From Lactiplantibacillus pingfangensis (GTDB lineage Bacteria; Bacillota; Bacilli; Lactobacillales; Lactobacillaceae), in contig NZ_BJDG01000009.1 in NCBI RefSeq assembly GCF_005404945.1, positions 1 to 64,000 of the forward strand: a DNA stretch of 64,000 nucleotides, written 5' to 3'. Shown here piece after piece: positions 1 through 64,000 of the stretch. Position 1 is the first letter of the stretch. Each line of letters starts with the position of its first letter. Position numbers and translations under genes: made by a program. The notes beneath the pieces were generated by a model that worked only from the letters and a program-made list of their open reading frames with translations, did not search any database and was not told the DNA's origin.

Positions 1-8
1 GGACATAC

Positions 9-70
9 AAAAATCCCTCCATGATAATCAGATGAATTATAGTATTTCATCTGACAACCATAGAGGGATC
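9..70 (-). terminator. Long-stem terminator of the GAPDH gene
   Basis: An imperfect inverted repeat with arms starting ATCCCTCCATG and ending GAGGGAT spans 13-69. Read on the minus strand it is followed by a T-run (A9-A13 on plus). It lies about 35 bp past the GAPDH stop codon, so it most likely ends that transcript. Confidence 0.75.
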
Positions 71-104
71 ATAACAGATTAAGTCAACATCACTTTTTAG
101 AGCG

Positions 105-1133
105 TTAGTCGAATTCTACCAACTTTTCAAGTGTCCGAATCAACTGGCAAGTAAAGCCATATTCGTTATCATACCAGGCGACGGTTTTAACGAGTTGTTG
201 TTCACCGGCAGTGACAACTTCAGTTTGAGTCGGGTCAAAAATTGAGCCATAAGTTGTCCCAATAACATCGCTAGAAACAATTTGATCTGCATTATAGCCA
301 TAAGCTGGGTTGTCAGTCGTTGCTTGACGCATGACAGCATTTATTTGATCGGCAGTCACGTGGTGCTTCAATGTTGTGACTAGTTCGGTAAGCGAGCCAG
401 CCACGACACCAACGCGTTGGGCGTGTCCTTGAAGCTTGCCATTCAAGTTGGGTAAGACTAGACCAATCGCTTTAGCCGCACCGGAAGAATGTGGAATGGT
501 ATTTACACCTGCTGCCCGAGCTGCCCGAAAGTTACCGCCACGAACTGGTCCGTCTAGCAACATTTGCGTACTAGTATATGCGTGAACCGTTGTCATGGTT
601 CCCACTTGAATGCCGAAAGCTTGATCTAAATAATAAGCCATTGGCGCTAAGCAGTTCGTCGTGCATGAACCGGCGGAAACGATTTGATCTGTGGCTTTTA
701 AAGTTCCATCGTTGACACCCATCACAATTGTGCGAACGTCGCTACCAGCTGGGGCTGAAATGAGGACCTTGTGTGCGCCAGCCGTCAAGTGTGCTTTTGA
801 TTTGGCTTTTGACGTATAAAAGCCAGTGCACTCTAAGACAATATCAACGCCCGCTTCGGTGACCCAAGGCAGCTGCTCAGCCTTCGCTTCAGCGTAAACT
901 GGATAACGTTTTTGATTAACGATAATGGCATGATCGTCGGCAGTTACTGTGGCTGCCAATGTCCCATGAGTTGAATCATATTTTAATAAATGTGCCAATA
1001 AAGCTGGTGAAGCTAAATCATTAATGGCCACGACTTCCAAGGCCGTTTTTCCTTGTTGCTGTAAGTCTAAAATACGGCGAAAAGCTAAGCGACCAATACG
1101 ACCGAACCCATTAATTCCAATTTTTACTGTCAT
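105..1133 (-). CDS. gap: Type I glyceraldehyde-3-phosphate dehydrogenase (paralogue-like)
   Basis: 342-aa NAD(P)-dependent glyceraldehyde-3-phosphate dehydrogenase, cytoplasmic, interconverting G3P and 1,3-bisphosphoglycerate. The Rossmann motif [13 protein letters not shown] is at the N-terminus, the catalytic cysteine lies in SAGSCTTNC near residue 157, and the end carries WYDNEYGF. The usual ASCTTN context is GSCTTN here, and the gene stands alone, away from any pgk/tpi/eno genes, so it is probably a second GAPDH rather than the main glycolytic copy. A Shine-Dalgarno GGAGG precedes the ATG. It is divergent from the XRE regulator at 1299, which may control it. Family assignment is firm; physiological role is inference. 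Confidence 0.93.
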
Positions 1134-1298
1134 GAAAATTCCTCCTAAAAGTAGACATGCTATAATTTATTTGAATGCTTAGTGACGCACTGTGCGCTCC
1201 TAAGTACAAGGACAGTATGGCGGATTAACGGGGTCACAACCAGCTTGAGATTATCCTAGGATAATTGGTCCTAGTTTAAGCAGCAGAGGGGATTACTA

Positions 1299-2093
1299 AT
1301 GAATGAAAAAGTCGTTGGTCATTTTTTAACTTATAAACGAACCATGTTAAATCCAGCAGATTTCGGGATTGAAGTCACGAGTCGCCGTCGCGTCAAAGGC
1401 TTGCGGCGTGATGAAGTGGCGGACTTGGCTCATGTTAGCGCTGATTGGGTCACACGTTTAGAGCAAGGTCGTCCCGGGGCAACACCGTCAGTTGCGGTTT
1501 TGCTAGCATTAAGCCGAACGCTTAAATTAACGACTGCTGAACAACAGTATTTATTTAATTTAATCGGGGCGAAGCTGCCAACAACGATTGAGACTGATTC
1601 AGACAGCTTGGCCTATTTAACGGCATTGATGACACAACAGACGCCAAACGTTGCCGCAATTCTTGATCAAAATTTGACGATTAGTGACTGGAATTCGAGT
1701 TTCACGAAGGTCTATGGTGATCTCAGTCAACAATCAGCATTGGCGCGCAATTTGTTTTGGCAAACGTTTCGATCACCAAAATTGCGGCGTTTGATGCCCG
1801 ATTGGTCGACGTATGCGGCTCACCGAACGGCCCAATTTCGTCAGTTGTACAGCACGATGCCGGAGTCTAAGTTCTTGTACGACGTTTTCACCGCAATCAA
1901 AGCGGATTCTGACTTTCAAAGAACTTGGCAAGCACTGACGACACAACTATTGCGCCCGTTACCATTATTACTCGATCATCCTGATCTGGGCGACTTGTAT
2001 TTAACCGAAATTCCCTTACAAACGGTTACGCAGTCATCCTATTTATTGGTTCAAGTGGCCAATGATGTGGCGACTAGCAAGAAGCTGGTTTAA
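1299..2093 (+). CDS. XRE-family regulator with MmyB-like ligand domain
   Basis: 264-aa transcription factor. Residues about 10-75 form a helix-turn-helix with RRRVKGLRRDEVADLAHVS and the hallmark LEQGR sequence after the recognition helix. The remainder resembles the MmyB-like ligand-binding domain, with its WN and LFW motifs (SDWNSSF, NLFWQTF). GAGGGG sits 10 bp before the ATG. Such regulators usually sit next to, and divergent from, an oxidoreductase they control; here the divergent neighbour is the GAPDH gene, separated by about 165 bp. The stop codon is followed after exactly 2 nt by a ParB site. Effector unknown. Confidence 0.88.
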   Translation: MNEKVVGHFLTYKRTMLNPADFGIEVTSRRRVKGLRRDEVADLAHVSADWVTRLEQGRPGATPSVAVLLALSRTLKLTTAEQQYLFNLIGAKLPTTIETDSDSLAYLTALMTQQTPNVAAILDQNLTISDWNSSFTKVYGDLSQQSALARNLFWQTFRSPKLRRLMPDWSTYAAHRTAQFRQLYSTMPESKFLYDVFTAIKADSDFQRTWQALTTQLLRPLPLLLDHPDLGDLYLTEIPLQTVTQSSYLLVQVANDVATSKKLV

Positions 2094-2095
2094 CT

Positions 2096-2111
2096 TGTTT
2101 CACGTGAAACA
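2096..2111. promoter_or_regulatory. parS site (ParB/Spo0J binding), consensus
   Basis: TGTTTCACGTGAAACA, a perfect 16-bp palindrome that matches the Bacillus-type parS consensus TGTTNCACGTGAAACA at every position. It starts 2 nt after the stop codon of the XRE gene. Four related sites occur in the window. Confidence 0.9.
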
Positions 2112-2138
2112 TTTAGGCTTGGTCGGTATAGAAGTGTA

Positions 2139-2193
2139 GCGCAAAAAATACTGACGGCGTCGATTAGCCGACGCCGTCAGTATTTTTTTGCGC
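2139..2193. terminator. Near-perfect long hairpin, bidirectional terminator
   Basis: Arms GCGCAAAAAATACTGACGGC and its complement enclose a short ATTAGC-type loop; A- and T-runs lie inside the stem, so it can act on either strand. It ends the XRE regulator transcript. Confidence 0.85.
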
Positions 2194-2637
2194 TTGAAGG
2201 ATTATTTGGTTGTTAAAATTACCATAGTTATTACGTCAAACTCGTGTGGGAAAAGTATGTGGCTTTTAATATTGTCAGAATAGCTGCAAATGATTGTATA
2301 CCGTATTTTTACTTTGCCAATTTCCGCACAGCCCTGAGCTTACGATCAAAACGGCGCGCAATCTGACCAAAGTTTACTTGTCGATCAATTGAAGAACAGA
2401 GAAAAAGTTACGGTTGAAGTTGTTAAACAATATCAGCAATTTGATCAGGTCCAAAATTGCGATGGCCTATGAGGTCATTTAGCCATTACGGATTTGACAT
2501 GTTAGTCATACAACAACGTGAAAGCTCTGATGAGTTGAGCGCTTCGCGATTTGTTTAATGTCATGGGTAACTCGGCTCGTTTTTATTAAAAAGACTTAAT
2601 CGTTATCCATTTGTTTGTTATATAGAGCTTTATTAAA
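2194..2637. other. 440-bp intergenic stretch without a supported gene
   Basis: No open reading frame with a credible start and ribosome binding site was found. Short in-frame stretches around 2380-2600 (for example a REKVTVEVVKQYQQFDQ reading) are interrupted by several stops and could be remnants of a decayed gene. I could not identify a family. Confidence 0.4.
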
Positions 2638-2679
2638 CAAAGGAGTATGATTAAATTGTTGAAAAGGGAGCTAAACATT

Positions 2680-3168
2680 ATGGCAAACGGAGATACAACC
2701 ATGTTTCACATTCAATTATTTATTGCTTTAGCCATAGTATTCGTTTTTTGGTTCTTCATTATTCGGGCTATCGTGCGCCACCACAGAGCCGTCGTCGCTA
2801 GGCGGCCAAAACCAACAGCAGCGCAATTAGCAAAGTCTGCTGAGAGGCAAAAGGCCAATGAAGCTCGTGAGAAAAAAAGAAAATACGACAAAGCTATGTA
2901 CGATCTTGACATGACGCTTTCGGCAGCACTCGACTCATTCGATATGACGGATTTTTGCATAAATATTGAACCGCCACTTGACGTAATATTTGGTAAGGGC
3001 TGTTCGGCTGTGCCACTCAGCAATCGGACGATTGACTTAAACATCCCTGATGGTGATAAAAAGGAGAAAGTTTATACCATCGAAATTGACGGCCACCGTG
3101 ACGTCTTGCTCGATGGCACAGATGCCTCAACCGCAGAATATTTTGTTGATTACATCAATAATTATTAG
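2680..3168 (+). CDS. Membrane-anchored protein of unknown function
   Basis: 162 aa from the ATG at 2680, which has AAGGGAG 9 bp upstream; an in-frame ATG at 2647 has its AGGAG only 2 nt away and is less likely. One hydrophobic segment (about residues 10-28, FIALAIVFVFWFFIIRAIV) is followed by a basic stretch rich in Arg/Lys/Ala with coiled-coil character (about 40-75), then an acidic soluble domain ending DGTDASTAEYFVDYINNY. The topology suggests an N-terminal anchor with the rest in the cytoplasm. I recognise no family. It stands alone between two terminators. Confidence 0.7.
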   Translation: MANGDTTMFHIQLFIALAIVFVFWFFIIRAIVRHHRAVVARRPKPTAAQLAKSAERQKANEAREKKRKYDKAMYDLDMTLSAALDSFDMTDFCINIEPPLDVIFGKGCSAVPLSNRTIDLNIPDGDKKEKVYTIEIDGHRDVLLDGTDASTAEYFVDYINNY

Positions 3169-3206
3169 TTTTAGGAGGATTTTAATTCCAAATGGCAGCA
3201 AAACAT

Positions 3207-3248
3207 AAAAAATGATTCAATGGCACGCTTAGCCATTGAATCATTTTT
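3207..3248. terminator. Bidirectional terminator
   Basis: Stem AATGATTCAATGGC / GCCATTGAATCATT around a 7-nt loop, with A-run before and T-run after. It serves the plus-strand membrane protein and the minus-strand hydroxylase, whose stop codon lies at 3251. Confidence 0.88.
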
Positions 3249-3250
3249 CT

Positions 3251-4666
3251 TTATTTTCCTAATAATTTATCCAACATCGCGTCTCCAGCACTCAAATTTT
3301 CATCCAAATAGTGTTTTGAGCGAATGCGCATGGGGTCGCCGCCATGATAGTATTCATACATCAATTGACGCTGACCGAAACCGGAGCTTGATAAGTCGAA
3401 GGCTAGATTCAAAAGCTTTGAGCGATCTTTGGCGCTCGCGAGTGAGGTGGACAGTGCTTGATCTAAAATCTGACCATTTTCACCATCAAATTCTGCAAAG
3501 CCTGGGACGCCGACCATCGAACCGGCAGCGAGCCGTTGTGTGACCTGCATGGCTTCTTCGAAGAAACTAGGCAAGCTGGCGCGGACAGCTAATAGTGCTT
3601 GTAAGTCGGGTGTATAGATGCCAAACTCATCCAAGTGACCATTATCTTCCGAGCGGGTAATCGTCCCCTTAATCAATTCTAAGTTGGCGGTTAAGTGACC
3701 CAACTTTTCCTGAACGCCTAAGAAGTGATCCAAACCGAGGGTCTGTGCGACCCGGATGGCTAAGCTGGTGGCAAACTCTAATTTAGTAATACCGCGGACC
3801 TCATCTTGATGTGACGTATGACCGAAAATGCCAGTCTCAATAAAGAAACGGTTACTCATTTCATAATCGTTTTCGACGAAGACTTGCTTCCAAGGAATGA
3901 AGGCATGGTCGAAAACGATGTACGCGTCAATTTCGTCAAGCGCGTTACTCAGCGGGTAGTCGTCTTCCGTATAACCGGGATGATCGAGTAATTTACGGCA
4001 AATGATTTTGACACCGGGCGTGTTTAGCGGTGTTGCAAAGGCGACGCCGTAACTGGTATCACCTTTTTCCAACAATAATTCCGGTGGATTGAAGATCAGT
4101 AAATCATCCGCAATTGGGGCCATCGTATTGACCATTTTGGCGCCAGAAACGACGATGCCATCTGGACGGCGTTCAATCGTGTGAACACCGGCATAGCCAC
4201 TAGGAATTGCATTAATTGGCTTGCTGCGGTCAAGTTGCGGGTTTTGCAAGGCGTGACTGATGAAGACATCATTCGCTTTAACCCATTCGGCGTAATGTTT
4301 GGCATTCTCCCCAAAGTTGGTGTATTGGTTATGACCTAGAAAGGCGCTCCGCTCTGCTAAGACAGCCATACCCGTAGCTAAAAAGTCGGGTGTGCGGCCA
4401 AGCATCCCATTATTGGTTTGTGCAATTTCTTGATAAGCTTGGTGTTTTTGACGCAAATCAGCAACGGTTCGTGGTACCTTGTAAGCAATATCGTAACGGC
4501 GCCCGTTTTCGACATAGGTGTGAACGTCAGGATGTTCCTGTTGCAAGTGATAGTATTGATTGTTCAAAGCAAGTGTCTTGCGGAAAATTGGAATATCTGA
4601 GACCTTAATCTGTTGACCATTCAAAAAGACGGCGCGACCGTCGTCGAGTTCTTCAATCGTATGCAT
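3251..4666 (-). CDS. HpaB-type FADH2-dependent aromatic hydroxylase
   Basis: 471-aa member of the 4-hydroxyphenylacetate 3-monooxygenase oxygenase-component family, which uses reduced FAD supplied by a separate reductase to ortho-hydroxylate phenols. Family features include NGMLGRTPDF, RSAFLGHN, GVHTIERRPDGIVVSGAKMV and a C-terminal helical bundle (about 290-440). The start at 4666 is chosen because GAGGGGGG lies 7 bp upstream; longer readings run through it. No HpaC-type reductase lies beside it. Just upstream is an AAGCGCTT core resembling a cre site, but with several mismatches. Substrate is unknown; a role in phenolic acid metabolism is plausible for a plant-associated LAB. Confidence 0.85.
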   Translation of the reverse strand: MHTIEELDDGRAVFLNGQQIKVSDIPIFRKTLALNNQYYHLQQEHPDVHTYVENGRRYDIAYKVPRTVADLRQKHQAYQEIAQTNNGMLGRTPDFLATGMAVLAERSAFLGHNQYTNFGENAKHYAEWVKANDVFISHALQNPQLDRSKPINAIPSGYAGVHTIERRPDGIVVSGAKMVNTMAPIADDLLIFNPPELLLEKGDTSYGVAFATPLNTPGVKIICRKLLDHPGYTEDDYPLSNALDEIDAYIVFDHAFIPWKQVFVENDYEMSNRFFIETGIFGHTSHQDEVRGITKLEFATSLAIRVAQTLGLDHFLGVQEKLGHLTANLELIKGTITRSEDNGHLDEFGIYTPDLQALLAVRASLPSFFEEAMQVTQRLAAGSMVGVPGFAEFDGENGQILDQALSTSLASAKDRSKLLNLAFDLSSSGFGQRQLMYEYYHGGDPMRIRSKHYLDENLSAGDAMLDKLLGK

Positions 4667-4849
4667 GTGTGTCCCCCCTCTGAGACTTAGCTCTAGCATA
4701 CCAAATTAAGCGCTTTCTAGGCGTTGGAAATCATAAACGATGAAAATAATTGTTTTTTCGTTGAAACTCACCTAATTTAACGGCTGAAAAGCGAAGGTAT
4801 GGTACGCTAGATACAAGCAAAAATGACGTGAGCTTCGGGGGGATAATCA

Positions 4850-5431
4850 ATGACGGCCGATGAAATTTTTCAGGCGATTCAAGCTGATCCACAGAATCAA
4901 ACTTATACGGCGCAAGGCATTCAACCACTATATCACGTTGCGCCGGATGCTGAAATTTTGCTGATCAGTCAGGCACCTAGTCGTCAGGCCCAAGCATCGA
5001 TGACTTTTTGGGATGATGCGAGTGGTGATCGACTACGAGCATGGATGGGCATGACTAAAGCCCAATTTTACGACTCAGGTAAGGTGGCCGTTTTACCATT
5101 GGATTTCTATTATCCAGGCAAACAGCCCCATGGTGGGGACCTCCCGCCACGTCAGGGATTTGCCGACAAGTGGCATGCGCCACTACTTGAATTAATGCCA
5201 AAGATTCGATTAACATTACTGATTGGTGCATACGCCCAAAAGGCTTATTTACGCGATCGACCGAAGACCTTAACGGCGACTGTTGAACATTATGCCGATT
5301 ACCTACCGGACTATTTTCCATTAGTCCATCCGTCACCACTAAATTACGGTTGGTTAAAACAACATCCGTGGTTTATGACGACTGTTGTGCCAGCGTTACA
5401 ACAACAAATTGCGAAAATTATGTCCGATTAA
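4850..5431 (+). CDS. Uracil-DNA glycosylase superfamily protein
   Basis: 193-aa protein with the UDG fold. ILLISQAPSRQAQ (about residues 36-48) corresponds to the motif-1 strand-loop, FYDSGKVAVLPLDFYYPGK lies mid-protein, and HPSPLNYGWLK (about 162-172) corresponds to the DNA-intercalation HPS motif. Family members excise uracil or other damaged bases, but this subgroup has no confirmed substrate that I know. It is the first of three tightly spaced genes (17 bp, then 15 bp) running to 8985. The ATG has GGGGGGA upstream. Confidence 0.82.
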   Translation: MTADEIFQAIQADPQNQTYTAQGIQPLYHVAPDAEILLISQAPSRQAQASMTFWDDASGDRLRAWMGMTKAQFYDSGKVAVLPLDFYYPGKQPHGGDLPPRQGFADKWHAPLLELMPKIRLTLLIGAYAQKAYLRDRPKTLTATVEHYADYLPDYFPLVHPSPLNYGWLKQHPWFMTTVVPALQQQIAKIMSD

Positions 5432-5448
5432 TTGAAAGAGGAATTTAA

Positions 5449-7008
5449 ATGGCAAAACAAAATAAGCTGTCCAAATATTGGACTGGGTTTCACAAATCGG
5501 CGGAATATCAGGAGTGTCTCGTCTATCCAGTCTCCATGGTAAAAGGCGGCATCGAAACAATTTTTGACTCATTACCCGCAACGATTGGAAAATGGGAGTT
5601 GTCAGACTTTGCCGGACTTTTAGGTGAACTCAGTAATCTCGCCCTTAACGAAACAGATACGCGTGCCAATCAAATTTTTGATGCGATGTACACGATTATT
5701 ACTGCTTTTTTGCGATACTTAGCCGAACAACGGGTAATCACGACTACGCCAGCAACTTTAGCGGCATTTTTTCATGATTATGAAGAACAGAATGCGATTT
5801 TATTTAACCAGTCAACTGATGATGACTTAGACATGGCGATCAATGTTGATCCGACATTACCTGAATGGCAAGAACGCACAGCGGTTAGCATTCAAAGCTA
5901 TACGGCTGACTGGGTAATCGCCTATCAACGGAGTGCGGCATGGCAAAATCGACCTGAAGGGGTTAGTGAAGCGTTCTTAACGGTTGTGTTGAATGAGTTC
6001 GTTCAGCGTGGTTATAACTATTACCGAAAAACGCCGAAGAGTTGGAGTAAGCGGGTTTTAACTGATATTTTGACGACAACAATCATTACTAAATATGAGT
6101 TTTCAGCGGAAGAGTATGCCTTACTTGTCCCAATGTTGACTAGCTTCTTACAATTTGTGGCAGATCAAGGTTGGCTTAATGCGAAACGCGCCGCAGATTA
6201 TCAACGGTATTTACAAGCTGGTGAAGCGGATATGCTTGCTGGCGCCAAGGATTATGCCGATAATCCTGATGCGTTAGCGATTATTAATCAAAAAATGGTG
6301 GCAGCTGGTATTGATCCAAAAGATCCAGATGCGGCTGCAAAATTCGTGGATGAACTGGAAGCAACTGGTGGTTTGGCCGAGTTATATGAGCAATTATATG
6401 GTGATAATACGATCGAAGCTGATCAGTCAGAAAACGATGGCGTAGCACCTGAAATTGAAGAAGTGATGAGCAATCCAGCAGCTTTTTCGGGCGTTGCGCA
6501 AGTTTATGATCCAGACAAACGCCAGACTTACTTGACCGGGGATCATCGCTCGATTAACGATGGCTGGCTGAAGAAAACGGCAATTGCCGTGCATTCAACC
6601 GGTGTTCAAGCAGGATTACGATTATGGTTCCACCGGGAAAATATCGTCTTACCAGCTGGTTGGGATGCGCCGGAAGTAATTTCTAATGTGAGCGGGTTGA
6701 CTGACCGGCTTTATGCGCAGTGGTTAGTCGCGCCCAATGAATGGACAACCAAAATATTTAGCCGGGTTGGTCAGTGGCTCAAAGACAATCGTTCCCAAGC
6801 TGACTATGACGATATGATAACCTTATTAACTAGTTTGATTACCGTGTTAACAGCGGCTGGGATTTTGACGGCGACGCAAGGCAATCAATTACCTGAGGCT
6901 TTAAAAGCGGGAAGTACTGCCAAAGTCGTTAGTTCTAAAAAAGTTAAAGGTAAGGTTATTTCAATGAAACAGGCCCGTAAGCTACTCAAAAATAAGAAAC
7001 ATCGCTAG
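5449..7008 (+). CDS. Unknown protein built from three divergent internal repeats
   Basis: 519 aa, no recognised family. Three helical units of roughly 95-110 residues can be aligned by eye: about 9-97, about 136-242 and about 371-485. Each has a Trp-containing middle (KWELSDFAGLL, KSWSKRVLTDIL, NEWTTKIFSRVG) and ends with a hydrophobic helix of similar design (MYTIITAFLRYLAEQRVI, LVPMLTSFLQFVADQGWL, MITLLTSLITVLTAAGIL). An acidic linker (about 250-370, rich in D/E/A) separates units 2 and 3, and the C-terminus is strongly basic (KKVKGKVISMKQARKLLKNKKHR), suggesting nucleic-acid or ribosome contact. No signal peptide. RBS GAAAGAGG. It sits between a UDG-like gene and a ribosome-protection-like GTPase. 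Confidence 0.75.
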   Translation: MAKQNKLSKYWTGFHKSAEYQECLVYPVSMVKGGIETIFDSLPATIGKWELSDFAGLLGELSNLALNETDTRANQIFDAMYTIITAFLRYLAEQRVITTTPATLAAFFHDYEEQNAILFNQSTDDDLDMAINVDPTLPEWQERTAVSIQSYTADWVIAYQRSAAWQNRPEGVSEAFLTVVLNEFVQRGYNYYRKTPKSWSKRVLTDILTTTIITKYEFSAEEYALLVPMLTSFLQFVADQGWLNAKRAADYQRYLQAGEADMLAGAKDYADNPDALAIINQKMVAAGIDPKDPDAAAKFVDELEATGGLAELYEQLYGDNTIEADQSENDGVAPEIEEVMSNPAAFSGVAQVYDPDKRQTYLTGDHRSINDGWLKKTAIAVHSTGVQAGLRLWFHRENIVLPAGWDAPEVISNVSGLTDRLYAQWLVAPNEWTTKIFSRVGQWLKDNRSQADYDDMITLLTSLITVLTAAGILTATQGNQLPEALKAGSTAKVVSSKKVKGKVISMKQARKLLKNKKHR

Positions 7009-7023
7009 AAAAGGGGGGGTAAT

Positions 7024-8985
7024 ATGAAATCATTAGTTGCCGGTGTGATTGCGCATGTTGATGCCGGAAAAACGACCCTTTCAGAAGCGTTACTTTATCG
7101 GACGGGGATGTTGCAGCAATTAGGACGTGTGGATAATGGGGATGCTTTCTTGGATCCCGATGATTTGGAAAAACAGCGCGGAATCACGATTTTTTCTCAT
7201 CAGGCCAGCTTTAAAACACCAACCCTTGCCATGACACTCTTGGATACGCCGGGACATGTGGATTTTGCGAGCCAAACTGAACAAGTGTTAAGTGTCCTCG
7301 ATTATGCCATTTTAGTGGTTTCAGCGACCGATGGCATTCAGGGCTATACGCGGACGCTTTGGCGATTATTGGCACGTTACCATGTGCCGGTGTTCATTTT
7401 TGTGAACAAAATGGATATTGCCGGTACGGCGACTGAACAAGTTTTAGCCCAACTACAAGCGAGTCTTTCCGATCAATGTGTGGCGTTTGATGCTGGTGAG
7501 CTGTCTGCGGAAACCTATGAGGCGATGGCGCTGCAAGATGATGACTTGCTGGATGATTTTTTGACTAACGGCAAGTTAGCCGATACGACGGTACAACGCT
7601 TAATTCAGCAGCGAGCGGTTTTTCCTTGTTACTTTGGCTCAGCACTAAAAGTGGCTGGCGTGGACGGTCTAATTGCGGGTCTTGAACGCTGGACGATTGA
7701 GCCAACGTACCCGACTGAGTTCGGTGCCCGCGTTTTCAAAATTTCGACGGCTGCGTCTGGTGAACGACTAACTTGGCTACGACTTACGGGTGGGCAATTA
7801 GTCAATAAGGCCGTTATTTTAAACGAGCAAAAGGTTAACCAAATTCGGGTCTACAATGGTGAAAAATTTAAAATTTGTCCCGAAAGCCATGCTGGTGACG
7901 TGTGTGCAATTCCGGGATTAACCGACACTTATCCCGGCCAAGGGTTAGGAGCCTTAGCAGATGAAAAAAAGCCAGTGATGCAACCAGTATTAACGTATCG
8001 GCTAGATCCAAATGGTCATGATCTACAGGCTTGTTTGGCGGCCATGCGTCAATTAGAAGATGAAGATCCTCAGCTCAAAGTGACTTGGTCCAGCCAATTG
8101 CAAGAACTCCGTGTCCAGATTATGGGGACAATTCAGCTGGAAGTTTTGACGCAACTATTGGCCGAGCGCTTTCAATTAGCGGTTAAGTTTATTGAGGGCA
8201 GTATCCTCTATCAAGAGACGGTGACACAAGCTATCGAAGGCGTTGGCCATTTCGAGCCATTACGACATTATTCTGAAGTTCATTTGTTGCTACAACCGGC
8301 ACCCCGCGGGAGTGGGCTGACGGTTGAAACTGACTGTTCTTTGGAAGTCTTAGGTAAGAATTGGCAACATCAAGTTTTATCAAATTTACAAGCCAAAACG
8401 CAACTAGGTGTGTTGACTGGGTCACCATTAACTGATGTCAAAATCACATTGGTCGGCGGTCGAGCAAGCAACGTTCACTCGGTTGGGGGCGATTTCCGTG
8501 AGGCAACTTGGCGGGCGGTTCGGCAAGGCTTGATGATGTTAAAACAAGTCAATGGTTGTCAGTTGTTAGAACCTTGGTATCAGTTTCGTTTGATAGTCGG
8601 TCAGGATCAAATGGGGCGTGCAATGACGGATGTTCAGCGGATGCATGGTCAGTTTGAGCCGCCAGTGACTGATGCGGCCGGTGTTACGACCTTGACTGGG
8701 ACGGCGCCAGTTTCTGAAATGCAAGGCTATGCGCAGGTCGTTCGGGCCTACACCCATGGTCAGGGTCAATTGGCAGTTGTGATTGATGGTTATCGGCCTT
8801 GCCATGATCAACCTGCTGTCTTGGCGGCACAGCCTTACGATCCTGTCAGTGATTTGGAAAATACTCCCGATTCCGTTTTTTGTGCGCATGGTGCTGGGTA
8901 TCCGGTGCCATGGGATCAAGTCCCAAGTATGGCTCATTTTCCATATGTGTACAGTGCGTCACAACTTGAAAGCCTAAATTCCTAA
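7024..8985 (+). CDS. TetM/EF-G-like translational GTPase
   Basis: 653-aa GTPase of the EF-G/ribosomal protection family. The G-domain motifs are intact: AHVDAGKTT (G1), RGITI (G2), DTPGHVDF (G3), NKMD (G4). Domain II, III, IV and V segments follow in order, with IMGTIQLEVL and LLEPWYQF typical of the Tet subgroup. The domain-IV loop that reads SPVSTPADF in TetM, which contacts the tetracycline site, is HSVGGDF here, so drug resistance should not be assumed. The C-terminus carries DSVFCAHGAGYPVPWDQV, seen in chromosomal TetM-like proteins. RBS AAAAGGGGGGG. It is the last gene of the operon that starts at 4850. A role in freeing stalled ribosomes is possible. Confidence 0.88.
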   Translation: MKSLVAGVIAHVDAGKTTLSEALLYRTGMLQQLGRVDNGDAFLDPDDLEKQRGITIFSHQASFKTPTLAMTLLDTPGHVDFASQTEQVLSVLDYAILVVSATDGIQGYTRTLWRLLARYHVPVFIFVNKMDIAGTATEQVLAQLQASLSDQCVAFDAGELSAETYEAMALQDDDLLDDFLTNGKLADTTVQRLIQQRAVFPCYFGSALKVAGVDGLIAGLERWTIEPTYPTEFGARVFKISTAASGERLTWLRLTGGQLVNKAVILNEQKVNQIRVYNGEKFKICPESHAGDVCAIPGLTDTYPGQGLGALADEKKPVMQPVLTYRLDPNGHDLQACLAAMRQLEDEDPQLKVTWSSQLQELRVQIMGTIQLEVLTQLLAERFQLAVKFIEGSILYQETVTQAIEGVGHFEPLRHYSEVHLLLQPAPRGSGLTVETDCSLEVLGKNWQHQVLSNLQAKTQLGVLTGSPLTDVKITLVGGRASNVHSVGGDFREATWRAVRQGLMMLKQVNGCQLLEPWYQFRLIVGQDQMGRAMTDVQRMHGQFEPPVTDAAGVTTLTGTAPVSEMQGYAQVVRAYTHGQGQLAVVIDGYRPCHDQPAVLAAQPYDPVSDLENTPDSVFCAHGAGYPVPWDQVPSMAHFPYVYSASQLESLNS

Positions 8986-9168
8986 AAATCGAGTCTGGGA
9001 CAAAACCCCAGACTCTTTTTGTAACTCCAAATATTAATAGCCGAAACGTGGAACAAAAGACACGGATGCAACAGAGCTACGAAAACTGAACGATTGAAAG
9101 CCCCAATCATCCGGTTTCCTAGGCTATGCTCGGTGGCAAACCGCCTTTTGTCCCACTCTCGATTTTTT
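8984..9168. repeat. 180-nt structured repeat, copy A
   Basis: Starts at the stop codon of the GTPase gene. The ends are mutually complementary (AAAAATCGAG ... CTCGATTTTTT, with GGGACAAAA pairing to TTTTGTCCC inside). A small terminator hairpin (GAGTCTGGG ... CCCAGACTC then TTTTT) lies at its 5' end, and an inner stem AACGATTG / CAATCAT near 9089-9110. Copy B at 17397-17593 is almost identical over the core. It acts at least as a terminator between two convergent genes; it may also be a structured RNA. Confidence 0.85.
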
Positions 9169-9613
9169 ATAATGGATACACGACATGGAATCGCTCAAGC
9201 ACCATTTTGGCCGTTGCTGGATCGAATACTTGGCCCGCTGCCGCATATTCTTGGCTGAAAAAGGCGTCATGGACTTTGCGCCAATAAGCATAACTCCGGT
9301 CACCTTCTCCTTCATGGTAAGCATGATCAGCACCCACTTTTGCGTAAGGTGTAATCGTCACGGTATCATTTTTAGTGACGCAAATTGGGATATTTTTAGC
9401 ATTAAAAATGACATCGTAGGCCCCAACTTGTGGTAAGGGCTCGTCGGTTTCATATAAGTCATAAGCACTAGTTGTGGCGGTCTTGGTACCTGTTAAGACC
9501 AATTGTGCCAACGTATCTGGATCAGCACCGAACTGGTACGAACTTTGTAGCGGCGTCTCTACAGGTAATTTTAGCGCGATTTTTGCTTGTTTAAAGAAGT
9601 TTTCTGGATTCAT
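9167..9613 (-). CDS. ASCH domain protein
   Basis: 148-aa protein with the ASCH (PUA-like, RNA-binding) fold. The signature GTKTATTSAY is at about residues 40-49, followed by the strand pattern PQVGAYDVIF and ending MVLERFHVVYPL. The family includes tRNA- or modified-nucleoside-acting proteins such as the YqfB amidohydrolases, but this member has no known substrate. The ATG at 9613 is preferred over longer readings because GGGAGG lies 8 bp upstream; the longer version would overlap the ParB-like site at 9653. Its stop codon touches the structured repeat. Confidence 0.85.
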   Translation of the reverse strand: MNPENFFKQAKIALKLPVETPLQSSYQFGADPDTLAQLVLTGTKTATTSAYDLYETDEPLPQVGAYDVIFNAKNIPICVTKNDTVTITPYAKVGADHAYHEGEGDRSYAYWRKVHDAFFSQEYAAAGQVFDPATAKMVLERFHVVYPL

Positions 9614-9652
9614 TTTAGTGCCTCCCATCGTTGAAATAAGTATACGGCAAAA

Positions 9653-9668
9653 TGTTTCACATGAAACA
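9653..9668. promoter_or_regulatory. parS-like site, one mismatch
   Basis: TGTTTCACATGAAACA differs from the parS consensus only at the central CG step (A for G). Degenerate sites of this kind are bound by ParB in Bacillus. It lies in the region shared by the ASCH gene and the alcohol dehydrogenase gene. Confidence 0.7.
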
Positions 9669-9688
9669 GCATTAATTTGGGAACACGC

Positions 9689-9719
9689 TTGCCTTGAAGT
9701 GGACTTCAAGGCGTAGACT
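9689..9719 (+). promoter_or_regulatory. MerR-type promoter with perfect palindrome in a 19-bp spacer
   Basis: TTGCCT (9689-9694) and TAGACT (9714-9719) are 19 bp apart. The spacer holds a perfect 10-bp inverted repeat, GCCTTGAAGT / ACTTCAAGGC with 2 nt between (9691-9712). Long spacers with a central palindrome are the hallmark of promoters twisted by MerR-family activators. It points toward the alcohol dehydrogenase at 9804. Confidence 0.6.
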
Positions 9720-9744
9720 GGTCATTGTAAATAAAGTTTCTTTT

Positions 9745-9774
9745 CTCGACGAGTTGAAGTTAACTCGCTACAAT
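9745..9774 (+). promoter_or_regulatory. Second palindrome-containing promoter of the alcohol dehydrogenase gene
   Basis: CTCGAC (9745-9750) and TACAAT (9769-9774), 18 bp apart, enclose GAGTTGAAGTTAACTC, an imperfect palindrome resembling MerR/SoxR-class operators. Just upstream of the dehydrogenase start. The -35 match is weak. Confidence 0.45.
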
Positions 9775-9803
9775 TAATTTAATTAAACATGGAGATGATC
9801 TTG

Positions 9804-10844
9804 ATGAAAACAGCAGTATTTGTTGAACCAGGAAAAATGGTCGTACAGGAGTTACCAAAAGCACAAGTGAAACAGCCAACTGACGTGGTATTGAAAATTG
9901 TCCGCGCCTGCGTCTGCGGTTCAGATCTTTGGTGGTATCGTGGCATTTCAAAACGCCAAGCCAATAGTCCGGTTGGGCATGAAGCCATTGGAATCGTGGA
10001 ATCCGTTGGCGCTGCGGTAAAAAATGTGAAGCCAGGTGACTTTGTGATTGCACCGTTCACGCATGGTTGTGGCCATTGTGCAGCGTGCTTGGCGGGCTTT
10101 GACGGTGATTGCCTAAATAAAACAGATGATGAAATTGTTGGCTATCAAGGGGAATACTTGCGTTTCAAAAATGCGGACTGGGCTTTAGTTAAAGTTCCAG
10201 GACAACCGGCTGATTATACCGATGCCCAATTAAATGACTTGTTAGCTTTGTCAGATGTGATGGCAACGGGTTATCATGCAGCAGCGAGCGCAGAAGTTAA
10301 AGCTGGTGATACTGTCGTGGTCATGGGTGACGGCGCGGTTGGACTGTGTGGTGTCATTGCCGCTAAACTACTAGGTGCGACGCGAATTATTGCCATGAGT
10401 CGGCATGCTGATCGCCAAGCCTTAGCTAAAGAATTCGGGGCCACAGATATTATTGCTGAACGTGGTGATGAGGCGGTCAAAAAGGTGCAAGAGTTAACGG
10501 ACGGCGCCGGAGCAGACGCAGTTTTGGAATGTGTTGGGACCGCATTGTCGGTTGATACTGCAATCAAAGTTGGGCGTCCGGGTGCGGTAGTCGGTCGCGT
10601 CGGCGTGCCACAAAAGGCCGAAATGAATACGAATGAGTTATTCTGGCGAAATATCGGTCTACGAGGTGGGATTGCTTCTGTCACAACCGATGACCGCAAA
10701 GTACTGTTAGATGCCGTTTTAAAGGGTGATATTCATCCTGGCAAAGTCTTCACGCAACGTTTCAGTTTGGATGAGATCCAAGCCGCATATGAAGCGATGG
10801 ATCAACGCCGGGCAATTAAATCATTGTTAGTGATTAGTGATTAG
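9804..10844 (+). CDS. Zinc-dependent alcohol dehydrogenase family protein
   Basis: 346-aa medium-chain dehydrogenase. The catalytic zinc cysteine is in CVCGSDLWWYRG, followed by GHEAIGIVESVG. Structural zinc cysteines are in CGHCAACLAGFDGDC, and the NAD(P)-binding GDGAVGLCGV motif is near residue 175. It interconverts alcohols and aldehydes or ketones; the exact substrate cannot be read. The ATG at 9804 is chosen since GGAG sits 9 bp upstream; an ATG at 9789 precedes that site. Two palindrome-bearing promoters upstream suggest induction by a MerR-family regulator encoded elsewhere, since none lies in this window. Monocistronic, with its own terminator. Confidence 0.9.
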   Translation: MKTAVFVEPGKMVVQELPKAQVKQPTDVVLKIVRACVCGSDLWWYRGISKRQANSPVGHEAIGIVESVGAAVKNVKPGDFVIAPFTHGCGHCAACLAGFDGDCLNKTDDEIVGYQGEYLRFKNADWALVKVPGQPADYTDAQLNDLLALSDVMATGYHAAASAEVKAGDTVVVMGDGAVGLCGVIAAKLLGATRIIAMSRHADRQALAKEFGATDIIAERGDEAVKKVQELTDGAGADAVLECVGTALSVDTAIKVGRPGAVVGRVGVPQKAEMNTNELFWRNIGLRGGIASVTTDDRKVLLDAVLKGDIHPGKVFTQRFSLDEIQAAYEAMDQRRAIKSLLVISD

Positions 10845-10848
10845 TGCT

Positions 10849-10877
10849 AAAAAGGCTGGCAGTTGCCAGTCTTTTTT
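10849..10877. terminator. Bidirectional terminator
   Basis: AAAAAGGCTGGCA / TGCCAGTCTTTTT with a 2-nt turn, between the convergent dehydrogenase and yaaA genes. Confidence 0.85.
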
Positions 10878-11622
10878 AGTCGATATGAATAAAGACTAAT
10901 TTTGTCGGCGTTGAGCGCTGGTCATCGAATTGATAGTGCGGATGATCAAAATATTTAAGCTTTGATAATTCAGTTATCTGATTTTCAGCTAAGAAACGTA
11001 CCATGGCACCACGAGCCATTTTAGCTAAAGTTGCCTTGGTCTTCAATTGACCGTCAACTAGGCTGGCAAAAACGACGGTAACAAATGGTTGTGTCGCGTT
11101 TAAATAAGGTCGGATACTTTTAGCGTATTCTTGCGAAGCTAAATTGAGGATTGGCTCAGTTGGTGCCGCAAGGGCTTGATAGAGGCGGTCTCCCCAAAAG
11201 TCATACAAGTTCTGACTAGTTCCCACCGTGAGTTTGGCTTGCATTTCCAAACGGTAGGGGACAACGCCGTCAAATGGCCGAAGGATGCCATAGAAACCGG
11301 ATAGAATTCGCAAGTTATGTTGAATGTATGTTAGACCGGCGTCAGTTAATAGATCGGGGACCATGTATTGGTATTGGATGCCGCTGTAACTTAGAATTGC
11401 TGGCGTTAAGTGACGCGTCAGATCAAGTTCTTGCAACCAAGCATAGTTCGGCTGTGCCAGCTTATCACTACAATGCCATAATTGCTTGGCTTCGTTGTAT
11501 GAGAGTTGTCGTAGTCGTGTCAAAAGTTGTTTGGTTTGATTGAGATAGTCGGGGTTGCCCTGACTATCAAACGTGTCGGTGTCAACGACCATCTTTTTAG
11601 CTGGCGCAATAATGATTTTCAT
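10876..11622 (-). CDS. yaaA: YaaA family peroxide stress protein
   Basis: 248-aa YaaA/DUF328 protein, which in Escherichia coli limits free iron and oxidative DNA damage during peroxide stress and carries a DNA-binding fold. Recognised by MKIIIAPAKKM at the start, AILSYSGIQYQ (about 80-90), RILSGFYGILRPFDGVVPYRLEM (about 110-132) and YDFWGDRLYQAL. The ATG at 11622 gives the canonical N-terminus; an upstream ATG at 11640 adds six residues and cannot be excluded. Convergent with the alcohol dehydrogenase and divergent from the aminopeptidase. Confidence 0.9.
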   Translation of the reverse strand: MKIIIAPAKKMVVDTDTFDSQGNPDYLNQTKQLLTRLRQLSYNEAKQLWHCSDKLAQPNYAWLQELDLTRHLTPAILSYSGIQYQYMVPDLLTDAGLTYIQHNLRILSGFYGILRPFDGVVPYRLEMQAKLTVGTSQNLYDFWGDRLYQALAAPTEPILNLASQEYAKSIRPYLNATQPFVTVVFASLVDGQLKTKATLAKMARGAMVRFLAENQITELSKLKYFDHPHYQFDDQRSTPTKLVFIHID

Positions 11623-11721
11623 ACAGACAACTTCTTTCATCAGGGATTATTATGATTAGCTTAGCATAATATGCTGAATTGTAATAAAGTAGGTTTAATC
11701 AAAAATAAAAGGGATGAGGGC

Positions 11722-12621
11722 ATGAAAATTCAAACCGGGGCAATGCCGTTTCGAGGCTACCAGACTTACTATCGCATTATGGGGGATCTAACTAGCACGT
11801 TGACCCCATTACTGCTGTTACATGGCGGCCCAGGGTCAACACATAATTATTTTGAAGTTTTTGATCAATTTGTTGCCCAAACAGGCCGGCCAGTCGTGAT
11901 GTACGACCAAATTGGTTGCGGGTTGTCGTCTATCCCAGATGATCCCAGCTTATGGCAGGCGACGACATGGTTGTCTGAGTTACAGGCGTTGCGTGATTAC
12001 TTAAGTTTGACTAAAGTTCATTTGCTCGGTCAATCCTGGGGCGGGATGCTGGCAATTAGTTACTTGTGCGACGAGCAACCACGAGGTATTCAGAGTCTAA
12101 TTTTAGCGAGTACCTTATCCTCGGCAAAATTATGGGCACAAGAGCAACATCGTTTGATTAAACTGATGCCAGCTGCTGAGCAGGCGGCGATTGCGCAAGC
12201 TGAAGCAACTGGTGATTTTACCACCGCGGCCTATTTAGCGGCCAATGCACACTTTATGATGTTACACGCCACTGGACCACTCACGGCTGATTCACCTGAA
12301 TTTTTACGCCGACCGAAAAAGGCTGGAACGGTCGCTTATGAAACGGCTTGGGGACCGAATGAATATTGCCCAACCGGAACCCTTCGCGAATTTGACTATA
12401 CGGCACAGTTAGCCCAAATTAAGCTGCCGACATTAGTGACTAGTGGTGTCAACGATTTATGTACACCGCTGATTGCGAAAACCATGGTGGATCAGTTACC
12501 GCACGCCAGTTGGCGGTTATTTGCCCATAGCAGACATATGGCGTTTATTGATGAAACTTCAGCTTATTTTGACCAGTTAACGACTTGGTTGACGGCCCAT
12601 GATTACGAGGAGGATAAATAA
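11722..12621 (+). CDS. pepI: Prolyl aminopeptidase (proline iminopeptidase)
   Basis: 299-aa alpha/beta hydrolase of the S33 peptidase family that removes N-terminal proline from peptides in the cytoplasm. It has the oxyanion motif HGGPGSTHNYF, the nucleophile elbow GQSWGG (about residue 106), the late Asp in VTSGVNDLCTP and the His in SRHMAF. Start at 11722 follows GGGATGAGGG; longer readings lack a good site. In proteolytic LAB this enzyme completes casein- or plant-peptide use. Its stop overlaps the ATG of a now broken acetyltransferase gene (TAATG), so the two were once co-translated. Confidence 0.92.
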   Translation: MKIQTGAMPFRGYQTYYRIMGDLTSTLTPLLLLHGGPGSTHNYFEVFDQFVAQTGRPVVMYDQIGCGLSSIPDDPSLWQATTWLSELQALRDYLSLTKVHLLGQSWGGMLAISYLCDEQPRGIQSLILASTLSSAKLWAQEQHRLIKLMPAAEQAAIAQAEATGDFTTAAYLAANAHFMMLHATGPLTADSPEFLRRPKKAGTVAYETAWGPNEYCPTGTLREFDYTAQLAQIKLPTLVTSGVNDLCTPLIAKTMVDQLPHASWRLFAHSRHMAFIDETSAYFDQLTTWLTAHDYEEDK

Positions 12622-12849
12622 TGGTCAAAACTCATTTTGCCAAGTTATCAAAACCGTGGTTATGCGCAGCTAATGTTACGGTCGTTAGAAACCCATTTTC
12701 CAGCTGTCAATTGTTGGCAGTTGGACACGATTGCTGAAGAAGCTAAACTAGTCCAGTTATACCAACACGCTGGTTATACGCAATTAGGTCAATATTGTGA
12801 TGAAATTCAGCCACAAATGCATCTCATTTATTTTGAAAAACGGTTATAA
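12621..12849 (+). pseudogene. GNAT acetyltransferase remnant
   Basis: The original start is still visible: AGGAGG and an ATG at 12621 overlapping the pepI stop codon. After a few codons the frame is lost, and only the C-terminal half of a GNAT domain remains, in a different frame (12637-12849): SYQNRGYAQLML is the acetyl-CoA-binding Q/R-x-x-G-x-A/G motif and YQHAGYTQLGQY is the last strand region. An internal deletion with frameshift removed the N-terminal strands. Not expected to be active. Confidence 0.8.
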
Positions 12850-12850
12850 A

Positions 12851-12887
12851 AAAAGGCCATCCGACGCAGTTACGTCGGGTGGTCTTC
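12851..12887. terminator. Bidirectional terminator
   Basis: AAGGCCATCCGACG / CGTCGGGTGGTCTT around a 6-nt loop; A-run upstream on plus serves as T-run on minus. Confidence 0.82.
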
Positions 12888-12888
12888 T

Positions 12889-12945
12889 TGATGAGGTGCG
12901 GTGACCTTCTGAACGCTTGCGCGCCGATCACGTACCCTCATCATG
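12889..12945. other. Additional structured region between convergent genes
   Basis: GATGAGG (12890) pairs with CCTCATC (12938), with inner GGTGA / TCAC pairing, forming a two-step hairpin of about 55 nt next to the terminator. No T-run. No second copy seen in the window. Function unknown. Confidence 0.4.
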
Positions 12946-13003
12946 GTTTGGCACCGAGAGTATTATCGCATGGCGCGTCTGTGTCGTCAATTGAAAGTTA
13001 AAT

Positions 13004-14041
13004 TTAATCGGCTTTGACGATTCCAAGGTCAATCATTGATTGCGCGGTCGCGACAATCGCAGTCTCAGCTGATCTTGGCTGCCAATTGAGCATCGAAACG
13101 GCTTTAGCATTGCTGGTTTCGGCGTAAACGCCCAATAAACTGGCCACCATTCGTAACATGGGATCGGCCAGTGCGGCGACCTTGATGAGTGGATCAGGAA
13201 TGATCTTGGTTGGCAACTTGGCTGCGAAGTCGGGAAAATGGTGTCGTAAGATCGTTGCCACTTCTAGCATTGAAAGGGTCTCACCAGTTGTGGCTAGAAA
13301 ACGTTCGCCAGCAGCCTGCGGGGCAGTCATGGCAAGTAAATGTAGGCTTGCCACATCGCGGACATCAACGTAACCAGAGTCAACGCGCGGGACAGCTTTA
13401 AGTTGACCAGCCAGTAATTGCTGAATTTGGTTATTTGAATGAGAATAATCTGCTGATAGGACGGGACCCATGACAGCCACAGGATTAACCGTGGCGAGTG
13501 TCATACCGTGACCTTCGCGAGCAATAAAGTCCCAAGCAGCATGTTCTGCCAATGTTTTAGACTTTTGATAGGGATGAATATTTTTAGCAGCTAAGTTTGA
13601 CCAGTCTCTTTCAGTGTAAGGGGTGTCCCGGTGTTTGTGGCCGGCGAAGACTGCGCCATAGGCCGATGTTAAGACGACACGTTTCACTTTAGCATCGCGC
13701 GCGGCCGTCAAAACTCGGACAACGCCATCAACGGCCGGTCGGATCATTTCGGATTCATTTTTAAAATTTAAGGTGGGCGTTGGCGAGGCCACATGAATGA
13801 CGTAAGTTGCACCTTGCATGACAGCAGCCCAGCCATGATCATGGGTTAAATCAGCCTCAACGAAATCAAGATTGGTAAAGTCGGTTAAGCCACCAGTTGT
13901 CAACATTTCCTTAATCAAATTGATCTTTTTTAGTGAGCGGACCGTTGTTCGGACCCGATACCCTTGTTTCAGTAATTGCAAAATAATATGAATCGCAATA
14001 AAACCACTCCCGCCGGTAACGACGACTAATTCCTTCTTCAT
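13004..14041 (-). CDS. NAD(P)-dependent epimerase/dehydratase-family reductase
   Basis: 345-aa extended short-chain reductase close to dihydroflavonol-4-reductase/aldehyde reductase types. GGSGFIAIHI is the dinucleotide motif (the usual third Gly is Ala), VIHVASPTP the substrate region, and the catalytic Ser-Tyr-Lys is in LTSAYGAVF plus PYQKSKTLAEHAAW. Likely reduces carbonyl compounds with NADPH; the substrate is not readable. RBS GGAGG. It is divergent from a TetR-type repressor gene with an operator-like palindrome between them, so it is probably the repressor target. Confidence 0.88.
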   Translation of the reverse strand: MKKELVVVTGGSGFIAIHIILQLLKQGYRVRTTVRSLKKINLIKEMLTTGGLTDFTNLDFVEADLTHDHGWAAVMQGATYVIHVASPTPTLNFKNESEMIRPAVDGVVRVLTAARDAKVKRVVLTSAYGAVFAGHKHRDTPYTERDWSNLAAKNIHPYQKSKTLAEHAAWDFIAREGHGMTLATVNPVAVMGPVLSADYSHSNNQIQQLLAGQLKAVPRVDSGYVDVRDVASLHLLAMTAPQAAGERFLATTGETLSMLEVATILRHHFPDFAAKLPTKIIPDPLIKVAALADPMLRMVASLLGVYAETSNAKAVSMLNWQPRSAETAIVATAQSMIDLGIVKAD

Positions 14042-14064
14042 GTAAAAGTTCCTCCAGTTCTATA

Positions 14065-14078
14065 GTTACACTTGTAAC
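14065..14078. promoter_or_regulatory. Palindromic operator between reductase and TetR genes
   Basis: GTTACACTTGTAAC: perfect 6-bp arms with 2-nt centre, 24 bp upstream of the reductase start. It is a good candidate for the binding site of the TetR-type protein encoded at 14159. Confidence 0.55.
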
Positions 14079-14158
14079 GTGTGTGGAGATAGCTTACAAT
14101 GGGTTTCACTAATAAACAAGCGATATTGCGGCATCTGTGACAGAAAGGTGGAATTGTT

Positions 14159-14731
14159 ATGGCAGCAACGCAACATGCGCAGCTAATTAAGCAGGATTCA
14201 CGCGATTATTTGACCACAGCCTTGTTACAATTACTAGAGACGCACGATTTGGCGACCATTACGGTAACCCAAGTCGTTAAGCGCGCTGGGGTAAGTCGGA
14301 TGGCTTTTTATCGAAATTTTACGACACTATCAGATGTTTTGACGGCTTATTTTGATCCTTTGATTGCGGCACGATTTGCAGATGTTCAACAACAGCTGCC
14401 GGTTGCGGATAAATTAATGGCGATTAGTGGCTTCTTTTCGACACAAGCTGAGGTATTGAAATTATCTGTTGAACGCGGATTTGAGGCAATTATTCGACAG
14501 TGTTTCGATCAGCAGATGTTGCATTTTTATGCTGATTTGGTATTACCAATGACCTTAACGACAGCACAACGACAGTACTGGATGAAGTTTATGAGTGCCG
14601 GGGTGTATGCCATTTGGCGAGAATGGTTGTTTAATGGACAGCGGGAACCGTTGACAGAGATTCATGATTTAATTGGTGGCTTTCAAACTGCGACCTTGCA
14701 AGCCTTGACCGTGGGGACGGACGGTGTTTGA
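14159..14731 (+). CDS. TetR/AcrR-family transcriptional regulator
   Basis: 190 aa. The N-terminal helix-turn-helix (about 15-62) reads TITVTQVVKRAGVSRMAFYRNFTTLSDVLTAYF, the standard TetR DNA-binding region. The C-terminal half is an all-helical ligand domain ending in a TetR_C-like MKFMSAGVYAIWREWLFNGQ segment, as in the DhaS-like group. RBS GAAAGGTGG. Divergent from the reductase at 13004; likely its repressor, with an unknown small-molecule inducer. Confidence 0.9.
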   Translation: MAATQHAQLIKQDSRDYLTTALLQLLETHDLATITVTQVVKRAGVSRMAFYRNFTTLSDVLTAYFDPLIAARFADVQQQLPVADKLMAISGFFSTQAEVLKLSVERGFEAIIRQCFDQQMLHFYADLVLPMTLTTAQRQYWMKFMSAGVYAIWREWLFNGQREPLTEIHDLIGGFQTATLQALTVGTDGV

Positions 14732-14798
14732 AGAAAGCAATCGGTGGTGCGACTTTCCAGTTGTTACGGCCATTCAGCATGACTCACGTGATCGAGAT

Positions 14799-14812
14799 AT
14801 TTCCCGGGGAAT
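14799..14812. promoter_or_regulatory. Noc-site-like sequence, one mismatch
   Basis: ATTTCCCGGGGAAT differs at one base from the Noc-binding consensus ATTTCCCGGGAAAT. It lies in the 292-bp region before the teichoic acid genes, which otherwise contains no supported gene. Confidence 0.45.
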
Positions 14813-15023
14813 AGTGGCCAACGTTGTTGGTAATAGTAAGTAGTGATATTATCTAAGGAAGGATTGGGAAAGACTGGCCTTTTTAGCCATTGATGGTTAA
14901 TGTCACCGGCGCCAAGGATTTTGACTGTCTTTCTCAGAGCGTTTACTGACGTCTTTGTAGGTTTAAAAAGTTTGATTGTAAAGATTAAGACAAAGATCAC
15001 ATCAAGTAGAGGATTGTTTATAA

Positions 15024-17384
15024 ATGAAAAAGATTGCGATTTTAGGGTTTAATGTTTTTGCACCAGGGGGAACATCCCGAAGTAATATTAATTTATTGGA
15101 AGAGTTTGGTCGTGCCGGTTATCAGATTACCTTTTTTAATTTTAGACAGTTTACGCGGCGAGATTTGCGAAAATTAAAAAAAGAAAACCCCACTGTAACA
15201 GATGTTGAGTTCTTATACATTTCCGAACTAGAAACACATGTTGATTTCGATTACTTCTTTATTACGCGGGAAAGCTTTTTCTGTGTGGCGCCATATATTC
15301 GGGCTAACAGCAATGCCATCATTGTTGGTGAAATTCATACGCCATTGGCATTGATCGAAGAAACCGATTTAACCGATTACTTACAATATTTCAGTTGCGT
15401 ACGAGTTGCCACTGAGTCGATTAAGGCTGAAATCGTGCGGCGCTTCCATTTTGATCGGGTTTATGTTCAAACAGTTAGTCTAGAACATATCGCTAACGAG
15501 CAAGCAACGTTTGATCCTGAAATTGTGGATGAAAATGGCAATGTCAATTTGATTGTCCGGTCCCGATTTGATCATGAAAAAGATATCTCGGCAATTATCA
15601 AATTACTGGATTACATGATTCATTATCTACATCATGACGAGTTTCGGTTTTATATTACTGGCTATGGTCCTAGTGGCACGATGTATCACAATTTAGTCAG
15701 CTTCTATGGGCTTGATGATTATGTTTTCTTCAATAGTAAGCAGGTTCCTGATCGTCATATTTACGTGTCGACCTCGTTCTATGAAACGTTTGGTTACTCA
15801 ATTGTGGAAGAATTTGCGAGTGGCCACCCAGTCATTGCTTATCCAGGGAACGACAATGTGACGCGTGAGAATTTTGGGGCGTTTAAGGATGTGCTCTGGA
15901 TTAAGAAAGATCCAGAGATTGATGCGCCTAAAATTTTAGCGTTCATTAAGCAGCCACGGACCGAAGCTGATTATCACTATAATCTTGAGCAAATTGCCAA
16001 AAAGAAGCAGCATTACGTGACGAACTTTGAAGCAACGACTGCGAAGTTCAAACAAAATGTTGGTCAGGTTGATGATCAGGCGGTTACCTATGATCAAATG
16101 TGGGAAGTCATTCAGAAACGGACTAAATTTGATGGCATGCGTCGTTTCCGTCGACTTTATTACAAAGTACGTAAGGTGCCGGCAGTTGGGGCAATTGTTC
16201 AACAAGATTGGATTCGAGTGCCTTCAATGCGGTTACTCAGTAAATTGGTTGGTGAAACACCAGATTTCACGTCTGAGGAACCGATTGATGAAAATAAATT
16301 TTTCATTGAGTCCTTTCACGGTAGTAACTTGTCTGGCGATCCTAAATATTTTGCGCTTGAAATCAAGCGGCAGAATCCGGATGCAGAAATTTTCGTCAGC
16401 TCTCGTAATCAACTTGTCGATATGGAAATTCTGGCCAACGGTTTTACACCAATTCGGGTCGGAAGTCTGCGATATATCGAAAAATTCCAGGAATGTAAGT
16501 ATGTCTTCATTAATGGGAATAGTCTCGATAAGGCCGGTAAACGGGATGGACAAGTCTTTATTCAAACTTGGCATGGTTTTCCAATGAAGCAAATGGTCAA
16601 TGATTTAGCGGATGATGCGCAGCGGACGAAGGAATCCGAAGCCTTTGCGCCACGGATGCAGAAATGGGACTATTTAACGACCTCTTCAGCTTACAATGTT
16701 CAATTGCTCAAGTCTGCGTTTCGTTTGGATGATAATGCTGAGTTAACTGTATTTGATAATGGGACGCCTAAGAACGACTATTTGTTAAAAAATATCGATA
16801 GCACGTCTGAAAAGCAACGTATTTTTGAAAAGTACTTTAACCGACCTTACGATGCGACCAAGAAAATTGTGTTGTTCTGTCCAACTTGGCGTAAAGGCAA
16901 ACGGAAAGATGTTTCTGATCTTGATTTACAAGCCGTTATCCAGGCATTGCCAGATGATTATTTGATGATTGTTAAGCTACATCCGTTGGAGAGTCACTTA
17001 CGGCAACAATATGCTGATCTTGATCCTCGGATTTTCTGTTTCTACAATGAATTAGTGGATATTCAAGAACTTTACCTGTTGTCTGATTTGCTAATTTCTG
17101 ACTATTCTTCGGCCATTTTTGATTATTCGTTACTCAATAAGCCAATTGTCATTATGCAAGAAGATGAAGCAGATTATGCCCAAAATATCGGTTGGTATTT
17201 CAGTATCGAAGATAAAGTTGGCTTACATGCCGATAATTATGATACGGCCGGGCTCGTTCAGGCTATTTTAACGGCGCCAGATACGAGTGCGTCTTCACGT
17301 TTGATCAAAGAACGGCTATTGACCAATGAGCATGTGGGGTCAACTGCAGAGTCGCTTAAAATTATTATGTCAAAATCTAAGTAA
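15024..17384 (+). CDS. Fused GT4 glycosyltransferase / CDP-glycerol glycerophosphotransferase
   Basis: 786-aa two-domain cytoplasmic, membrane-associated enzyme for wall teichoic acid. Residues about 1-370 form a GT4-type glycosyltransferase ending in ETFGYSIVEEFASGHPVIAY (the E-x7-E donor motif). Residues about 430-786 form a TagF/TagB-like glycerophosphotransferase: QTWHGFPMKQM with the catalytic His, VLFCPTWRKGK, VKLHPLES and LISDYSSAIFDY. The first domain likely adds hexose and the second polymerises or attaches glycerol phosphate from CDP-glycerol. The TagD gene at 19674 would supply the donor. RBS AGAGGA. Followed by structured repeat copy B. Confidence 0.9.
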   Translation: MKKIAILGFNVFAPGGTSRSNINLLEEFGRAGYQITFFNFRQFTRRDLRKLKKENPTVTDVEFLYISELETHVDFDYFFITRESFFCVAPYIRANSNAIIVGEIHTPLALIEETDLTDYLQYFSCVRVATESIKAEIVRRFHFDRVYVQTVSLEHIANEQATFDPEIVDENGNVNLIVRSRFDHEKDISAIIKLLDYMIHYLHHDEFRFYITGYGPSGTMYHNLVSFYGLDDYVFFNSKQVPDRHIYVSTSFYETFGYSIVEEFASGHPVIAYPGNDNVTRENFGAFKDVLWIKKDPEIDAPKILAFIKQPRTEADYHYNLEQIAKKKQHYVTNFEATTAKFKQNVGQVDDQAVTYDQMWEVIQKRTKFDGMRRFRRLYYKVRKVPAVGAIVQQDWIRVPSMRLLSKLVGETPDFTSEEPIDENKFFIESFHGSNLSGDPKYFALEIKRQNPDAEIFVSSRNQLVDMEILANGFTPIRVGSLRYIEKFQECKYVFINGNSLDKAGKRDGQVFIQTWHGFPMKQMVNDLADDAQRTKESEAFAPRMQKWDYLTTSSAYNVQLLKSAFRLDDNAELTVFDNGTPKNDYLLKNIDSTSEKQRIFEKYFNRPYDATKKIVLFCPTWRKGKRKDVSDLDLQAVIQALPDDYLMIVKLHPLESHLRQQYADLDPRIFCFYNELVDIQELYLLSDLLISDYSSAIFDYSLLNKPIVIMQEDEADYAQNIGWYFSIEDKVGLHADNYDTAGLVQAILTAPDTSASSRLIKERLLTNEHVGSTAESLKIIMSKSK

Positions 17385-17396
17385 GACAATTTTTTC

Positions 17397-17593
17397 AATC
17401 TGTTATTGAGTCTGGGACAAACCCCCAGACTCTTTTTGTAACTCCGAATATTAATAGCCGAAACGTGGAACAAAAGGCTGCAACCTCCGCTTAGCTACGG
17501 AAACCGAACGATTGAAAGCCCCAATCATTCGGTTTCCTAGGCTATGCTCGGTGGCAAACCGCCTTTTGTCCCACTCTCGATAACAGATTTTTT
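17397..17593. repeat. 180-nt structured repeat, copy B
   Basis: Same core as copy A at 8984-9168, for example AATATTAATAGCCGAAACGT and TAGGCTATGCTCGGTGGCAA. Its outer stem is different in sequence but still complementary: AATCTGTTATTGAG (17397-17410) pairs with CTCGATAACAGATT (17576-17589), followed by a T-run. Inner stem AACCGAACGATTG / CAATCATTCGGTT. This change on both sides with pairing kept supports a real RNA structure that ends as an intrinsic terminator. Confidence 0.85.
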
Positions 17594-17769
17594 GTTAAGT
17601 TTTTGTTTAGGCAATTAACAAATGATTAACTGACAGTTATTGTCACGGATGGGGCAGTAATTAGCCCGAACTAAGCGGGCTATCTAAAGTTAATGTGGTA
17701 GTGTAAAATGTACAGTTGATTCATGAATTAATGGGAAATTAGCTTATTCAAAGGTAGAGGTGTAGCGTT

Positions 17770-19545
17770 GTGTCAAAAAAAAGTGGCTATCTGGTCAGAC
17801 CATATATAATTATCTTGATTGTGTCAATCATAATGGTGTTACCACAAATTATGCTCAAGAATCCCATTTTGGGAATTGACTCTAATTTTCATTTGAATCG
17901 TATTTACGAAGATGCGATGCAGATCAAAACTGGCAACTTTAGTTATTTTCAAGCCAACTATGGCTTTTCACAGTCGGGGAGAATTGTTAATGCAATGTAT
18001 GGCCCAATTTGGGGTTATGTGTTGGGATTCATTTTGTTTGCGACTGGCAGTCTAGTCAAATTTCAGATTGTTTCTGACTTATTATTATTAGTTGTTGGCG
18101 GCAGCGGCATGTACTTGTTCACCCGTAAAAGTGGTGCCAATGAGCTATTTGCCACGATTGGGACGATTCTTTACATGAATGTTGGCTGGTTCGTCGCTTG
18201 GCTAACAGGACAAGAATTTACCGCCTGGGGCATGATGATCATGCCATACGTGCTAATCATGGGCATTAGAATGATTACCGACCACGATCAGCCAGTCCGC
18301 GTGTTACCACTGGCGGTCAGTGTGGCCGTGATTATCCAAGTTCACATGTTGAGTACACTACTGATTATTATTGCTTTGATTCCTTACTTTATTGTGGGGA
18401 TGCAACGGGCTAATGATCGTGTGAAAATGCTACAGAAAACGGTTTTGGCGGCAGTTTTAACCATAATCATGTCGGCGAATGTCTGGGCAGGCATGCTGAA
18501 TGTTACTTCTGGTAACCATCTGATGCAGCCATTTACAGTGGCAAACATGGACAATGTTTCGCTGAACCTTTCAATCGGTGATAATTATTTATTCGCGTTA
18601 GGCACAGTTTGTTCCATCTTGTTTGTATGCCAAATCTTTGCGGCGTTGAGTACTAAGGGGCTTCAGCTAGCGACTTATTTGAACACGTTTGTTGGGGCAT
18701 TTTTCCTGATTATTGGGTCCAAATTATTCCCATGGCAACGGCTAGCGACAGTTTTACCCGCCGCTAAAAATTGGCTACAATTCCCGTCACGTTTAGGGTC
18801 GATTGCGGGGATTCTCTTAATTGCTGGGGCCGCTGGGTACCTCACGACGAGGGTTAAAGCAACTCAAAATAGTCATCATCAAGTGGGTACCAGCACGTTC
18901 TTGAACTGGCCGACCGGCTTATTTGCTTTCGCAGCGCTAATGCTCGTTTGGCAAAATGTAACGGTCATGAACGGGCAATTAAAGAAATGGGACACGGCAC
19001 AGCCCATTCAAAGAATGGATAATATTTATTTATCAAATCATGCGACGGTAGCCGAAATTAGAGCTGGGTTTAAAGGCAAAGATTTGAGTAAAGGCCTGGC
19101 GTTAGCCGCTAAGGGAACGACTGATTATCTGAATCAGCCGGCAAGTGATGTGAAATATAATCAAAACCGAAATACTTACGCTGATTATATCAACCAAATT
19201 GTTAAGAAAAATCACCTTTATAATAAAAAAGTCTTAGCCGATGGAAGCTTATCGGTTACGTGGCAGGCTAAACGGCGGGGCAAAACGCAATTGCCAGTCG
19301 TGGGCTATGCGAAGTCAGCGGTGACGTTTAATGGGACTAAGGGCTGGAATAGTCAATACCAGCATAGTAACCTCGGTGCCTTGATTGTCGATCAAAAGCC
19401 AGGTAAGAATACCCTGATTATTAAGTATCATCCAGGCAAAACCTTTACACTGCTTAGTCTGGCTGCACTGATTTCATGGTTAGCGGTCTTAGTGCTCTGG
19501 GTCGTCCAAGGCATTAGACAACGTAAACAGCCACTTTCGGCTTGA
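17770..19545 (+). CDS. Polytopic membrane protein, GT-C-like
   Basis: 591 aa with about 10-12 hydrophobic segments: one at the N-terminus (IIILIVSIIMVLPQIML), a run of several between 70 and 390, and one at the C-terminus (LLSLAALISWLAVLVLWVV). A first-loop acidic motif (GIDSNFHLNRIYE) follows TM1, as in GT-C glycosyltransferases and YfhO-like proteins, and an extracellular domain lies at about 395-560. It could transfer sugars from lipid carriers onto teichoic acid outside the membrane; that is inference from fold and neighbours. The start is GTG at 17770 with AGAGG upstream. About 380 bp separate it from the previous gene. Confidence 0.78.
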   Translation: MSKKSGYLVRPYIIILIVSIIMVLPQIMLKNPILGIDSNFHLNRIYEDAMQIKTGNFSYFQANYGFSQSGRIVNAMYGPIWGYVLGFILFATGSLVKFQIVSDLLLLVVGGSGMYLFTRKSGANELFATIGTILYMNVGWFVAWLTGQEFTAWGMMIMPYVLIMGIRMITDHDQPVRVLPLAVSVAVIIQVHMLSTLLIIIALIPYFIVGMQRANDRVKMLQKTVLAAVLTIIMSANVWAGMLNVTSGNHLMQPFTVANMDNVSLNLSIGDNYLFALGTVCSILFVCQIFAALSTKGLQLATYLNTFVGAFFLIIGSKLFPWQRLATVLPAAKNWLQFPSRLGSIAGILLIAGAAGYLTTRVKATQNSHHQVGTSTFLNWPTGLFAFAALMLVWQNVTVMNGQLKKWDTAQPIQRMDNIYLSNHATVAEIRAGFKGKDLSKGLALAAKGTTDYLNQPASDVKYNQNRNTYADYINQIVKKNHLYNKKVLADGSLSVTWQAKRRGKTQLPVVGYAKSAVTFNGTKGWNSQYQHSNLGALIVDQKPGKNTLIIKYHPGKTFTLLSLAALISWLAVLVLWVVQGIRQRKQPLSA

Positions 19546-19589
19546 GTTTAGCAGGCTAGCGGTCGGTCACCACGCGACTAGTGCGACAT

Positions 19590-19619
19590 TTGGTAAACAT
19601 TGTAGTGACGTGCTATAAT
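19590..19619 (+). promoter_or_regulatory. Promoter of tagD
   Basis: TATAAT at 19614-19619 with a weak TTGGTA -35 about 18 bp upstream, 55 bp before tagD. Confidence 0.45.
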
Positions 19620-19673
19620 TGGGGCTATTATTGAACACCGCGAACCGGTACTTATATTCAGGAGGATGTACAC

Positions 19674-20069
19674 ATGAAACGTGTAATCACGTATGGGACA
19701 TTTGATCTTTTACACTATGGACACATTGAATTATTGAGACGGGCTAAAGCCTTAGGCGATTATCTAGTTGTCGCTTTGTCTACTGATGAATTTAATTGGG
19801 ATAGTAAACAGAAGAAGGCTTACTTCTCATATGAAAAGCGTAAAGCCCTCCTTGAAGCCATTCGCTATGTTGATTTGGTTATTCCCGAAGAGGCTTGGGA
19901 TCAAAAAGTTCGTGACATTAAGTTGTATGAAATTGATACTTTTGTGATGGGTGATGACTGGAAGGGCCAGTTCGACTTTGTTGGCGAACAGACTGATGCA
20001 GAAGTCATTTATCTTCCCCGGACGCCAGAAATTTCAACCACGAAGATTAAAAAAGATTTGAAGATGTAA
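19674..20069 (+). CDS. tagD: Glycerol-3-phosphate cytidylyltransferase
   Basis: 131-aa nucleotidyltransferase making CDP-glycerol from CTP and sn-glycerol-3-phosphate, the donor for glycerol-type teichoic acid. It has TYGTFDLLHYGHIELL with the catalytic HxGH, RYVDLVIPE, the conserved MGDDWKGQFD, and EISTTKIK with the CTP-binding loop. Length is normal for TagD/TarD. RBS AGGAGG 8 bp before ATG. Own promoter upstream; with tagGH and the fused transferase it marks the region as a wall teichoic acid locus. Confidence 0.95.
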   Translation: MKRVITYGTFDLLHYGHIELLRRAKALGDYLVVALSTDEFNWDSKQKKAYFSYEKRKALLEAIRYVDLVIPEEAWDQKVRDIKLYEIDTFVMGDDWKGQFDFVGEQTDAEVIYLPRTPEISTTKIKKDLKM

Positions 20070-20246
20070 GGCTGTTGGCTACAATCCAAGTGGTTGTGGC
20101 CAATATTTGTTTAAATGAAATTTTTATGACTAAGTCATTAACTTACGTTTAAGTTAAATAACTGGTCAACGACAAGCTAACAACGAATGAGTATAATATA
20201 AAAAGCTCGGTTGTTATGACTGTACTAGGAAGGAGCTGCTAGTAGA

Positions 20247-21335
20247 TTGGATAAGAAGCTCAAGATTCGTGCGCGTTATTTGACTAAAGAATACGACATG
20301 ATGAAAACCAAAAGCGATAAACTAAAGTCATTAATGCCATTTGGTAATACGGCAATTGAAAAATTTTGGGCCTTAAAGGGCGTAAGCTTTGATATTTATG
20401 AGGGCGATAGTGTCGGAATTGTTGGGTTGAATGGTGGCGGTAAGTCGACATTACTCAACATCGTTTCACAAATCATCCCGCCGACTTCTGGTGAACTGGA
20501 GGTCAATGGGACCACTAATATTATCTCAGTTGGTGCCGGATTGAACGGTAAGCTCTCTGGGCGTGAAAATATTATTATGAAATGTGAAATGCTTGGCATG
20601 AGTACCGCTGAAATTGATGACAAGATGGAAGATATTATCAACTTTTCAGGTGATCAAGTCATTAAAAAAATTGATCAACCAGTCAAGACGTATTCTAGCG
20701 GGATGAAGAGCCGGTTGGGATTCAGTGTGTTAGTGCATCAAGATCCCGATATTCTAATTATTGATGAAGCCCTTAGTGTTGGGGATGCCCCATTCTTCGA
20801 AAAGGGTGTTGCCCGAATGAAAGAATTTAAAGCTCAAGGCAAGACGATTATGTTCGTGAGTCATAGCCTGAGTCAGGTTAAGACGCTCTGTGACAAAGTG
20901 GTTTGGATTGATCATGGCCGGGTTGTCATGGAAGGCACCGCCGCTGAAGTGTTGCCACAGTTCGAAGAGTTCCAACGGACATACAACAAAAAGTCCAAGG
21001 CAGAACGGGCGAAAATCACTCGTGATTCAGGCCAAGACTTCAGTTTGGAAGAGTTACACGAGGCGCATCCTGAAGAACCAATTAGTTATTTTAAAAAGAA
21101 GTTATATGACAAACCGCTAAGTTGGCCAACGCAAACCGTACTAGGTTTCTTGACCCTCTTGCTAATTTTTACGATTACCGCAACCTTAAGAGAAGTGCCA
21201 TTGCGAACGGCGGTCTTACATCCGCTCACGATCATCTCGTTAAAATGGCTGATTGTGATTGTTGCCGTTATTGCGGTGATTGCAGGCATCGGAATCTTAT
21301 CGCGACGTCGTAAGGAAAGGCATGTATTGGACTAA
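20247..21335 (+). CDS. tagH: Teichoic acid ABC exporter ATP-binding protein
   Basis: 362-aa ATPase of the polysaccharide/teichoic acid exporter. Walker A is GLNGGGKST, signature YSSGMKSRLG, Walker B DILIIDEALSVGD, and the H-loop is in FVSHS. After about residue 250 it continues into two hydrophobic segments (VLGFLTLLLIFTITATL and LIVIVAVIAVIAGIGIL) ending in a basic tail, as in TagH proteins, but without a long extracellular domain. Start codon is TTG at 20247 with AGGAAGGAG upstream. Its stop overlaps the tagG start by one base. It powers export of lipid-linked teichoic acid. Confidence 0.92.
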   Translation: MDKKLKIRARYLTKEYDMMKTKSDKLKSLMPFGNTAIEKFWALKGVSFDIYEGDSVGIVGLNGGGKSTLLNIVSQIIPPTSGELEVNGTTNIISVGAGLNGKLSGRENIIMKCEMLGMSTAEIDDKMEDIINFSGDQVIKKIDQPVKTYSSGMKSRLGFSVLVHQDPDILIIDEALSVGDAPFFEKGVARMKEFKAQGKTIMFVSHSLSQVKTLCDKVVWIDHGRVVMEGTAAEVLPQFEEFQRTYNKKSKAERAKITRDSGQDFSLEELHEAHPEEPISYFKKKLYDKPLSWPTQTVLGFLTLLLIFTITATLREVPLRTAVLHPLTIISLKWLIVIVAVIAVIAGIGILSRRRKERHVLD

Positions 21336-22153
21336 TGAGAGAAACTTGGTTAGTTTTACTTGAACAATTTAAAAATTTAAAGGTCATTCGTCGGCTTGCG
21401 AAGTACGAAGAAAAATCAACCTTCCAAGCACATATTTTGGGAAATGTCTGGCAAATTCTCGATCCCGCAATCAATATTGCCATTTATTGGTTTGTCTTTG
21501 GGATGGTTCTCTATGGTAATAAGCCAATGGATGGTTATTCATACATTGCGTGGTTACTCCCAGGATTTATTGCTTGGCAGTTTATGCGGTCTGAAATTTT
21601 GGGCGCTAGCCGTAGTATGGTTAGTCGGGTGCAGATGGTTAGTAAGATGCAGTTTCCAGTGTCAACCATCCCTAGTATGACGCTAGCGAGCCAGCTGATT
21701 AATTATTGGTGGATGCTTGGCATTAGCATGGTAATCATGTTGATGTATGGTGTCAGACCGTCATTTTATTGGCTTGAGTTTATCTACTTCTTCTTCTGTA
21801 TGATTGTCTTTTTATATGCAGTGGGTCTAGTGACTTCGACGATTACCGTTGTGGTTCGTGATTTTCATACATTATTGAATAGTGCGATGCAGTTGATGTT
21901 TTGGGTCAGTGGCGCGATCTTCAACTTTAGTGCCAATGCGATTATCGAAAAACACCCAATGGTTATCCATATTATTCAGATTAATCCGTTTTATTATATT
22001 ATTGCTGGGATGCGCGAGGCCTTTCTGGGGACTGGCTTGTTCTACCATGATATTAAAAGTATGATTATTTTTTGGTCAATTACGTTGATGTTATTGATTT
22101 TCGGTAGTCATATCCATTTGAAGTTCCGTAGTCGGTTTGTTGACTATATCTAG
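21335..22153 (+). CDS. tagG: Teichoic acid ABC exporter permease
   Basis: 272-aa ABC-2 type membrane subunit with six hydrophobic segments (for example IAIYWFVFGMVLY, FIYFFFCMIVFLYAVGLVTSTITVVV, IIFWSITLMLLIFG). The N-terminal amphipathic helix with YEEKSTFQAHILGNVWQIL is typical of TagG/RfbA permeases. The start ATG overlaps the tagH stop (TAATG), so the pair is translationally coupled. Together they flip undecaprenyl-linked teichoic acid across the membrane. Confidence 0.93.
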   Translation: MRETWLVLLEQFKNLKVIRRLAKYEEKSTFQAHILGNVWQILDPAINIAIYWFVFGMVLYGNKPMDGYSYIAWLLPGFIAWQFMRSEILGASRSMVSRVQMVSKMQFPVSTIPSMTLASQLINYWWMLGISMVIMLMYGVRPSFYWLEFIYFFFCMIVFLYAVGLVTSTITVVVRDFHTLLNSAMQLMFWVSGAIFNFSANAIIEKHPMVIHIIQINPFYYIIAGMREAFLGTGLFYHDIKSMIIFWSITLMLLIFGSHIHLKFRSRFVDYI

Positions 22154-22169
22154 GTTTTAAAAGATGAGT

Positions 22170-22209
22170 AAGTTCGAAGTCAGCCTGAGGGTTGGTTTCG
22201 AACTTTTTT
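22170..22209 (+). terminator. Terminator of tagHG
   Basis: AAGTTCGAA / TTCGAACTT with a 19-nt loop followed by T-run, 17 bp after the tagG stop. Confidence 0.8.
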
Positions 22210-22324
22210 GTTTGGAGCTATTTTGTTCATGAAACCGGTTGAGCGAATTTGATGTTATCAAAATAAAAATACGGTATGATGTGATAACTAATTAAGCGAT
22301 ATCAACTCGAAGGGGGCTAGGAAA

Positions 22325-23215
22325 GTGGACTTCAAACAGATGAAATATTATTTAATGATTGCGGAATTGAAAAGCATGACGCAAGCGGCTGCTGAATTAC
22401 ATGTTGCCCAGCCTTACCTGAGTCGTCAGTTGAAACAGCTAGAGGATGAATTGGGCGTCACGCTATTGAAACGGACGACACGTGACATGCAATTAACTGC
22501 GGCTGGCCGCGTGTTGCAGCAACGCGCGCATGAATTGCTTGAGTTGCGACAACAATCTTTGCGGGAGCTGACGGCGGTGGCGAATGGGATGCTAGGAACT
22601 TTGAAAATTGGGATGATGGCATCCATCAATAATGGGTTGTTACCGACTTGGTTGGCTCAATATCATCACAACTATCCAAAAGTACAAGTTTTAATCGAGG
22701 AACAGTCGGGCAGCAAGATACGACAAATGATCCAGCAACAGCGCATCGACCTTGGTCTCGTCCGAACGACTAGACGACTGAAAGGATTCCAGCAACTGGA
22801 ACTACCAAGCGTTCCGCTAGTAATGATTAGCCGTGAGTTACATGTTTCGGCAGAGCGTAAAGCGTCGCCAATTTTAGCCTTAAAGGACCAACCGTTATTA
22901 GTACATCATTACCATGTGGCTGTGATTGAAAAATTATGCTACGATGCCGGTTTTAACCCACACTTTTTGGCTCAAGTTGACGAGCCGTTAACCCTTTTAA
23001 GACTGGCGAATCAAGGTATTGGAACGGCGTTGGTTCCTCAAGATTGGCTGGACTTAGTGCCAACGAAACAGCTACAAGTTCAAGTGTTGGCGGTGCCGGA
23101 GTTGACGCGACCGACAGCGGTTATTTGGCAGCCATCAAAGTTATCGTTACTTGCGCAACACTTTATCACGTTGATTCAATCACAGGAGTTTAAATTAACT
23201 CGAACATACGTTTGA
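22325..23215 (+). CDS. LysR-family transcriptional regulator
   Basis: 296 aa. The N-terminal winged helix (MDFKQMKYYLMIAELKSMTQAAAELHVAQPYLSRQ region, about 1-60) is classic LysR, followed by a two-lobed substrate-binding domain (about 90-290) starting GTLKIGMMASINNGLLP. The start is GTG at 22325 with AGGGGG upstream. It precedes, 57 bp away and in the same direction, a flavin-fold protein that may be in its operon. Effector unknown. Confidence 0.9.
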   Translation: MDFKQMKYYLMIAELKSMTQAAAELHVAQPYLSRQLKQLEDELGVTLLKRTTRDMQLTAAGRVLQQRAHELLELRQQSLRELTAVANGMLGTLKIGMMASINNGLLPTWLAQYHHNYPKVQVLIEEQSGSKIRQMIQQQRIDLGLVRTTRRLKGFQQLELPSVPLVMISRELHVSAERKASPILALKDQPLLVHHYHVAVIEKLCYDAGFNPHFLAQVDEPLTLLRLANQGIGTALVPQDWLDLVPTKQLQVQVLAVPELTRPTAVIWQPSKLSLLAQHFITLIQSQEFKLTRTYV

Positions 23216-23272
23216 TTTAATGACGAAGTAGCGTATAATTAAGCTTATCAATTAGCAAGAGGAGTGCGGAAA

Positions 23273-23704
23273 ATGGATCTTGAAACGTTGCAACATGTCG
23301 TCACGATGACTAATAAAATTGCCTTAGGGACGGCGCTAAATGATCAAGCAGATGTTAAAATTGTTAATTTTGTTTGGACTGCGGCACAGCCGGATACGTT
23401 ATTTTTCTCGTCAGTTAAGGATAGTGCTGCCTTAACGACCTATGCGCAACACCCAGATGTCGCGTTTATCTCAGTTCCCAATGATGGGACAGTGGGCAAT
23501 CCTTATATTCGTGCTCAGCATGTGCAATTGGTGCGTTCTGAAAAAACAATGACTGACTTATTGCCGTTGTATTTAGAAACCGTTCCAAATTACCAAAAGG
23601 TCTGGGACTTAATTGGCCCGCAACTCGTCGTCTTTGAACTTAAACTCAAAGCGTTATACGTTGATCCCGGTCTGGGTCAGGAGAAGGGAACCTTGAAGTT
23701 CTAA
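23273..23704 (+). CDS. Pyridoxamine 5-phosphate oxidase-like flavin-fold protein
   Basis: 143 aa with the split beta-barrel of PNPOx-like flavoproteins: IALGTALNDQADVKIVNFVWTA, TLFFSSVKDSAAL (flavin phosphate-binding region) and PDVAFISVPNDGTVGNPYIR. These bind FMN or F420 and often reduce small quinones or act in stress; no substrate can be read here. ATG at 23273 has AGGAG 8 bp upstream. Possibly co-transcribed with the LysR gene. Confidence 0.78.
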   Translation: MDLETLQHVVTMTNKIALGTALNDQADVKIVNFVWTAAQPDTLFFSSVKDSAALTTYAQHPDVAFISVPNDGTVGNPYIRAQHVQLVRSEKTMTDLLPLYLETVPNYQKVWDLIGPQLVVFELKLKALYVDPGLGQEKGTLKF

Positions 23705-23729
23705 ACAACGAATTGGCTGAATAAAAAAA

Positions 23730-23764
23730 TTAGGCGTCAGCGGCTTCTTGCCGTTGGCGCCTAA
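23730..23764 (+). terminator. Hairpin, first of two back-to-back
   Basis: TTAGGCGTCAGCGG / CCGTTGGCGCCTAA with A-run before; likely terminator downstream of the flavin-fold gene. Confidence 0.65.
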
Positions 23765-23771
23765 TTGGTTT

Positions 23772-23813
23772 AAAAAGGCCCAACTGAGTCAGTCAACTCA
23801 GCCGGGCCTTTTT
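23772..23813. terminator. Bidirectional terminator
   Basis: AAAAAGGCCC...AACTGAGT / AACTCAG...GGGCCTTTTT. It ends transcripts of the flavin-fold gene and of the convergent small gene at 23819. Confidence 0.85.
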
Positions 23814-23818
23814 GGTGA

Positions 23819-24052
23819 TTAAAGACGACTATTATAAATTAAGAAACTAATATAGCAGTTATCGCCGTCAGGTAAATCATAACCGGTATTTTGGTTAGAA
23901 CCGTCGTTTTCGTGCAAAACAACAAATTCGCCAGAACCATAATCTTGATTATTTAAATAAGTGACGAGACGTTCGTCACATTCGGCTAAAGTCTTACCGG
24001 TAACAACTCGGCGATTCCAGCCACGATGAACAGCACCATTTGGATTAATCAA
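23819..24052 (-). CDS. Small protein of unknown function
   Basis: 77 aa from a TTG at 24052, for which GAGGAG lies 8 nt upstream; a GTG at 24061 would give 80 aa but leaves no spacing to that site. Soluble, acidic, with VVTGKTLAECDERLVTYL and a C-terminal strand YISFLIYNSRL. No family recognised. Monocistronic with its own terminator, so probably a real gene. Confidence 0.55.
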   Translation of the reverse strand: MINPNGAVHRGWNRRVVTGKTLAECDERLVTYLNNQDYGSGEFVVLHENDGSNQNTGYDLPDGDNCYISFLIYNSRL

Positions 24053-24227
24053 AGTCTTCACTCCTCAGTTTAAAGTCATCAATTGCATTATTAAAAATAA
24101 TGTCACCTTGATGGACAGTGTTAGCTAATTCTAATAATAGGAGTTACAGAATTAACCAAATAAAAATCCTACTTAATCATAGCAAAGTTTGGCTAGGTTA
24201 ATCAATGCTAAGTCTGAGAAGATCACA

Positions 24228-24256
24228 TTGACGGCAGCGCTTACATCAATTACACT
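24228..24256 (+). promoter_or_regulatory. Promoter of the thiamine operon
   Basis: TTGACG (24228-24233), 17 bp spacer, TACACT (24251-24256), 20 bp before the riboswitch. Confidence 0.6.
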
Positions 24257-24271
24257 TGGGGTAAGTTAATA

Positions 24272-24376
24272 AACACTAGGGGTGTCCACAGATGGGCTGA
24301 GATGGTAATGTGCGTGCTAATCCCTTTGAACCTGTGAGTTCAGACTCGCGTAGGGAAAGTGTCGAGATGCTGTAAA
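24272..24376 (+). ncRNA. TPP riboswitch (THI element)
   Basis: Carries the conserved thi-box blocks in order: ACTAGGGGTGTCC, GGGCTGAGATGG, ATCCCTTTGAACCTGT and CGTAGGGAAAGTGT. It senses thiamine pyrophosphate and turns off thiM-thiD-thiE expression when thiamine is plentiful. A hairpin at 24381-24419 followed by TTTTTA is its likely terminator. Confidence 0.93.
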
Positions 24377-24380
24377 TTGG

Positions 24381-24419
24381 CAACCACTGGTTCAATGAAA
24401 GTTGAGTCGGTGGGTTTTT
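24381..24419 (+). terminator. Riboswitch-controlled terminator
   Basis: CAACCACTG pairs with CGGTGGGTT ahead of a T-run, directly after the TPP aptamer and before thiM. Confidence 0.6.
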
Positions 24420-24439
24420 ATATTCTGGAGGTGTTGATC

Positions 24440-25231
24440 ATGAATTTAGACTTATTAAGGACGTTACGCTCGGAAAATCCGATTGTTTTTAATATTGCCA
24501 ACTTTGTCACCGTTTAAGATGTCGCGAATGGGTTGAATGCGCTTGGGGCCTCGCCAATTATGTCAGCAGAAATTCAAGAAGCACCAGATATGGTTAATAT
24601 TTCTCAGGCAGTTTGTCTGAATTTGGGCACTTTAACGGTGTCACAAGTTGCCCAAATGAAAGCTGTCGGGCAACTCGCAAATGCGCAAGCCAAACCAATT
24701 GTTTTTGATCCAGTCGCAGTCGGTGCGAGTCCATATCGCCAAAAGGTTGCCGAAACATTGCTGACAAGTTTTCAGGTTGCTGTGATTCGGGGAAATGCTG
24801 GTGAAATTGCCACACTTGCTGGAATGGCTTGGCAGCCAAAAGGCATTGATGCGGGTTCAGGAACGGGTGATTTAGCTCAAATTGCGCGTGCTTGTGCGTT
24901 GAAATTTCACTGTGTCGTTGTGTTGTCAGGGCCAACGGATGTCATTACAGATGGTCAGCGCGTCACCCAAGTGCATAATGGGACGCCGCTATTTCAATTG
25001 CATGTAGGTTCAGGTGATTTACTTTCAAGTTTGGTGGCAGCATTTACCGCTGTGAGTGAGCGTGATTACTTCGAAGCGGCTCAGGTAGCTTGCTTAGTAT
25101 TGGCAGCGACTGGCCAATTGGTCGTTAAACAAATGACGGCCGATCGCCCGGGGACATTTGCGGTGGAACTATTAGATAAACTACATTTGATTACTGTCGC
25201 AGAAATTGAAAAAATTGCAGAAATAAGTTAG
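24440..25231 (+). pseudogene. thiM: Hydroxyethylthiazole kinase gene with an in-frame stop
   Basis: ThiM phosphorylates the thiazole moiety for thiamine salvage. From the ATG at 24440 (RBS GGAGG) the reading is normal for 25 codons (ending NFVTV), then TAA at 24515-24517 replaces what family comparison suggests is a Gln codon, and the same frame continues intact to 25231 with DVANGLNALGASPIMS, FDPVAVGAS, IRGNAGEIA and GSGDLLSS. A single C-to-T change explains it. Restart at the ATG at 24533 would lack residues 1-31, including conserved active-site residues. Probably inactive unless read through. Confidence 0.88.
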
Positions 25232-25248
25232 GAAGAAGGCTATTTGGG

Positions 25249-26073
25249 ATGAATGATTTTCCACAAGTTGTCACGATTGCAGGAACTGATAGTGGTGGTG
25301 GCGCCGGTGTGATGGCAGACTTGAAAACGATGCAAGCACGGCATGTTTTCGGGACAGCGGTGATTGTTGCTGTCACGGCTCAAAATACGTTGGGGGTCCA
25401 AGATTTTATGGCGCTACCGGCTAAAATAATTAATGAGCAGTTTGACTCATTAGCAGCCGATTTCAAAATTCGAGCTTGTAAAACTGGGATGCTCGCTGAT
25501 GCAGAACATGTCCATGTCGTTGCAGAAGCGTTAAAACGGGTCGATTTTGGGCCATTGACCGTTGACCCAGTGATGATTGCCAAGGGTGGCGCTGCGCTGC
25601 TAGCAGATGATGCCATTGAAACGGTTCGAACAGAGTTGGTACCACTAGCAACGGTTGTCACGCCTAATCTGCCGGAAGCCGAACGCCTAACCCATGCGAA
25701 AATTACGGATGCGGCTGGGATGGTGGCTGCCGGGCACGCCCTGCAAGACTTGGGTGCGAAAAATGTCATCATTAAAGGTGGTCATGAAGCAGATCGTGCA
25801 ACTGCTGCCGATTATGTATTACTGGAAGATGGGACGTCTTTTTGGCTCTCAGCACCACGAACGGACACGGTTCGCACGCATGGCACTGGTGATACTTTGT
25901 CAGCATGTTTAACGGCTGAATTAGCTAAAGGGGTGCCAATGGCGACAGCAATTCAAACGGCCAAAGCCTATGTGACGGCTGCCATTAAAAATACGATTCA
26001 GGTTGGTCACGGTCATGGTCCTTTGAATCACTGGGTTGAACCAAGTGATGAGGTGAGTCGCCATGACGCGTAA
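25249..26073 (+). CDS. thiD: Hydroxymethylpyrimidine (phosphate) kinase
   Basis: 274-aa ribokinase-fold kinase that phosphorylates HMP and HMP-phosphate to HMP-diphosphate for thiamine synthesis. Motifs: TIAGTDSGGGAGVMADLKT near the start, FKIRACKTGMLAD, VDPVMIAKGG and the C-terminal anion hole RTHGTGDTLSA. Second gene of the riboswitch operon, 17 bp after thiM; its end overlaps thiE by 11 bp. Intact, so HMP salvage should work even though thiM is broken. Confidence 0.95.
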   Translation: MNDFPQVVTIAGTDSGGGAGVMADLKTMQARHVFGTAVIVAVTAQNTLGVQDFMALPAKIINEQFDSLAADFKIRACKTGMLADAEHVHVVAEALKRVDFGPLTVDPVMIAKGGAALLADDAIETVRTELVPLATVVTPNLPEAERLTHAKITDAAGMVAAGHALQDLGAKNVIIKGGHEADRATAADYVLLEDGTSFWLSAPRTDTVRTHGTGDTLSACLTAELAKGVPMATAIQTAKAYVTAAIKNTIQVGHGHGPLNHWVEPSDEVSRHDA

Positions 26074-26716
26074 ATTTTCACCCGAACAGTTACGAGCCTA
26101 TTTTGTTTGTGGCTCACAAGATGTTGGTAGTCGTGACATCTTAACAGTTGTGGATTCAGCATTGCAGGCTGGTATTACCGCGTTTCAATTTCGGGACAAA
26201 GGGCGTAGTCAGTTAAGCGACTCGGCGCGATTGCAATTAGGTTGCAAGTTACACCAGTTATGTGAAGCTTATCAAGTCCCGTTTATTGTCGACGATAATG
26301 TGGATTTAGCGTTGGCTTTAAAAGCAGATGGGATTCATGTTGGTCAGCATGACCAAAAAATTCAGCAAGTGCTAAGTCGGGTTCAGGGAAAAATGTTTGT
26401 GGGATTATCTTGTTCAACGCTGCCAGAAGTTGAAGCGGCTAATCAGCTGTCAGGTGTTGCTTACTTGGGCAGTGGCCCGGTTTTTCCAACCAGCTCCAAG
26501 GCGGATGCTGATCCAGTGATTGGGCTGAATGGCTTAACACGCATCGTAGCACTTTCTAAAGTGCCAGTTGTGGCAATCGGCGGGATAACTGCTGAACAAT
26601 TACCGGCAATTGCGGCCACCGGTGCGCGTGGTGCGGCGGTGATCTCTTTGTTAGCACAGCGCGATAATATGGGTGCAACAGTACAAGAAATGTTAGCAGT
26701 AACGGCCCGAAAATGA
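26063..26716 (+). CDS. thiE: Thiamine-phosphate synthase
   Basis: 217-aa TIM-barrel enzyme joining HMP-diphosphate and thiazole phosphate into thiamine phosphate. Motifs: QFRDKGRS (pyrophosphate-binding), FIVDDNVDLALALKADGIHVGQ, GSGPVFPTSSKADADPVIGL (thiazole site loop) and VVAIGGITAEQLP. Overlaps thiD (translational coupling, GAGGTGA within thiD). Its stop codon overlaps a consensus Noc site at 26716. With thiM dead, its thiazole-phosphate substrate must come from elsewhere. Confidence 0.95.
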   Translation: MTRKFSPEQLRAYFVCGSQDVGSRDILTVVDSALQAGITAFQFRDKGRSQLSDSARLQLGCKLHQLCEAYQVPFIVDDNVDLALALKADGIHVGQHDQKIQQVLSRVQGKMFVGLSCSTLPEVEAANQLSGVAYLGSGPVFPTSSKADADPVIGLNGLTRIVALSKVPVVAIGGITAEQLPAIAATGARGAAVISLLAQRDNMGATVQEMLAVTARK

Positions 26717-26729
26717 TTTCCCGGGAAAT
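26716..26729. promoter_or_regulatory. Noc-binding-type palindrome, consensus
   Basis: ATTTCCCGGGAAAT matches the nucleoid occlusion factor (Noc) site of Bacillus subtilis exactly. Its first base is the last base of the thiE stop codon. Confidence 0.75.
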
Positions 26730-26871
26730 AAACGAATGTCCGGTTGTGAATAAATGGCATGGTTGAATACATGCGAGTTTTATCGATAAAATGGTTGTTC
26801 AGTGTTATATTGAAATTGTTGTTAGCTACTTTTAGCTCCAGAACTGTTATGAAGAAGGAGACAAACTGAAA

Positions 26872-27366
26872 ATGGTAAAATCCGATGTGAAGATTAATGC
26901 TTGGGAACCGTTTGAATCACAACTTCATCAGTACTATTTACCGGCATCTATACGGCTTGATAATGAGACATTTCCAGAAACTTGGAAATTTCAGCTCCCG
27001 CGTGATAGTACTTATCACAAAGTCAAACCAATTGATGTTGGAATCACTGTTGACGGTGTAAAGTTTTCATCTAAAAAGGGAACGATTGTTTTGCCGATAG
27101 ATCAGATTAGCAATGTTAGTGTTGACGTGGCTCAAAAAGAGATGATGACGCAAGCCATGGCCATACCCTTTGCTAGCGTTTATTTTATTGCTACGATTAC
27201 ATTTACTAAAACTGATGGCAAAAAATTTAAGATCAGTTTGCCAGACTTTACCTTCATACCCGCATTAGCAGGACTGTTAAATAGACTAGGCATTACTTAT
27301 CTAGATCCTACGGGGTTGGGAGATCACTTAGACGATTTATCAAACTATCTTAAAACACTTTTCTAA
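26872..27366 (+). CDS. Unknown protein, PH-like beta fold suspected
   Basis: 164 aa, RBS AAGGAG. The sequence is a series of short strands (PIDVGITVDGVKFSSKKGTIVLPIDQISNVSVDV) followed by a hydrophobic strand pair (PFASVYFIATITFTKTDGKKFKISLPDF) and a C-terminal amphipathic helix, a pattern like bacterial PH-type or GRAM-like domains. That assignment is a guess from pattern only. No signal peptide. Monocistronic. Confidence 0.6.
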   Translation: MVKSDVKINAWEPFESQLHQYYLPASIRLDNETFPETWKFQLPRDSTYHKVKPIDVGITVDGVKFSSKKGTIVLPIDQISNVSVDVAQKEMMTQAMAIPFASVYFIATITFTKTDGKKFKISLPDFTFIPALAGLLNRLGITYLDPTGLGDHLDDLSNYLKTLF

Positions 27367-27525
27367 TTATTTACTGACAAAAATGCAAAGAAAAAAGTAA
27401 TAAGTGGTGTCTATTCAGACATGAGTGGTTGAAATTCGCTGTGGCCCTAGTCTCGACGATACCTAGCCTGACTAGTACGCAAAATCAGAAATTCCCGGCA
27501 TCTGAACACTTTCCTAACTTAATAG

Positions 27526-27554
27526 TTGACATTAGCTGAAATAAAACTTAATCT
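27526..27554 (+). promoter_or_regulatory. Promoter of the T-box operon
   Basis: TTGACA (27526-27531), 17 bp, TAATCT (27549-27554), 40 bp before stem I of the T-box. The rest of 27367-27590 shows no gene. Confidence 0.6.
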
Positions 27555-27594
27555 TTAATTAATCAAATCGCCATAATTTTTTAATTGAATATTG

Positions 27595-27848
27595 AGTGCT
27601 GTGAAGAGCAGAGTAAGTTAAAGGCCGAAGATTAGCGACTGCCGATAGTGTGAGGGTGGCTTCTTAATTTAACTGAAGATGGGTTTGGAGCACTGACTGG
27701 TGTTGCTGATACTAGTCCGAGGGGAGTCGTTAGTCTCCTGACATGTTTTTAATGTTATCGAGGTGGGTTTGGTTAACCACGAACTCGGGGTGGTACCACG
27801 AAACCAATCGTCCCTGTATACAATTATTGTGTGCAGGGATTTTTTGGC
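27595..27848 (+). ncRNA. T-box leader, probable Asp specifier
   Basis: Stem I base AGTGCT (27595-27600) pairs with AGCACT (27688-27693). Inner stem AGTTAAA pairs with TTTAACT, flanked by the loop-E bases AGTA and GAA. The bases after GAA, GAT at 27678-27680, take the specifier position and read Asp. The T-box sequence GGGGTGGTACCACG (27787-27800) is followed by a terminator: TCCCTGTATACAA / TTGTGTGCAGGGA plus T-run. Uncharged tRNA would allow read-through into the hydrolase and OppA genes. Confidence 0.88.
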
Positions 27849-27872
27849 GATAAAAGAAAGAGGTTGTTGAAG

Positions 27873-28607
27873 ATGACAAAGCCAATTATTGGGGTGGCGC
27901 CCGGAACGCTTGCGGTAGATAGTCAAATGTTTCCTGGTCGTAAGCGTGATTATGTCAATCGGGTTTACTTACGCTCAATTACAGCTAACGGCGGGGTGCC
28001 GTTAGTCTTGCCCGTCACAAATGACGCAGAGACGATTGCGCGCTATGTTGGGCTAATTGACGGTCTGCTGCTCTGCGGGGGACAAGATGTGAATCCGTTA
28101 GTGTATGGCGAAGAACCGTTAGAAAAATTAGGTGGGATTGATCCGGAGCGGGATACTTATGAAATTGCTTTAATCAAAGCGGTACATGCAGTACACAAGC
28201 CAATTTTTGGCATTTGCCGCGGGATCCAAATTTTGAATGCATGCTATGGTGGGACGATTTATCAGGATCTTTCGTATATGCCAGCCGGGCAAGGAACCAT
28301 TAAACATTTGCAGGCGCAGTTACCGGCATATGGCATGCACCATGTCCAGGTTGCGCCTAAATCAGTCTTGGCTGAGTTTTTAGGTCAAACTGAGTTGGCG
28401 GTGAATTCGTTTCATCATCAAACGTTGCACCAAATTGCGCCAGGGTTTCAAGTGGTTGCGACGGCGCCCGATTCGGTGGTTGAAGCAATTGAAGCCACGG
28501 ACGGCGGGTTACAATTGGCAGTCCAGTGGCATCCCGAAGAAATGCAGGCAGTCGAACCAGTCATGGCACGTTTGTTTGCCAAATTTATTGTAACTAGTCA
28601 GCGCTAA
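27873..28607 (+). CDS. Gamma-glutamyl-gamma-aminobutyrate hydrolase family protein
   Basis: 244-aa class I glutamine-amidotransferase-like hydrolase (peptidase C26, PuuD-like) that cleaves gamma-glutamyl amide bonds. IGVAPGT opens the chain, LLCGGQDVNPLVYGEE lies mid-protein, the nucleophile Cys is in FGICRGIQILN (about residue 115), and the His/Glu pair is in VQWHPEEMQ near the end. Start at 27873 follows AGAGG; an upstream ATG at 27831 lies within the T-box terminator. First gene after the T-box, so it is tied to amino-acid starvation; releasing Glu or related amino acids from peptides would fit. Confidence 0.88.
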   Translation: MTKPIIGVAPGTLAVDSQMFPGRKRDYVNRVYLRSITANGGVPLVLPVTNDAETIARYVGLIDGLLLCGGQDVNPLVYGEEPLEKLGGIDPERDTYEIALIKAVHAVHKPIFGICRGIQILNACYGGTIYQDLSYMPAGQGTIKHLQAQLPAYGMHHVQVAPKSVLAEFLGQTELAVNSFHHQTLHQIAPGFQVVATAPDSVVEAIEATDGGLQLAVQWHPEEMQAVEPVMARLFAKFIVTSQR

Positions 28608-28625
28608 GATAGACGGGGAAAATGT

Positions 28626-30257
28626 ATGAACAAAACAAAAAAATGGGTAAGTGGTCTCGAAATTGTGACATTAGGATTAGTCTTAGCTAGTTGTGGGACA
28701 CAAACGACTTCTAAGACTAAAAATAGCAGTAAGACGTTGACGGTGACTGCCTCACAGGCCATTGCGACCGCCGACCCGAATAAGGCTGACGATATTGCGA
28801 GTCAGGCTGCCATTGCACAGTTTATGGAGGGCCTCTACACGACTAATACTAAGGGTAAGGTTGTGCCAGCAATTGCGACAAAAGTGGTCAAACCCACGGA
28901 TGGTGGTAAGAAATACACATTCACGCTTCGGCGGAATGCCAAGTGGTCGAATGGGCAACCGGTGACGGCCGCGGACTTCGTGTATTCATTGCAGCGACAA
29001 GTTAATCCGGCAACTAAATCACAAGAAGTTGGACATGTTGCTGAAATTCAAAATGCGACTGCAATTACTGCCGGTAAAAAGGCAGTCAAAACCCTAGGTG
29101 CTAAGGCCCTAGGAAAGTATAAATTGCAACTGACGTTAACCCAAAAGGTGCCGTATTTTAACTATCGGTTGGCGACTGAAATTTATCCACTTAATCAGAA
29201 GTTTACTGAGAAGTACGGCAACAAATATGGGACTACTGCCGCTAGAACCTTATCAAATGGGCCTTATGTCCTAAAAAATTGGGATGGGACGAGTGATACT
29301 TGGAAATACGTCAAGAATCCTAATTATTACGATCGTCAGGCCGTTCATATTAATAACGTTAAGGTTGAAACGGTTAAAACTAACAGCACGGCTCAAAATT
29401 TATTTGAAAGCAATGCCGTTCAAGTCACCCAGATTACCGGTACGCAAGTTGCCAGTGCCAAGCAAGGCGCTTTGAAGAAATCGTTAACAGTGACCAAACT
29501 CAATCAGCTCTACTTCATGCCGTGGAACAACCAACGCACATTGACGAAAAATGCTGATTTACGGCGAGCAGTGAGCTATGCGTTGAATCGCAACTCCCTA
29601 GTAAAAAACGTGTTGAAAGATGGGTCAACGGCGGCAACATCGCTCGTACCAACGGGTAACACTAAAAATCCTGAAACCGGGCAAGATTTCAATCAGGATA
29701 CTGGCAACTTATATCCGTATAGTCCAGCCAAGGCCAAGGAATACTGGCAGAAGGCGCAAGCCAGTTTGGGTAAAAAGCACATCACGTTACAATTACTGAC
29801 CAATGATACTGATGTGAATAAATCAGTGGCTGAATTCGTTCAGGCTGCCATCGAAAAACATTTGGATGGCGTCAAAGTCACGGTTAAGTCAGTCCCACTA
29901 ACGAATGAAATCTCGACATTAAGTAAAGGCAATTTTGATTTTGCGACTTTAGCTTGGTCTAGTGATTTCCAAGATCCGGTTGATTTTCTCAACAAAGCTT
30001 CTGTCACAAATTCCGTTGATTTTGGGAAATTCCAAAATCGTGATTACGAAAAAAAGATTGCGACAATTACAGCGGGAACCCAAACTAAAACGGCCCGCTA
30101 TCAAACGATGCAACAGGCAGCTAAATTAGTTGCTGAGGAACAGGGGGTCACGCCACTGTATCAGACGGCAGCGGCTCATTTAATTAGTGATAAGGTTGGT
30201 GGCGTTCATTTTACGTTGCTACGAGATGCCTTGTACCGCTATGCTTATTGGAAATAA
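28626..30257 (+). CDS. Oligopeptide-binding lipoprotein (OppA type)
   Basis: 543-aa ABC-transporter substrate-binding protein, family 5. A signal peptide ends in the lipobox LASC (about residue 23), so it is anchored outside the membrane. Family features: GLYTTNTKGKVVPAIATKV, YTFTLRRNAKWSNGQPVTAADFVYSLQR, LRRAVSYALNR. It captures peptides for an Opp permease encoded elsewhere, as no permease or ATPase genes lie beside it. 18 bp after the hydrolase gene and under the same T-box, suggesting peptide scavenging when the specifier amino acid runs short. Confidence 0.92.
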   Translation: MNKTKKWVSGLEIVTLGLVLASCGTQTTSKTKNSSKTLTVTASQAIATADPNKADDIASQAAIAQFMEGLYTTNTKGKVVPAIATKVVKPTDGGKKYTFTLRRNAKWSNGQPVTAADFVYSLQRQVNPATKSQEVGHVAEIQNATAITAGKKAVKTLGAKALGKYKLQLTLTQKVPYFNYRLATEIYPLNQKFTEKYGNKYGTTAARTLSNGPYVLKNWDGTSDTWKYVKNPNYYDRQAVHINNVKVETVKTNSTAQNLFESNAVQVTQITGTQVASAKQGALKKSLTVTKLNQLYFMPWNNQRTLTKNADLRRAVSYALNRNSLVKNVLKDGSTAATSLVPTGNTKNPETGQDFNQDTGNLYPYSPAKAKEYWQKAQASLGKKHITLQLLTNDTDVNKSVAEFVQAAIEKHLDGVKVTVKSVPLTNEISTLSKGNFDFATLAWSSDFQDPVDFLNKASVTNSVDFGKFQNRDYEKKIATITAGTQTKTARYQTMQQAAKLVAEEQGVTPLYQTAAAHLISDKVGGVHFTLLRDALYRYAYWK

Positions 30258-30267
30258 CTTGCTTGTT

Positions 30268-30301
30268 AAACTGGTTCTGACAACTTGTCGGAGCCAGTTT
30301 T
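30268..30301 (+). terminator. Terminator of the T-box operon
   Basis: AAACTGGTTCTGACA / TTGTCGGAGCCAGTTTT, directly after the OppA gene. Confidence 0.8.
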
Positions 30302-30355
30302 AAGTTTAGACTGTTTATTTTTAGAGTGAACCAGTAAAATAGGATTTAACAAAAA

Positions 30356-30371
30356 TGTTTCACGTGAAACA
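30356..30371. promoter_or_regulatory. parS site, consensus
   Basis: TGTTTCACGTGAAACA, perfect palindrome, in the gap between the OppA gene and the flavoprotein gene. Confidence 0.9.
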
Positions 30372-30413
30372 TCTGATAGGTTACACGGATTTAGTGAAGG
30401 GATGGGGAAACGC

Positions 30414-31811
30414 ATGGCTAAGTTTCAATTTGAAGCAACACCGTTAGCAGCTTTGCAGGATCAATATGATGTGATTATTATCGGCTCTGGCAGTACCGGG
30501 TTAGTAAGCGCGATTCAAGCGCACGAGTTAGGCTTACGGCCGGTTATCTTAGAAAAAATGCCGAAGATTGGTGGCAATACGACGCGAGCATCATCTGGGA
30601 TGAACGCGGCCGAAACGCTCGTTCAATTAAAGCATCATGTGGTGGACAGTTATGCTGATTTTTATCATGAAACATTTGTCGGTGGCGGTGAGCAAAACGA
30701 TCCGGCAATGCTGGAATATTTTGCCTCGCATGGGGCGCTAGCGATAGATTGGCTGGCAGCCCATGGGATTGAATTAGATGATTTAACCATCACGGGTGGC
30801 ATGCGTGTGAAACGAACCCACCGACCAAGCAGCTTAGCGCCAATTGGTGGTTTTTTGGTGACACAATTATTGAAAGTGGTGGCGGCCGAAAAGATTCCGT
30901 TATTTACGGAAGTTGATGTGACTGCGTTGCAAAAAGATGCTGAGAAGGTCACAGGGGTAACGGTTACATTGCCCACTGGTAGCCAACGACAGTTAGCGGC
31001 GTCAGCGGTTGTTCTAGCAACTGGTGGCTTCGGTGCCAATCCAAAGTTAATTGCGAAATATCGACCGGAGCTAAAAGCCTACCGGACGACGAATCAACCG
31101 GGGGCAACGGGTGATGGTATCAGTTTGGCGACTAGTGCCGGTGCTGAATTAGTTGATATGGCTCAGATTCAAGTTCATCCAACCGTGCAACAAGATACGG
31201 CGCATGCCTTCTTGATTGGCGAAGCGGTCCGTGGTGAGGGTGCGATTCTAGTTAATGAGGCTGGTCAGCGCTTTGTAAACGAACTGACGACGCGCAAGGC
31301 AGTTACTGCGGCAATTGATCAATTACCAACGAAGCATGCGTACTTGATTTTGGATCATGCGGTTCGTGAACGGGTACCAGCAATCAATTTCTATGATTCC
31401 GTTGGTCTAGTGGTGACGGGCGACACGCTGGCCGATTTGGCCGTTAAAATTAAGGTTCCGGTTGACGAATTAGCGGCGACCATCGCAACCTGGAATGAAG
31501 CGGTGACCACCAAAGCCGATTCTGAATTTGGTCGAACGACCGGGATGTCCCAGCCACTGACAACTGGGCCTTTTTATGCGATTCATATTGCGCCAGCCGT
31601 TCATTACACAATGGGTGGGGTCAAGATTAACGCGCTGACTCAGGTGATTGCGAGAACTGGTCACGTGATTCCAGGGTTGTACGCCGCGGGTGAAATTGCC
31701 GGAGGACTTCATGGCAATAACCGTATCGGCGGTAATTCTATTGCTGAAACGGTGGTCTTTGGCCGGCAAGCGGGGCAACAAGTTTATCGTTACTTAACAA
31801 CTTTAAAATAA
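30414..31811 (+). CDS. Fumarate reductase-type flavoprotein
   Basis: 465-aa FAD protein of the flavocytochrome c/fumarate reductase flavoprotein group, soluble form without cytochrome or FMN-binding extra domain. IIIGSGSTGLVSAI binds FAD (about 20-33), RASSGMNAAET is the second flavin motif, VVLATGGFGANPKLI follows, RGEGAILVNEAGQRFVNELTTR forms the substrate region, and the C-terminal GLYAAGEIAGGLHGNNRIGGNS is the FAD closing motif. It would reduce fumarate or another unsaturated acid, serving as electron sink. Start at 30414 follows GGGATGGGG; a 5-residue longer reading is possible. Confidence 0.9.
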   Translation: MAKFQFEATPLAALQDQYDVIIIGSGSTGLVSAIQAHELGLRPVILEKMPKIGGNTTRASSGMNAAETLVQLKHHVVDSYADFYHETFVGGGEQNDPAMLEYFASHGALAIDWLAAHGIELDDLTITGGMRVKRTHRPSSLAPIGGFLVTQLLKVVAAEKIPLFTEVDVTALQKDAEKVTGVTVTLPTGSQRQLAASAVVLATGGFGANPKLIAKYRPELKAYRTTNQPGATGDGISLATSAGAELVDMAQIQVHPTVQQDTAHAFLIGEAVRGEGAILVNEAGQRFVNELTTRKAVTAAIDQLPTKHAYLILDHAVRERVPAINFYDSVGLVVTGDTLADLAVKIKVPVDELAATIATWNEAVTTKADSEFGRTTGMSQPLTTGPFYAIHIAPAVHYTMGGVKINALTQVIARTGHVIPGLYAAGEIAGGLHGNNRIGGNSIAETVVFGRQAGQQVYRYLTTLK

Positions 31812-31979
31812 GTCTGAATGGCGCTGTGGCATAAGCCATGGGGCTATTTTTGACGCTGAAAATCCTTATCATCGGCAAACTAGTTGCTAGTTGTGTTTTT
31901 AAAGGGTTTTTTGAGAAGGCTTTCATTAGCCAATCTAAGTAGGCTATAATTAACAGCGACAATCAGGAGGTGAGGTTGG

Positions 31980-33575
31980 ATGGAACTTCAAAATGGCATG
32001 CAGGTATTGTTGTCAACTGGAGAGCAATATGAACTTTTGGCGGTCATTGATCATGGACAGCACTGTTTGGCGAAGCAGTTAAAGGAAACGGCAGTTGTCG
32101 AAATTATTGAAACTAGCAAAATTATTCAGATAACTGAACAGTCTTCGGCAAGTGCGACTGAAACCGGTGACCAAGAACTAGCATCAGTTGCCGTTGTGGG
32201 GGAACATTATGTCGTCGGTATCGAACAAGCGTTGGCGACGTTAACTGTCGGTATGACCGTTTTGCTACAACGGGAGGCAAATAACCAGTACGATGAGCAA
32301 GCGATTTCTGTGTGGACTTTAGGCCATGCCCGGCTTGGATACATTTCTCGTCATCAGAATAGCCCGTATGCGCAGTTGCTTGATCAAGGGGCCTATTTGT
32401 ATGGTAAAGTTGCTCAGCTTGACTTAACGGCTCAAAAGTTAAAAATTACGTTGTTTCGGGTGACCGGCATCGCGGATAACCCTGCATTGCGAATACAGCA
32501 GCAACTGGCGCAACTGCCAGTTGCCGGTCCAGCGGCCTTACCAAAACAGTTATTAATGACGCCGCTAGGAACGTTGATTGTGAAGTGCAACGGCAGTCCA
32601 ATTGCCTATCAACTGACGCCTTTAACGCCTTGGCTGACTCCAGATGACCGACTGACGGTGACCCGGCGCTATTTGGTAACGCCTGATTGGTCAGTGGTGT
32701 CAGATCAAAGTTTGGTGAGCTGTGAATTAAGCACTGAAACGACGGTTATCGAGACTTGGCAAAGTGCGACCGAACAAGCCGTTGTTATGGCAAATAGCGA
32801 TAGTTTTTATGTAGTCGGTCTGAGTGCCAAGACGTATATCGCTGCTAATGATAATTTTATAACGGATGCTACCGTTCCACGGGCTTTTTACCGGGTTGAT
32901 CGGGTTGCGGCACATCAGACTGCGGGATTTATTGTCAGTTGGGTGTCATTTGGGGCGTTGCAGGTCAAAAAAATCATGCAACACGCGCTAAATTATCCTA
33001 ATACGCCAGTCTGGTCACCTTATACACCGCAACCGGCAGTGCAAACGCAAGTCAGTTTGACGCGGACAGAGCTTGCGGCCTTGATGGTGTCACCACGGCC
33101 AAATATTCAAGGTGGTCAGGAGCTAGCGCCTAGTGTGAGCGAGTTAACGTTAGCTAAAATACGCGCAGTTTTAGGCGACCAGGCCTATCACGCATTGGCG
33201 AATTATCAGGAGCGCGTCCAATTAGTTGCCGGCAGTTTGGATAATGTTGATCCCGACCTGTTGCAGGCACTGATTCATGCGACAATCTATCATGAAATCA
33301 GTACCTTGCGCTATTTCTCACCCGATCGTGGGATGGTCAGTTTGCCGATTTATCCCTGTCAATTATTTAGTGCAACGTTAGGTGAAGATGATGACCAAGA
33401 AATCGGTTGGCTAGCTTTTTACAATTTTGAGTCCTTTGAGTTAGAACAAGCCCCCTTAACGGCCATTTCGAGTGTGGCAATTATTGAGAACCCAGAGCAT
33501 CCGCAACAAGCACTGGCACCGGAAGAACTGGATTGGTTATCACTATTTTTGACCAGTTGGAATGATGTGGACTAA
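31980..33575 (+). CDS. HIRAN-domain protein of unknown function
   Basis: 531 aa. Residues about 70-165 match the HIRAN pattern: VAVVGEHYVVGIEQALATLTVGMTVLLQREANNQYDEQAISVW, then LGYISRHQNSPYAQLLDQG. HIRAN domains bind damaged DNA or replication intermediates when fused to helicases or nucleases; here no catalytic domain is attached. The remainder (about 180-530) is mostly strand-rich and unknown, with an acidic C-terminus. RBS AGGAGG 9 bp before ATG and a TATAAT at 31945. Monocistronic. A DNA-repair or regulatory role is only a guess. Confidence 0.75.
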   Translation: MELQNGMQVLLSTGEQYELLAVIDHGQHCLAKQLKETAVVEIIETSKIIQITEQSSASATETGDQELASVAVVGEHYVVGIEQALATLTVGMTVLLQREANNQYDEQAISVWTLGHARLGYISRHQNSPYAQLLDQGAYLYGKVAQLDLTAQKLKITLFRVTGIADNPALRIQQQLAQLPVAGPAALPKQLLMTPLGTLIVKCNGSPIAYQLTPLTPWLTPDDRLTVTRRYLVTPDWSVVSDQSLVSCELSTETTVIETWQSATEQAVVMANSDSFYVVGLSAKTYIAANDNFITDATVPRAFYRVDRVAAHQTAGFIVSWVSFGALQVKKIMQHALNYPNTPVWSPYTPQPAVQTQVSLTRTELAALMVSPRPNIQGGQELAPSVSELTLAKIRAVLGDQAYHALANYQERVQLVAGSLDNVDPDLLQALIHATIYHEISTLRYFSPDRGMVSLPIYPCQLFSATLGEDDDQEIGWLAFYNFESFELEQAPLTAISSVAIIENPEHPQQALAPEELDWLSLFLTSWNDVD

Positions 33576-33590
33576 TTAGTCAAAATAAAA

Positions 33591-33633
33591 AGCATGCCGC
33601 AAAAGGGTGTTAGCTGCCTTTTGCGACATGTTT
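33591..33633. terminator. Bidirectional terminator
   Basis: GCATGCCGCAAAAGG / CCTTTTGCGACATGT with flanking A- and T-runs, between the convergent HIRAN and NUDIX genes. Confidence 0.82.
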
Positions 33634-33641
33634 CGGTTTAG

Positions 33642-34106
33642 CTATTCGGAGCGGTTTTTCAGAAACGCTTTGGCTGCAACTAACGTGTCTGCGGTTTGTT
33701 GGTTGAGTAATGGTGGTAACTGATCGAAGTCAAAATATGCGAGCTTCAAGGTTTCATCAGTGGCGGTTTGTAACGGTTGGCCACCAACAGCTTCGACTAA
33801 GAATAGTTCAGTAATTGTTTGCACAACGTCGCCATTTGGATAGATGGTTTCACCTTGGTCAAAGATACCAATCGGTGCAATGACTTTAACGTCGATACCG
33901 CTATCTTCCTTATATTCACGCACACAGGCGGTTGCATACGATTCACCGTATTCCAAATAACCGCCGGGAAGGCTCCAGTTATGCGTATCTGTTCTGAGAT
34001 TTAACAACACTTGTTGTTGATCGTTAACTAAAATACCTGCTGCTGTATTTAAAATTAACGGTTTGTGACCGACTAATGCGCGTAATTCTTTGATATAGTT
34101 TGCCAT
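33642..34106 (-). CDS. NUDIX hydrolase
   Basis: 154-aa pyrophosphohydrolase of the MutT/NUDIX superfamily. The NUDIX box begins at GGYLEYGESYATACVREY and continues KEDSGIDV (about residues 43-68); the second of the two metal-binding acidic residues of the usual EE pair is Asp. Metal-dependent hydrolysis of nucleoside diphosphate derivatives is expected; the substrate cannot be read. Start at 34106, with GTGAGG upstream. The domain N-terminal to the box begins LNTAAGILVNDQQQVLLNLR. Confidence 0.9.
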   Translation of the reverse strand: MANYIKELRALVGHKPLILNTAAGILVNDQQQVLLNLRTDTHNWSLPGGYLEYGESYATACVREYKEDSGIDVKVIAPIGIFDQGETIYPNGDVVQTITELFLVEAVGGQPLQTATDETLKLAYFDFDQLPPLLNQQTADTLVAAKAFLKNRSE

Positions 34107-34335
34107 GACTGCCAACCTCACTTTAAGTTGTTTTCTATAGTATACCGGTTACAACTCGAAAATAATATGTTAACGAACTTCTACATAGTCGCTGAAATCA
34201 GTGTTAGCTCACGCTATCAGCCCAGTTTATTAGGAAATTATCATTTGCGCCACAGCGAAATTTTAGCTAAGATGGAAGTTAACACTTGTGACGGATTGCA
34301 AGTTGTTGCTTGAATTAATGAAAAGAGAGAAAGTT

Positions 34336-35697
34336 ATGCAGAGAAAATTAAGTACGGGCCAAATGCAGATGATTGCATTAGGTGGCACGATCGGTGTTGG
34401 TCTCTTCATGGGATCTAGCTCGACCATCAAGTGGACCGGACCGTCAGTTTTAATTGCGTACGTTGTTTCAGGGGCATTTTTGTACCTGATTATGCGGGCG
34501 TTAGGCGAAATGCTGTACGTGGACCCCAATACCGGTTCGTTCGCCAAGTTTGCGTCCGAATACATACATCCTGTTTTTGGCTATTTAACGGCCTGGAGCA
34601 ATATTTTCCAATTTGTCGTCGTTGGGATGAGTGAAATGATTGCACTGGGCGGTTATTGTCGCTACTGGTGGCCGAATTTACCGGACTGGATTCCGGGGCT
34701 GATTGCGATTGTCTTCTTAGCGGTGGCAAACCTGATCTCCGTAAAAATGTTTGGGACGCTGGAGACCTGGTTTTCACTGATCAAGGTCGTGACGATTGTG
34801 TTGATGATTATTGCCGGATTAGGCTTGATTCTCTTTGGCTTCGGGAATCATGGTCAACCGATTGGAATCAGTAACTTGTGGTCACACGGCGGGTTCTTCA
34901 CTGGTGGCATCAAGGGGTTTGTCTTCGCGCTATCAATCGTTTTAGCTTCTTATCAGGGGATCGAACTGATTGGGGTGACGGCTGGTGAGGCTGAAAATCC
35001 ACAGAGTACCTTAGTTAAAGCGATTCGATCAACGGTCGCGCGAATTCTGATTTTTTATGTCGGTGCGATCTTCGTGATCGTCAGCATCTACCCTTGGGAT
35101 CAGTTGAGTCAAATCGGCTCACCATTCGTGCAGACTTTCGCTAAAATTGGGATAACGGCGGCAGCGTCGATTATTAATTTTGTGGTCATTACGGCGTCAT
35201 TATCTGGGACTAATTCCGGGATTTATAGTGCTAGTCGGATGACGTACACTTTAGCCGAAAATGAGCAATTGCCACATCGGATGACGTTGTTGAATCGGCA
35301 TGGCGTGCCATTTTATGCGGTAATTTCGATTTCAGCTGGGATTTTGATCGGCGTGGTTTTAAACGTGATTTTGCCGCTATTCTTTAAAGATGCGAGTGAA
35401 ATTTTTGTGATGGTCTATAGTTCTAGTGTGTTACCTGGGATGGTGCCATGGGTCGTGATTTTGATTAGTCAAATCGAATTTCGTAAACAAAATGCGGATA
35501 AGATGGTCGATCACCCCTTTAAAATGCCATTATCACCATATTCAAATTACTTAACATTGGCCTTTTTGGCGTTAACGTTAGTCTTCATGTTTATCAATCC
35601 GGAAACGCGCTATTCAATTCTTGTTGGGGTCGTTTTCCTTGTGATTATGACAATCATTTATTTCCACAAATATGGGCGGCCTAAAGCTGAACATTAA
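34336..35697 (+). CDS. Amino acid permease (AAT family)
   Basis: 453-aa transporter of the amino acid-polyamine-organocation superfamily, with about 12 transmembrane helices. Signature TM1 region: MQMIALGGTIGVGLFMGSSS; TM3 region PNTGSFAKFASEYIHPVFGY; TM6 region FALSIVLASYQGIELIGVTAGEAENP; C-terminal helices FVFLVIMTIIYF-like. It would import a proton-coupled neutral or aromatic amino acid; specificity is not readable. Start at 34336 with AAAGAGAGAAAG upstream; a longer in-frame reading from 34288 lacks a site. Terminated by a strong hairpin. The 230 bp upstream holds no other supported gene. Confidence 0.9.
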   Translation: MQRKLSTGQMQMIALGGTIGVGLFMGSSSTIKWTGPSVLIAYVVSGAFLYLIMRALGEMLYVDPNTGSFAKFASEYIHPVFGYLTAWSNIFQFVVVGMSEMIALGGYCRYWWPNLPDWIPGLIAIVFLAVANLISVKMFGTLETWFSLIKVVTIVLMIIAGLGLILFGFGNHGQPIGISNLWSHGGFFTGGIKGFVFALSIVLASYQGIELIGVTAGEAENPQSTLVKAIRSTVARILIFYVGAIFVIVSIYPWDQLSQIGSPFVQTFAKIGITAAASIINFVVITASLSGTNSGIYSASRMTYTLAENEQLPHRMTLLNRHGVPFYAVISISAGILIGVVLNVILPLFFKDASEIFVMVYSSSVLPGMVPWVVILISQIEFRKQNADKMVDHPFKMPLSPYSNYLTLAFLALTLVFMFINPETRYSILVGVVFLVIMTIIYFHKYGRPKAEH

Positions 35698-35700
35698 TGT

Positions 35701-35733
35701 AAGCACTCATCAGTAAAATGATGAGTGTTTTTT
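35701..35733 (+). terminator. Terminator of the permease gene
   Basis: CACTCATCA / TGATGAGTG around GTAAAA, followed by TTTTTT. Confidence 0.9.
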
Positions 35734-35790
35734 CTTTCGCTAAAATGGGTGTTAGAATGAGTTATTACGTTTAAATCGGAGGCAACGTCG

Positions 35791-36456
35791 ATGGTCAAAC
35801 AAGGACATTATGCTAAATCAAGTCGTCGGCAACGGGTTCGGCGACTCAAACAACGTCATCAAGTTCAGGCTGATCGGGTTATTGCACCCAATGCCGTGAC
35901 GGAGTTTCTGTTGGTCCGCTATCATCTAACTCGTGGCAAGCAGCAACGGCCAGTCGTTCGCAAAACGATGCAGCACTTTTTGACCCAGTGGCTCTCGCTA
36001 GCGGTCGGGTCTGAAACTACTACTTTGTCGTTAACGACAACGACGGTCAAAACCTTGCAACAATTTAATCTGCAGTTGCCATGGCAAGGCTACGCGATTA
36101 TTGATCAGAATTGGGTTGATTTTCAGGCCTTTTTAATTAAGGAAGTCCCAGCGGTGCCGTTACAGGATCGGTTGCGTTTAAGCGAGCCATTTACGCTGGC
36201 AAGTTGGCAAGCCATGTTGAGTCAGCAACTCGCCATCAATGCTTTATTAGGATTATCTGGAAGTGAACAACAGCTAGCGCAACTAAAAAAGGCACAGATT
36301 GAAGCCTTACAGGCGAGTATTCAAGGGTCAAACGGGATTGATTGGGTCAAAGTAGCCAGCTTACTGGGGCCACTTAAAAGTCCCAGTATCGTGACTAGTG
36401 AAGTTCAAACTTGGTTGACGCAACTAAAAAAGTTAACGACAGCTGATTTTGACTAA
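35791..36456 (+). CDS. Unknown basic protein
   Basis: 221 aa, RBS CGGAGG. The first 30 residues are very basic (KSSRRQRVRRLKQRHQ), suggesting RNA or DNA contact; then a mainly helical region with many Gln, Leu and Thr. No family recognised. It ends 29 bp before an alpha/beta hydrolase in the same direction, perhaps one operon. Confidence 0.6.
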   Translation: MVKQGHYAKSSRRQRVRRLKQRHQVQADRVIAPNAVTEFLLVRYHLTRGKQQRPVVRKTMQHFLTQWLSLAVGSETTTLSLTTTTVKTLQQFNLQLPWQGYAIIDQNWVDFQAFLIKEVPAVPLQDRLRLSEPFTLASWQAMLSQQLAINALLGLSGSEQQLAQLKKAQIEALQASIQGSNGIDWVKVASLLGPLKSPSIVTSEVQTWLTQLKKLTTADFD

Positions 36457-36485
36457 TTGGTCAACCAAAAAAGGGGGGCGATGAC

Positions 36486-37277
36486 ATGCGGTTCATGACT
36501 TCGGATCGCGTCACATTAGTTTATTCTGACCATGGTAGTGGTCAAGCCATCATTTTATTAGCTGGATTTGGCGTGCCAAAGGAAATTTGGCAGGCCCAGG
36601 TTCCAGCACTCGTTGGGGCTGGTTATCGGGTCATCAGCCTCGATGGCCGCAGTCATGGTCAATCGGAACGTACCCTAAAAGGCCAGTCTTTGTGGCGACG
36701 GGCAACGGATGTGCATGAATTGGTGACGCATCTTGGAATTAAAAAGCCAATTTTAGTTGGCCATTCTTTAGGCGCCGGTACTTGTTTTGCCTATATTGCG
36801 CAATTTGGTGAGCAAAGCATCACGGCGATGGTTGATGTTGATCAGCCACCGCAAGTGTTGAATACGAGGCATTGGCACTATGGCATGAAGCCAATTCGGT
36901 GGGCAAAGTGGCGTGATTATTTAGCTCGGCCGTGGGGGGCTGCTCGTTTCAAAGCCGTTGATCAGACGACTTCAGCATTAGTCACTGCGACAGAGTCGGA
37001 ACGGCCCTTTCAACAATGGGCGATGGCGCCGTTGTTATTGGATCATTTGCGTCATAATTGGCGACCAGTCTTGGCCGGGTTGCACTGCCCATGCTTAATC
37101 ATTGCTGGTGCAGCGTCCCCCTTATTCAAACCCCAGTTTGCGGAAGTAACCGCGCAGATGACTGCTCAGGGAACGGCGGTGGTGATCCCGGCAGCAGGAC
37201 ATTTGGTGATGGCCGAGCAATCGGCCGCTTTTAATCATGTCTTATTGTCGTTTCTAGCGCACATTAGACAAGTTTGA
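36486..37277 (+). CDS. Alpha/beta hydrolase
   Basis: 263-aa hydrolase. AIILLAGFGVPKEIWQ is the oxyanion region, GHSLGAG the nucleophile elbow (about residue 97), CLIIAGAASPLFKP carries the late acidic position, and AAGHLVMAEQ the catalytic His. Soluble, cytoplasmic; esterase or related activity expected, substrate unknown. RBS GGGGGG 7 bp before the ATG. Follows the unknown basic protein closely. Confidence 0.85.
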   Translation: MRFMTSDRVTLVYSDHGSGQAIILLAGFGVPKEIWQAQVPALVGAGYRVISLDGRSHGQSERTLKGQSLWRRATDVHELVTHLGIKKPILVGHSLGAGTCFAYIAQFGEQSITAMVDVDQPPQVLNTRHWHYGMKPIRWAKWRDYLARPWGAARFKAVDQTTSALVTATESERPFQQWAMAPLLLDHLRHNWRPVLAGLHCPCLIIAGAASPLFKPQFAEVTAQMTAQGTAVVIPAAGHLVMAEQSAAFNHVLLSFLAHIRQV

Positions 37278-37379
37278 GACTTGTTTTTAGTTGTATTTGT
37301 TAACTAAATATGACATAATTTATTCGAATATATTATAACGATTAGTTAGGGATAAGTGCGATAGAAATGGGGGCAGCTT

Positions 37380-38174
37380 ATGTCAATTCATAGTAATAAT
37401 TTTTACTCAAATACGTTACGACGATCAGTAACGGTACAAGTGATCTTGCCAGAACCAGTGAACCCTGCTGGTGAAGTTGAGGCACAATATCGTAGTGGCC
37501 GGCAATTATTACCAGTCATTTGGTTATTGCATGGCTTGGGGGGCGATGCGACGACTTGGATCCGGCAAACGGCCATTGAAACTTTAGCGACGCAATATCG
37601 TGTGGCCGTGGTGATGCCACAAACGGAACGCGGCTTTTATAACGATGTGCCTGAAGGACCAAAGTACTGGACCTTCATGACCGAAGAACTGCCAGAACGG
37701 ATGCGCTTTATTTTCCCACTAAGTTCCGACCGCTCACAAAATTTTGTTGTCGGTAATTCAATGGGAGGCTATGGGGCATTACGCTGGGCGCTGTCAATGC
37801 CAGAGCAATTTGCTGCTGTCGCTGCTTTGTCTCCCGTGACAGATTTAAGCCGTTTTCGGATTGATCAGGCCGCGATCATGCCAGACTTTGATGGCGTTTT
37901 TGACAAGCAACATTTGCTGGATTCACCAGTAAGCTTGGACTATTTGTTAGATCGACTATCGACCGAGCACACGGACTTACGCGTCTTAATGACAACCGGA
38001 AGTGAGGATATGTTACGGGAGATGGATTGGACCTTTAAGCCACGATTAGCGGCGAAGTTTGGTGAGCAATTCATGTGGCACGAATTACCGGGAAGGCATG
38101 ATTGGCCACTATGGAATCAGCAATTACCGATGGTGATGCATTGGTTGATGCGGGGCACATTTAAAGCAATTTGA
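37380..38174 (+). CDS. estA: Esterase of the tributyrin/feruloyl esterase type
   Basis: 264-aa putative esterase (esterase D-like family). VIWLLHGLGGDATTW, then FYNDVPEGPKYWTFMTEELPE, nucleophile in GNSMGGYGALRWAL (about residue 125), and the His in ELPGRHDWPLW. In LAB, close relatives hydrolyse short-chain fatty acid esters such as tributyrin and sometimes hydroxycinnamate esters. No signal peptide. RBS GGGGG. The symbol follows that family and is tentative. Confidence 0.82.
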   Translation: MSIHSNNFYSNTLRRSVTVQVILPEPVNPAGEVEAQYRSGRQLLPVIWLLHGLGGDATTWIRQTAIETLATQYRVAVVMPQTERGFYNDVPEGPKYWTFMTEELPERMRFIFPLSSDRSQNFVVGNSMGGYGALRWALSMPEQFAAVAALSPVTDLSRFRIDQAAIMPDFDGVFDKQHLLDSPVSLDYLLDRLSTEHTDLRVLMTTGSEDMLREMDWTFKPRLAAKFGEQFMWHELPGRHDWPLWNQQLPMVMHWLMRGTFKAI

Positions 38175-38273
38175 ATTTATAGCTAGCGCGCACGATTTTG
38201 ATAGTTCGTAGTCATATCAATAAGGTTATCTTGAATAGTAGTCATCTCAAAAAAGGTTAAGCTTGAACAAGCA

Positions 38274-38319
38274 AAAAAATACACGTCGAAACCCAAAACA
38301 AGGTTCCGACGTGTATTTT
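38274..38319. terminator. Bidirectional terminator
   Basis: AAAATACACGTCG / CGACGTGTATTTT with AACC / GGTT inside, between the convergent esterase and P-type ATPase genes. Confidence 0.85.
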
Positions 38320-38331
38320 ATAAGCGATTTT

Positions 38332-41070
38332 TTAATTCAATGCTTCATCCCGGTCAATAAATTTAAACCGGATAAACTTGCCAATTTCGGTCACAATCAG
38401 CACGATAATCCCGGCGATAATTGGAATTCCCCAACCATACCAGAAGTTGACGTTGGTTGTGTGGAAGATTGACTGCATGAATGGAAGATAGATGATTCCC
38501 AACTGCAAGACAATCAGAATGCCGATAATATAAAACGCCATCTTATTTTGGAAGAAGTACTTGGAAATCACTGGATGGTCATTTCGCAAGTTGAATAGGT
38601 AGAAAATCTTCCCGAAAATAATGATGTTTAGTGACATTGTACTCCCGACAACGTTTGGCAACCCAAGTGCCGTCAAATAGTTGTAGGCGAAAATCCCTAA
38701 ACCAGAAATCAGCAACGAGACATAAACGATTTCAAATGAATCCAGCTTCGACAATAGTCCGGCCTTAACATTTCGAGGACCACGGGACATAATTCCAGCC
38801 TCAGGTGGTTCGAAAATGAACGCGAACTGGATCGTCAAGGCGGAAACCATATTAATCCAGAGCAACTGAGTTGGGTAGAGTGGCAGGTCGTGTCCCATCA
38901 AAATACTGATGATGACGACCAAGCCTTCTGCAAAACTAGTTGGTAGCAAGAAACGAATGGTTTTTCGAATATTATCAAAGACGTGGCGACCTTCACGGAC
39001 AGCGGCGACGATATCGGCGAAGTCATCGTCAGCGAGAACCATATCAGCCGACTCCTTGGCCACTTCAGTCCCTTTAATCCCCATGGCAACACCGATGTCA
39101 GCTTGCTTTAAAGCAGGCGCATCGTTGACGCCATCACCAGTCATCGAAACCACGTGATCATTCGCTTGTTGAGCACGCACGATCCGTAACTTGTTTTCAG
39201 GTGTGGCACGGGCAAAGACGTTATAATCATCAATCTGAGCCTTCAACTGCTCATCGTCTAAAGCATCAATTTCAGGACCAGAAATGGCCTTAACGTGTGA
39301 CGCCAAGTTTAATTTGTTCGCGATCGCCATCGCAGTATCTGGATGGTCACCGGTAATCATTTTGACCTCAACACCGGCTTTTCGAAGCTCGGCAATTGCG
39401 GTCGCAGCTTCTTCACGTGGTGGATCAATAATGCCGACCATTCCGGCAAGTTCTAAGCCACTAATGTTTTTAGCGTCAATTGACTCGACCTGATCATCAA
39501 CGACTTGATAGGCGAGGGCTACCACTCGCAAGCCGTCCGAGGTTAAATCAGACATGGCATGTTCCCAGTAGTCTGACTGATTTGCCTGATTCGTCAAACG
39601 GAGCACGGTCGCCGGCGAACCTTTGACCATTAACAAACGTTGGCCATCTAAGTCTGCTAGGCGTGCTGAGAAACGAAAGGCTGAGTCAAACGGCAACGAA
39701 TCAATTTCTGCCACCTCTGGATCGTGACCAGCCATTTTACGATAAAGGGTAGTTAAGGCCCCGTCGGTCGGTTCACCAGTTAATTCCCAGCGGTTATTTT
39801 CAAAATGAAGCTGTGCATCGGTTGTCTGACCGGCGATGTTCACGAGCCATTCCATACTTTTATCTTGGTGCCAGTCCATCGTCTTGCCGTTGAGTTTCAA
39901 GGCGCCATCAAAGTTAACACCACCATTATCATCGTAGCCCACACCAGTGACATCAAAGAAATGATGCGGGGTGACAACTTTAGTGACAGTCATTTCATTT
40001 TTCGTTAGCGTCCCGGTTTTATCGGTATTGACGATGTCCACCGCACCGAGGGTTTCCACGGCGGGTAAGGACTTCACAATGACGTTCTTCTTAGTCATTT
40101 GACGCGTTCCCATCGCTAAAACAACGGAGGTACTAGCTGGCAATCCTTCCGGCATTGAGCCGACGACCATCGTGATGACGGCAATCAACAGCGTTGGCAA
40201 ACTGTAGGTGTCCATGACTAATCCGAGCAAGAATAACAGAATGGCGGCGACGACAATCGCAACTGATAAGCCAAATCCCAACGAATTTAAATTGCGCATT
40301 AATGGGGTTGCCTTATTCTTGACCTCGCCGACTGATTGCTGGATATGACCAATTTCTGTATCCTCGGCGGTCGCGATAACGATCCCGTAGCCTGAACCAC
40401 TAGTTACAGCCGTAGAGGCGTAGACCATGTTCAGACGATCAGCTAGTGCTAACTTAGTTTCGGGCATGGGCTCCTCAATCTTTTCAACGGCATTCGTTTC
40501 ACCGGTTAAGACAGATTCTTGCACGCTTAAATTATCCGCAGCAATTAACCGCATGTCTGCGGGTACTGCATCCCCAGCTTCCAAGTTGACTAAATCACCC
40601 ACGACCAAATCGCGAGCGTCAACTTCGAGCTTTTTACCATCTCGAATAACGAAATTTTTTGAAATCAGCATTTCGCGAATCCGTTCCAAGGCGTTACCAG
40701 CTTGGCGTTCTTGCACATAGCCAATAATGGCGTTGGCAATAATCACTAAACCAATAACGATGGAATCGGAATACCGGTGCATGAAAAAGGTCATGACGGC
40801 GGCCGCGGCTAAAATATAAATAATGCTGTTATTGAACTGCTTGATGAACTGAATGAATCGCGAAACATGTTTCGTTTCGAGCTCATTCCGACCGTCTTGT
40901 TGTAAACGGTGCTCAGCTTCTGCCGTGGTTAACCCGTTTTTCGGGTCAGTTTGGTAAGTCTTGGCTAAAGTTGGTTCATCAAGCTGCCACAAATTAGGGT
41001 CATCCGGTGGCATTGCGTCTTGGTCGGCTGTCTCAGTCTGGACTGCCTGCTGGGTATTATCATCTTTCAT
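38332..41070 (-). CDS. P-type cation-transporting ATPase
   Basis: 912-aa P2-type ATPase. An N-terminal cation-ATPase domain (LWQLDEPTLAKTYQTDPKNG region) leads into the actuator motif LTGETNAVEK; the M4 site is PEGLPASTSVVLAMG, the phosphorylation motif DKTGTLT (about residue 350), the nucleotide site KGSPATVL, and the hinge TGDGVNDAPALKQADIGVAMG. About 10 membrane helices, with a C-terminal cation_ATPase_C bundle. The pattern fits Ca2+ or Na+/K+-like transporters; the ion is not certain. Start at 41070 with AGGAG about 11 bp upstream; a GTG at 41082 is the alternative. Confidence 0.92.
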   Translation of the reverse strand: MKDDNTQQAVQTETADQDAMPPDDPNLWQLDEPTLAKTYQTDPKNGLTTAEAEHRLQQDGRNELETKHVSRFIQFIKQFNNSIIYILAAAAVMTFFMHRYSDSIVIGLVIIANAIIGYVQERQAGNALERIREMLISKNFVIRDGKKLEVDARDLVVGDLVNLEAGDAVPADMRLIAADNLSVQESVLTGETNAVEKIEEPMPETKLALADRLNMVYASTAVTSGSGYGIVIATAEDTEIGHIQQSVGEVKNKATPLMRNLNSLGFGLSVAIVVAAILLFLLGLVMDTYSLPTLLIAVITMVVGSMPEGLPASTSVVLAMGTRQMTKKNVIVKSLPAVETLGAVDIVNTDKTGTLTKNEMTVTKVVTPHHFFDVTGVGYDDNGGVNFDGALKLNGKTMDWHQDKSMEWLVNIAGQTTDAQLHFENNRWELTGEPTDGALTTLYRKMAGHDPEVAEIDSLPFDSAFRFSARLADLDGQRLLMVKGSPATVLRLTNQANQSDYWEHAMSDLTSDGLRVVALAYQVVDDQVESIDAKNISGLELAGMVGIIDPPREEAATAIAELRKAGVEVKMITGDHPDTAMAIANKLNLASHVKAISGPEIDALDDEQLKAQIDDYNVFARATPENKLRIVRAQQANDHVVSMTGDGVNDAPALKQADIGVAMGIKGTEVAKESADMVLADDDFADIVAAVREGRHVFDNIRKTIRFLLPTSFAEGLVVIISILMGHDLPLYPTQLLWINMVSALTIQFAFIFEPPEAGIMSRGPRNVKAGLLSKLDSFEIVYVSLLISGLGIFAYNYLTALGLPNVVGSTMSLNIIIFGKIFYLFNLRNDHPVISKYFFQNKMAFYIIGILIVLQLGIIYLPFMQSIFHTTNVNFWYGWGIPIIAGIIVLIVTEIGKFIRFKFIDRDEALN

Positions 41071-41364
41071 TAAAAAAATCACTCCTGTTTACTAGTTTTG
41101 TTTAACGGTTTGGTTCGGTGAAGTCTCGACGTTTATTACGAATCAAGGAGGCCAATTTCGCCACATCCCTTCCAGTTTGTTAGTCTTGTTAATTATTATT
41201 ATAAACGAATATTATTAGTATATGTTATAAAATTGTTTGACATTTTTATTACTGATTATTACTTTAGTTGCAATATCATATCAGATTTTTCGGAAAAAGT
41301 CGCTGTTAACGTTTGCGTGTGCGCTAATAAATGCGTAGAATGCTAGTGAATAGGAGGGCCAGTT
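41071..41364. other. AT-rich intergenic region
   Basis: Divergent promoter region of the ATPase and GNAT genes. AT-rich runs at 41190-41280 (TTATTATTATAAACG, TTGACATTTTTATTACTG) may hold promoters. No gene seen. Confidence 0.5.
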
Positions 41365-41850
41365 TTGACTCAAATTAAAATACGGTATTCGATTGAAGCC
41401 GATTTGCCAGGCTTATTTGCCATTGATCAGCAGATTTGGAATACTAAAAATAGTCCGGGTCCGATTTTAGCCCGAACATTAACTGACTATGCAAATAATT
41501 ATCCAGCCGGTAGTCAATTAGTTGTGGTTGTGGGAAATCAGGTCTTAGGAATGATCTCTTGGAATCCGCTACCCCCATTTTCATCAGCACGTTTTACTTG
41601 GGATATTGGGATTGGCGTGTCACCAATGGCACAACATCAAGGTGTTGGTCGACAACTGATGACCAGGCTAAAGACTGAAGCTAAGGCCCGTGGCATCCAC
41701 CGGATTGAATTACGCGTCTTATCGACCAATTTAGTTGCGCGTCAATTTTATGCACAACAAGGTTTTCAAGTAGAAGGCGTTGGTCGAGATGCGTTCTACT
41801 TGGATGGGCAGTTTGTCGATGATTACAGTTTAGCCGTTTTACTCGATTGA
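41365..41850 (+). CDS. GNAT-family N-acetyltransferase
   Basis: 161-aa acetyltransferase. The acetyl-CoA motif is QHQGVGRQLMTRLKTEAKARG (see QGVGRQLM, about residue 95), with the final strands IELRVLSTNLVARQFYAQQGFQVEG, as in RimI/phosphinothricin-type enzymes. Substrate unknown. The start is TTG at 41365, preceded by TAGGAGGG. Confidence 0.88.
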   Translation: MTQIKIRYSIEADLPGLFAIDQQIWNTKNSPGPILARTLTDYANNYPAGSQLVVVVGNQVLGMISWNPLPPFSSARFTWDIGIGVSPMAQHQGVGRQLMTRLKTEAKARGIHRIELRVLSTNLVARQFYAQQGFQVEGVGRDAFYLDGQFVDDYSLAVLLD

Positions 41851-41897
41851 AAAAGTGACGTTGCTTGGCTTTAAATTGGCCGAGTAACGTCACTTTT
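41851..41897. terminator. Terminator abutting a parS site
   Basis: AAAAGTGACGTT / AACGTCACTTTT. The last T of the stem is the first base of the parS site at 41897. Confidence 0.8.
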
Positions 41898-41912
41898 GTT
41901 TCACGTGAAACA
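41897..41912. promoter_or_regulatory. parS site, consensus
   Basis: TGTTTCACGTGAAACA; 2 nt separate it from the stop codon of the minus-strand PspC gene. Confidence 0.9.
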
Positions 41913-41914
41913 TT

Positions 41915-42109
41915 TTAGTCTTCAATGGGATCTTTCATAATTAACCAAAGAACGAGATAAGCAATAATCCCTGGAAACATTGGTGTGATGGCCAGCAGTA
42001 CAAAGATTAAACGTGCTAAATTAGCATTCCAATCAAAATGTTCAGCAATGCCACCAATAACCCCCGCGATAACCCGATCGTGACCTGAACGATGAATATT
42101 AATTTTCAT
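41915..42109 (-). CDS. PspC-domain membrane protein
   Basis: 64-aa PspC protein: KINIHRSGHDRVIAGVIGGIAEHFDWNANLARLIF carries the family GG-IAE-F pattern, followed by one long hydrophobic segment (VLLAITPMFPGIIAYLVLWLIM). PspC proteins act in envelope stress responses at the inner face of the membrane. Short single-domain forms are common in lactobacilli. RBS AGGAGG. Confidence 0.92.
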   Translation of the reverse strand: MKINIHRSGHDRVIAGVIGGIAEHFDWNANLARLIFVLLAITPMFPGIIAYLVLWLIMKDPIED

Positions 42110-42181
42110 GATTTTTCCTCCTTAATTAGTCTTTTCTGCATTAAGTGTAGCGTTTTTGAACGTGGTAGTCTACCGAAATGA

Positions 42182-42778
42182 CTAGGCTTTAAAAGGGTGA
42201 TCCGTTAGTACTGTTGTATAGTAGTTGATTTCATTTAATGCGGCACTCAGCCCTTGACGATAGCGTGATGCTAACGGCGCGTTGGCAATCAATTGCCCAT
42301 CCGGTTGCAGTGTGGCTTGAACGTTACCCACGGGTGTCGGCTTCGGTAGAACCACCATGCCAAGTCGTTGGAGAATTGGAACTAAAGCCGCGGCTCCAAA
42401 TTGACCACCACGAAGATTGTCTGAATAAGAAATGAGCTTGGCAGGTTTGTGCTGAGCCTCAAAGGCTAGAAAATCCAAAGCATTTTTCAAAACGGCCGGT
42501 TCGGCGTGATTATATTCTGGTGTAAGAAAGATATAACCATCGGCGGCCGCGATGTCATCGAGCCATTGTTGTTGGTTTGCCGGTAAGTCACGTTGTGAAT
42601 TAGCCATTGGTGGGAGGGGGTCATCGAAAAATGGCAAGTGATAATTGGTTAAGTCTAAAAAGGTAAATTGCGTTGTTGCGTGGGTGGTTTCAGCTGTCAG
42701 CTGTTTCAAGTAGTTAAATAGGCGGCGTCCTAAGGCATTTTTTCGGGTGCTTCCAAGAATGATAGCGATTGTTTTCAT
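42182..42778 (-). CDS. NADPH-dependent FMN reductase family protein
   Basis: 198-aa flavodoxin-fold reductase. IAIILGSTRKNALGRRLFNYL binds the FMN phosphate, and FLTPEYNHAEPAVLKNALDFL (see PEYNHAEPAVLKNALD) is the diagnostic loop. It reduces FMN, quinones or azo compounds with NAD(P)H. Start at 42778 gives the canonical N-terminus; GAGG lies about 13 bp upstream. Divergent from a MarR-type regulator with twin operators in the 115-bp gap, so it is very likely that regulator's target. Confidence 0.9.
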   Translation of the reverse strand: MKTIAIILGSTRKNALGRRLFNYLKQLTAETTHATTQFTFLDLTNYHLPFFDDPLPPMANSQRDLPANQQQWLDDIAAADGYIFLTPEYNHAEPAVLKNALDFLAFEAQHKPAKLISYSDNLRGGQFGAAALVPILQRLGMVVLPKPTPVGNVQATLQPDGQLIANAPLASRYRQGLSAALNEINYYTTVLTDHPFKA

Positions 42779-42807
42779 AAGATTAATTAACCTCGTTTCA
42801 AATATTG

Positions 42808-42819
42808 ATTCGTGTGAAT
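42808..42819. promoter_or_regulatory. Operator 1 of the MarR/FMN reductase pair
   Basis: ATTCGTGTGAAT, imperfect palindrome, near the reductase promoter; sister site at 42865. Confidence 0.6.
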
Positions 42820-42864
42820 ACAAAATGATATTATAGACGTGGATACGATTTAAATCAACTATTA

Positions 42865-42876
42865 ATTCATGTGAAT
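42865..42876. promoter_or_regulatory. Operator 2 of the MarR/FMN reductase pair
   Basis: ATTCATGTGAAT, palindromic except at the central 2 nt, 57 bp from operator 1 and just before the MarR gene. Confidence 0.6.
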
Positions 42877-42893
42877 AAAAAAGGAGATGCCGA

Positions 42894-43367
42894 ATGAGAA
42901 CAACAGAGATCTCACAATTGATGACGGAATTAAACCGATTTATTGCCCAAGATGGGGTTGATGATCGTGAAAAAGAGTGGGCCTTACGTCAGCTTGATGA
43001 TCCCCAATTACAGGCAAAAGTAAAGCAGCTGTCGACCACGGATATTAAAATCATTGCCCAATTGGCCCAGTCAGAAGCGTGTCATGCCAAAAGCTTGCCA
43101 CGATTGACAGGACTGTCACAAGCGACGATTTCGCGTTGCTTGACCAAGCTGGCGAGGTTAGCGTTAGCGACCAAGTTTCGTGATTTGAAAAATAATAAAG
43201 AAATTTTAGTACGGCTAACCGACTCTGGGCAACAGGTGGCAGGGCTGCATCGACAGCTAGATGCAGAAATCGCTAAACGGGCGCAAGTCATTGCTGCCGA
43301 TTATACCCCCGCCGAGTTAGCCCGCTTCGTTAGCCTGATGCATCGGATCAGTGAAATTAAGCTTTAA
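42894..43367 (+). CDS. MarR-family transcriptional regulator
   Basis: 157 aa. A winged-helix domain spans about 40-125, with LSTTDIKIIAQLAQSEACHAKSLPRLTGLSQATISRCLTKLARL and the wing FRDLKNNKEILVRLTDSG. Flanking helices allow dimerisation. RBS AAAGGAG. Divergent from the FMN reductase; two near-identical ATTCryGTGAAT boxes between them probably bind it. The signal may be a quinone or electrophile, as for other MarR-type regulators next to flavin reductases; that is inference. Confidence 0.88.
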   Translation: MRTTEISQLMTELNRFIAQDGVDDREKEWALRQLDDPQLQAKVKQLSTTDIKIIAQLAQSEACHAKSLPRLTGLSQATISRCLTKLARLALATKFRDLKNNKEILVRLTDSGQQVAGLHRQLDAEIAKRAQVIAADYTPAELARFVSLMHRISEIKL

Positions 43368-43369
43368 AT

Positions 43370-43396
43370 TTGGCACTCGATTAATGGGAGTGCTAA
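43370..43396. promoter_or_regulatory. CIRCE element (HrcA operator)
   Basis: TTGGCACTC, 9-bp spacer, GAGTGCTAA. It matches CIRCE (TTAGCACTC-N9-GAGTGCTAA) with one changed base in the left arm. Lies just upstream of the hsp20 promoter. Confidence 0.88.
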
Positions 43397-43400
43397 ATCC

Positions 43401-43428
43401 TTGCAAGTTGCGTCACAGCTGCTAGAAT
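43401..43428 (+). promoter_or_regulatory. hsp20 promoter
   Basis: TTGCAA (43401-43406), 16 bp, TAGAAT (43423-43428), between the CIRCE and CtsR sites. Confidence 0.6.
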
Positions 43429-43438
43429 AGAACTTGAA

Positions 43439-43455
43439 GGTCAGGAAAGGTCAAA
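43439..43455. promoter_or_regulatory. CtsR operator
   Basis: GGTCAGGAAAGGTCAAA: tandem heptads on the pattern GGTCAAA-N3-GGTCAAA, with two changes in the first. Sits just after the -10 box, where CtsR would block transcription. Confidence 0.75.
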
Positions 43456-43520
43456 GAGATTTTGACACGGCCGGCCCGGTAATTTTAGCCAATTATTAAT
43501 TTTGAAAGGGGATTGTGATT

Positions 43521-43943
43521 ATGGCTAATGAAATGATGAATCGGAATGATTTCGGTATGTTGGATCCATTTGAACGGATGGCACAACGCTTTTGGGCACC
43601 TTTTAATGACGGTGAACAAGTGCTGAAGACTGATATTAGTGAAACGGACGATCAATATCAAGTTAAGGTTGATATTCCTGGCATCGATAAACAGGACGTT
43701 AAGTTAGCCTATCGCGATAATCGGTTGTCGATTAAAGTTCAGAAGCATTCTTTTGTGGATCATAGCGATCAGAAACAGGATATTGTGATGAACGAACGCC
43801 GTGAAGGCTTATTGCAACGTGATTATATGTTGCCAGATGTTGATCCTGAAAAAATTAAGGCCGTTCAAACTGATGGTGTCTTAACGATCACCTTACCAAA
43901 GTCCAAACAAGTGACGGACAGTGGTAAGATCGCAATTGACTAA
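43521..43943 (+). CDS. hsp20: Small heat shock protein (Hsp20/alpha-crystallin)
   Basis: 140-aa chaperone that holds unfolded proteins. The alpha-crystallin domain (about 35-125) runs from LKTDISETDDQYQVKVDIPG through RREGLLQRDYMLPD to GVLTITLPK, and the N-terminal arm has MLDPFERMAQRFW. Start at 43521 with AAAGGGG 8 bp upstream. A CIRCE element and a CtsR site flank the promoter, so HrcA and CtsR both appear to control it; heat shock would relieve both. Length and motifs match the LAB Hsp18-type proteins. Confidence 0.95.
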   Translation: MANEMMNRNDFGMLDPFERMAQRFWAPFNDGEQVLKTDISETDDQYQVKVDIPGIDKQDVKLAYRDNRLSIKVQKHSFVDHSDQKQDIVMNERREGLLQRDYMLPDVDPEKIKAVQTDGVLTITLPKSKQVTDSGKIAID

Positions 43944-43967
43944 GCAACCATGATAAACGCCGATAAC

Positions 43968-44019
43968 TAAAAATCACCGATTAAGCTCGGAAAATTCCAA
44001 GCTTAATCGGTGATTTTTT
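43968..44019. terminator. Bidirectional terminator
   Basis: AAAAATCACCGATTAAGCT / AAGCTTAATCGGTGATTTTT, between the convergent hsp20 and muramidase genes. Confidence 0.9.
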
Positions 44020-44044
44020 GGTTGTTGCGGCAATGGTTAACGGA

Positions 44045-46306
44045 TTAGCTAATCATCGCGACATAATGATAACTGCCGGAAGTTGATAAGTATTTCAGCC
44101 ATTGATAGCCATTAGCGGAAATGATTCCGAGATAATGAACGGTTTCACCCGCATAGTAGGTCCCAACGATCGAAGCACTTAAACTGGCGCCGGTTCGAAT
44201 ATTCGTCGTTGTTTTGAAAGTGTAAGTTCCGGTTGCAGATGATGTTGAAGTCGTGCTCGATGAACTTGTCGTGGAACTTGAAGCTGAACCACTGATTTTG
44301 ACGTAACGTTGGGCACCACTGGCAGCCAAATAGCGTAGCCAAGTTTCCCCGTTCACAGTGATTTTGGCGTTGTAGTTGACGGTACTACCTTGATAGTAAG
44401 TACCAACCGTTGAAGCCGAATCACTAGCTGATGATTTGATGGCAGTTGTGCCAGTAAACGTGTAGGTGCCAGAGGTTGCTGTCGTCGTTGAACTGGCACT
44501 GCTCGTTGACGTATTGGTCGTAGAACTAGTCGTTGTACCGCCACTAATTTTAACGTAATGTTGCGCGCCACTAGTTGATAAATAACGTAGCCAAGTTTGC
44601 CCATTGACGGTAATTTTGGCATTGTAATAAACTGTGTTGCCCTTATAGTAAGTGCCAACCGTTGAAGCTGAATCGCTGGCTGATGACTTGATTGCGGTCG
44701 TGCCACTAAATGTGTAAGCACCAGTTTCAGATTTAATTGTTTCACTAGAACTGCTAGTTGTTGTGGAACTTGAAGCTGTCCCGCTAATTTTAACGTAGCG
44801 TTGGGCACCACTAGCTGCTAAATAACGTAGCCAAGTTTCCCCATTGACTGAAATTTTGGCATTGTAACGAACCGTGCTGCCCTGGTAGTACGTGCCAACA
44901 GTTGAAGACGAGTCACTAGCAGCCGACTTGATTGCGGTGGTGCCAGTGAACGTATAAGTACCAGATGTCGTCGTTGTGGTTGAACCGGTCGAAGTTGAGC
45001 CAGTCGTGGTGGAACCCGTTGACGTTGACCCAGTCGACGTTGATCCGGTTGAAGTCGAACTTGAGCCAAAGGTGGCGGTACCCGCACTATCTTCGGTTAG
45101 CCCCGTATAATCAATACTGACATCTAAATCGCCGGTGTATGAAGCACCTGAGGGGAGTTTGGCGGTGGAAGCAAATTGCCAAGCACCACTAGTCGTATTC
45201 AACAGGTTGCTGCTTGAAGGCGAATAAGGGTACTGCGCCATCCAAACGCGCGAGCTACCAACGGTATTTGTGACCGCGGTGATATAGCTGTAATACTTGG
45301 AAGCGTAAACACCGTGGTTCGTATAACCAGCAGCGTTAAGCGTTGACCAGAAAGCGTTCAAATTGGCCTCAGCATTAACCGAGTCCGTCAGTGAGTCTTC
45401 CATATCAGCAAAGATCAGGACACTTTTGGAAACGTTGTTAGTTGTTAAAAAGCTGACCAAGTTAGCTGCTTCAGCATTCGCTTCAGTAGTCGTGCTAAAG
45501 GTCGCGTAGTGATAAAAGTCGACGTTCAAACCAGCCTGATTGGCCATTTTAGCTTCGCTGACGGCAGCTGGATTGGTGTAGGTCGTTCCTTCGGTTGCTT
45601 TAACAATGACAGTCTTAACGCCCAAAGATTTAAGGGTGTTGTAGTCCGATTGAGTCATCCCAGATTGATAAGAGGAAACGTCAACGGCATCTACCCGTGG
45701 CCGAGTCGTATCGCCGATGGTCCAAGTATCTGTCGTTGTCGTAGATTCGGCGACGGCTGCGACTGCGGCTGGTGTTGTCGTGGCGGCACTTGAAACAGTA
45801 CTGGTAGCGGCACTTGAGTTGGTGCTAGTCACAGCGGCTGAACTGGCGGCGCTAGTCGCAGTTGATGTGGCACTGCTTGAACTGGCACTACTGCTTGCAA
45901 CGGAACTGGCGCTGCTTTCCGTGCTAGTACTTGAACTTGTCGCTTCACTAGCACTGCTTTCAGTTGCGCTCGTGCTAGTTACGACACTTGAACTGCTGGT
46001 GGCGGCGCTAGTGCTATCAGAACTGGCGCTCGTTGCTTGGGTCGTGTCCGTCTCACTCACATCAGTACTTCTAACGTTACTGGCGGCGCTGACATATGTA
46101 TTCACACTGCTTGAACTCGTGGCGCTGCTGACTGAGCTGCTTGAAGTTGTGACGGCATCGGCATGGACAGTTGGATTACTAATTAAGGTACCACCTAAAA
46201 TTGAGAAAAATGATAAGCCGGTTACGAGCCAGAGCTTGCCAGATTTATAAAGTTTGAATCTTTCCGCTTCATCAAAGTGAAGGTTGTTTTTTGCGTTGAA
46301 ATTCAT
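44045..46306 (-). CDS. Secreted GH25 muramidase with Ser-rich linker and four SH3 repeats
   Basis: 753-aa cell-wall hydrolase. The long signal peptide has the KxYKxGKxW motif (FKLYKSGKLWLVTGLSF), used for SecA2-type or glycosylated exports. A Ser/Thr/Ala low-complexity region spans about 50-190. The GH25 lysozyme domain (about 195-405) has VDVSSYQ, VKATEG and IFADMED with the catalytic acids. A Ser-Thr-Gly linker follows, then four SH3-type cell-wall-binding repeats of about 62 aa: the first three are almost identical (GTYTFTGTTAIKS), the fourth diverged. Start at 46306; a GTG at 46318 is too close to AAGGA. Likely an autolysin; the Ser-rich part may be O-glycosylated. Confidence 0.92.
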   Translation of the reverse strand: MNFNAKNNLHFDEAERFKLYKSGKLWLVTGLSFFSILGGTLISNPTVHADAVTTSSSSVSSATSSSSVNTYVSAASNVRSTDVSETDTTQATSASSDSTSAATSSSSVVTSTSATESSASEATSSSTSTESSASSVASSSASSSSATSTATSAASSAAVTSTNSSAATSTVSSAATTTPAAVAAVAESTTTTDTWTIGDTTRPRVDAVDVSSYQSGMTQSDYNTLKSLGVKTVIVKATEGTTYTNPAAVSEAKMANQAGLNVDFYHYATFSTTTEANAEAANLVSFLTTNNVSKSVLIFADMEDSLTDSVNAEANLNAFWSTLNAAGYTNHGVYASKYYSYITAVTNTVGSSRVWMAQYPYSPSSSNLLNTTSGAWQFASTAKLPSGASYTGDLDVSIDYTGLTEDSAGTATFGSSSTSTGSTSTGSTSTGSTTTGSTSTGSTTTTTSGTYTFTGTTAIKSAASDSSSTVGTYYQGSTVRYNAKISVNGETWLRYLAASGAQRYVKISGTASSSTTTSSSSETIKSETGAYTFSGTTAIKSSASDSASTVGTYYKGNTVYYNAKITVNGQTWLRYLSTSGAQHYVKISGGTTTSSTTNTSTSSASSTTTATSGTYTFTGTTAIKSSASDSASTVGTYYQGSTVNYNAKITVNGETWLRYLAASGAQRYVKISGSASSSTTSSSSTTSTSSATGTYTFKTTTNIRTGASLSASIVGTYYAGETVHYLGIISANGYQWLKYLSTSGSYHYVAMIS
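44190..45030 (-). repeat. In-gene tandem repeats of the muramidase
   Basis: DNA-level repeats encoding the SH3 units, each about 190-210 bp apart with Ser/Thr-rich spacers, plus short TCAACC/GGTTGA-type repeats at 44990-45060 for the Ser-Thr-Gly linker. Their near identity makes unit gain or loss by recombination likely. Confidence 0.75.
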
Positions 46307-46528
46307 GCTAAACTGCACATCCTTATCTATTCTTATAGGAACAGTTTAATTATAAAAGAATTAATAATATAATCAAGGTTTTGTGACAAAATAATTTATA
46401 CTATAGACACTTTAGAGGCTTTCTTACTTGATAACTTATTTATTTTTAGTGGTTGCTGGGCGTCAAATCAACGATCTATAAAGTCGCCAAGTGGTGGTCG
46501 ATTAAGCTAGAAGGTAGCAAACAATGTG
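46307..46528. other. Intergenic region upstream of the muramidase
   Basis: Contains AT-rich sequence suited to the muramidase promoter (46340-46410). No gene seen. Confidence 0.45.
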
Positions 46529-48092
<1,564 letters not shown>

Positions 48093-48103
48093 AGTTGTTG
48101 AGG

Positions 48104-48140
48104 AGATGTGATTGGCCACTGGCTAGTCACGTCTTTTTTT
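48104..48140 (+). terminator. Terminator of the GH1 gene
   Basis: AGATGTGATTGGCC / GGCTAGTCACGTCT followed by T7. Confidence 0.8.
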
Positions 48141-48166
48141 GAAATTAACTGGCAACGATCTGAGAT

Positions 48167-48180
48167 ATTTCCCGGGAAAT
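48167..48180. promoter_or_regulatory. Noc-binding-type palindrome, consensus
   Basis: ATTTCCCGGGAAAT, extended to an 18-bp perfect palindrome with flanking AT at 48165-48182. Intergenic, 130 bp before the MFS gene. Confidence 0.78.
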
Positions 48181-48313
48181 ATGAGCTGAAAATTTACAGC
48201 AGTCGTCCCGATTGTTAAATTAAGGGACTACTAAGCCGCGAAAATGTGATAAGCTGTTGACATGCCAACTACTTACTGAAAATTAGTTGGACTTTAATTT
48301 GGAGATGACTTTC

Positions 48314-49543
48314 GTGGACGACGCAGAACGTGAGCGCGGACCGTGGCATCGTAATTTAATCGTTTTATGGTTTTGTACGTTCGTTGCCGGGATGGCTTTT
48401 AGTGAAATCATGCCATTTTTATCATTATTTGTGAGCCAACTAGGTAATTTTAGCAAGCAACAAGTGACCTTCTACAGTGGCTTAGCATATGCGGCGGATT
48501 ACGCGATTGCGGCTATTTCTGCGCCATTGTGGGGAATTGTTGCGGATAAAAAGGGCCGTAAGATTATGTTACTTCGGGCCTCATTAGGTATGGCGGTTGC
48601 CATGGGTCTGATGGGCTTTGTCACTAGTGTGTGGCAATTAGTCGCCTTACGAGCGTTACAAGGGGTCTTTGCGGGCTTTATTTCGAATGCGCAGGCGTTA
48701 GTGGCCTCACAAACGCCGCGTAAATACAGCGGTCGTGCGCTGAGCACCTTGATTACTGGGGCCGTTAGCGGTCAACTTTTTGGCCCTGTAATTGGTGGTG
48801 TCTTGGCTCAGCTTTTCTCAATTCGGAATACTTTCTTTATTACGGCGGGACTATTGATGTTAGCTTTCTTATTAAGCTTAGTCTTTGTCCAAGAGCACTT
48901 TAAACCAGTTGAACATCATCGTCAGCCGGGTGAGAGCCGTAACCCATTATCAGCATTTAAAAATCCAACTTTGATTATTATGATGTTGTGTTCTACGATG
49001 ATTGTGCAAATGGGGAATGCTTCAATTGCGCCAATTATTAGTTTGTATGTGAAGCAATTAATGCATAATGTCGGCCCAATCACGGTGGTGGCCGGCATCA
49101 TTGCGGCACTGCCGGGTATTTCCAATATCATCGCTGCCCCACGATTAGGTAAATATGGTGATGAACATGGTTCGGGTCGCGTGTTGTTATTTGGCTATAT
49201 CTTTGCAGTGGTGATGTACTTCCCACAAGGGTTAGTCTCCAGCGTGGTGGTCTTAGGATTTTTGAGATTTGCCATTGGGATTTCGGACGGGGCATTATTT
49301 CCAGAAATTCAAACAATGCTTACCAAGAACACCCCGGTTCATTTGACGTCTACGATCTTTAGTTACAACCAATCTTTCCAAGCAATCGGAAATATGGTTG
49401 GGGCGTTTGCTGGTGGTGTGATTGCGGGTATTTTCGACTACAATTCGGTGTTTATTTTAACCGCAATTGTCCTCTTGATTAACTTGGTGTTGATTCTATG
49501 GTTGGTGCCAGGCATTTGGAAAAACAATCGACGAACGGCTTAG
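48314..49543 (+). CDS. MFS transporter, drug-efflux type
   Basis: 409-aa major facilitator with 12 membrane helices. GIVADKKGRKIMLLRASLG is the loop 2-3 motif A, ALQGVFAGFISNAQALVASQTP motif B/C region, and a long central loop lies near residue 200. It resembles the MdtG/TetA-like DHA1 exporters of Gram-positives. Start is GTG at 48314 with GGAG 9 bp upstream; a TTG at 48287 precedes that site and is unlikely. Substrate unknown. Confidence 0.88.
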   Translation: MDDAERERGPWHRNLIVLWFCTFVAGMAFSEIMPFLSLFVSQLGNFSKQQVTFYSGLAYAADYAIAAISAPLWGIVADKKGRKIMLLRASLGMAVAMGLMGFVTSVWQLVALRALQGVFAGFISNAQALVASQTPRKYSGRALSTLITGAVSGQLFGPVIGGVLAQLFSIRNTFFITAGLLMLAFLLSLVFVQEHFKPVEHHRQPGESRNPLSAFKNPTLIIMMLCSTMIVQMGNASIAPIISLYVKQLMHNVGPITVVAGIIAALPGISNIIAAPRLGKYGDEHGSGRVLLFGYIFAVVMYFPQGLVSSVVVLGFLRFAIGISDGALFPEIQTMLTKNTPVHLTSTIFSYNQSFQAIGNMVGAFAGGVIAGIFDYNSVFILTAIVLLINLVLILWLVPGIWKNNRRTA

Positions 49544-49547
49544 TGAG

Positions 49548-49583
49548 AAAAATGGTTAGTCAAGTTAACGACTAGCCATTTTT
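49548..49583 (+). terminator. Terminator of the MFS gene
   Basis: AAAAATGGTTAGTC / GACTAGCCATTTTT with an 8-nt loop. Confidence 0.82.
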
Positions 49584-49622
49584 ATATTGACTTTTTTTCG
49601 GAAGATGTTTAGTGTTAGTTTC

Positions 49623-49922
49623 ATGAATATCGAACAAGCAAATTCAGCCGCTGAAGATCAGCGACGTGTGGCAATATTTAAGGCATTAGCTGAGCAAAAT
49701 CGGTTACGAATCATTCGGGTGCTTTATCAGACACATCGGGAAATGACTTGCAGCGAAGTGGGGGCACAATTGAACATTAGCAAGTCGACGGTGTCGTATC
49801 ATTTTAAAGCATTACGGGTGGTTGGGTTAACCAATACGCGCCAAGTTGCCCAAACTAAATATTTATCGCTACAGCTAGCGACTTTTGATCGTTACTTACC
49901 AGGGTTCTTAGCAACCCTGTGA
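49623..49922 (+). CDS. ArsR-family regulator
   Basis: 99 aa from the ATG at 49623; an ATG at 49605 (105 aa) is also possible, and neither has an ideal ribosome site (GGAAG at about 49600). Winged helix: AIFKALAEQNRLRIIRVLYQ, SEVGAQLNISKSTVSYHFKALRVVGLTNTR. It lacks the paired cysteines of metal-sensing ArsR proteins in the recognition helix, so it probably senses something else. Followed by a palindrome and a MFS carrier that it likely controls. Confidence 0.85.
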   Translation: MNIEQANSAAEDQRRVAIFKALAEQNRLRIIRVLYQTHREMTCSEVGAQLNISKSTVSYHFKALRVVGLTNTRQVAQTKYLSLQLATFDRYLPGFLATL

Positions 49923-49933
49923 TTTTAAGCTTC

Positions 49934-49957
49934 TTAGTTCGACATTAATCGAACTAA
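49934..49957. promoter_or_regulatory. Palindrome between ArsR and MFS genes
   Basis: TTAGTTCG, 8 bp, CGAACTAA: perfect 8-bp arms, 24 bp before the carrier start. Candidate ArsR operator. Confidence 0.6.
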
Positions 49958-49980
49958 TAAATAGGGGGAAGGATAGTTCA

Positions 49981-51165
49981 ATGACGAAAACACATCAGCA
50001 TAGTCGCTATCTTGCTTTAGGCATGGTGTTAGCGGCAACCAATATGCGATTACCAATTACGATGATGCCAGGCCTGATTAGCGCGATGCGGCACACACTG
50101 GGGTTACCGAGCTCAATGGCGGGACTGATTACGACGATACCACTATTAACATTCGCCATCATGTCGCCCGTTATTGCCCGTCTAGGTCATCGATTCGGGA
50201 ATGAGTTGACGATTTATCTCATGTTGATCGTTCTGGCAGTTGGGAGTTATATCCGTGTCGTGCCATCAATCGCACTATTATTCGTGGGGACATTACTCGT
50301 CGGCATTGGGGTTGATGGTGGGAATGTCTTGATTCCAGCTATCATCAAAGATAATTTTCCGCAACGCATTGAACTTGCAACGAGTGGTTATACACTCTCA
50401 ATGGTCTTTGTCGGGTCACTTGGGACCGGCTTATCGGGAATGATGGCGGCACATTGGTCGTTACCCATGACCTTAGCGATCTTATCAGTTATTGGGCTGA
50501 TTAACTTAGTCCTGTGGTTACCTAATTTGAAATATAATCATCGCGCACCAGTTGCTACTGCGAACAAGGTACAAGCGGACGATCATCCGAGTGTCTGGCG
50601 GTTACCGTTAGCCTGGGTGGTGACGGCCTTCTTTGGCCTACAAGCATTAGTTTACTATTCGTTATTAACATGGCTGCCAACAATTTTTGTCGCCCATGGC
50701 TTTAGCGTAGTCGTTGCGGGTAATTTGGTGACGATTATGCAATTGAGCGGGTTACCGATGTCCTTTTTAGTGCCAGCAACTTCTGGCAAACGAAGTGGCG
50801 TGATCACGATGATTGCGGTAATTGGGGTGGGGTTCATCGCCGGTGCGGCTGGTATTTTATTGCCCGGGTTAAGTTTTGGCCTGGCTGTTGTGCTGTCTGT
50901 GTTACTAGGCTTAGGGTCTGGTGCCGCGTTTAGTTTAGCGGTGGTGTTCTTCACGCAAAAAACGACTAACGGGTTTGAAACAGCTGACTTGTCAGGGATG
51001 GCGCAATCGGCAGGCTATTTGTTAGCCGCTTTTGGGCCGGTGATTTTTGGCTGGCTCGGCAGTCATGTTGGGTGGAATTTAGTCATCTGGCTAGCGATGG
51101 GTTTTTCAGCGTTACTGGCCTTATGTGGTGGCGTCTTGCAACGGCATACATCAATTTATGATTAA
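49981..51165 (+). CDS. MFS transporter, CynX/NimT type
   Basis: 394-aa carrier with 12 hydrophobic segments. The opening LALGMVLAATNMRLPITMMPGLISAMRHTLGLPSSMAGLITTIPLLTFAIMSPV is the signature of the CynX/NimT/YycB group, which handles cyanate, nitroimidazole or related small compounds in other bacteria. AGLITTIPLLTFA and GRLG-like loop motif RLGHRFGNE are visible. RBS GGGGGAAGG. Downstream gene at 51180 is only 15 bp away. Confidence 0.88.
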   Translation: MTKTHQHSRYLALGMVLAATNMRLPITMMPGLISAMRHTLGLPSSMAGLITTIPLLTFAIMSPVIARLGHRFGNELTIYLMLIVLAVGSYIRVVPSIALLFVGTLLVGIGVDGGNVLIPAIIKDNFPQRIELATSGYTLSMVFVGSLGTGLSGMMAAHWSLPMTLAILSVIGLINLVLWLPNLKYNHRAPVATANKVQADDHPSVWRLPLAWVVTAFFGLQALVYYSLLTWLPTIFVAHGFSVVVAGNLVTIMQLSGLPMSFLVPATSGKRSGVITMIAVIGVGFIAGAAGILLPGLSFGLAVVLSVLLGLGSGAAFSLAVVFFTQKTTNGFETADLSGMAQSAGYLLAAFGPVIFGWLGSHVGWNLVIWLAMGFSALLALCGGVLQRHTSIYD

Positions 51166-51179
51166 GAGGTCTTTTACAA

Positions 51180-52161
51180 ATGCAAGCAGCTTATATTACA
51201 AAAACGGGGTCTTACCAGCAAATTCAAGTTGGCAACTTACCAGATCCAGTGATTAAACCTAATGAAGTGCTGGTTAAAGTTCAAGCAGTTGCGGTGAATC
51301 ACGTTGATACGTTTGTGCGTAGTGGTGCCTTTAAAACTGAGTTGACATTGCCAGCCGTGATCGGTCGTGATGCAGTGGGGACGGTACAAGCACTCGGTTC
51401 AGCCGTAACGGCGTTTGAAGCTGGTCAATTGGTCTGGACGAATAGTATGGGGTATGCAGGACGCAGGACGACCAGGAGTGACCAGTGCGTTAGCCGCGAT
51501 TCCAGCTGACCGGCTATTTCCAGTACCGGTTGATGTTGCGCCACAACAATTGATTGCGGCAGTGCATTCAGCAGCGACCGCGGTGATTTTGATTAAGTCA
51601 GTTTTAAAGTTGCATGCTGGTGAGACGGTCGTGATTGAAGGTGCGGCGGGGCATGTGGGGACGAAGTTGGTTCAAGTGACCCATGCATTGGGGATTCAAG
51701 TCTTAGCGACTATGAATCGGCGCGATTTTGATCGGGTGGCGACTTTAGGCAGTCAGCAAAATTATGATTATCGTGGGGACTTTGCGGCAGCCATTGCGCA
51801 ACAGTATCCGCAGGGGGTTGCTGGGATTATTGATACTTCTGGCAAAGTTGCGCTACAAACTAATTTAAATTTATTAGGCTTAGGTGGTCGCATTGGTCTA
51901 ATCACGGAGCCAACGGGCAATCAGTTTACGTTTGATGTTCGCCAACTGTATATGCAACAGCAACAGATTCAAGGCTTTGTTATTAGTCATGCCAGTTTGG
52001 CCCAGTTACAGTCGGCTGGCACAATTGTCAATCAGCTAATGGGCCAAGGACGATTATTAGATGATGAGTATCAGGTTCTGCCATTTTCAAAGGCAGCCCA
52101 AGCCCATCATTGGGTAGAAACCGGACACACTAAAGCCAAATTAATTTTAATGCCAGATTAA
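51180..52161 (+). pseudogene. Zinc-type/quinone oxidoreductase broken by a 7-bp duplication
   Basis: Reads as a medium-chain dehydrogenase of the quinone-oxidoreductase type (about 320 aa if whole): MQAAYITKTGSYQQIQVGNLPDPVIKPNEVLVKV, VNHVDTFVRSGAF and IGRDAVGTV in frame 1, then VVIEGAAGHVGTKLVQVTHALG (NADPH motif) and the C-terminus in another frame. The break is GCAGGAC repeated in tandem at 51456-51462 and 51463-51469. Removing one unit restores NSMGYAGRPGVTSALAAIPADRLFPVP. A seven-base slip can also revert, so the gene may switch back. Co-directional with the MFS carrier 15 bp upstream. Confidence 0.9.
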
Positions 52162-52164
52162 ACC

Positions 52165-52202
52165 AAACCGCCATTGACGCGACAAAGTTAATGGCGGTTT
52201 TT
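52165..52202 (+). terminator. Terminator
   Basis: AAACCGCCATT / AATGGCGGTTTTT after the broken oxidoreductase. Confidence 0.85.
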
Positions 52203-52281
52203 GAAACTTAGCCCTTGCCTTCGAGCTGGTGGAAGCCAGTAAACTAGCAACTATCTTAGATTTAAAGCGGAGGGAACAGTA

Positions 52282-52392
52282 ATGGCAATTATCCAAGTTT
52301 TAGTCGTCGTGTTAGTCGCAGTCGGGTTATTAACCTTAGTCGGTGATCCAACCCGGTCTAAACAGCAAGCCAAAGTTAAAGCCAAGTCATGA
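52282..52392 (+). CDS. 36-aa single-pass membrane peptide
   Basis: MAIIQVLVVVLVAVGLLTLV is a hydrophobic helix, followed by GDPTRSKQQAKVKAKS, a basic tail, giving an N-out/C-in orientation by the positive-inside rule. GGAGGG lies 7 bp before the ATG, supporting translation. Too short for family assignment; resembles small membrane peptides annotated as hypothetical in lactobacilli. Positioned between a terminator and an aldo/keto reductase promoter. Function unknown. Confidence 0.7.
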   Translation: MAIIQVLVVVLVAVGLLTLVGDPTRSKQQAKVKAKS

Positions 52393-52401
52393 ACAAAATA
52401 A

Positions 52402-52432
52402 TTGACCTCGACCTGACTCAAGGCGCTACACT
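52402..52432 (+). promoter_or_regulatory. Long-spacer promoter of the aldo/keto reductase
   Basis: TTGACC (52402-52407), 19 bp, TACACT (52427-52432). The spacer has imperfect arms CCTCGA / TCAAGG, recalling the MerR-type site at 9689. Suggestive only. Confidence 0.4.
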
Positions 52433-52472
52433 AGGTTAGTAATGAAAATTCATTAATGATTGGAGCGATTTG

Positions 52473-53345
52473 ATGACAACACTTAATGCGGCAAATGCGG
52501 GAACCTATGCATTTGACGAGACGTTTAAAATTAATCGGTTGGGTTATGGCACGATGCAACTTACAGGTCCTGGTACATGGGGACCTTACAGTGACCCTGA
52601 AAATGGGATCAAAGTGATCAAACAGGCTTTGGCCTATGGCATTAACTTTTTTGACACTGCGGACTCATATGGCCCTTGGTTTGCTGACCGCTATTTGGCA
52701 GCCGGCTTAAAGGGTGCCGCTAATCGGGATCAGATCTTTATTTCTGATAAGGTTGGTCAGACGCGTCAAGGTCCGAATGTTTGGACGCCACATGGTGAGC
52801 CTAACTATTTACGTCAGCAAGTTGAAGTCTCTATGATGACGCTTGGTTTGGATCATGAAGATTTAGTCTTCTTACATCGAATTGACAGCCATTTTTCAGT
52901 GGCTGAGCAAGTTGGCGAATTGAAAAAGCTACAAGATGAAGGTAAGATCAAACACATCGGGTTAAGTCAGGTCACGGTTGATCAAATCAAGGAAGCCCAA
53001 AAAGTGGCCAAAATTGATGCGATTGAAAATCTGTATAACGTTGCCGACCATCATGATGACGATGTGCTCGCTTATGCTGAATCACAACAGATGGCGTTCT
53101 TGCCATGGTTCCCACTTGCGACTGGAAAATTGGCCCAAGCCGGGAGTCCCTTAACGACAATGGCCCAAAAGTATGAAGTCAGTCCTGCTCAGATTGCATT
53201 AGCTTGGTTGTTGAAACGTTCCAAGGCAATTTTACCAATTCCAGGAACGAGTTCTGTTGACCATTTGGCAGACAATGTTGCCGCTGCGAATGTGGTTTTA
53301 TCGGATGCTGATTTTAATGAATTGAGTCAATTAAGTACGAAATAA
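52473..53345 (+). CDS. Aldo/keto reductase
   Basis: 290-aa TIM-barrel NADPH reductase of carbonyls. The tetrad is visible: Asp and Tyr in FDTADSYG, Lys in FISDKVG, His in VFLHRID. Cofactor motif: LPIPGTSSVDHLADNVAA. Start at 52473 with TTGGAGCG upstream. Substrate unknown; probable detoxification of aldehydes. Preceded by a 19-bp-spacer promoter. Confidence 0.9.
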   Translation: MTTLNAANAGTYAFDETFKINRLGYGTMQLTGPGTWGPYSDPENGIKVIKQALAYGINFFDTADSYGPWFADRYLAAGLKGAANRDQIFISDKVGQTRQGPNVWTPHGEPNYLRQQVEVSMMTLGLDHEDLVFLHRIDSHFSVAEQVGELKKLQDEGKIKHIGLSQVTVDQIKEAQKVAKIDAIENLYNVADHHDDDVLAYAESQQMAFLPWFPLATGKLAQAGSPLTTMAQKYEVSPAQIALAWLLKRSKAILPIPGTSSVDHLADNVAAANVVLSDADFNELSQLSTK

Positions 53346-53353
53346 AATATTCG

Positions 53354-53389
53354 ACGAGCTAAGTCTACTGGCTTGGCTCGCTTTTTTTT
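53354..53389 (+). terminator. Terminator
   Basis: CGAGCTAAG / CTTGGCTCG then T8. Confidence 0.85.
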
Positions 53390-53488
53390 CGAATTTTCGC
53401 GTATAATTAGGTCTGATAGCAAGCCTTGCGCTTATCAGATGATAACGACTAGGATGAAAAGAGATTATATTGAGAGAGGTTAGCTAAA

Positions 53489-53944
53489 ATGACACCACGA
53501 ATTAAAAGCACTCGGCCCGCAATTTATTTGGCTGGACCATGGTTTACCGCTGGAGAACCAGAACGGCTGGCCAAAATTGAGCAGCTCATGAATGAGTTAG
53601 GCCTGACTTACTATAGCCCACGTTTAGATGGGATTGATTTAACACCGGATGCGACTGAAGCTGATCGGAATGCGGTTTTTGCAGATAATGTTGCTCATCT
53701 AAAACAAGCGCAGTTAGTTGTTGCCGTGATTGATGATTTTGACACAGGGACAATTTGGGAAACGGGTACCGCGTTTGGATTAGACATTCCAGTCGCCTAT
53801 TATGCTGAAACCTTGGCTGACGGGACATTTAACGTGATGTTAGCCAAGTCTGGCAAAGCGACCATCCAGAATATGACTGATTTGAGAGCCTTTCTACAGG
53901 ACCCCAGCTCGGATGCCTTTCAATATACGGGTGCCATTCGTTAA
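53489..53944 (+). CDS. ntd: Nucleoside 2-deoxyribosyltransferase
   Basis: 151-aa enzyme moving the deoxyribose of a deoxynucleoside to another base, a typical Lactobacillus salvage enzyme. AIYLAGPWFTAGEPERL (base/sugar site), TYYSPRLDGIDLTPDAT, DRNAVFADNVAHLKQA and the catalytic Glu in TGTIWETGTAFGL. RBS GAGAGAGG. Monocistronic. Confidence 0.93.
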   Translation: MTPRIKSTRPAIYLAGPWFTAGEPERLAKIEQLMNELGLTYYSPRLDGIDLTPDATEADRNAVFADNVAHLKQAQLVVAVIDDFDTGTIWETGTAFGLDIPVAYYAETLADGTFNVMLAKSGKATIQNMTDLRAFLQDPSSDAFQYTGAIR

Positions 53945-53960
53945 AGTTGAATGATTGGTC

Positions 53961-53996
53961 AAAAAAACGAGTTCGGATTTTCCGGACTCGTTTTTT
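53961..53996. terminator. Bidirectional terminator
   Basis: AAAAAACGAGTTCGGA / TCCGGACTCGTTTTTT between convergent ntd and YczE-like genes. Confidence 0.9.
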
Positions 53997-54675
53997 AATC
54001 TCGTTTAACTTTAAAATTGTGCACTAATTTTGGGAAAACTAGGCGATCAGCGGTAGCAATCAGCACCCCATTCATTAAGAATGAGTAGAAAGTCCCAATA
54101 TTGACGGCAGCCACGCGGTGCGTGATGGTGAACGTGACTAGCATGATCACAATTGGCGGAATGAAGTCAATTAACTGTGAAGCGGTCGCGTTACCTTTTA
54201 GATACATAAATCGTAAAATATTGGTCGTGTCATCATTCGGATGCATAAAAATATTGGCACGCTGGTAAATTGAAATCGCGACACAGAAAGTTGAGACGCC
54301 TAAGAGTGAAATTAACAGCCGCACAAACCACGGTAAGCTTGGCAGACCAATGGTTGTAAACGCGATTGTAAACAAATCGACAAAGTAGCTAAAACATAAG
54401 ACGAAAATGATTTCACCGATAAAACGTTTAATATCCAAGCGCCGGATGAGAAATTGATTCGTAATGGTGTTAGCTAAGCCAATCAAAAAGAGCAACACCC
54501 CGACATCTAGGCCGAATGCTTCGTGCATATTGACGGCCGATGCGGTCCAAATCCCACTACCAACATTTGAGGTGATGCATAAAGCATTCCCACAAGCGTT
54601 TAACACTAAACTAAAAATTAACGCGGCAATCCGAGCAGTGAGCGAATTGCCGGTCTTAGCTGAGTCATGGTTCAA
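53995..54675 (-). CDS. YitT/YczE-family membrane protein
   Basis: 226 aa with five to six hydrophobic segments. RIAALIFSLVLNACGNALCITSNVGSGIWTASAVNM is the family signature; a central pair WFVRLLISLLGVSTFCVAISIYQ follows. Function unknown; some relatives are near peptide or antibiotic export genes. The start codon is TTG at 54675, with TAGGAGG 7 bp upstream. Confidence 0.85.
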   Translation of the reverse strand: MNHDSAKTGNSLTARIAALIFSLVLNACGNALCITSNVGSGIWTASAVNMHEAFGLDVGVLLFLIGLANTITNQFLIRRLDIKRFIGEIIFVLCFSYFVDLFTIAFTTIGLPSLPWFVRLLISLLGVSTFCVAISIYQRANIFMHPNDDTTNILRFMYLKGNATASQLIDFIPPIVIMLVTFTITHRVAAVNIGTFYSFLMNGVLIATADRLVFPKLVHNFKVKRD

Positions 54676-54784
54676 AAAGTGCCTCCTAGATGATGACGCA
54701 ATAAATTTCTTAATAAGTGGTAATGATTTTTAAAGTACTGACAAACTAACTTAATTATCAGTCAACTGACGAGCTTTTTGCCGT

Positions 54785-55597
54785 CTAATCCGTTAAATTA
54801 AAGAAGTCCCGTAAGTAAACGGCAACGCCATCTTGTGTATTGGGCAACGTAATCGCATGCGCCGCTTCCTTTAACACATCATCGGCATTACCCATCGCGA
54901 CGCTGTATTTGGCGACTTTGAACATACCCAAGTCGTTTAGGCCGTCACCAAAAACAATCGTGTGATCGCGATCAATGCCGGTTGCGTTTTGGATGGCGGT
55001 GATGGCAGTGGCCTTATCAATACCATGCGGGATAATTTCTAAATTATTGTCGTTCGAACTTGCTAAGTTTAAGTTGGTTTGTCGTGCTAAGGCGATGCGA
55101 ACCAAGTTTAAATCAGCCGGTTGACCGTATGCAATCGCGTTAGTCACATGCCCAGCCAAGTTAGGTAACATTTCGGGTCCAATTAGCGGGAGCGAATGTA
55201 AGTCTGCCATGTTGAACACGTTGGCTTTGGCAGCATATTTGGCATAAGGCACCTCATCGCCGGTATAATATAAGCGATTCGTTTCAAAGAAAAAGATCTT
55301 ACAATTATAACCAAGTGCAATCTCGTAGCTTTTATCGAGTTGCTCCGCGGTGAGATAGGTGGTGACGAGTTCGTTATTTTGTTCAAAGGTGGCACCATTG
55401 GCTGCAATCACTTTAACGGGCCCACCAACTTGGTTGGCAGCTTCACGCGCAAGTGGTAACATGCGGCCGCTGGCAATATAAAATTGATGACCGAGTGTCA
55501 TAACCTGATGCAGGGTCTGTTTGGTCAAGTCCGTCAGTTGGGTATGGTTGATCATTAAGGTGCCATCAACATCGGAAAAAATTAAATAAGTTGTCAT
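54785..55597 (-). CDS. Cof-type HAD phosphatase
   Basis: 270-aa sugar-phosphate or flavin-phosphate phosphatase of the HAD IIB class. FSDVDGTLMINHTQ has the nucleophile Asp (the usual DxDGT), IASGRML is motif II, and IVFGDGLNDLGMFKVAKYSVAMGNA is motif IV with the metal-binding acids. The cap domain lies at about 85-190. Start at 55597 with AGGAG 7 bp upstream. Substrate unknown. Confidence 0.92.
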   Translation of the reverse strand: MTTYLIFSDVDGTLMINHTQLTDLTKQTLHQVMTLGHQFYIASGRMLPLAREAANQVGGPVKVIAANGATFEQNNELVTTYLTAEQLDKSYEIALGYNCKIFFFETNRLYYTGDEVPYAKYAAKANVFNMADLHSLPLIGPEMLPNLAGHVTNAIAYGQPADLNLVRIALARQTNLNLASSNDNNLEIIPHGIDKATAITAIQNATGIDRDHTIVFGDGLNDLGMFKVAKYSVAMGNADDVLKEAAHAITLPNTQDGVAVYLRDFFNLTD

Positions 55598-55732
55598 TGG
55601 TTTCACTCCTAGCAACGTCAATTATACTAGACCTAGCTGCTGGTAACCCGTTTTATTATTAAATTTATGAGTAGGCCAAAGTCTGATCTAACGGCAATGC
55701 TATGAAAATTCTGAAAAATTTTCAGTTCAAAC

Positions 55733-55779
55733 TAGACAATTGGTATCCAAGTTGTATAATGAACCTGTAAGCGTTAACA
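55733..55779 (+). promoter_or_regulatory. Oleate hydratase promoter with consensus cre
   Basis: TAGACA (55733-55738), 16 bp, TATAAT (55755-55760), then TGTAAGCGTTAACA at 55766-55779, a full match to TGWAANCGNTNWCA. Located across the transcription start, a CcpA-repressed layout. Confidence 0.82.
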
Positions 55780-55804
55780 AAAACCGAATTTGGGGGCGTT
55801 ATTT

Positions 55805-57499
55805 ATGGTTAAAAGTAAAGCAATTATGATTGGTTCTGGGCTATCAAACATGGCTTCAGCGGTTTATTTAATTCAAGATGGTCACTGGGATGGTAAAGAT
55901 ATTACCTTCTATGGTGTTGATATGCACGGTGCCAATGATGGTGGGATTACCACTGATTTTACCAATGAATATTGGAACAAGAATCATCCAATGGAAAACA
56001 CGACCGGGTATGTGGCTCGTGGTGGCCGGATGTTAAACTACCGGACTTATGTGGACTTAATGGATGTGTTGGACCGGATTCCATCAGTGACGGAACCAGG
56101 AATGACGGCAGCCGAAGATACTCGGGACTTCGATTCGAAGCACCGGACCTTTGACAAAGCCCGCTTATTACAAGGTGGTAAAGGGATTCTTAATGCCAGC
56201 AAGATGGGCTTTAACAATAAAGACCGCGAATTACTGACGAAGTTAATCTTGATGCCAGACAATGAAGAAGAAAAGCTCGACAACGTTTCAATCGCCGACT
56301 ACTTCAAAGAAGATCCACACATGTTCCAGACAAATTTCTGGTACATGTGGGAAACGACTTTCGCGTTCAGAACACAAAGCTCTGCACAAGAATTACGTCG
56401 TTACATGCATCAAATGATTTATGAATTCACACAAATTGAACATTTGGTTGGGGTTAACCGGACCCGTTACAACCAATTTGAAAGTATGATCGAACCATTG
56501 ATCAAGTACTTACAAGGCCAAAATGTCACTTTCATCGACAACAAGATTGTGGAAGACTGGAAGTTTAAAGACACGGCGATGCAAGACGAAATCACTGTAA
56601 CTGGTTTGAAAGTTAAAGATGTTGATTCCGGTGAAGTTGAAGATGTTGAAGTTGACGATGACACTGCCGTTATCTTCACCAATGGTTCAATTACCGACTC
56701 TGCAACCATGGGTGATTACAACACACCAGCGCCAGAAAACATGGAATATGGGATTTCTGCCGCCCTTTGGAAGAAAGCAACTGAACGCTTCTATAACTTA
56801 GGGACGCCAGACAAATTCTTCAATGACCGGAGTGCTAGTGAATGGGTCAGCTTCACGTTAACGACTAAGGACCATCTGTTCTTAAACGAAATCGTGCGGA
56901 TTACGACTCAGGAACCTGGGAACGCGTTGAACTCCTTCTTATCAACGACGCCAATCACGCCATTGAATCAAAAGGATATTAACATGTCGATCGTGGTTCA
57001 TCATCAACCACACTTTACCACCCAAAATCCTAATGAAACCGTCCTTTGGGGCTACTTCCTCTATCCACGGCGTCAAGGTGAGTTCGTTCACAAGCCATAC
57101 ATTAAGATGACTGGTAAGGAAATGGCACAAGAATTAATTGGTCAACTCTCCAAGGTTGATCCTGGTCCTGGCAACATCAAGGATAAGGAAAAGGAAATCA
57201 TGGACAGCATCATCAATAATATTCCAGTTTACATGCCATATGCTTCAGCATTATTCAACAACCGTGCCAAGACTGACCGGCCAGAAGTATTGCCAAAGCA
57301 TTCAACTAACTTAGCCTTCACTGGTGAATTTGCAGAACAACCTTATCAAATGATCTTCACGGAACAAAGTGCGGTTCGTTCTGGTGAAATTGCTGCTTAT
57401 CACTTTGCTGGGGTTCCAATGGAGAACTTGGTCAAGACACCACGTTACGACAAGGATCCTAAGACCTTGATGAAAGCTACTAAGAAGTTATTTGATTAA
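55805..57499 (+). CDS. ohyA: Oleate/linoleate hydratase (myosin-cross-reactive antigen family)
   Basis: 564-aa FAD enzyme adding water to the cis-9 double bond of oleic or linoleic acid, giving 10-hydroxy fatty acids. IGSGLSNMASAVYLI binds FAD; VARGGRMLNYRTYVDLMD is the lid/active-site segment; YMWETTFAFRTQSSAQELRRYMHQM and GVNRTRYNQFESM follow; the C-terminus has FTEQSAVRSGEIAAYHFAG. The length equals that of the L. plantarum CLA-HY hydratase. It detoxifies unsaturated fatty acids and starts conjugated linoleic acid formation. RBS GGGGG. CcpA control is likely. Confidence 0.95.
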   Translation: MVKSKAIMIGSGLSNMASAVYLIQDGHWDGKDITFYGVDMHGANDGGITTDFTNEYWNKNHPMENTTGYVARGGRMLNYRTYVDLMDVLDRIPSVTEPGMTAAEDTRDFDSKHRTFDKARLLQGGKGILNASKMGFNNKDRELLTKLILMPDNEEEKLDNVSIADYFKEDPHMFQTNFWYMWETTFAFRTQSSAQELRRYMHQMIYEFTQIEHLVGVNRTRYNQFESMIEPLIKYLQGQNVTFIDNKIVEDWKFKDTAMQDEITVTGLKVKDVDSGEVEDVEVDDDTAVIFTNGSITDSATMGDYNTPAPENMEYGISAALWKKATERFYNLGTPDKFFNDRSASEWVSFTLTTKDHLFLNEIVRITTQEPGNALNSFLSTTPITPLNQKDINMSIVVHHQPHFTTQNPNETVLWGYFLYPRRQGEFVHKPYIKMTGKEMAQELIGQLSKVDPGPGNIKDKEKEIMDSIINNIPVYMPYASALFNNRAKTDRPEVLPKHSTNLAFTGEFAEQPYQMIFTEQSAVRSGEIAAYHFAGVPMENLVKTPRYDKDPKTLMKATKKLFD

Positions 57500-57509
57500 A
57501 ATTTAAGTT

Positions 57510-57549
57510 AAAAAAAGCGATCTCGTTGTCAAAAACGAGGTCGTTTTTT
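57510..57549. terminator. Bidirectional terminator
   Basis: AAAAAAGCGATCTCGT / ACGAGGTCGTTTTTT between the hydratase and the convergent secreted-protein gene. Confidence 0.88.
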
Positions 57550-57579
57550 CTTATGCCGATCATGAGTTAAATCAATCGT

Positions 57580-58455
57580 TTATTTAGCCGTTTTGAGATT
57601 GGCGGTGCTAGTCCAACCCGTGCCGGTTAACAAAACGTATTCGTGCGCGGTCGCTTTAGCGCTAGTTTTGGCGTAGAAGGCTTTGGTTGCCCGATAAGCT
57701 GTCCCAGTTTTTAGCGTCCCAGCCTTTGTTAGACTGACAGTTGGCCGGTCTGCGGCGAAGGCTGCGCGGTAATAAGGGGTTGTCTTAGTTGGTGTATAGG
57801 CTTTCTTGGCTGGAGTTGTGCGTTTGGTGAGTAACAACCAAGTTGCTTTAGTTGGCACGATTTTTTCGGTAGTCTTTTTAGCGGTGTGTTTAGTCTTGGC
57901 GCTGTCTTTTTTGGTAACCTTTTTAGGCGTTACTTTCTGGCTGACCTTTTTTGCGGTCGCTTGCTTGGGCGTAGCCTTGACGGTGACTTTTTGCGGTGTT
58001 GTCTTTTTGACAGATTCCTTGGTGGCAACAGTGGCTTTAGGCGCAAGGTAAGCACCTTTGGTCAGGCTAGCCGCTTTGACCCAGCCGACGAGCGTGCCAT
58101 GACTAGTTTTAAGCAAGACATACGTGGTTGATTTGGCGTCTTTTTTACCGGTTGAGAGGTCAACCGTCTTAGTGGTACTGTAAGTCGTTTTAGTTGCGAC
58201 AGTTTTAGTTGTTGGCGTTAAGGTTGCGACTGATTTATCTGCGGCAAAAGCAATCTGATACACTGGGACGCCAGTTCTTGCAGCGTGATAGGTCGTTTTA
58301 GCGACGGTCGTGGCGGCCACTAAGGTCTCAGTAGTTGACGGAGCGGTCTTAGTTGTGGCGGCGTTTGCCAGCAAAGTCGCGGCAGGCGCTAATGGCGTCA
58401 CGGCAATGGGTAAAGCTAAAGCAACGGTTGCGAGTAATGTTTTGATTTTTTTCAT
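57580..58455 (-). CDS. Secreted Lys/Thr-rich protein with two GW/SLAP-like modules
   Basis: 291 aa. Signal peptide (TLLATVALALPIAVTPLAPAATLLANAA, cleaved near residue 33). Two related modules, about 50-130 (YHAARTGVPVYQIAFAADKSVATLT ... GWVKAASL) and about 205-290 (YYRAAFAADRPTVSLT ... GWTSTANL), flank a very basic Lys/Thr repeat linker (about 140-200, KKVTKKDSAKTKHTAKK). The modules resemble GW/SH3-like wall-binding domains, so it probably binds wall polymers such as teichoic acid by charge. No sortase motif. RBS AAGGGGG. Confidence 0.72.
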   Translation of the reverse strand: MKKIKTLLATVALALPIAVTPLAPAATLLANAATTKTAPSTTETLVAATTVAKTTYHAARTGVPVYQIAFAADKSVATLTPTTKTVATKTTYSTTKTVDLSTGKKDAKSTTYVLLKTSHGTLVGWVKAASLTKGAYLAPKATVATKESVKKTTPQKVTVKATPKQATAKKVSQKVTPKKVTKKDSAKTKHTAKKTTEKIVPTKATWLLLTKRTTPAKKAYTPTKTTPYYRAAFAADRPTVSLTKAGTLKTGTAYRATKAFYAKTSAKATAHEYVLLTGTGWTSTANLKTAK

Positions 58456-58750
58456 ATCTAGAATCCCCCTTAACTAACACTTTCATTGATACAGGGATAG
58501 TCTAGTACCTTAATTATATTTTTACAATATTGTGACATGTAATTGTTTTGAAATATTACGTTAGCGTAGTTATTATAATTAACAGGCTTATCGCGACTTT
58601 TGAAGTTGTCATTTCGAGAAAAGTGTGAAGGCTTAAAATTCCCACTGATTACAGCATTAGACTGGCTATAAAACTATTTTTGAGTGGTCTTAATTAGAAC
58701 TGGCGCGTGAGTATGCTATGCTAGAAAGAGTTTTTTGAAAGGGGGGGCGT
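58456..58750. other. Divergent intergenic region
   Basis: AT-rich promoter region for the secreted protein and the CxxC protein. No gene or repeat seen. Confidence 0.45.
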
Positions 58751-58754
58751 ATGT

Positions 58755-60272
58755 ATGTCCACGATGACAACTTTAATTACACCGGCGGAAAATCGGTTCT
58801 TCCGGTTAAGTGAACAAGCCCGCCGTGCAACTTCGCTCCAACAAATTAGTGGGTTATTACGCGAACACGTTACGGTTAAAGCTGACAGTCCATTTTTGAG
58901 AGACACCGTTCGTAATCTCATTGTGCACGATCATGCTGCCTGGTTAACTGCCTGCAGTCATGAATGGCAATTATTAGCGAGTTTACCTTACGTGGTTAAT
59001 CCCAATGATAATCGGCAGCAGTGGCAGCATTGTGAGCTCTGTCATAAGCCAGTACGCTATGAATATCACGTTCAAAATAAGCATGATCAACGTGAATTGA
59101 TTGTTGGTTCTGAATGCGTTAAAAAGTTCATGAATGCCGAGACACGTTATTTGATGGTAATCACCACGGAAGATAACTTTTATGCCGTCGCCCAATATCA
59201 GACGTTGACGGCACAAGTGCCGTCAGTGCCAACGATCATGTTCAAACAGCCCTGGCTGCCACAATTACCGGCAACGCATCAAGCCCAAGCGCGGGCTGTC
59301 CGTCGCGAAACGAGTCAAACGGTCACAACTTACTTAAAGCGACGCAGCAAAACGTTACCACTGAAAGCTTTGAAACCAACGTTAAAAAGCTATACCGATT
59401 TAGTACAGCTTGAGACTGAGACGATTGCCGCACAACAATTGGCTCAGCAACAAAAGGACGCTAGTGTGCAACAACAAGCGCGCGTAACCGCCGAAAAAGT
59501 CGCGGCGGCGGATGAACAAGACTTGCGCCAAAGTCAGGCCTATCGCCAGTATTTGCGCCAATTAGCGGGGATTCTGGTCAGGCGACCAACGCGTTCAGTT
59601 GCAAAACAGTTATTTGACGGCTTAAAAACGCTCAAGTTAAAACGACCATTAGTGAATTCGTATCAGTTTGGGCTGATGGTGACGGAATATACGCAGACTG
59701 GACAAGTTCAAGTGCGACGATTGGCGATGTTAGATCGGCAGTTTGTCACTGATTTAAATCAAGTGACCCAACAGCTCGACCAGCGGCAAACGACTCGTTT
59801 TTATGATGATGTCTATAATATCTGCTGGGGCTGGGAGTATCACCGTGAGACCGATCAACTGGCCGATTGGCAGCGGTTGTTAGGGACGCGATGGGCGACC
59901 AAATTATCACTGAAATGGTTCCAACAAGCGGCGCAATTGACCACGGTTGCTGAGATTCGAGGCTGGTTGGGATCACAGCCCGAATCACCGCTAACGCGGC
60001 AGTTGAACCAGCGCTTGGCGGCACAGCCACAATTAACTGGCATTGCCCGAACTCAGCTCAAACGTTCCGAGTTACGTGAATTTTGTCGGCGCGAATTAAC
60101 CGCCAGTGAGGATCTCACGGCCTTTGTGCAACGTTTCCAGACGACTTATCAGCTCTCGGAATCAAAGCAAGCACAGACGGCTGAAACCTTGGCTTATTAC
60201 TATATTGCCAAACATAGTGTGGGGGATCATCAGGCTGCATTGGCACAACTAAAGATGCTGCTGACCGATTAG
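58755..60272 (+). CDS. Unknown protein with a CxxC-type zinc site
   Basis: 505 aa. Residues about 92-125 read HCELCHKPVRYEYHVQNKH, then LIVGSECVKKF: two Cys two residues apart plus a third Cys in a GSEC loop, a pattern seen in zinc-ribbon segments of mobile-element and phage proteins. The remainder is helical, with a Gln-rich coiled coil (about 215-260) and a conserved-looking WGWEYHRETDQLADW. No signal peptide. I do not recognise the family. RBS GGGGGG; start at 58755. Could bind nucleic acids. Confidence 0.62.
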   Translation: MSTMTTLITPAENRFFRLSEQARRATSLQQISGLLREHVTVKADSPFLRDTVRNLIVHDHAAWLTACSHEWQLLASLPYVVNPNDNRQQWQHCELCHKPVRYEYHVQNKHDQRELIVGSECVKKFMNAETRYLMVITTEDNFYAVAQYQTLTAQVPSVPTIMFKQPWLPQLPATHQAQARAVRRETSQTVTTYLKRRSKTLPLKALKPTLKSYTDLVQLETETIAAQQLAQQQKDASVQQQARVTAEKVAAADEQDLRQSQAYRQYLRQLAGILVRRPTRSVAKQLFDGLKTLKLKRPLVNSYQFGLMVTEYTQTGQVQVRRLAMLDRQFVTDLNQVTQQLDQRQTTRFYDDVYNICWGWEYHRETDQLADWQRLLGTRWATKLSLKWFQQAAQLTTVAEIRGWLGSQPESPLTRQLNQRLAAQPQLTGIARTQLKRSELREFCRRELTASEDLTAFVQRFQTTYQLSESKQAQTAETLAYYYIAKHSVGDHQAALAQLKMLLTD

Positions 60273-60324
60273 TCGTAGCTTGAATGGTACCCGGCCAGTT
60301 GTTTAGTTAACATCGCACACAAAA

Positions 60325-60362
60325 AAAATGATGCTAGCACATGTGTGTGCTGGCATCATTTT
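60325..60362. terminator. Terminator
   Basis: AAAATGATGCTAGCACA / TGTGCTGGCATCATTTT, ends the CxxC gene and can act on minus. Confidence 0.88.
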
Positions 60363-60431
60363 AAAATTATCGTAATAATCGAGCCAACGGTAGGGTCGGC
60401 CTGACAGCTCATCGAAAATTAACCCAACGAT

Positions 60432-60447
60432 TGTTTCACGTGAAACA
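60432..60447. promoter_or_regulatory. parS site, consensus
   Basis: TGTTTCACGTGAAACA, 2 nt from the stop codon of the minus-strand IIB gene. Confidence 0.9.
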
Positions 60448-60449
60448 GG

Positions 60450-60773
60450 CTATTTTTCCAATAATTGCTTAGCTGTATTCAAGACATTGACGCCATTCAT
60501 GGTGCCATAATCGTGCATATTAATGACGGCCATCGGAATCCCAGCTTCATCAGCTATGACTTGTGCTTTATCGGCGATATAACGAATTTGTGGGCCGAGA
60601 AGCAAGACATCGGGACAAGCTTCCCCAGTCAGTCGATCATGAATCTCGGCAGCCCCGGTCGCGAAGATTTGATAATCCTCATTGTTAGCTTTAGCCGCTG
60701 CTTTCATTTTGGTCACTAGCAGGGAAGTGGACATGCCACCGGCACACGCCAGCATAATTATTTTTTTAGTCAT
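60450..60773 (-). CDS. PTS IIB component, lactose/cellobiose family
   Basis: 107-aa cytoplasmic phosphotransfer protein. The phosphocysteine is in IIMLACAGGMSTSLLVTKM (Cys 10), and LLGPQIRYI is the family loop. It passes phosphate from IIA to the incoming beta-glucoside at IIC. RBS GAGAGG. It lies 170 bp past the IIC gene with a terminator between, so it has its own promoter; no IIA gene is in the window. Confidence 0.93.
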   Translation of the reverse strand: MTKKIIMLACAGGMSTSLLVTKMKAAAKANNEDYQIFATGAAEIHDRLTGEACPDVLLLGPQIRYIADKAQVIADEAGIPMAVINMHDYGTMNGVNVLNTAKQLLEK

Positions 60774-60860
60774 CGCAAAAACCTCTCATTTCGCTTATTC
60801 GATAAGTAACGGTAGCATAGTTTCCGCGAAATAGAAAGCCGGAACAATTAGATGAGACAG

Positions 60861-60902
60861 AAAAGCCGCCCAACAACTGTGATCGTTGTCGGACGGCTTT
60901 TT
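60861..60902 (-). terminator. Terminator after the IIC gene
   Basis: AAAAGCCGCCCAACAA / TTGTCGGACGGCTTTT; runs of A and T on both sides. Confidence 0.85.
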
Positions 60903-60942
60903 AGAAGTTATTTGTTATCAAGTATTCAGTATTACCGAAATA

Positions 60943-62412
60943 TTATTTAGCAGCTTCGGCATTACCAGCAGCTTCAGCAACTTCTTTGTCATGTTCTTGT
61001 TTCGTCAAGACAGCATCGTACTTCTTAGCAAATGGGAAGTAGATTCCGACTGACATTAACAAGGTAATGGTTTGCCAGATGGCCATCTTCCAACCACCGA
61101 TTAAGAAACCGGAGATAATGGCTGGAGTTGTCCATGGCGCGGCGAATCCGTTCAGCGGTGGCACAATTCCGAAGCGGATGACCAAGTAAGTTGATGCCGC
61201 GACGATAACTGGTGTCAAGAAGAATGGAATTGCCAAGAATGGGTTCATAACGATTGGTAACCCAAACAGGAATGGTTCGTTAATGTTGAATAAAGCTGGA
61301 ACTAATTCAATTTTACCAATGGTCTTAAATTGAACAGAGTGGGCTGCGACTAAAGTAAAGACAACCAACCCTAAGGTAATCCCGGAACCAGTTAAGTTAA
61401 TAAAGTTATTGTAGAATTCGTTAGTAACGACATGGGCGCCTTGCCCGATAGTCAATTTACCAGCTTTATATAAAGCGGCGTTATCAAAGGTGTTAGGAAT
61501 TAAAATCCCACTTGTAATACCACCCATGATTAAGCCACCATGAACCCCAAAGAACCAGAAGAATGGGACTAAGAAGGCGATGATGATGGCGCCACCAAAT
61601 GAATCAGATAAGCCTTGAAGTGGTGTTTGTAGTAATTTATAAATTAATTGCAAAACATCAGTATTACCAAAGGCACTGAAGGCCGCGTAGATTAACAGTG
61701 AGACAATCAAGATAACGCCAGCAGGAATCATGGCTGTAAATTGGTTTGCAACACTTGATGGTACTTGTTCAGGTAAGGTAATCTTCCAACCTTTACGAAT
61801 CATTGCGGAGTAAGCCCAACCAACTAAAATCCCACAAATGATGGCGGCAATCATCCCTTGGCCACCAAGCCAAGTAATGTTAATGACGCCAGTAACTGGG
61901 GCAGTCAAGAAACCTTGTAAAGCGTGTGGCAATTTGTCGATGTTCGCTTGAACCGCGGCACCAGACATCACTGTGCTACCAGCGGCATTCGTAATCCCAG
62001 TACCAGCTTTACCCATTGCGGCAACTAATGGGTTAGCGATGTTTAAGGATTGGAGAATTAAGAATGCGGCCATAGAAGTTAAGCCAGCAGGCAATGCTTC
62101 ATAGCCTTCATTACGAACATAAACATAAGCAATCCCGATAGAAGCCCAAAGTGCCATAATCCCGAAAGTTGCGGTATAGGCTTGGTTAAAGAACGCTGAC
62201 CAGCCAGAAGCTTTCATCGCGGCTGCGACGGCAGGAATTGGCACGTTCGATAAGATTAAGAAAACTGATCCAATAATGATAAATGGTAAGGCATAAACCA
62301 TCCCATCTTGTAACGCTTTAACCGGTTTGGTGTTAACGAACTTCATGACCGGTGGCAAAATTTTGTTGTTAATGAAATTACTAAATGCGCTATTACTTTG
62401 CGTATCATCCAT
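60943..62412 (-). CDS. PTS IIC permease, cellobiose/beta-glucoside type
   Basis: 489-aa membrane permease with about 10 helices. ALQDGMVYALPFIIIGSVFLIL is the CelB-type first segment, EPFLFGLPIVMNPFLAIPFFLTPV the conserved substrate region (NEPFLFGLPI), and GFLIGGWKMAIWQ a later helix. It imports beta-glucosides with phosphorylation by IIB/IIA. Its ATG overlaps the stop of the upstream GH1 gene (TAATG), so the two are coupled. Confidence 0.93.
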   Translation of the reverse strand: MDDTQSNSAFSNFINNKILPPVMKFVNTKPVKALQDGMVYALPFIIIGSVFLILSNVPIPAVAAAMKASGWSAFFNQAYTATFGIMALWASIGIAYVYVRNEGYEALPAGLTSMAAFLILQSLNIANPLVAAMGKAGTGITNAAGSTVMSGAAVQANIDKLPHALQGFLTAPVTGVINITWLGGQGMIAAIICGILVGWAYSAMIRKGWKITLPEQVPSSVANQFTAMIPAGVILIVSLLIYAAFSAFGNTDVLQLIYKLLQTPLQGLSDSFGGAIIIAFLVPFFWFFGVHGGLIMGGITSGILIPNTFDNAALYKAGKLTIGQGAHVVTNEFYNNFINLTGSGITLGLVVFTLVAAHSVQFKTIGKIELVPALFNINEPFLFGLPIVMNPFLAIPFFLTPVIVAASTYLVIRFGIVPPLNGFAAPWTTPAIISGFLIGGWKMAIWQTITLLMSVGIYFPFAKKYDAVLTKQEHDKEVAEAAGNAEAAK

Positions 62413-63794
62413 TACAATTCATCTCCATTTTTTTCTAGTAGTGCTTGTAACCAATAGAAGGACTTTTTAGGCACGCGCTTCATGTCTTTCAAATCGTGGT
62501 TACTGCGGTTGACATAAACGACCCCGTAACGTTTTTCAATGTCGGCATGTGAGCTTGGAATGTCAATTAATCCCCAGCCAAGGTAACCTAAAACCTTAGC
62601 ACCGTCGATAAACATGGCATCCTTCATTGCTTTGATATGTTCGGCATGATACTTAATCCGTAGATCATCTTCAATCATATGTTGGCCGTCCCAATGTTCA
62701 CTGATCCCAACGCCATTTTCGATTGGGAAAACGGGAACTTGGTAACGATTGTACAAGTCAGTGATTAAAGTTCGAAACCCTAATGGATCAATGGTCCAAT
62801 CCCATTCATTACTGTCTAGGAAACGATTAGCTTCCATGGCGTAATTTAAATAGCGGTTGGGCGCTGTCCCTGCTGGAATCTTATCGGCATTGATCGTCGT
62901 TGTTCGATAATAGCTAAATGAAATAAAGTCAGCGTGCATCTTGGCGAGAATTTCGTTATCGCCAGGTTGTAAGTCGTAGTCAATATCATGATTCTTGATA
63001 TATGTTAGGACTTCGTGGTCATAGTGACCGTAGACGAACGCTTCGTTCAAATTTTGATTAGAAAATTGATCAAGTTGGCGAGCAGCAAAGACATCATTAG
63101 GTTTAGCGGTTGCCGGATAAACCGGTGTATCCGCTAACATTCCACCGAATTGCACATCATCATAATGGTCGTGAACATACGCATCTAATTGTGCATGTGC
63201 GAGCATCGTGTGATGAAAAATCGTATACATATCGTTGAGGGAACGATCACCCTTGGTATAGCCAGAAATGTTAAACACTTCATCACTGAAGTAAAGATTG
63301 TGTTCGTTGAACGTAATCCAATATTTGACACGATCAGCGAAGTGGTCGATGACCTTCTCACCAAAGCGGACAAAGGCGTCAACAGTGTGGCGCGACATGA
63401 ATCCGTTTTCTTTTTGTGCCAAAGCTAATGGCATATCAAAGTGATACAAACAGATCATTGGGGTAATCCCGCGTTTGAGCATGGCGTCGATAAGGCGGTC
63501 ATAGAAAGCCAAGCCGGCCTCATTGAAGGCACCGTCACCATCGGGAACCACGCGTGACCAAGAAACTTGAATCCGATACATCGTCATGTGCATTGATTTC
63601 ATTAAATCCAAATCCTCATCATAACGATGATACTCATCAATGGCATCGTGCCAATCCGAAGTTTTGTCGGTCGCTGGACGGACATCATAAACGGATAACC
63701 CTTTACCATCAACATTCCAAGCACCCTCGGTTTGCATACTTGAAACTGAGTTACCCCAAAAGAAATCTTTGGGCATTTTACGTAGAACTGACAT
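62412..63794 (-). CDS. 6-phospho-beta-glucosidase (GH1)
   Basis: 460-aa family 1 hydrolase that splits the sugar phosphate brought in by the downstream [23 protein letters not shown] at the start, the acid/base Glu in YWITFNEHN, the nucleophile in FPIENGVGISEHW, and the phosphate-site region EKRYGVVYVNRS. The start at 63794 follows GGAGGAG; a 4-residue longer reading is spurious. Translationally coupled to IIC, under a promoter with two cre sites. Confidence 0.93.
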   Translation of the reverse strand: MSVLRKMPKDFFWGNSVSSMQTEGAWNVDGKGLSVYDVRPATDKTSDWHDAIDEYHRYDEDLDLMKSMHMTMYRIQVSWSRVVPDGDGAFNEAGLAFYDRLIDAMLKRGITPMICLYHFDMPLALAQKENGFMSRHTVDAFVRFGEKVIDHFADRVKYWITFNEHNLYFSDEVFNISGYTKGDRSLNDMYTIFHHTMLAHAQLDAYVHDHYDDVQFGGMLADTPVYPATAKPNDVFAARQLDQFSNQNLNEAFVYGHYDHEVLTYIKNHDIDYDLQPGDNEILAKMHADFISFSYYRTTTINADKIPAGTAPNRYLNYAMEANRFLDSNEWDWTIDPLGFRTLITDLYNRYQVPVFPIENGVGISEHWDGQHMIEDDLRIKYHAEHIKAMKDAMFIDGAKVLGYLGWGLIDIPSSHADIEKRYGVVYVNRSNHDLKDMKRVPKKSFYWLQALLEKNGDEL

Positions 63795-63819
63795 AGTCTC
63801 CTCCAATCTGAAATCTAAC

Positions 63820-63834
63820 AGGAAGCGCTTTCCT
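63820..63834. promoter_or_regulatory. cre-like site downstream of the GH1-IIC promoter
   Basis: AGGAAGCGCTTTCCT, palindromic with the AAGCGCTT core, about 12 bp downstream of the -10. It departs from TGWAANCGNTNWCA at the outer bases. Confidence 0.6.
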
Positions 63835-63845
63835 TAACATTGGAT

Positions 63846-63874
63846 AGTATAGACTGAATTGGTATTAAAAACAA
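63846..63874 (-). promoter_or_regulatory. Promoter of GH1-IIC
   Basis: On the minus strand, TTGTTT (63874-63869), 17 bp, TATACT (63851-63846), between two cre sites. Confidence 0.65.
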
Positions 63875-63919
63875 TCCTTTTATTGATATTTGTATAGTCT
63901 TTTATAAACAAAGTTATAT

Positions 63920-63933
63920 GTAATCGCTTTCAA
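63920..63933. promoter_or_regulatory. Consensus cre site upstream of the GH1-IIC promoter
   Basis: TGTAATCGCTTTCA matches TGWAANCGNTNWCA fully. About 46 bp before the -35, a position that can also support looping with the 63820 site. Confidence 0.75.
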
Positions 63934-64000
63934 TGCTAATTAATTAGTATTCTATCAGCATAAAAATTTTTAAGACTCGTCAAAAAAGCGTGCCGACGAT

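Follow-up and report, generated by a model that had tools for sequence, protein, structure and literature searches.

EFAR, the Enterococcus faecalis repeats reportedly described by Venditti and co-workers in 2007, are said to insert into unrelated stem-loops and to keep parts of the target stem at their termini. Other systems bear a partial likeness to the element studied here, two copies of which are located in the window, i.e., the whole stretch of 64,000 nucleotides of Lactiplantibacillus pingfangensis DNA that was analyzed (contig NZ_BJDG01000009.1). REP and REPIN sequences are likewise chromosomal palindromes present in many copies and devoid of a gene of their own, whereas the element is much longer, carries internal motifs, and, unlike REP/REPIN with their RAYT, shows no dependence on a Y1 gene. 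Group IIC introns also target intrinsic terminators, but they are large ribozymes inserting after the hairpin, whereas the element measures about 168 bp and replaces the hairpin tip. The absence of coding capacity and the inverted ends of copy 1 in the window (GAGTCTGGGACAAAA / TTTTGTCCCACTC; the ends vary among other subfamilies) recall classical MITEs, from which the element differs in that no target site duplication was visible by eye on comparing copy 1, L007, and L022 with the unoccupied site (L-numbers denote fetched loci, and G-numbers relative genomes). BOX and RUP of Streptococcus pneumoniae are likewise intergenic structured repeats of similar size. The relevant literature found on small repeats consists of PMC1590033 and PMC2267715; in the latter article, BOX and RUP are named in a table, and Efa-1 is presented as a type I element of 163 bp, in 65 copies, consisting of two adjacent stem-loops.

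Since its architecture and behavior fit, the element would appear to be a member of the EFAR/Efa-1 kind, on these grounds rather than on that of its sequence. It is similar in size and make-up (about 163–170 bp, intergenic, many copies). The two adjacent stem-loops correspond to a small 5' hairpin, P1, and the core hairpin, P1, which immediately precedes the core, being strong (z < -2) in only 24 of 35 diverse copies. Stem-loops were found to be the insertion targets, part of their stem being kept at both ends, in the case of copy 1, L007, and L022, at the right end only in that of L012, and, with one flank aligned, in that of copy 2. The differences from EFAR are that the family was traced over the Lactobacillaceae, some further families of the same order, and a single family beyond this order, that covariation was shown, and that the targets were identified as intrinsic terminators. 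In our literature search, unoccupied-site proof of terminator targets, cross-family covariation, Watson-Crick arms, and unbiased orientation were not found in print. The copies are best explained, with a fair degree of assurance, as a non-coding palindromic mobile DNA, about 168 bp long, which would be an EFAR-like miniature element inserted in the hairpins of intrinsic terminators.

The two related structured repeats reported in the preliminary description are indeed present at 8991–9159 and 17408–17577, and the long common core attributed to them was found to be 89% identical between the copies. Both follow a stop codon closely, as had been noted (TAA at 8983–8985 in the case of copy 1; upstream frame ending at 17384 in that of copy 2), and both contain the small terminator-like hairpin followed by TTTTT (8991–9015 and 17408–17432). 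The outermost stems differ between the copies and are paired in each (arms 8984–8993/9158–9167 and 17397–17410/17576–17589), again in line with that description. On comparison with 200 shuffles, folding gave z values of -4.77 with copy 1 and -10.07 with copy 2. In copy 1, the left outer arm shares bases with the TAA that ends the preceding gene. The features are as follows (helices H1 to H4 and alignment A4 are dealt with below):
8991–9159, plus strand: element copy 1, from GAGT to ACTCT (sequence, genome matches, model).
8984–8990, no strand: remnant, on the left, of the terminator stem targeted by copy 1, AAAAATC (unoccupied terminator in G002).
9161–9167, no strand: remnant, on the right, of the terminator stem targeted by copy 1, GATTTTT (unoccupied terminator in G002).
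8991–9015, plus strand: small terminator-like 5' hairpin P1 of copy 1, GAGTCTGGGACAAAACCCCAGACTC, then TTTTT.
9015–9158, plus strand: core of copy 1, covariance-model match, belonging to the subfamily without a formed helix H2.
17408–17577, plus strand: element copy 2, from GAGT to ACTCT (sequence, genome matches, model).
17397–17406, no strand: remnant, on the left, of the terminator stem targeted by copy 2, AATCTGTTAT (G002, left flank aligned only).
17580–17589, no strand: remnant, on the right, of the terminator stem targeted by copy 2, ATAACAGATT (G002, left flank aligned only).
17408–17432, plus strand: small 5' hairpin P1 of copy 2, then TTTTT.
17465–17478, plus strand: 5' arm of helix H1 of copy 2, GTGGAACAAAAGGC, with the conserved CGAAAC just before it (A4 columns 34–47).
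17479–17484, plus strand: 5' arm of helix H2 of copy 2 (A4 columns 48–53).
17489–17537, plus strand: 5' side of H3 and apical hairpin H4 of copy 2 (17499–17514 with 17522–17537; A4 columns 58–110).
17551–17556, plus strand: 3' arm of helix H2 of copy 2, with the conserved ATGCTC just before it (A4 columns 126–131).
17561–17574, plus strand: 3' arm of helix H1 of copy 2, overlapping the conserved terminal CACTC (A4 columns 136–149).

The covariance-model search of the genome and its relatives proposed at the outset yielded further copies, as well as covariation in the homologs. In the host genome (2.9 Mb, 59 contigs), blastn gave 34 matches, and R1, the covariance model obtained by aligning the cores of 23 copies, gave 72 rows; 21 of these are opposite-strand shadows, and the others correspond to 51 distinct places, 27 of which score at least 100 bits. 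Thirty loci of this genome were fetched, 21 of which were included in alignment A1 and 23 in alignment A2, and 18 of the 21 aligned copies have a length of 167–171 bp. R1 matches occur in all 21 genomes of the genus, in 108 of the 301 Lactobacillaceae genomes (18 of 40 genera, with stricter filters and ten candidates scored per genome), and in 18 of the 295 genomes of the order, 6 of which are from families other than Lactobacillaceae. The model R2, built from alignment A4, matched 5 of the 398 genomes of the class, own genome counted and seven candidates being scored per genome; among the other four, one belongs to the same order and three to a single family outside it (f17), where a similar skeleton recurs, partly in tandem. 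The core motif was found in 15 stretches among the named sequences searched, all from Lactiplantibacillus (12 in L. herbarum and one each in L. nangangensis, L. mudanjiangensis, and L. fabifermentans). Plasmids searched at the DNA level gave no match with the window-type, L139, L083, L048, and L243 queries, one match with L130 (a 592-kb Aerococcus record), and matches in six Ligilactobacillus salivarius plasmids with L163; phages gave none with two queries, nor did viral contigs with one exact pattern, these null results being such that diverged copies would escape.

The targets were identified by comparison with unoccupied sites in relatives, and since these relatives are other species, with flanks about 66–87% identical, the details of the junctions are blurred. 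Among the nine sites searched, unoccupied relatives aligned on both flanks were found at four (copy 1, L007, L022, and L012) and on the left flank only in the case of copy 2, while the remaining four (L004, L026, L018, and L015) were uninformative. A terminator is present at the junction in all five informative sites. At the site of copy 1, G002, which aligns on both sides, has a plain intrinsic terminator, CCTAAAAAATCAGGTCAGCTTTTAAAAGTTGGCCTGATTTTTTATAG, and no element: the junction reads CCTAAAAAATCAGG...CCTGATTTTTTATAG in G002 vs. CCTAAAAATC[element]GATTTTTTATAA in the window, the base of the terminator stem being retained and its tip replaced by the element. In G001, the same site carries the element with a different outer stem, and there are sites at which one species carries the element and another does not. 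In the case of copy 2, where only the left flank was aligned, G002 has a terminator, the basal stem (AATCTG/CAGATT) and T run of which match the outer arms of copy 2. The same pattern was observed on comparing L007 with G002 (GCGCCGATCA.../...TGATTGGCGTTTTTGC retained) and L022 with G002 (AAA/TTT and the right flank retained), and on comparing L012 with G010, G002, and G001, the T run was found to be kept at the right junction, which is the one clear junction, the left side having diverged. L004 was aligned on the left flank only and L026 on the right flank only, with a terminator hairpin nearby in each case, whereas at L018, G002, G001, and G003 align too far from the junction for a target to be assigned.

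Since the unoccupied sites carry terminators with these basal stems, the outer stems previously described as compensatory are unrelated target stems, namely the basal arms of the terminator targeted by each copy, as seen in G002. As far as can be judged from the aligned sequences, the outer paired stems are remnants of target terminators and provide no evidence for a two-state RNA switch. In 22 copies of the host genome, the mean flank pairing was -6.18 kcal/mol vs. -4.56 kcal/mol after permutation (7 of 10000 permutations), but many of these copies taken individually pair no better than chance, and a closed outer stem is therefore not required. What looked like compensatory RNA evolution is best explained as an insertion scar in terminators, which constitutes a trap for covariation-based RNA discovery.

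The proposal that selection acts on one closed RNA fold held as regards the existence of one conserved fold with strong covariation in homologs, but not as regards the closed outer stem or the RNA form. Alignment A4, made with MAFFT, contains 25 copies from many Lactobacillaceae genera, drawn from 57 matches with the omission of opposite-strand shadows, second copies, families f2, f5, and f9, and L094, L163, L170, and L029. Helices H1, H2, H3, and H4 were drawn by eye from A4, and since they were then tested on A4 itself, the test favors them: 92.5% of the 1045 cells are paired, vs. 64.0% in shuffles, and the pairing falls to 32.5–40.6% in slid-partner controls. Across the 25 copies, 36 of the 42 pairs changed on both sides, with 276 double-change cells vs. 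76.2 in shuffles. In A5, which is composed of 22 matches at 20 loci from other families of Bacilli, these distant families being counted apart, 83.2% of the 882 cells are paired in a model-fitted alignment that leans to structure. The motifs fixed in A4 are AAACGTG at the start of H1, TCCGCTTA, ATGCTC, AACCG, and the terminal CACTC, and they are more variable in the distant families. In 14 of the 21 copies in A1, including copy 1, ACGGATGCAACAGAGC-like sequence takes the place of the H2/H3 5' side and no H2 is formed; the R2 scores are 88 bits for copy 1 and 150.8 bits for copy 2. Several copies lacking H2 share as much as 95% identity with copy 1, so that H2 is not needed for spread, and these near-identical copies probably spread recently; this result counts against a simple account of the element.

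G-U pairs are tolerated in an RNA helix, but there is no reason for such tolerance in a DNA palindrome. In A4, only 21 of the 967 standard pairs are G-U (2.2%), 14 of them in a single column pair, without which seven remain and are rarer than the 68 plain mismatches. The SRP RNA of the same family, taken as a control on its own consensus (30 of 41 matches, from 30 genomes), has 115 G-U among 703 standard pairs (16.4%) and 43 mismatches. The difference in the G-U share is significant in Fisher's test (p = 6e-21), from which the conserved T-G column pair was omitted on the element side, a choice made after it had been seen, and the comparison involves a single control RNA and copies selected by a covariance model. 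The distant families show 14 G-U in 734 standard pairs along with 148 mismatches; the contrast is weaker in the host genome, with 33 G-U in 702 standard pairs, of which a single column pair accounts for 17; when it is discounted, there are 16 G-U vs. 26 mismatches. This scarcity is the best argument for DNA as the selected or renewed form and points to DNA rather than RNA. It also suggests that the share of G-U pairs might serve as a cheap test separating DNA palindromes from RNAs.

The position of the copies relative to genes was counted at 26 of the 30 loci fetched from the host genome, L027–L030 being left out. The 3' end of a frame of at least 100 aa faces 23 of the 26 copies, within 65 bases in 22 of these 23, and the facing gene end lies on the left in 15 copies and on the right in 15, seven copies with an end on both sides being included in each of these counts; two of the 26 copies are also inside a mechanical open frame. 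The mobile element might have come to serve the host as an mRNA 3' end, that is, as a terminator or stabilizer of upstream transcripts, in keeping with the location of the copies at gene 3' ends but not with the equal frequency of the two orientations; we take this role to be possible rather than probable, and it adds to the best explanation without replacing it.

The terminator-inserted mobile element would be propagated as follows. It takes the place of the tip of a terminator hairpin, leaving the basal stem and the A/T runs on either side, as judged from occupied and unoccupied sites. The kept unit would be a long DNA hairpin, the H1, H2, and H4 arms of which change in matched Watson-Crick steps while the motifs stay constant; the scarcity of G-U and the insertion in both orientations point to a DNA hairpin or cruciform. 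With the hairpin of the element extruded or single-stranded, a putative trans-acting recombinase might bind its fixed motifs and exchange it for that of the target. The small 5' hairpin and its T run probably restore termination for genes in the sense of the element, which would make the insertions harmless. Taken as a whole, the picture of an old class of Bacilli DNA palindromes, in which the extruded element swaps with the terminator hairpin tip via a chromosomal recombinase and the arms are renewed as exact Watson-Crick complements as the lineages diverge, is put forward only tentatively. The element seeks terminators and occurs in several families of one order.

The exchange might also involve no dedicated enzyme, the hairpins being swapped when replication forks that stall at palindromes switch templates. 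This would keep the arms exactly complementary, as in the Watson-Crick covariation observed, and would agree with hairpin-for-hairpin insertion and with the lack of a partner gene: an autonomous copy was looked for in five regions containing copies that are close or partial (L202, L204, L205, L207, and L209), but the open frames there look ordinary and no recombinase was found among those listed, a result that also counts against the mobile-element explanation given above. The motifs fixed across distant families, however, suggest recognition by something, and template switching seems rather unlikely to us.

It is less likely still that the mobile element is REPIN-like, its single-stranded hairpin being the substrate of a Y1 (HUH) transposase, for instance a RAYT or an IS200/IS605 TnpA. 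The hairpin units do have fixed motifs, and PF01797 is weakly enriched with the element (43 of 108 vs. 50 of 193 genomes, p = 0.014), but 65 of the 108 element-bearing genomes have no PF01797 match, including G007, G010, G004, and G012 despite 48 to 107 model rows each, counts which take in opposite-strand shadows.

In the preliminary description, two mutually exclusive outcomes were considered possible, namely early termination of the nascent RNA by the small hairpin and the folding of 180 nt into one closed RNA. Both structures can be formed in each window copy, and the small hairpin is terminator-like. In the 35 diverse copies, however, the pairing of the small-hairpin 5' region with the 3' end of the element, on which this competition depends, hardly exceeds permutation (-9.14 vs. 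-8.46, 263 of 5000), whereas that of the core arm with the 3' end clearly does (-17.74 vs. -8.68, 0 of 5000), in a comparison biased toward the core arm, which is part of the model used to find these copies. With both orientations equally frequent, the copies do not form one RNA switch in a fixed sense, and this lack of bias does not easily fit an RNA that has to be made in one sense; in addition, the outer stems are target remnants and G-U pairs are scarce. The switch is thus highly improbable, and as the main reading it was rejected on the flank pairing, the G-U share, the orientation, and the permutation test. The derivation of the element from an IS110/IS1111 element, with its DEDD transposase and bridge RNA, is the least credible of these alternatives, since although IS1111 members enter hairpins and the target structure resembles theirs, PF01548 is absent from the element-rich genomes G007, G009, G012, G017, and G005 (of the genus), and the scarcity of G-U is unlike what is expected of a guide RNA.

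Y1 and IS110 transposases were rejected as obligate partners of the mobile element, being missing from element-rich genomes. A known Rfam RNA was likewise rejected, as no family in Rfam 15 reached the gathering score for the element. The host genome has one PF01797 match and one PF01548 match. A TPP riboswitch elsewhere in the window is the sole Rfam match at gathering score there.

Copies of the element are arranged head to tail in short arrays, both in the genome from which the window originates (G000:C16:8002-8287 and G000:C3:15358-15593) and in other genomes (G016:C12:119900-120431, as well as G738 and G912). At one locus of the window's own genome, L005 (G000:C5:78568-78712), an unrelated GC-rich terminator-like hairpin replaces the usual small 5' hairpin GAGTCTGG..., and the 5' module of the element may therefore be exchangeable.

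Two other features of the window are as follows:

7024-8985: EF-G-like translational GTPase, 653 aa (Pfam GTP_EFTU, EFG_C, and EFG_IV), upstream of copy 1
24268-24374: TPP riboswitch (RF00059, 63 bits)

The 3' part of the GTPase gene has DNA matches in all 21 genomes of the genus (21/21). In the relative G010, the site of copy 1 (C1:310346-310986, corresponding to positions 900-1540 of locus L101) carries a different terminator together with an unlike stretch of about 500 bases that may represent a short gene.

When the whole window was scanned with Rfam, no family apart from the TPP riboswitch reached its gathering score. The covariance model R2, built from 25 Lactobacillaceae copies, gave a weak match at 33592-33661 on the minus strand (21.9 bits, E 0.0035), where a reduced remnant of the element may lie.

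A DNA search of plasmids showed that six from Ligilactobacillus salivarius bear a copy of the L163 subfamily (NC_006530.1, 36917-37054, for example), with approximately 92% identity across 67% of the L163 query. These copies perhaps reflect a recent transfer between genera.
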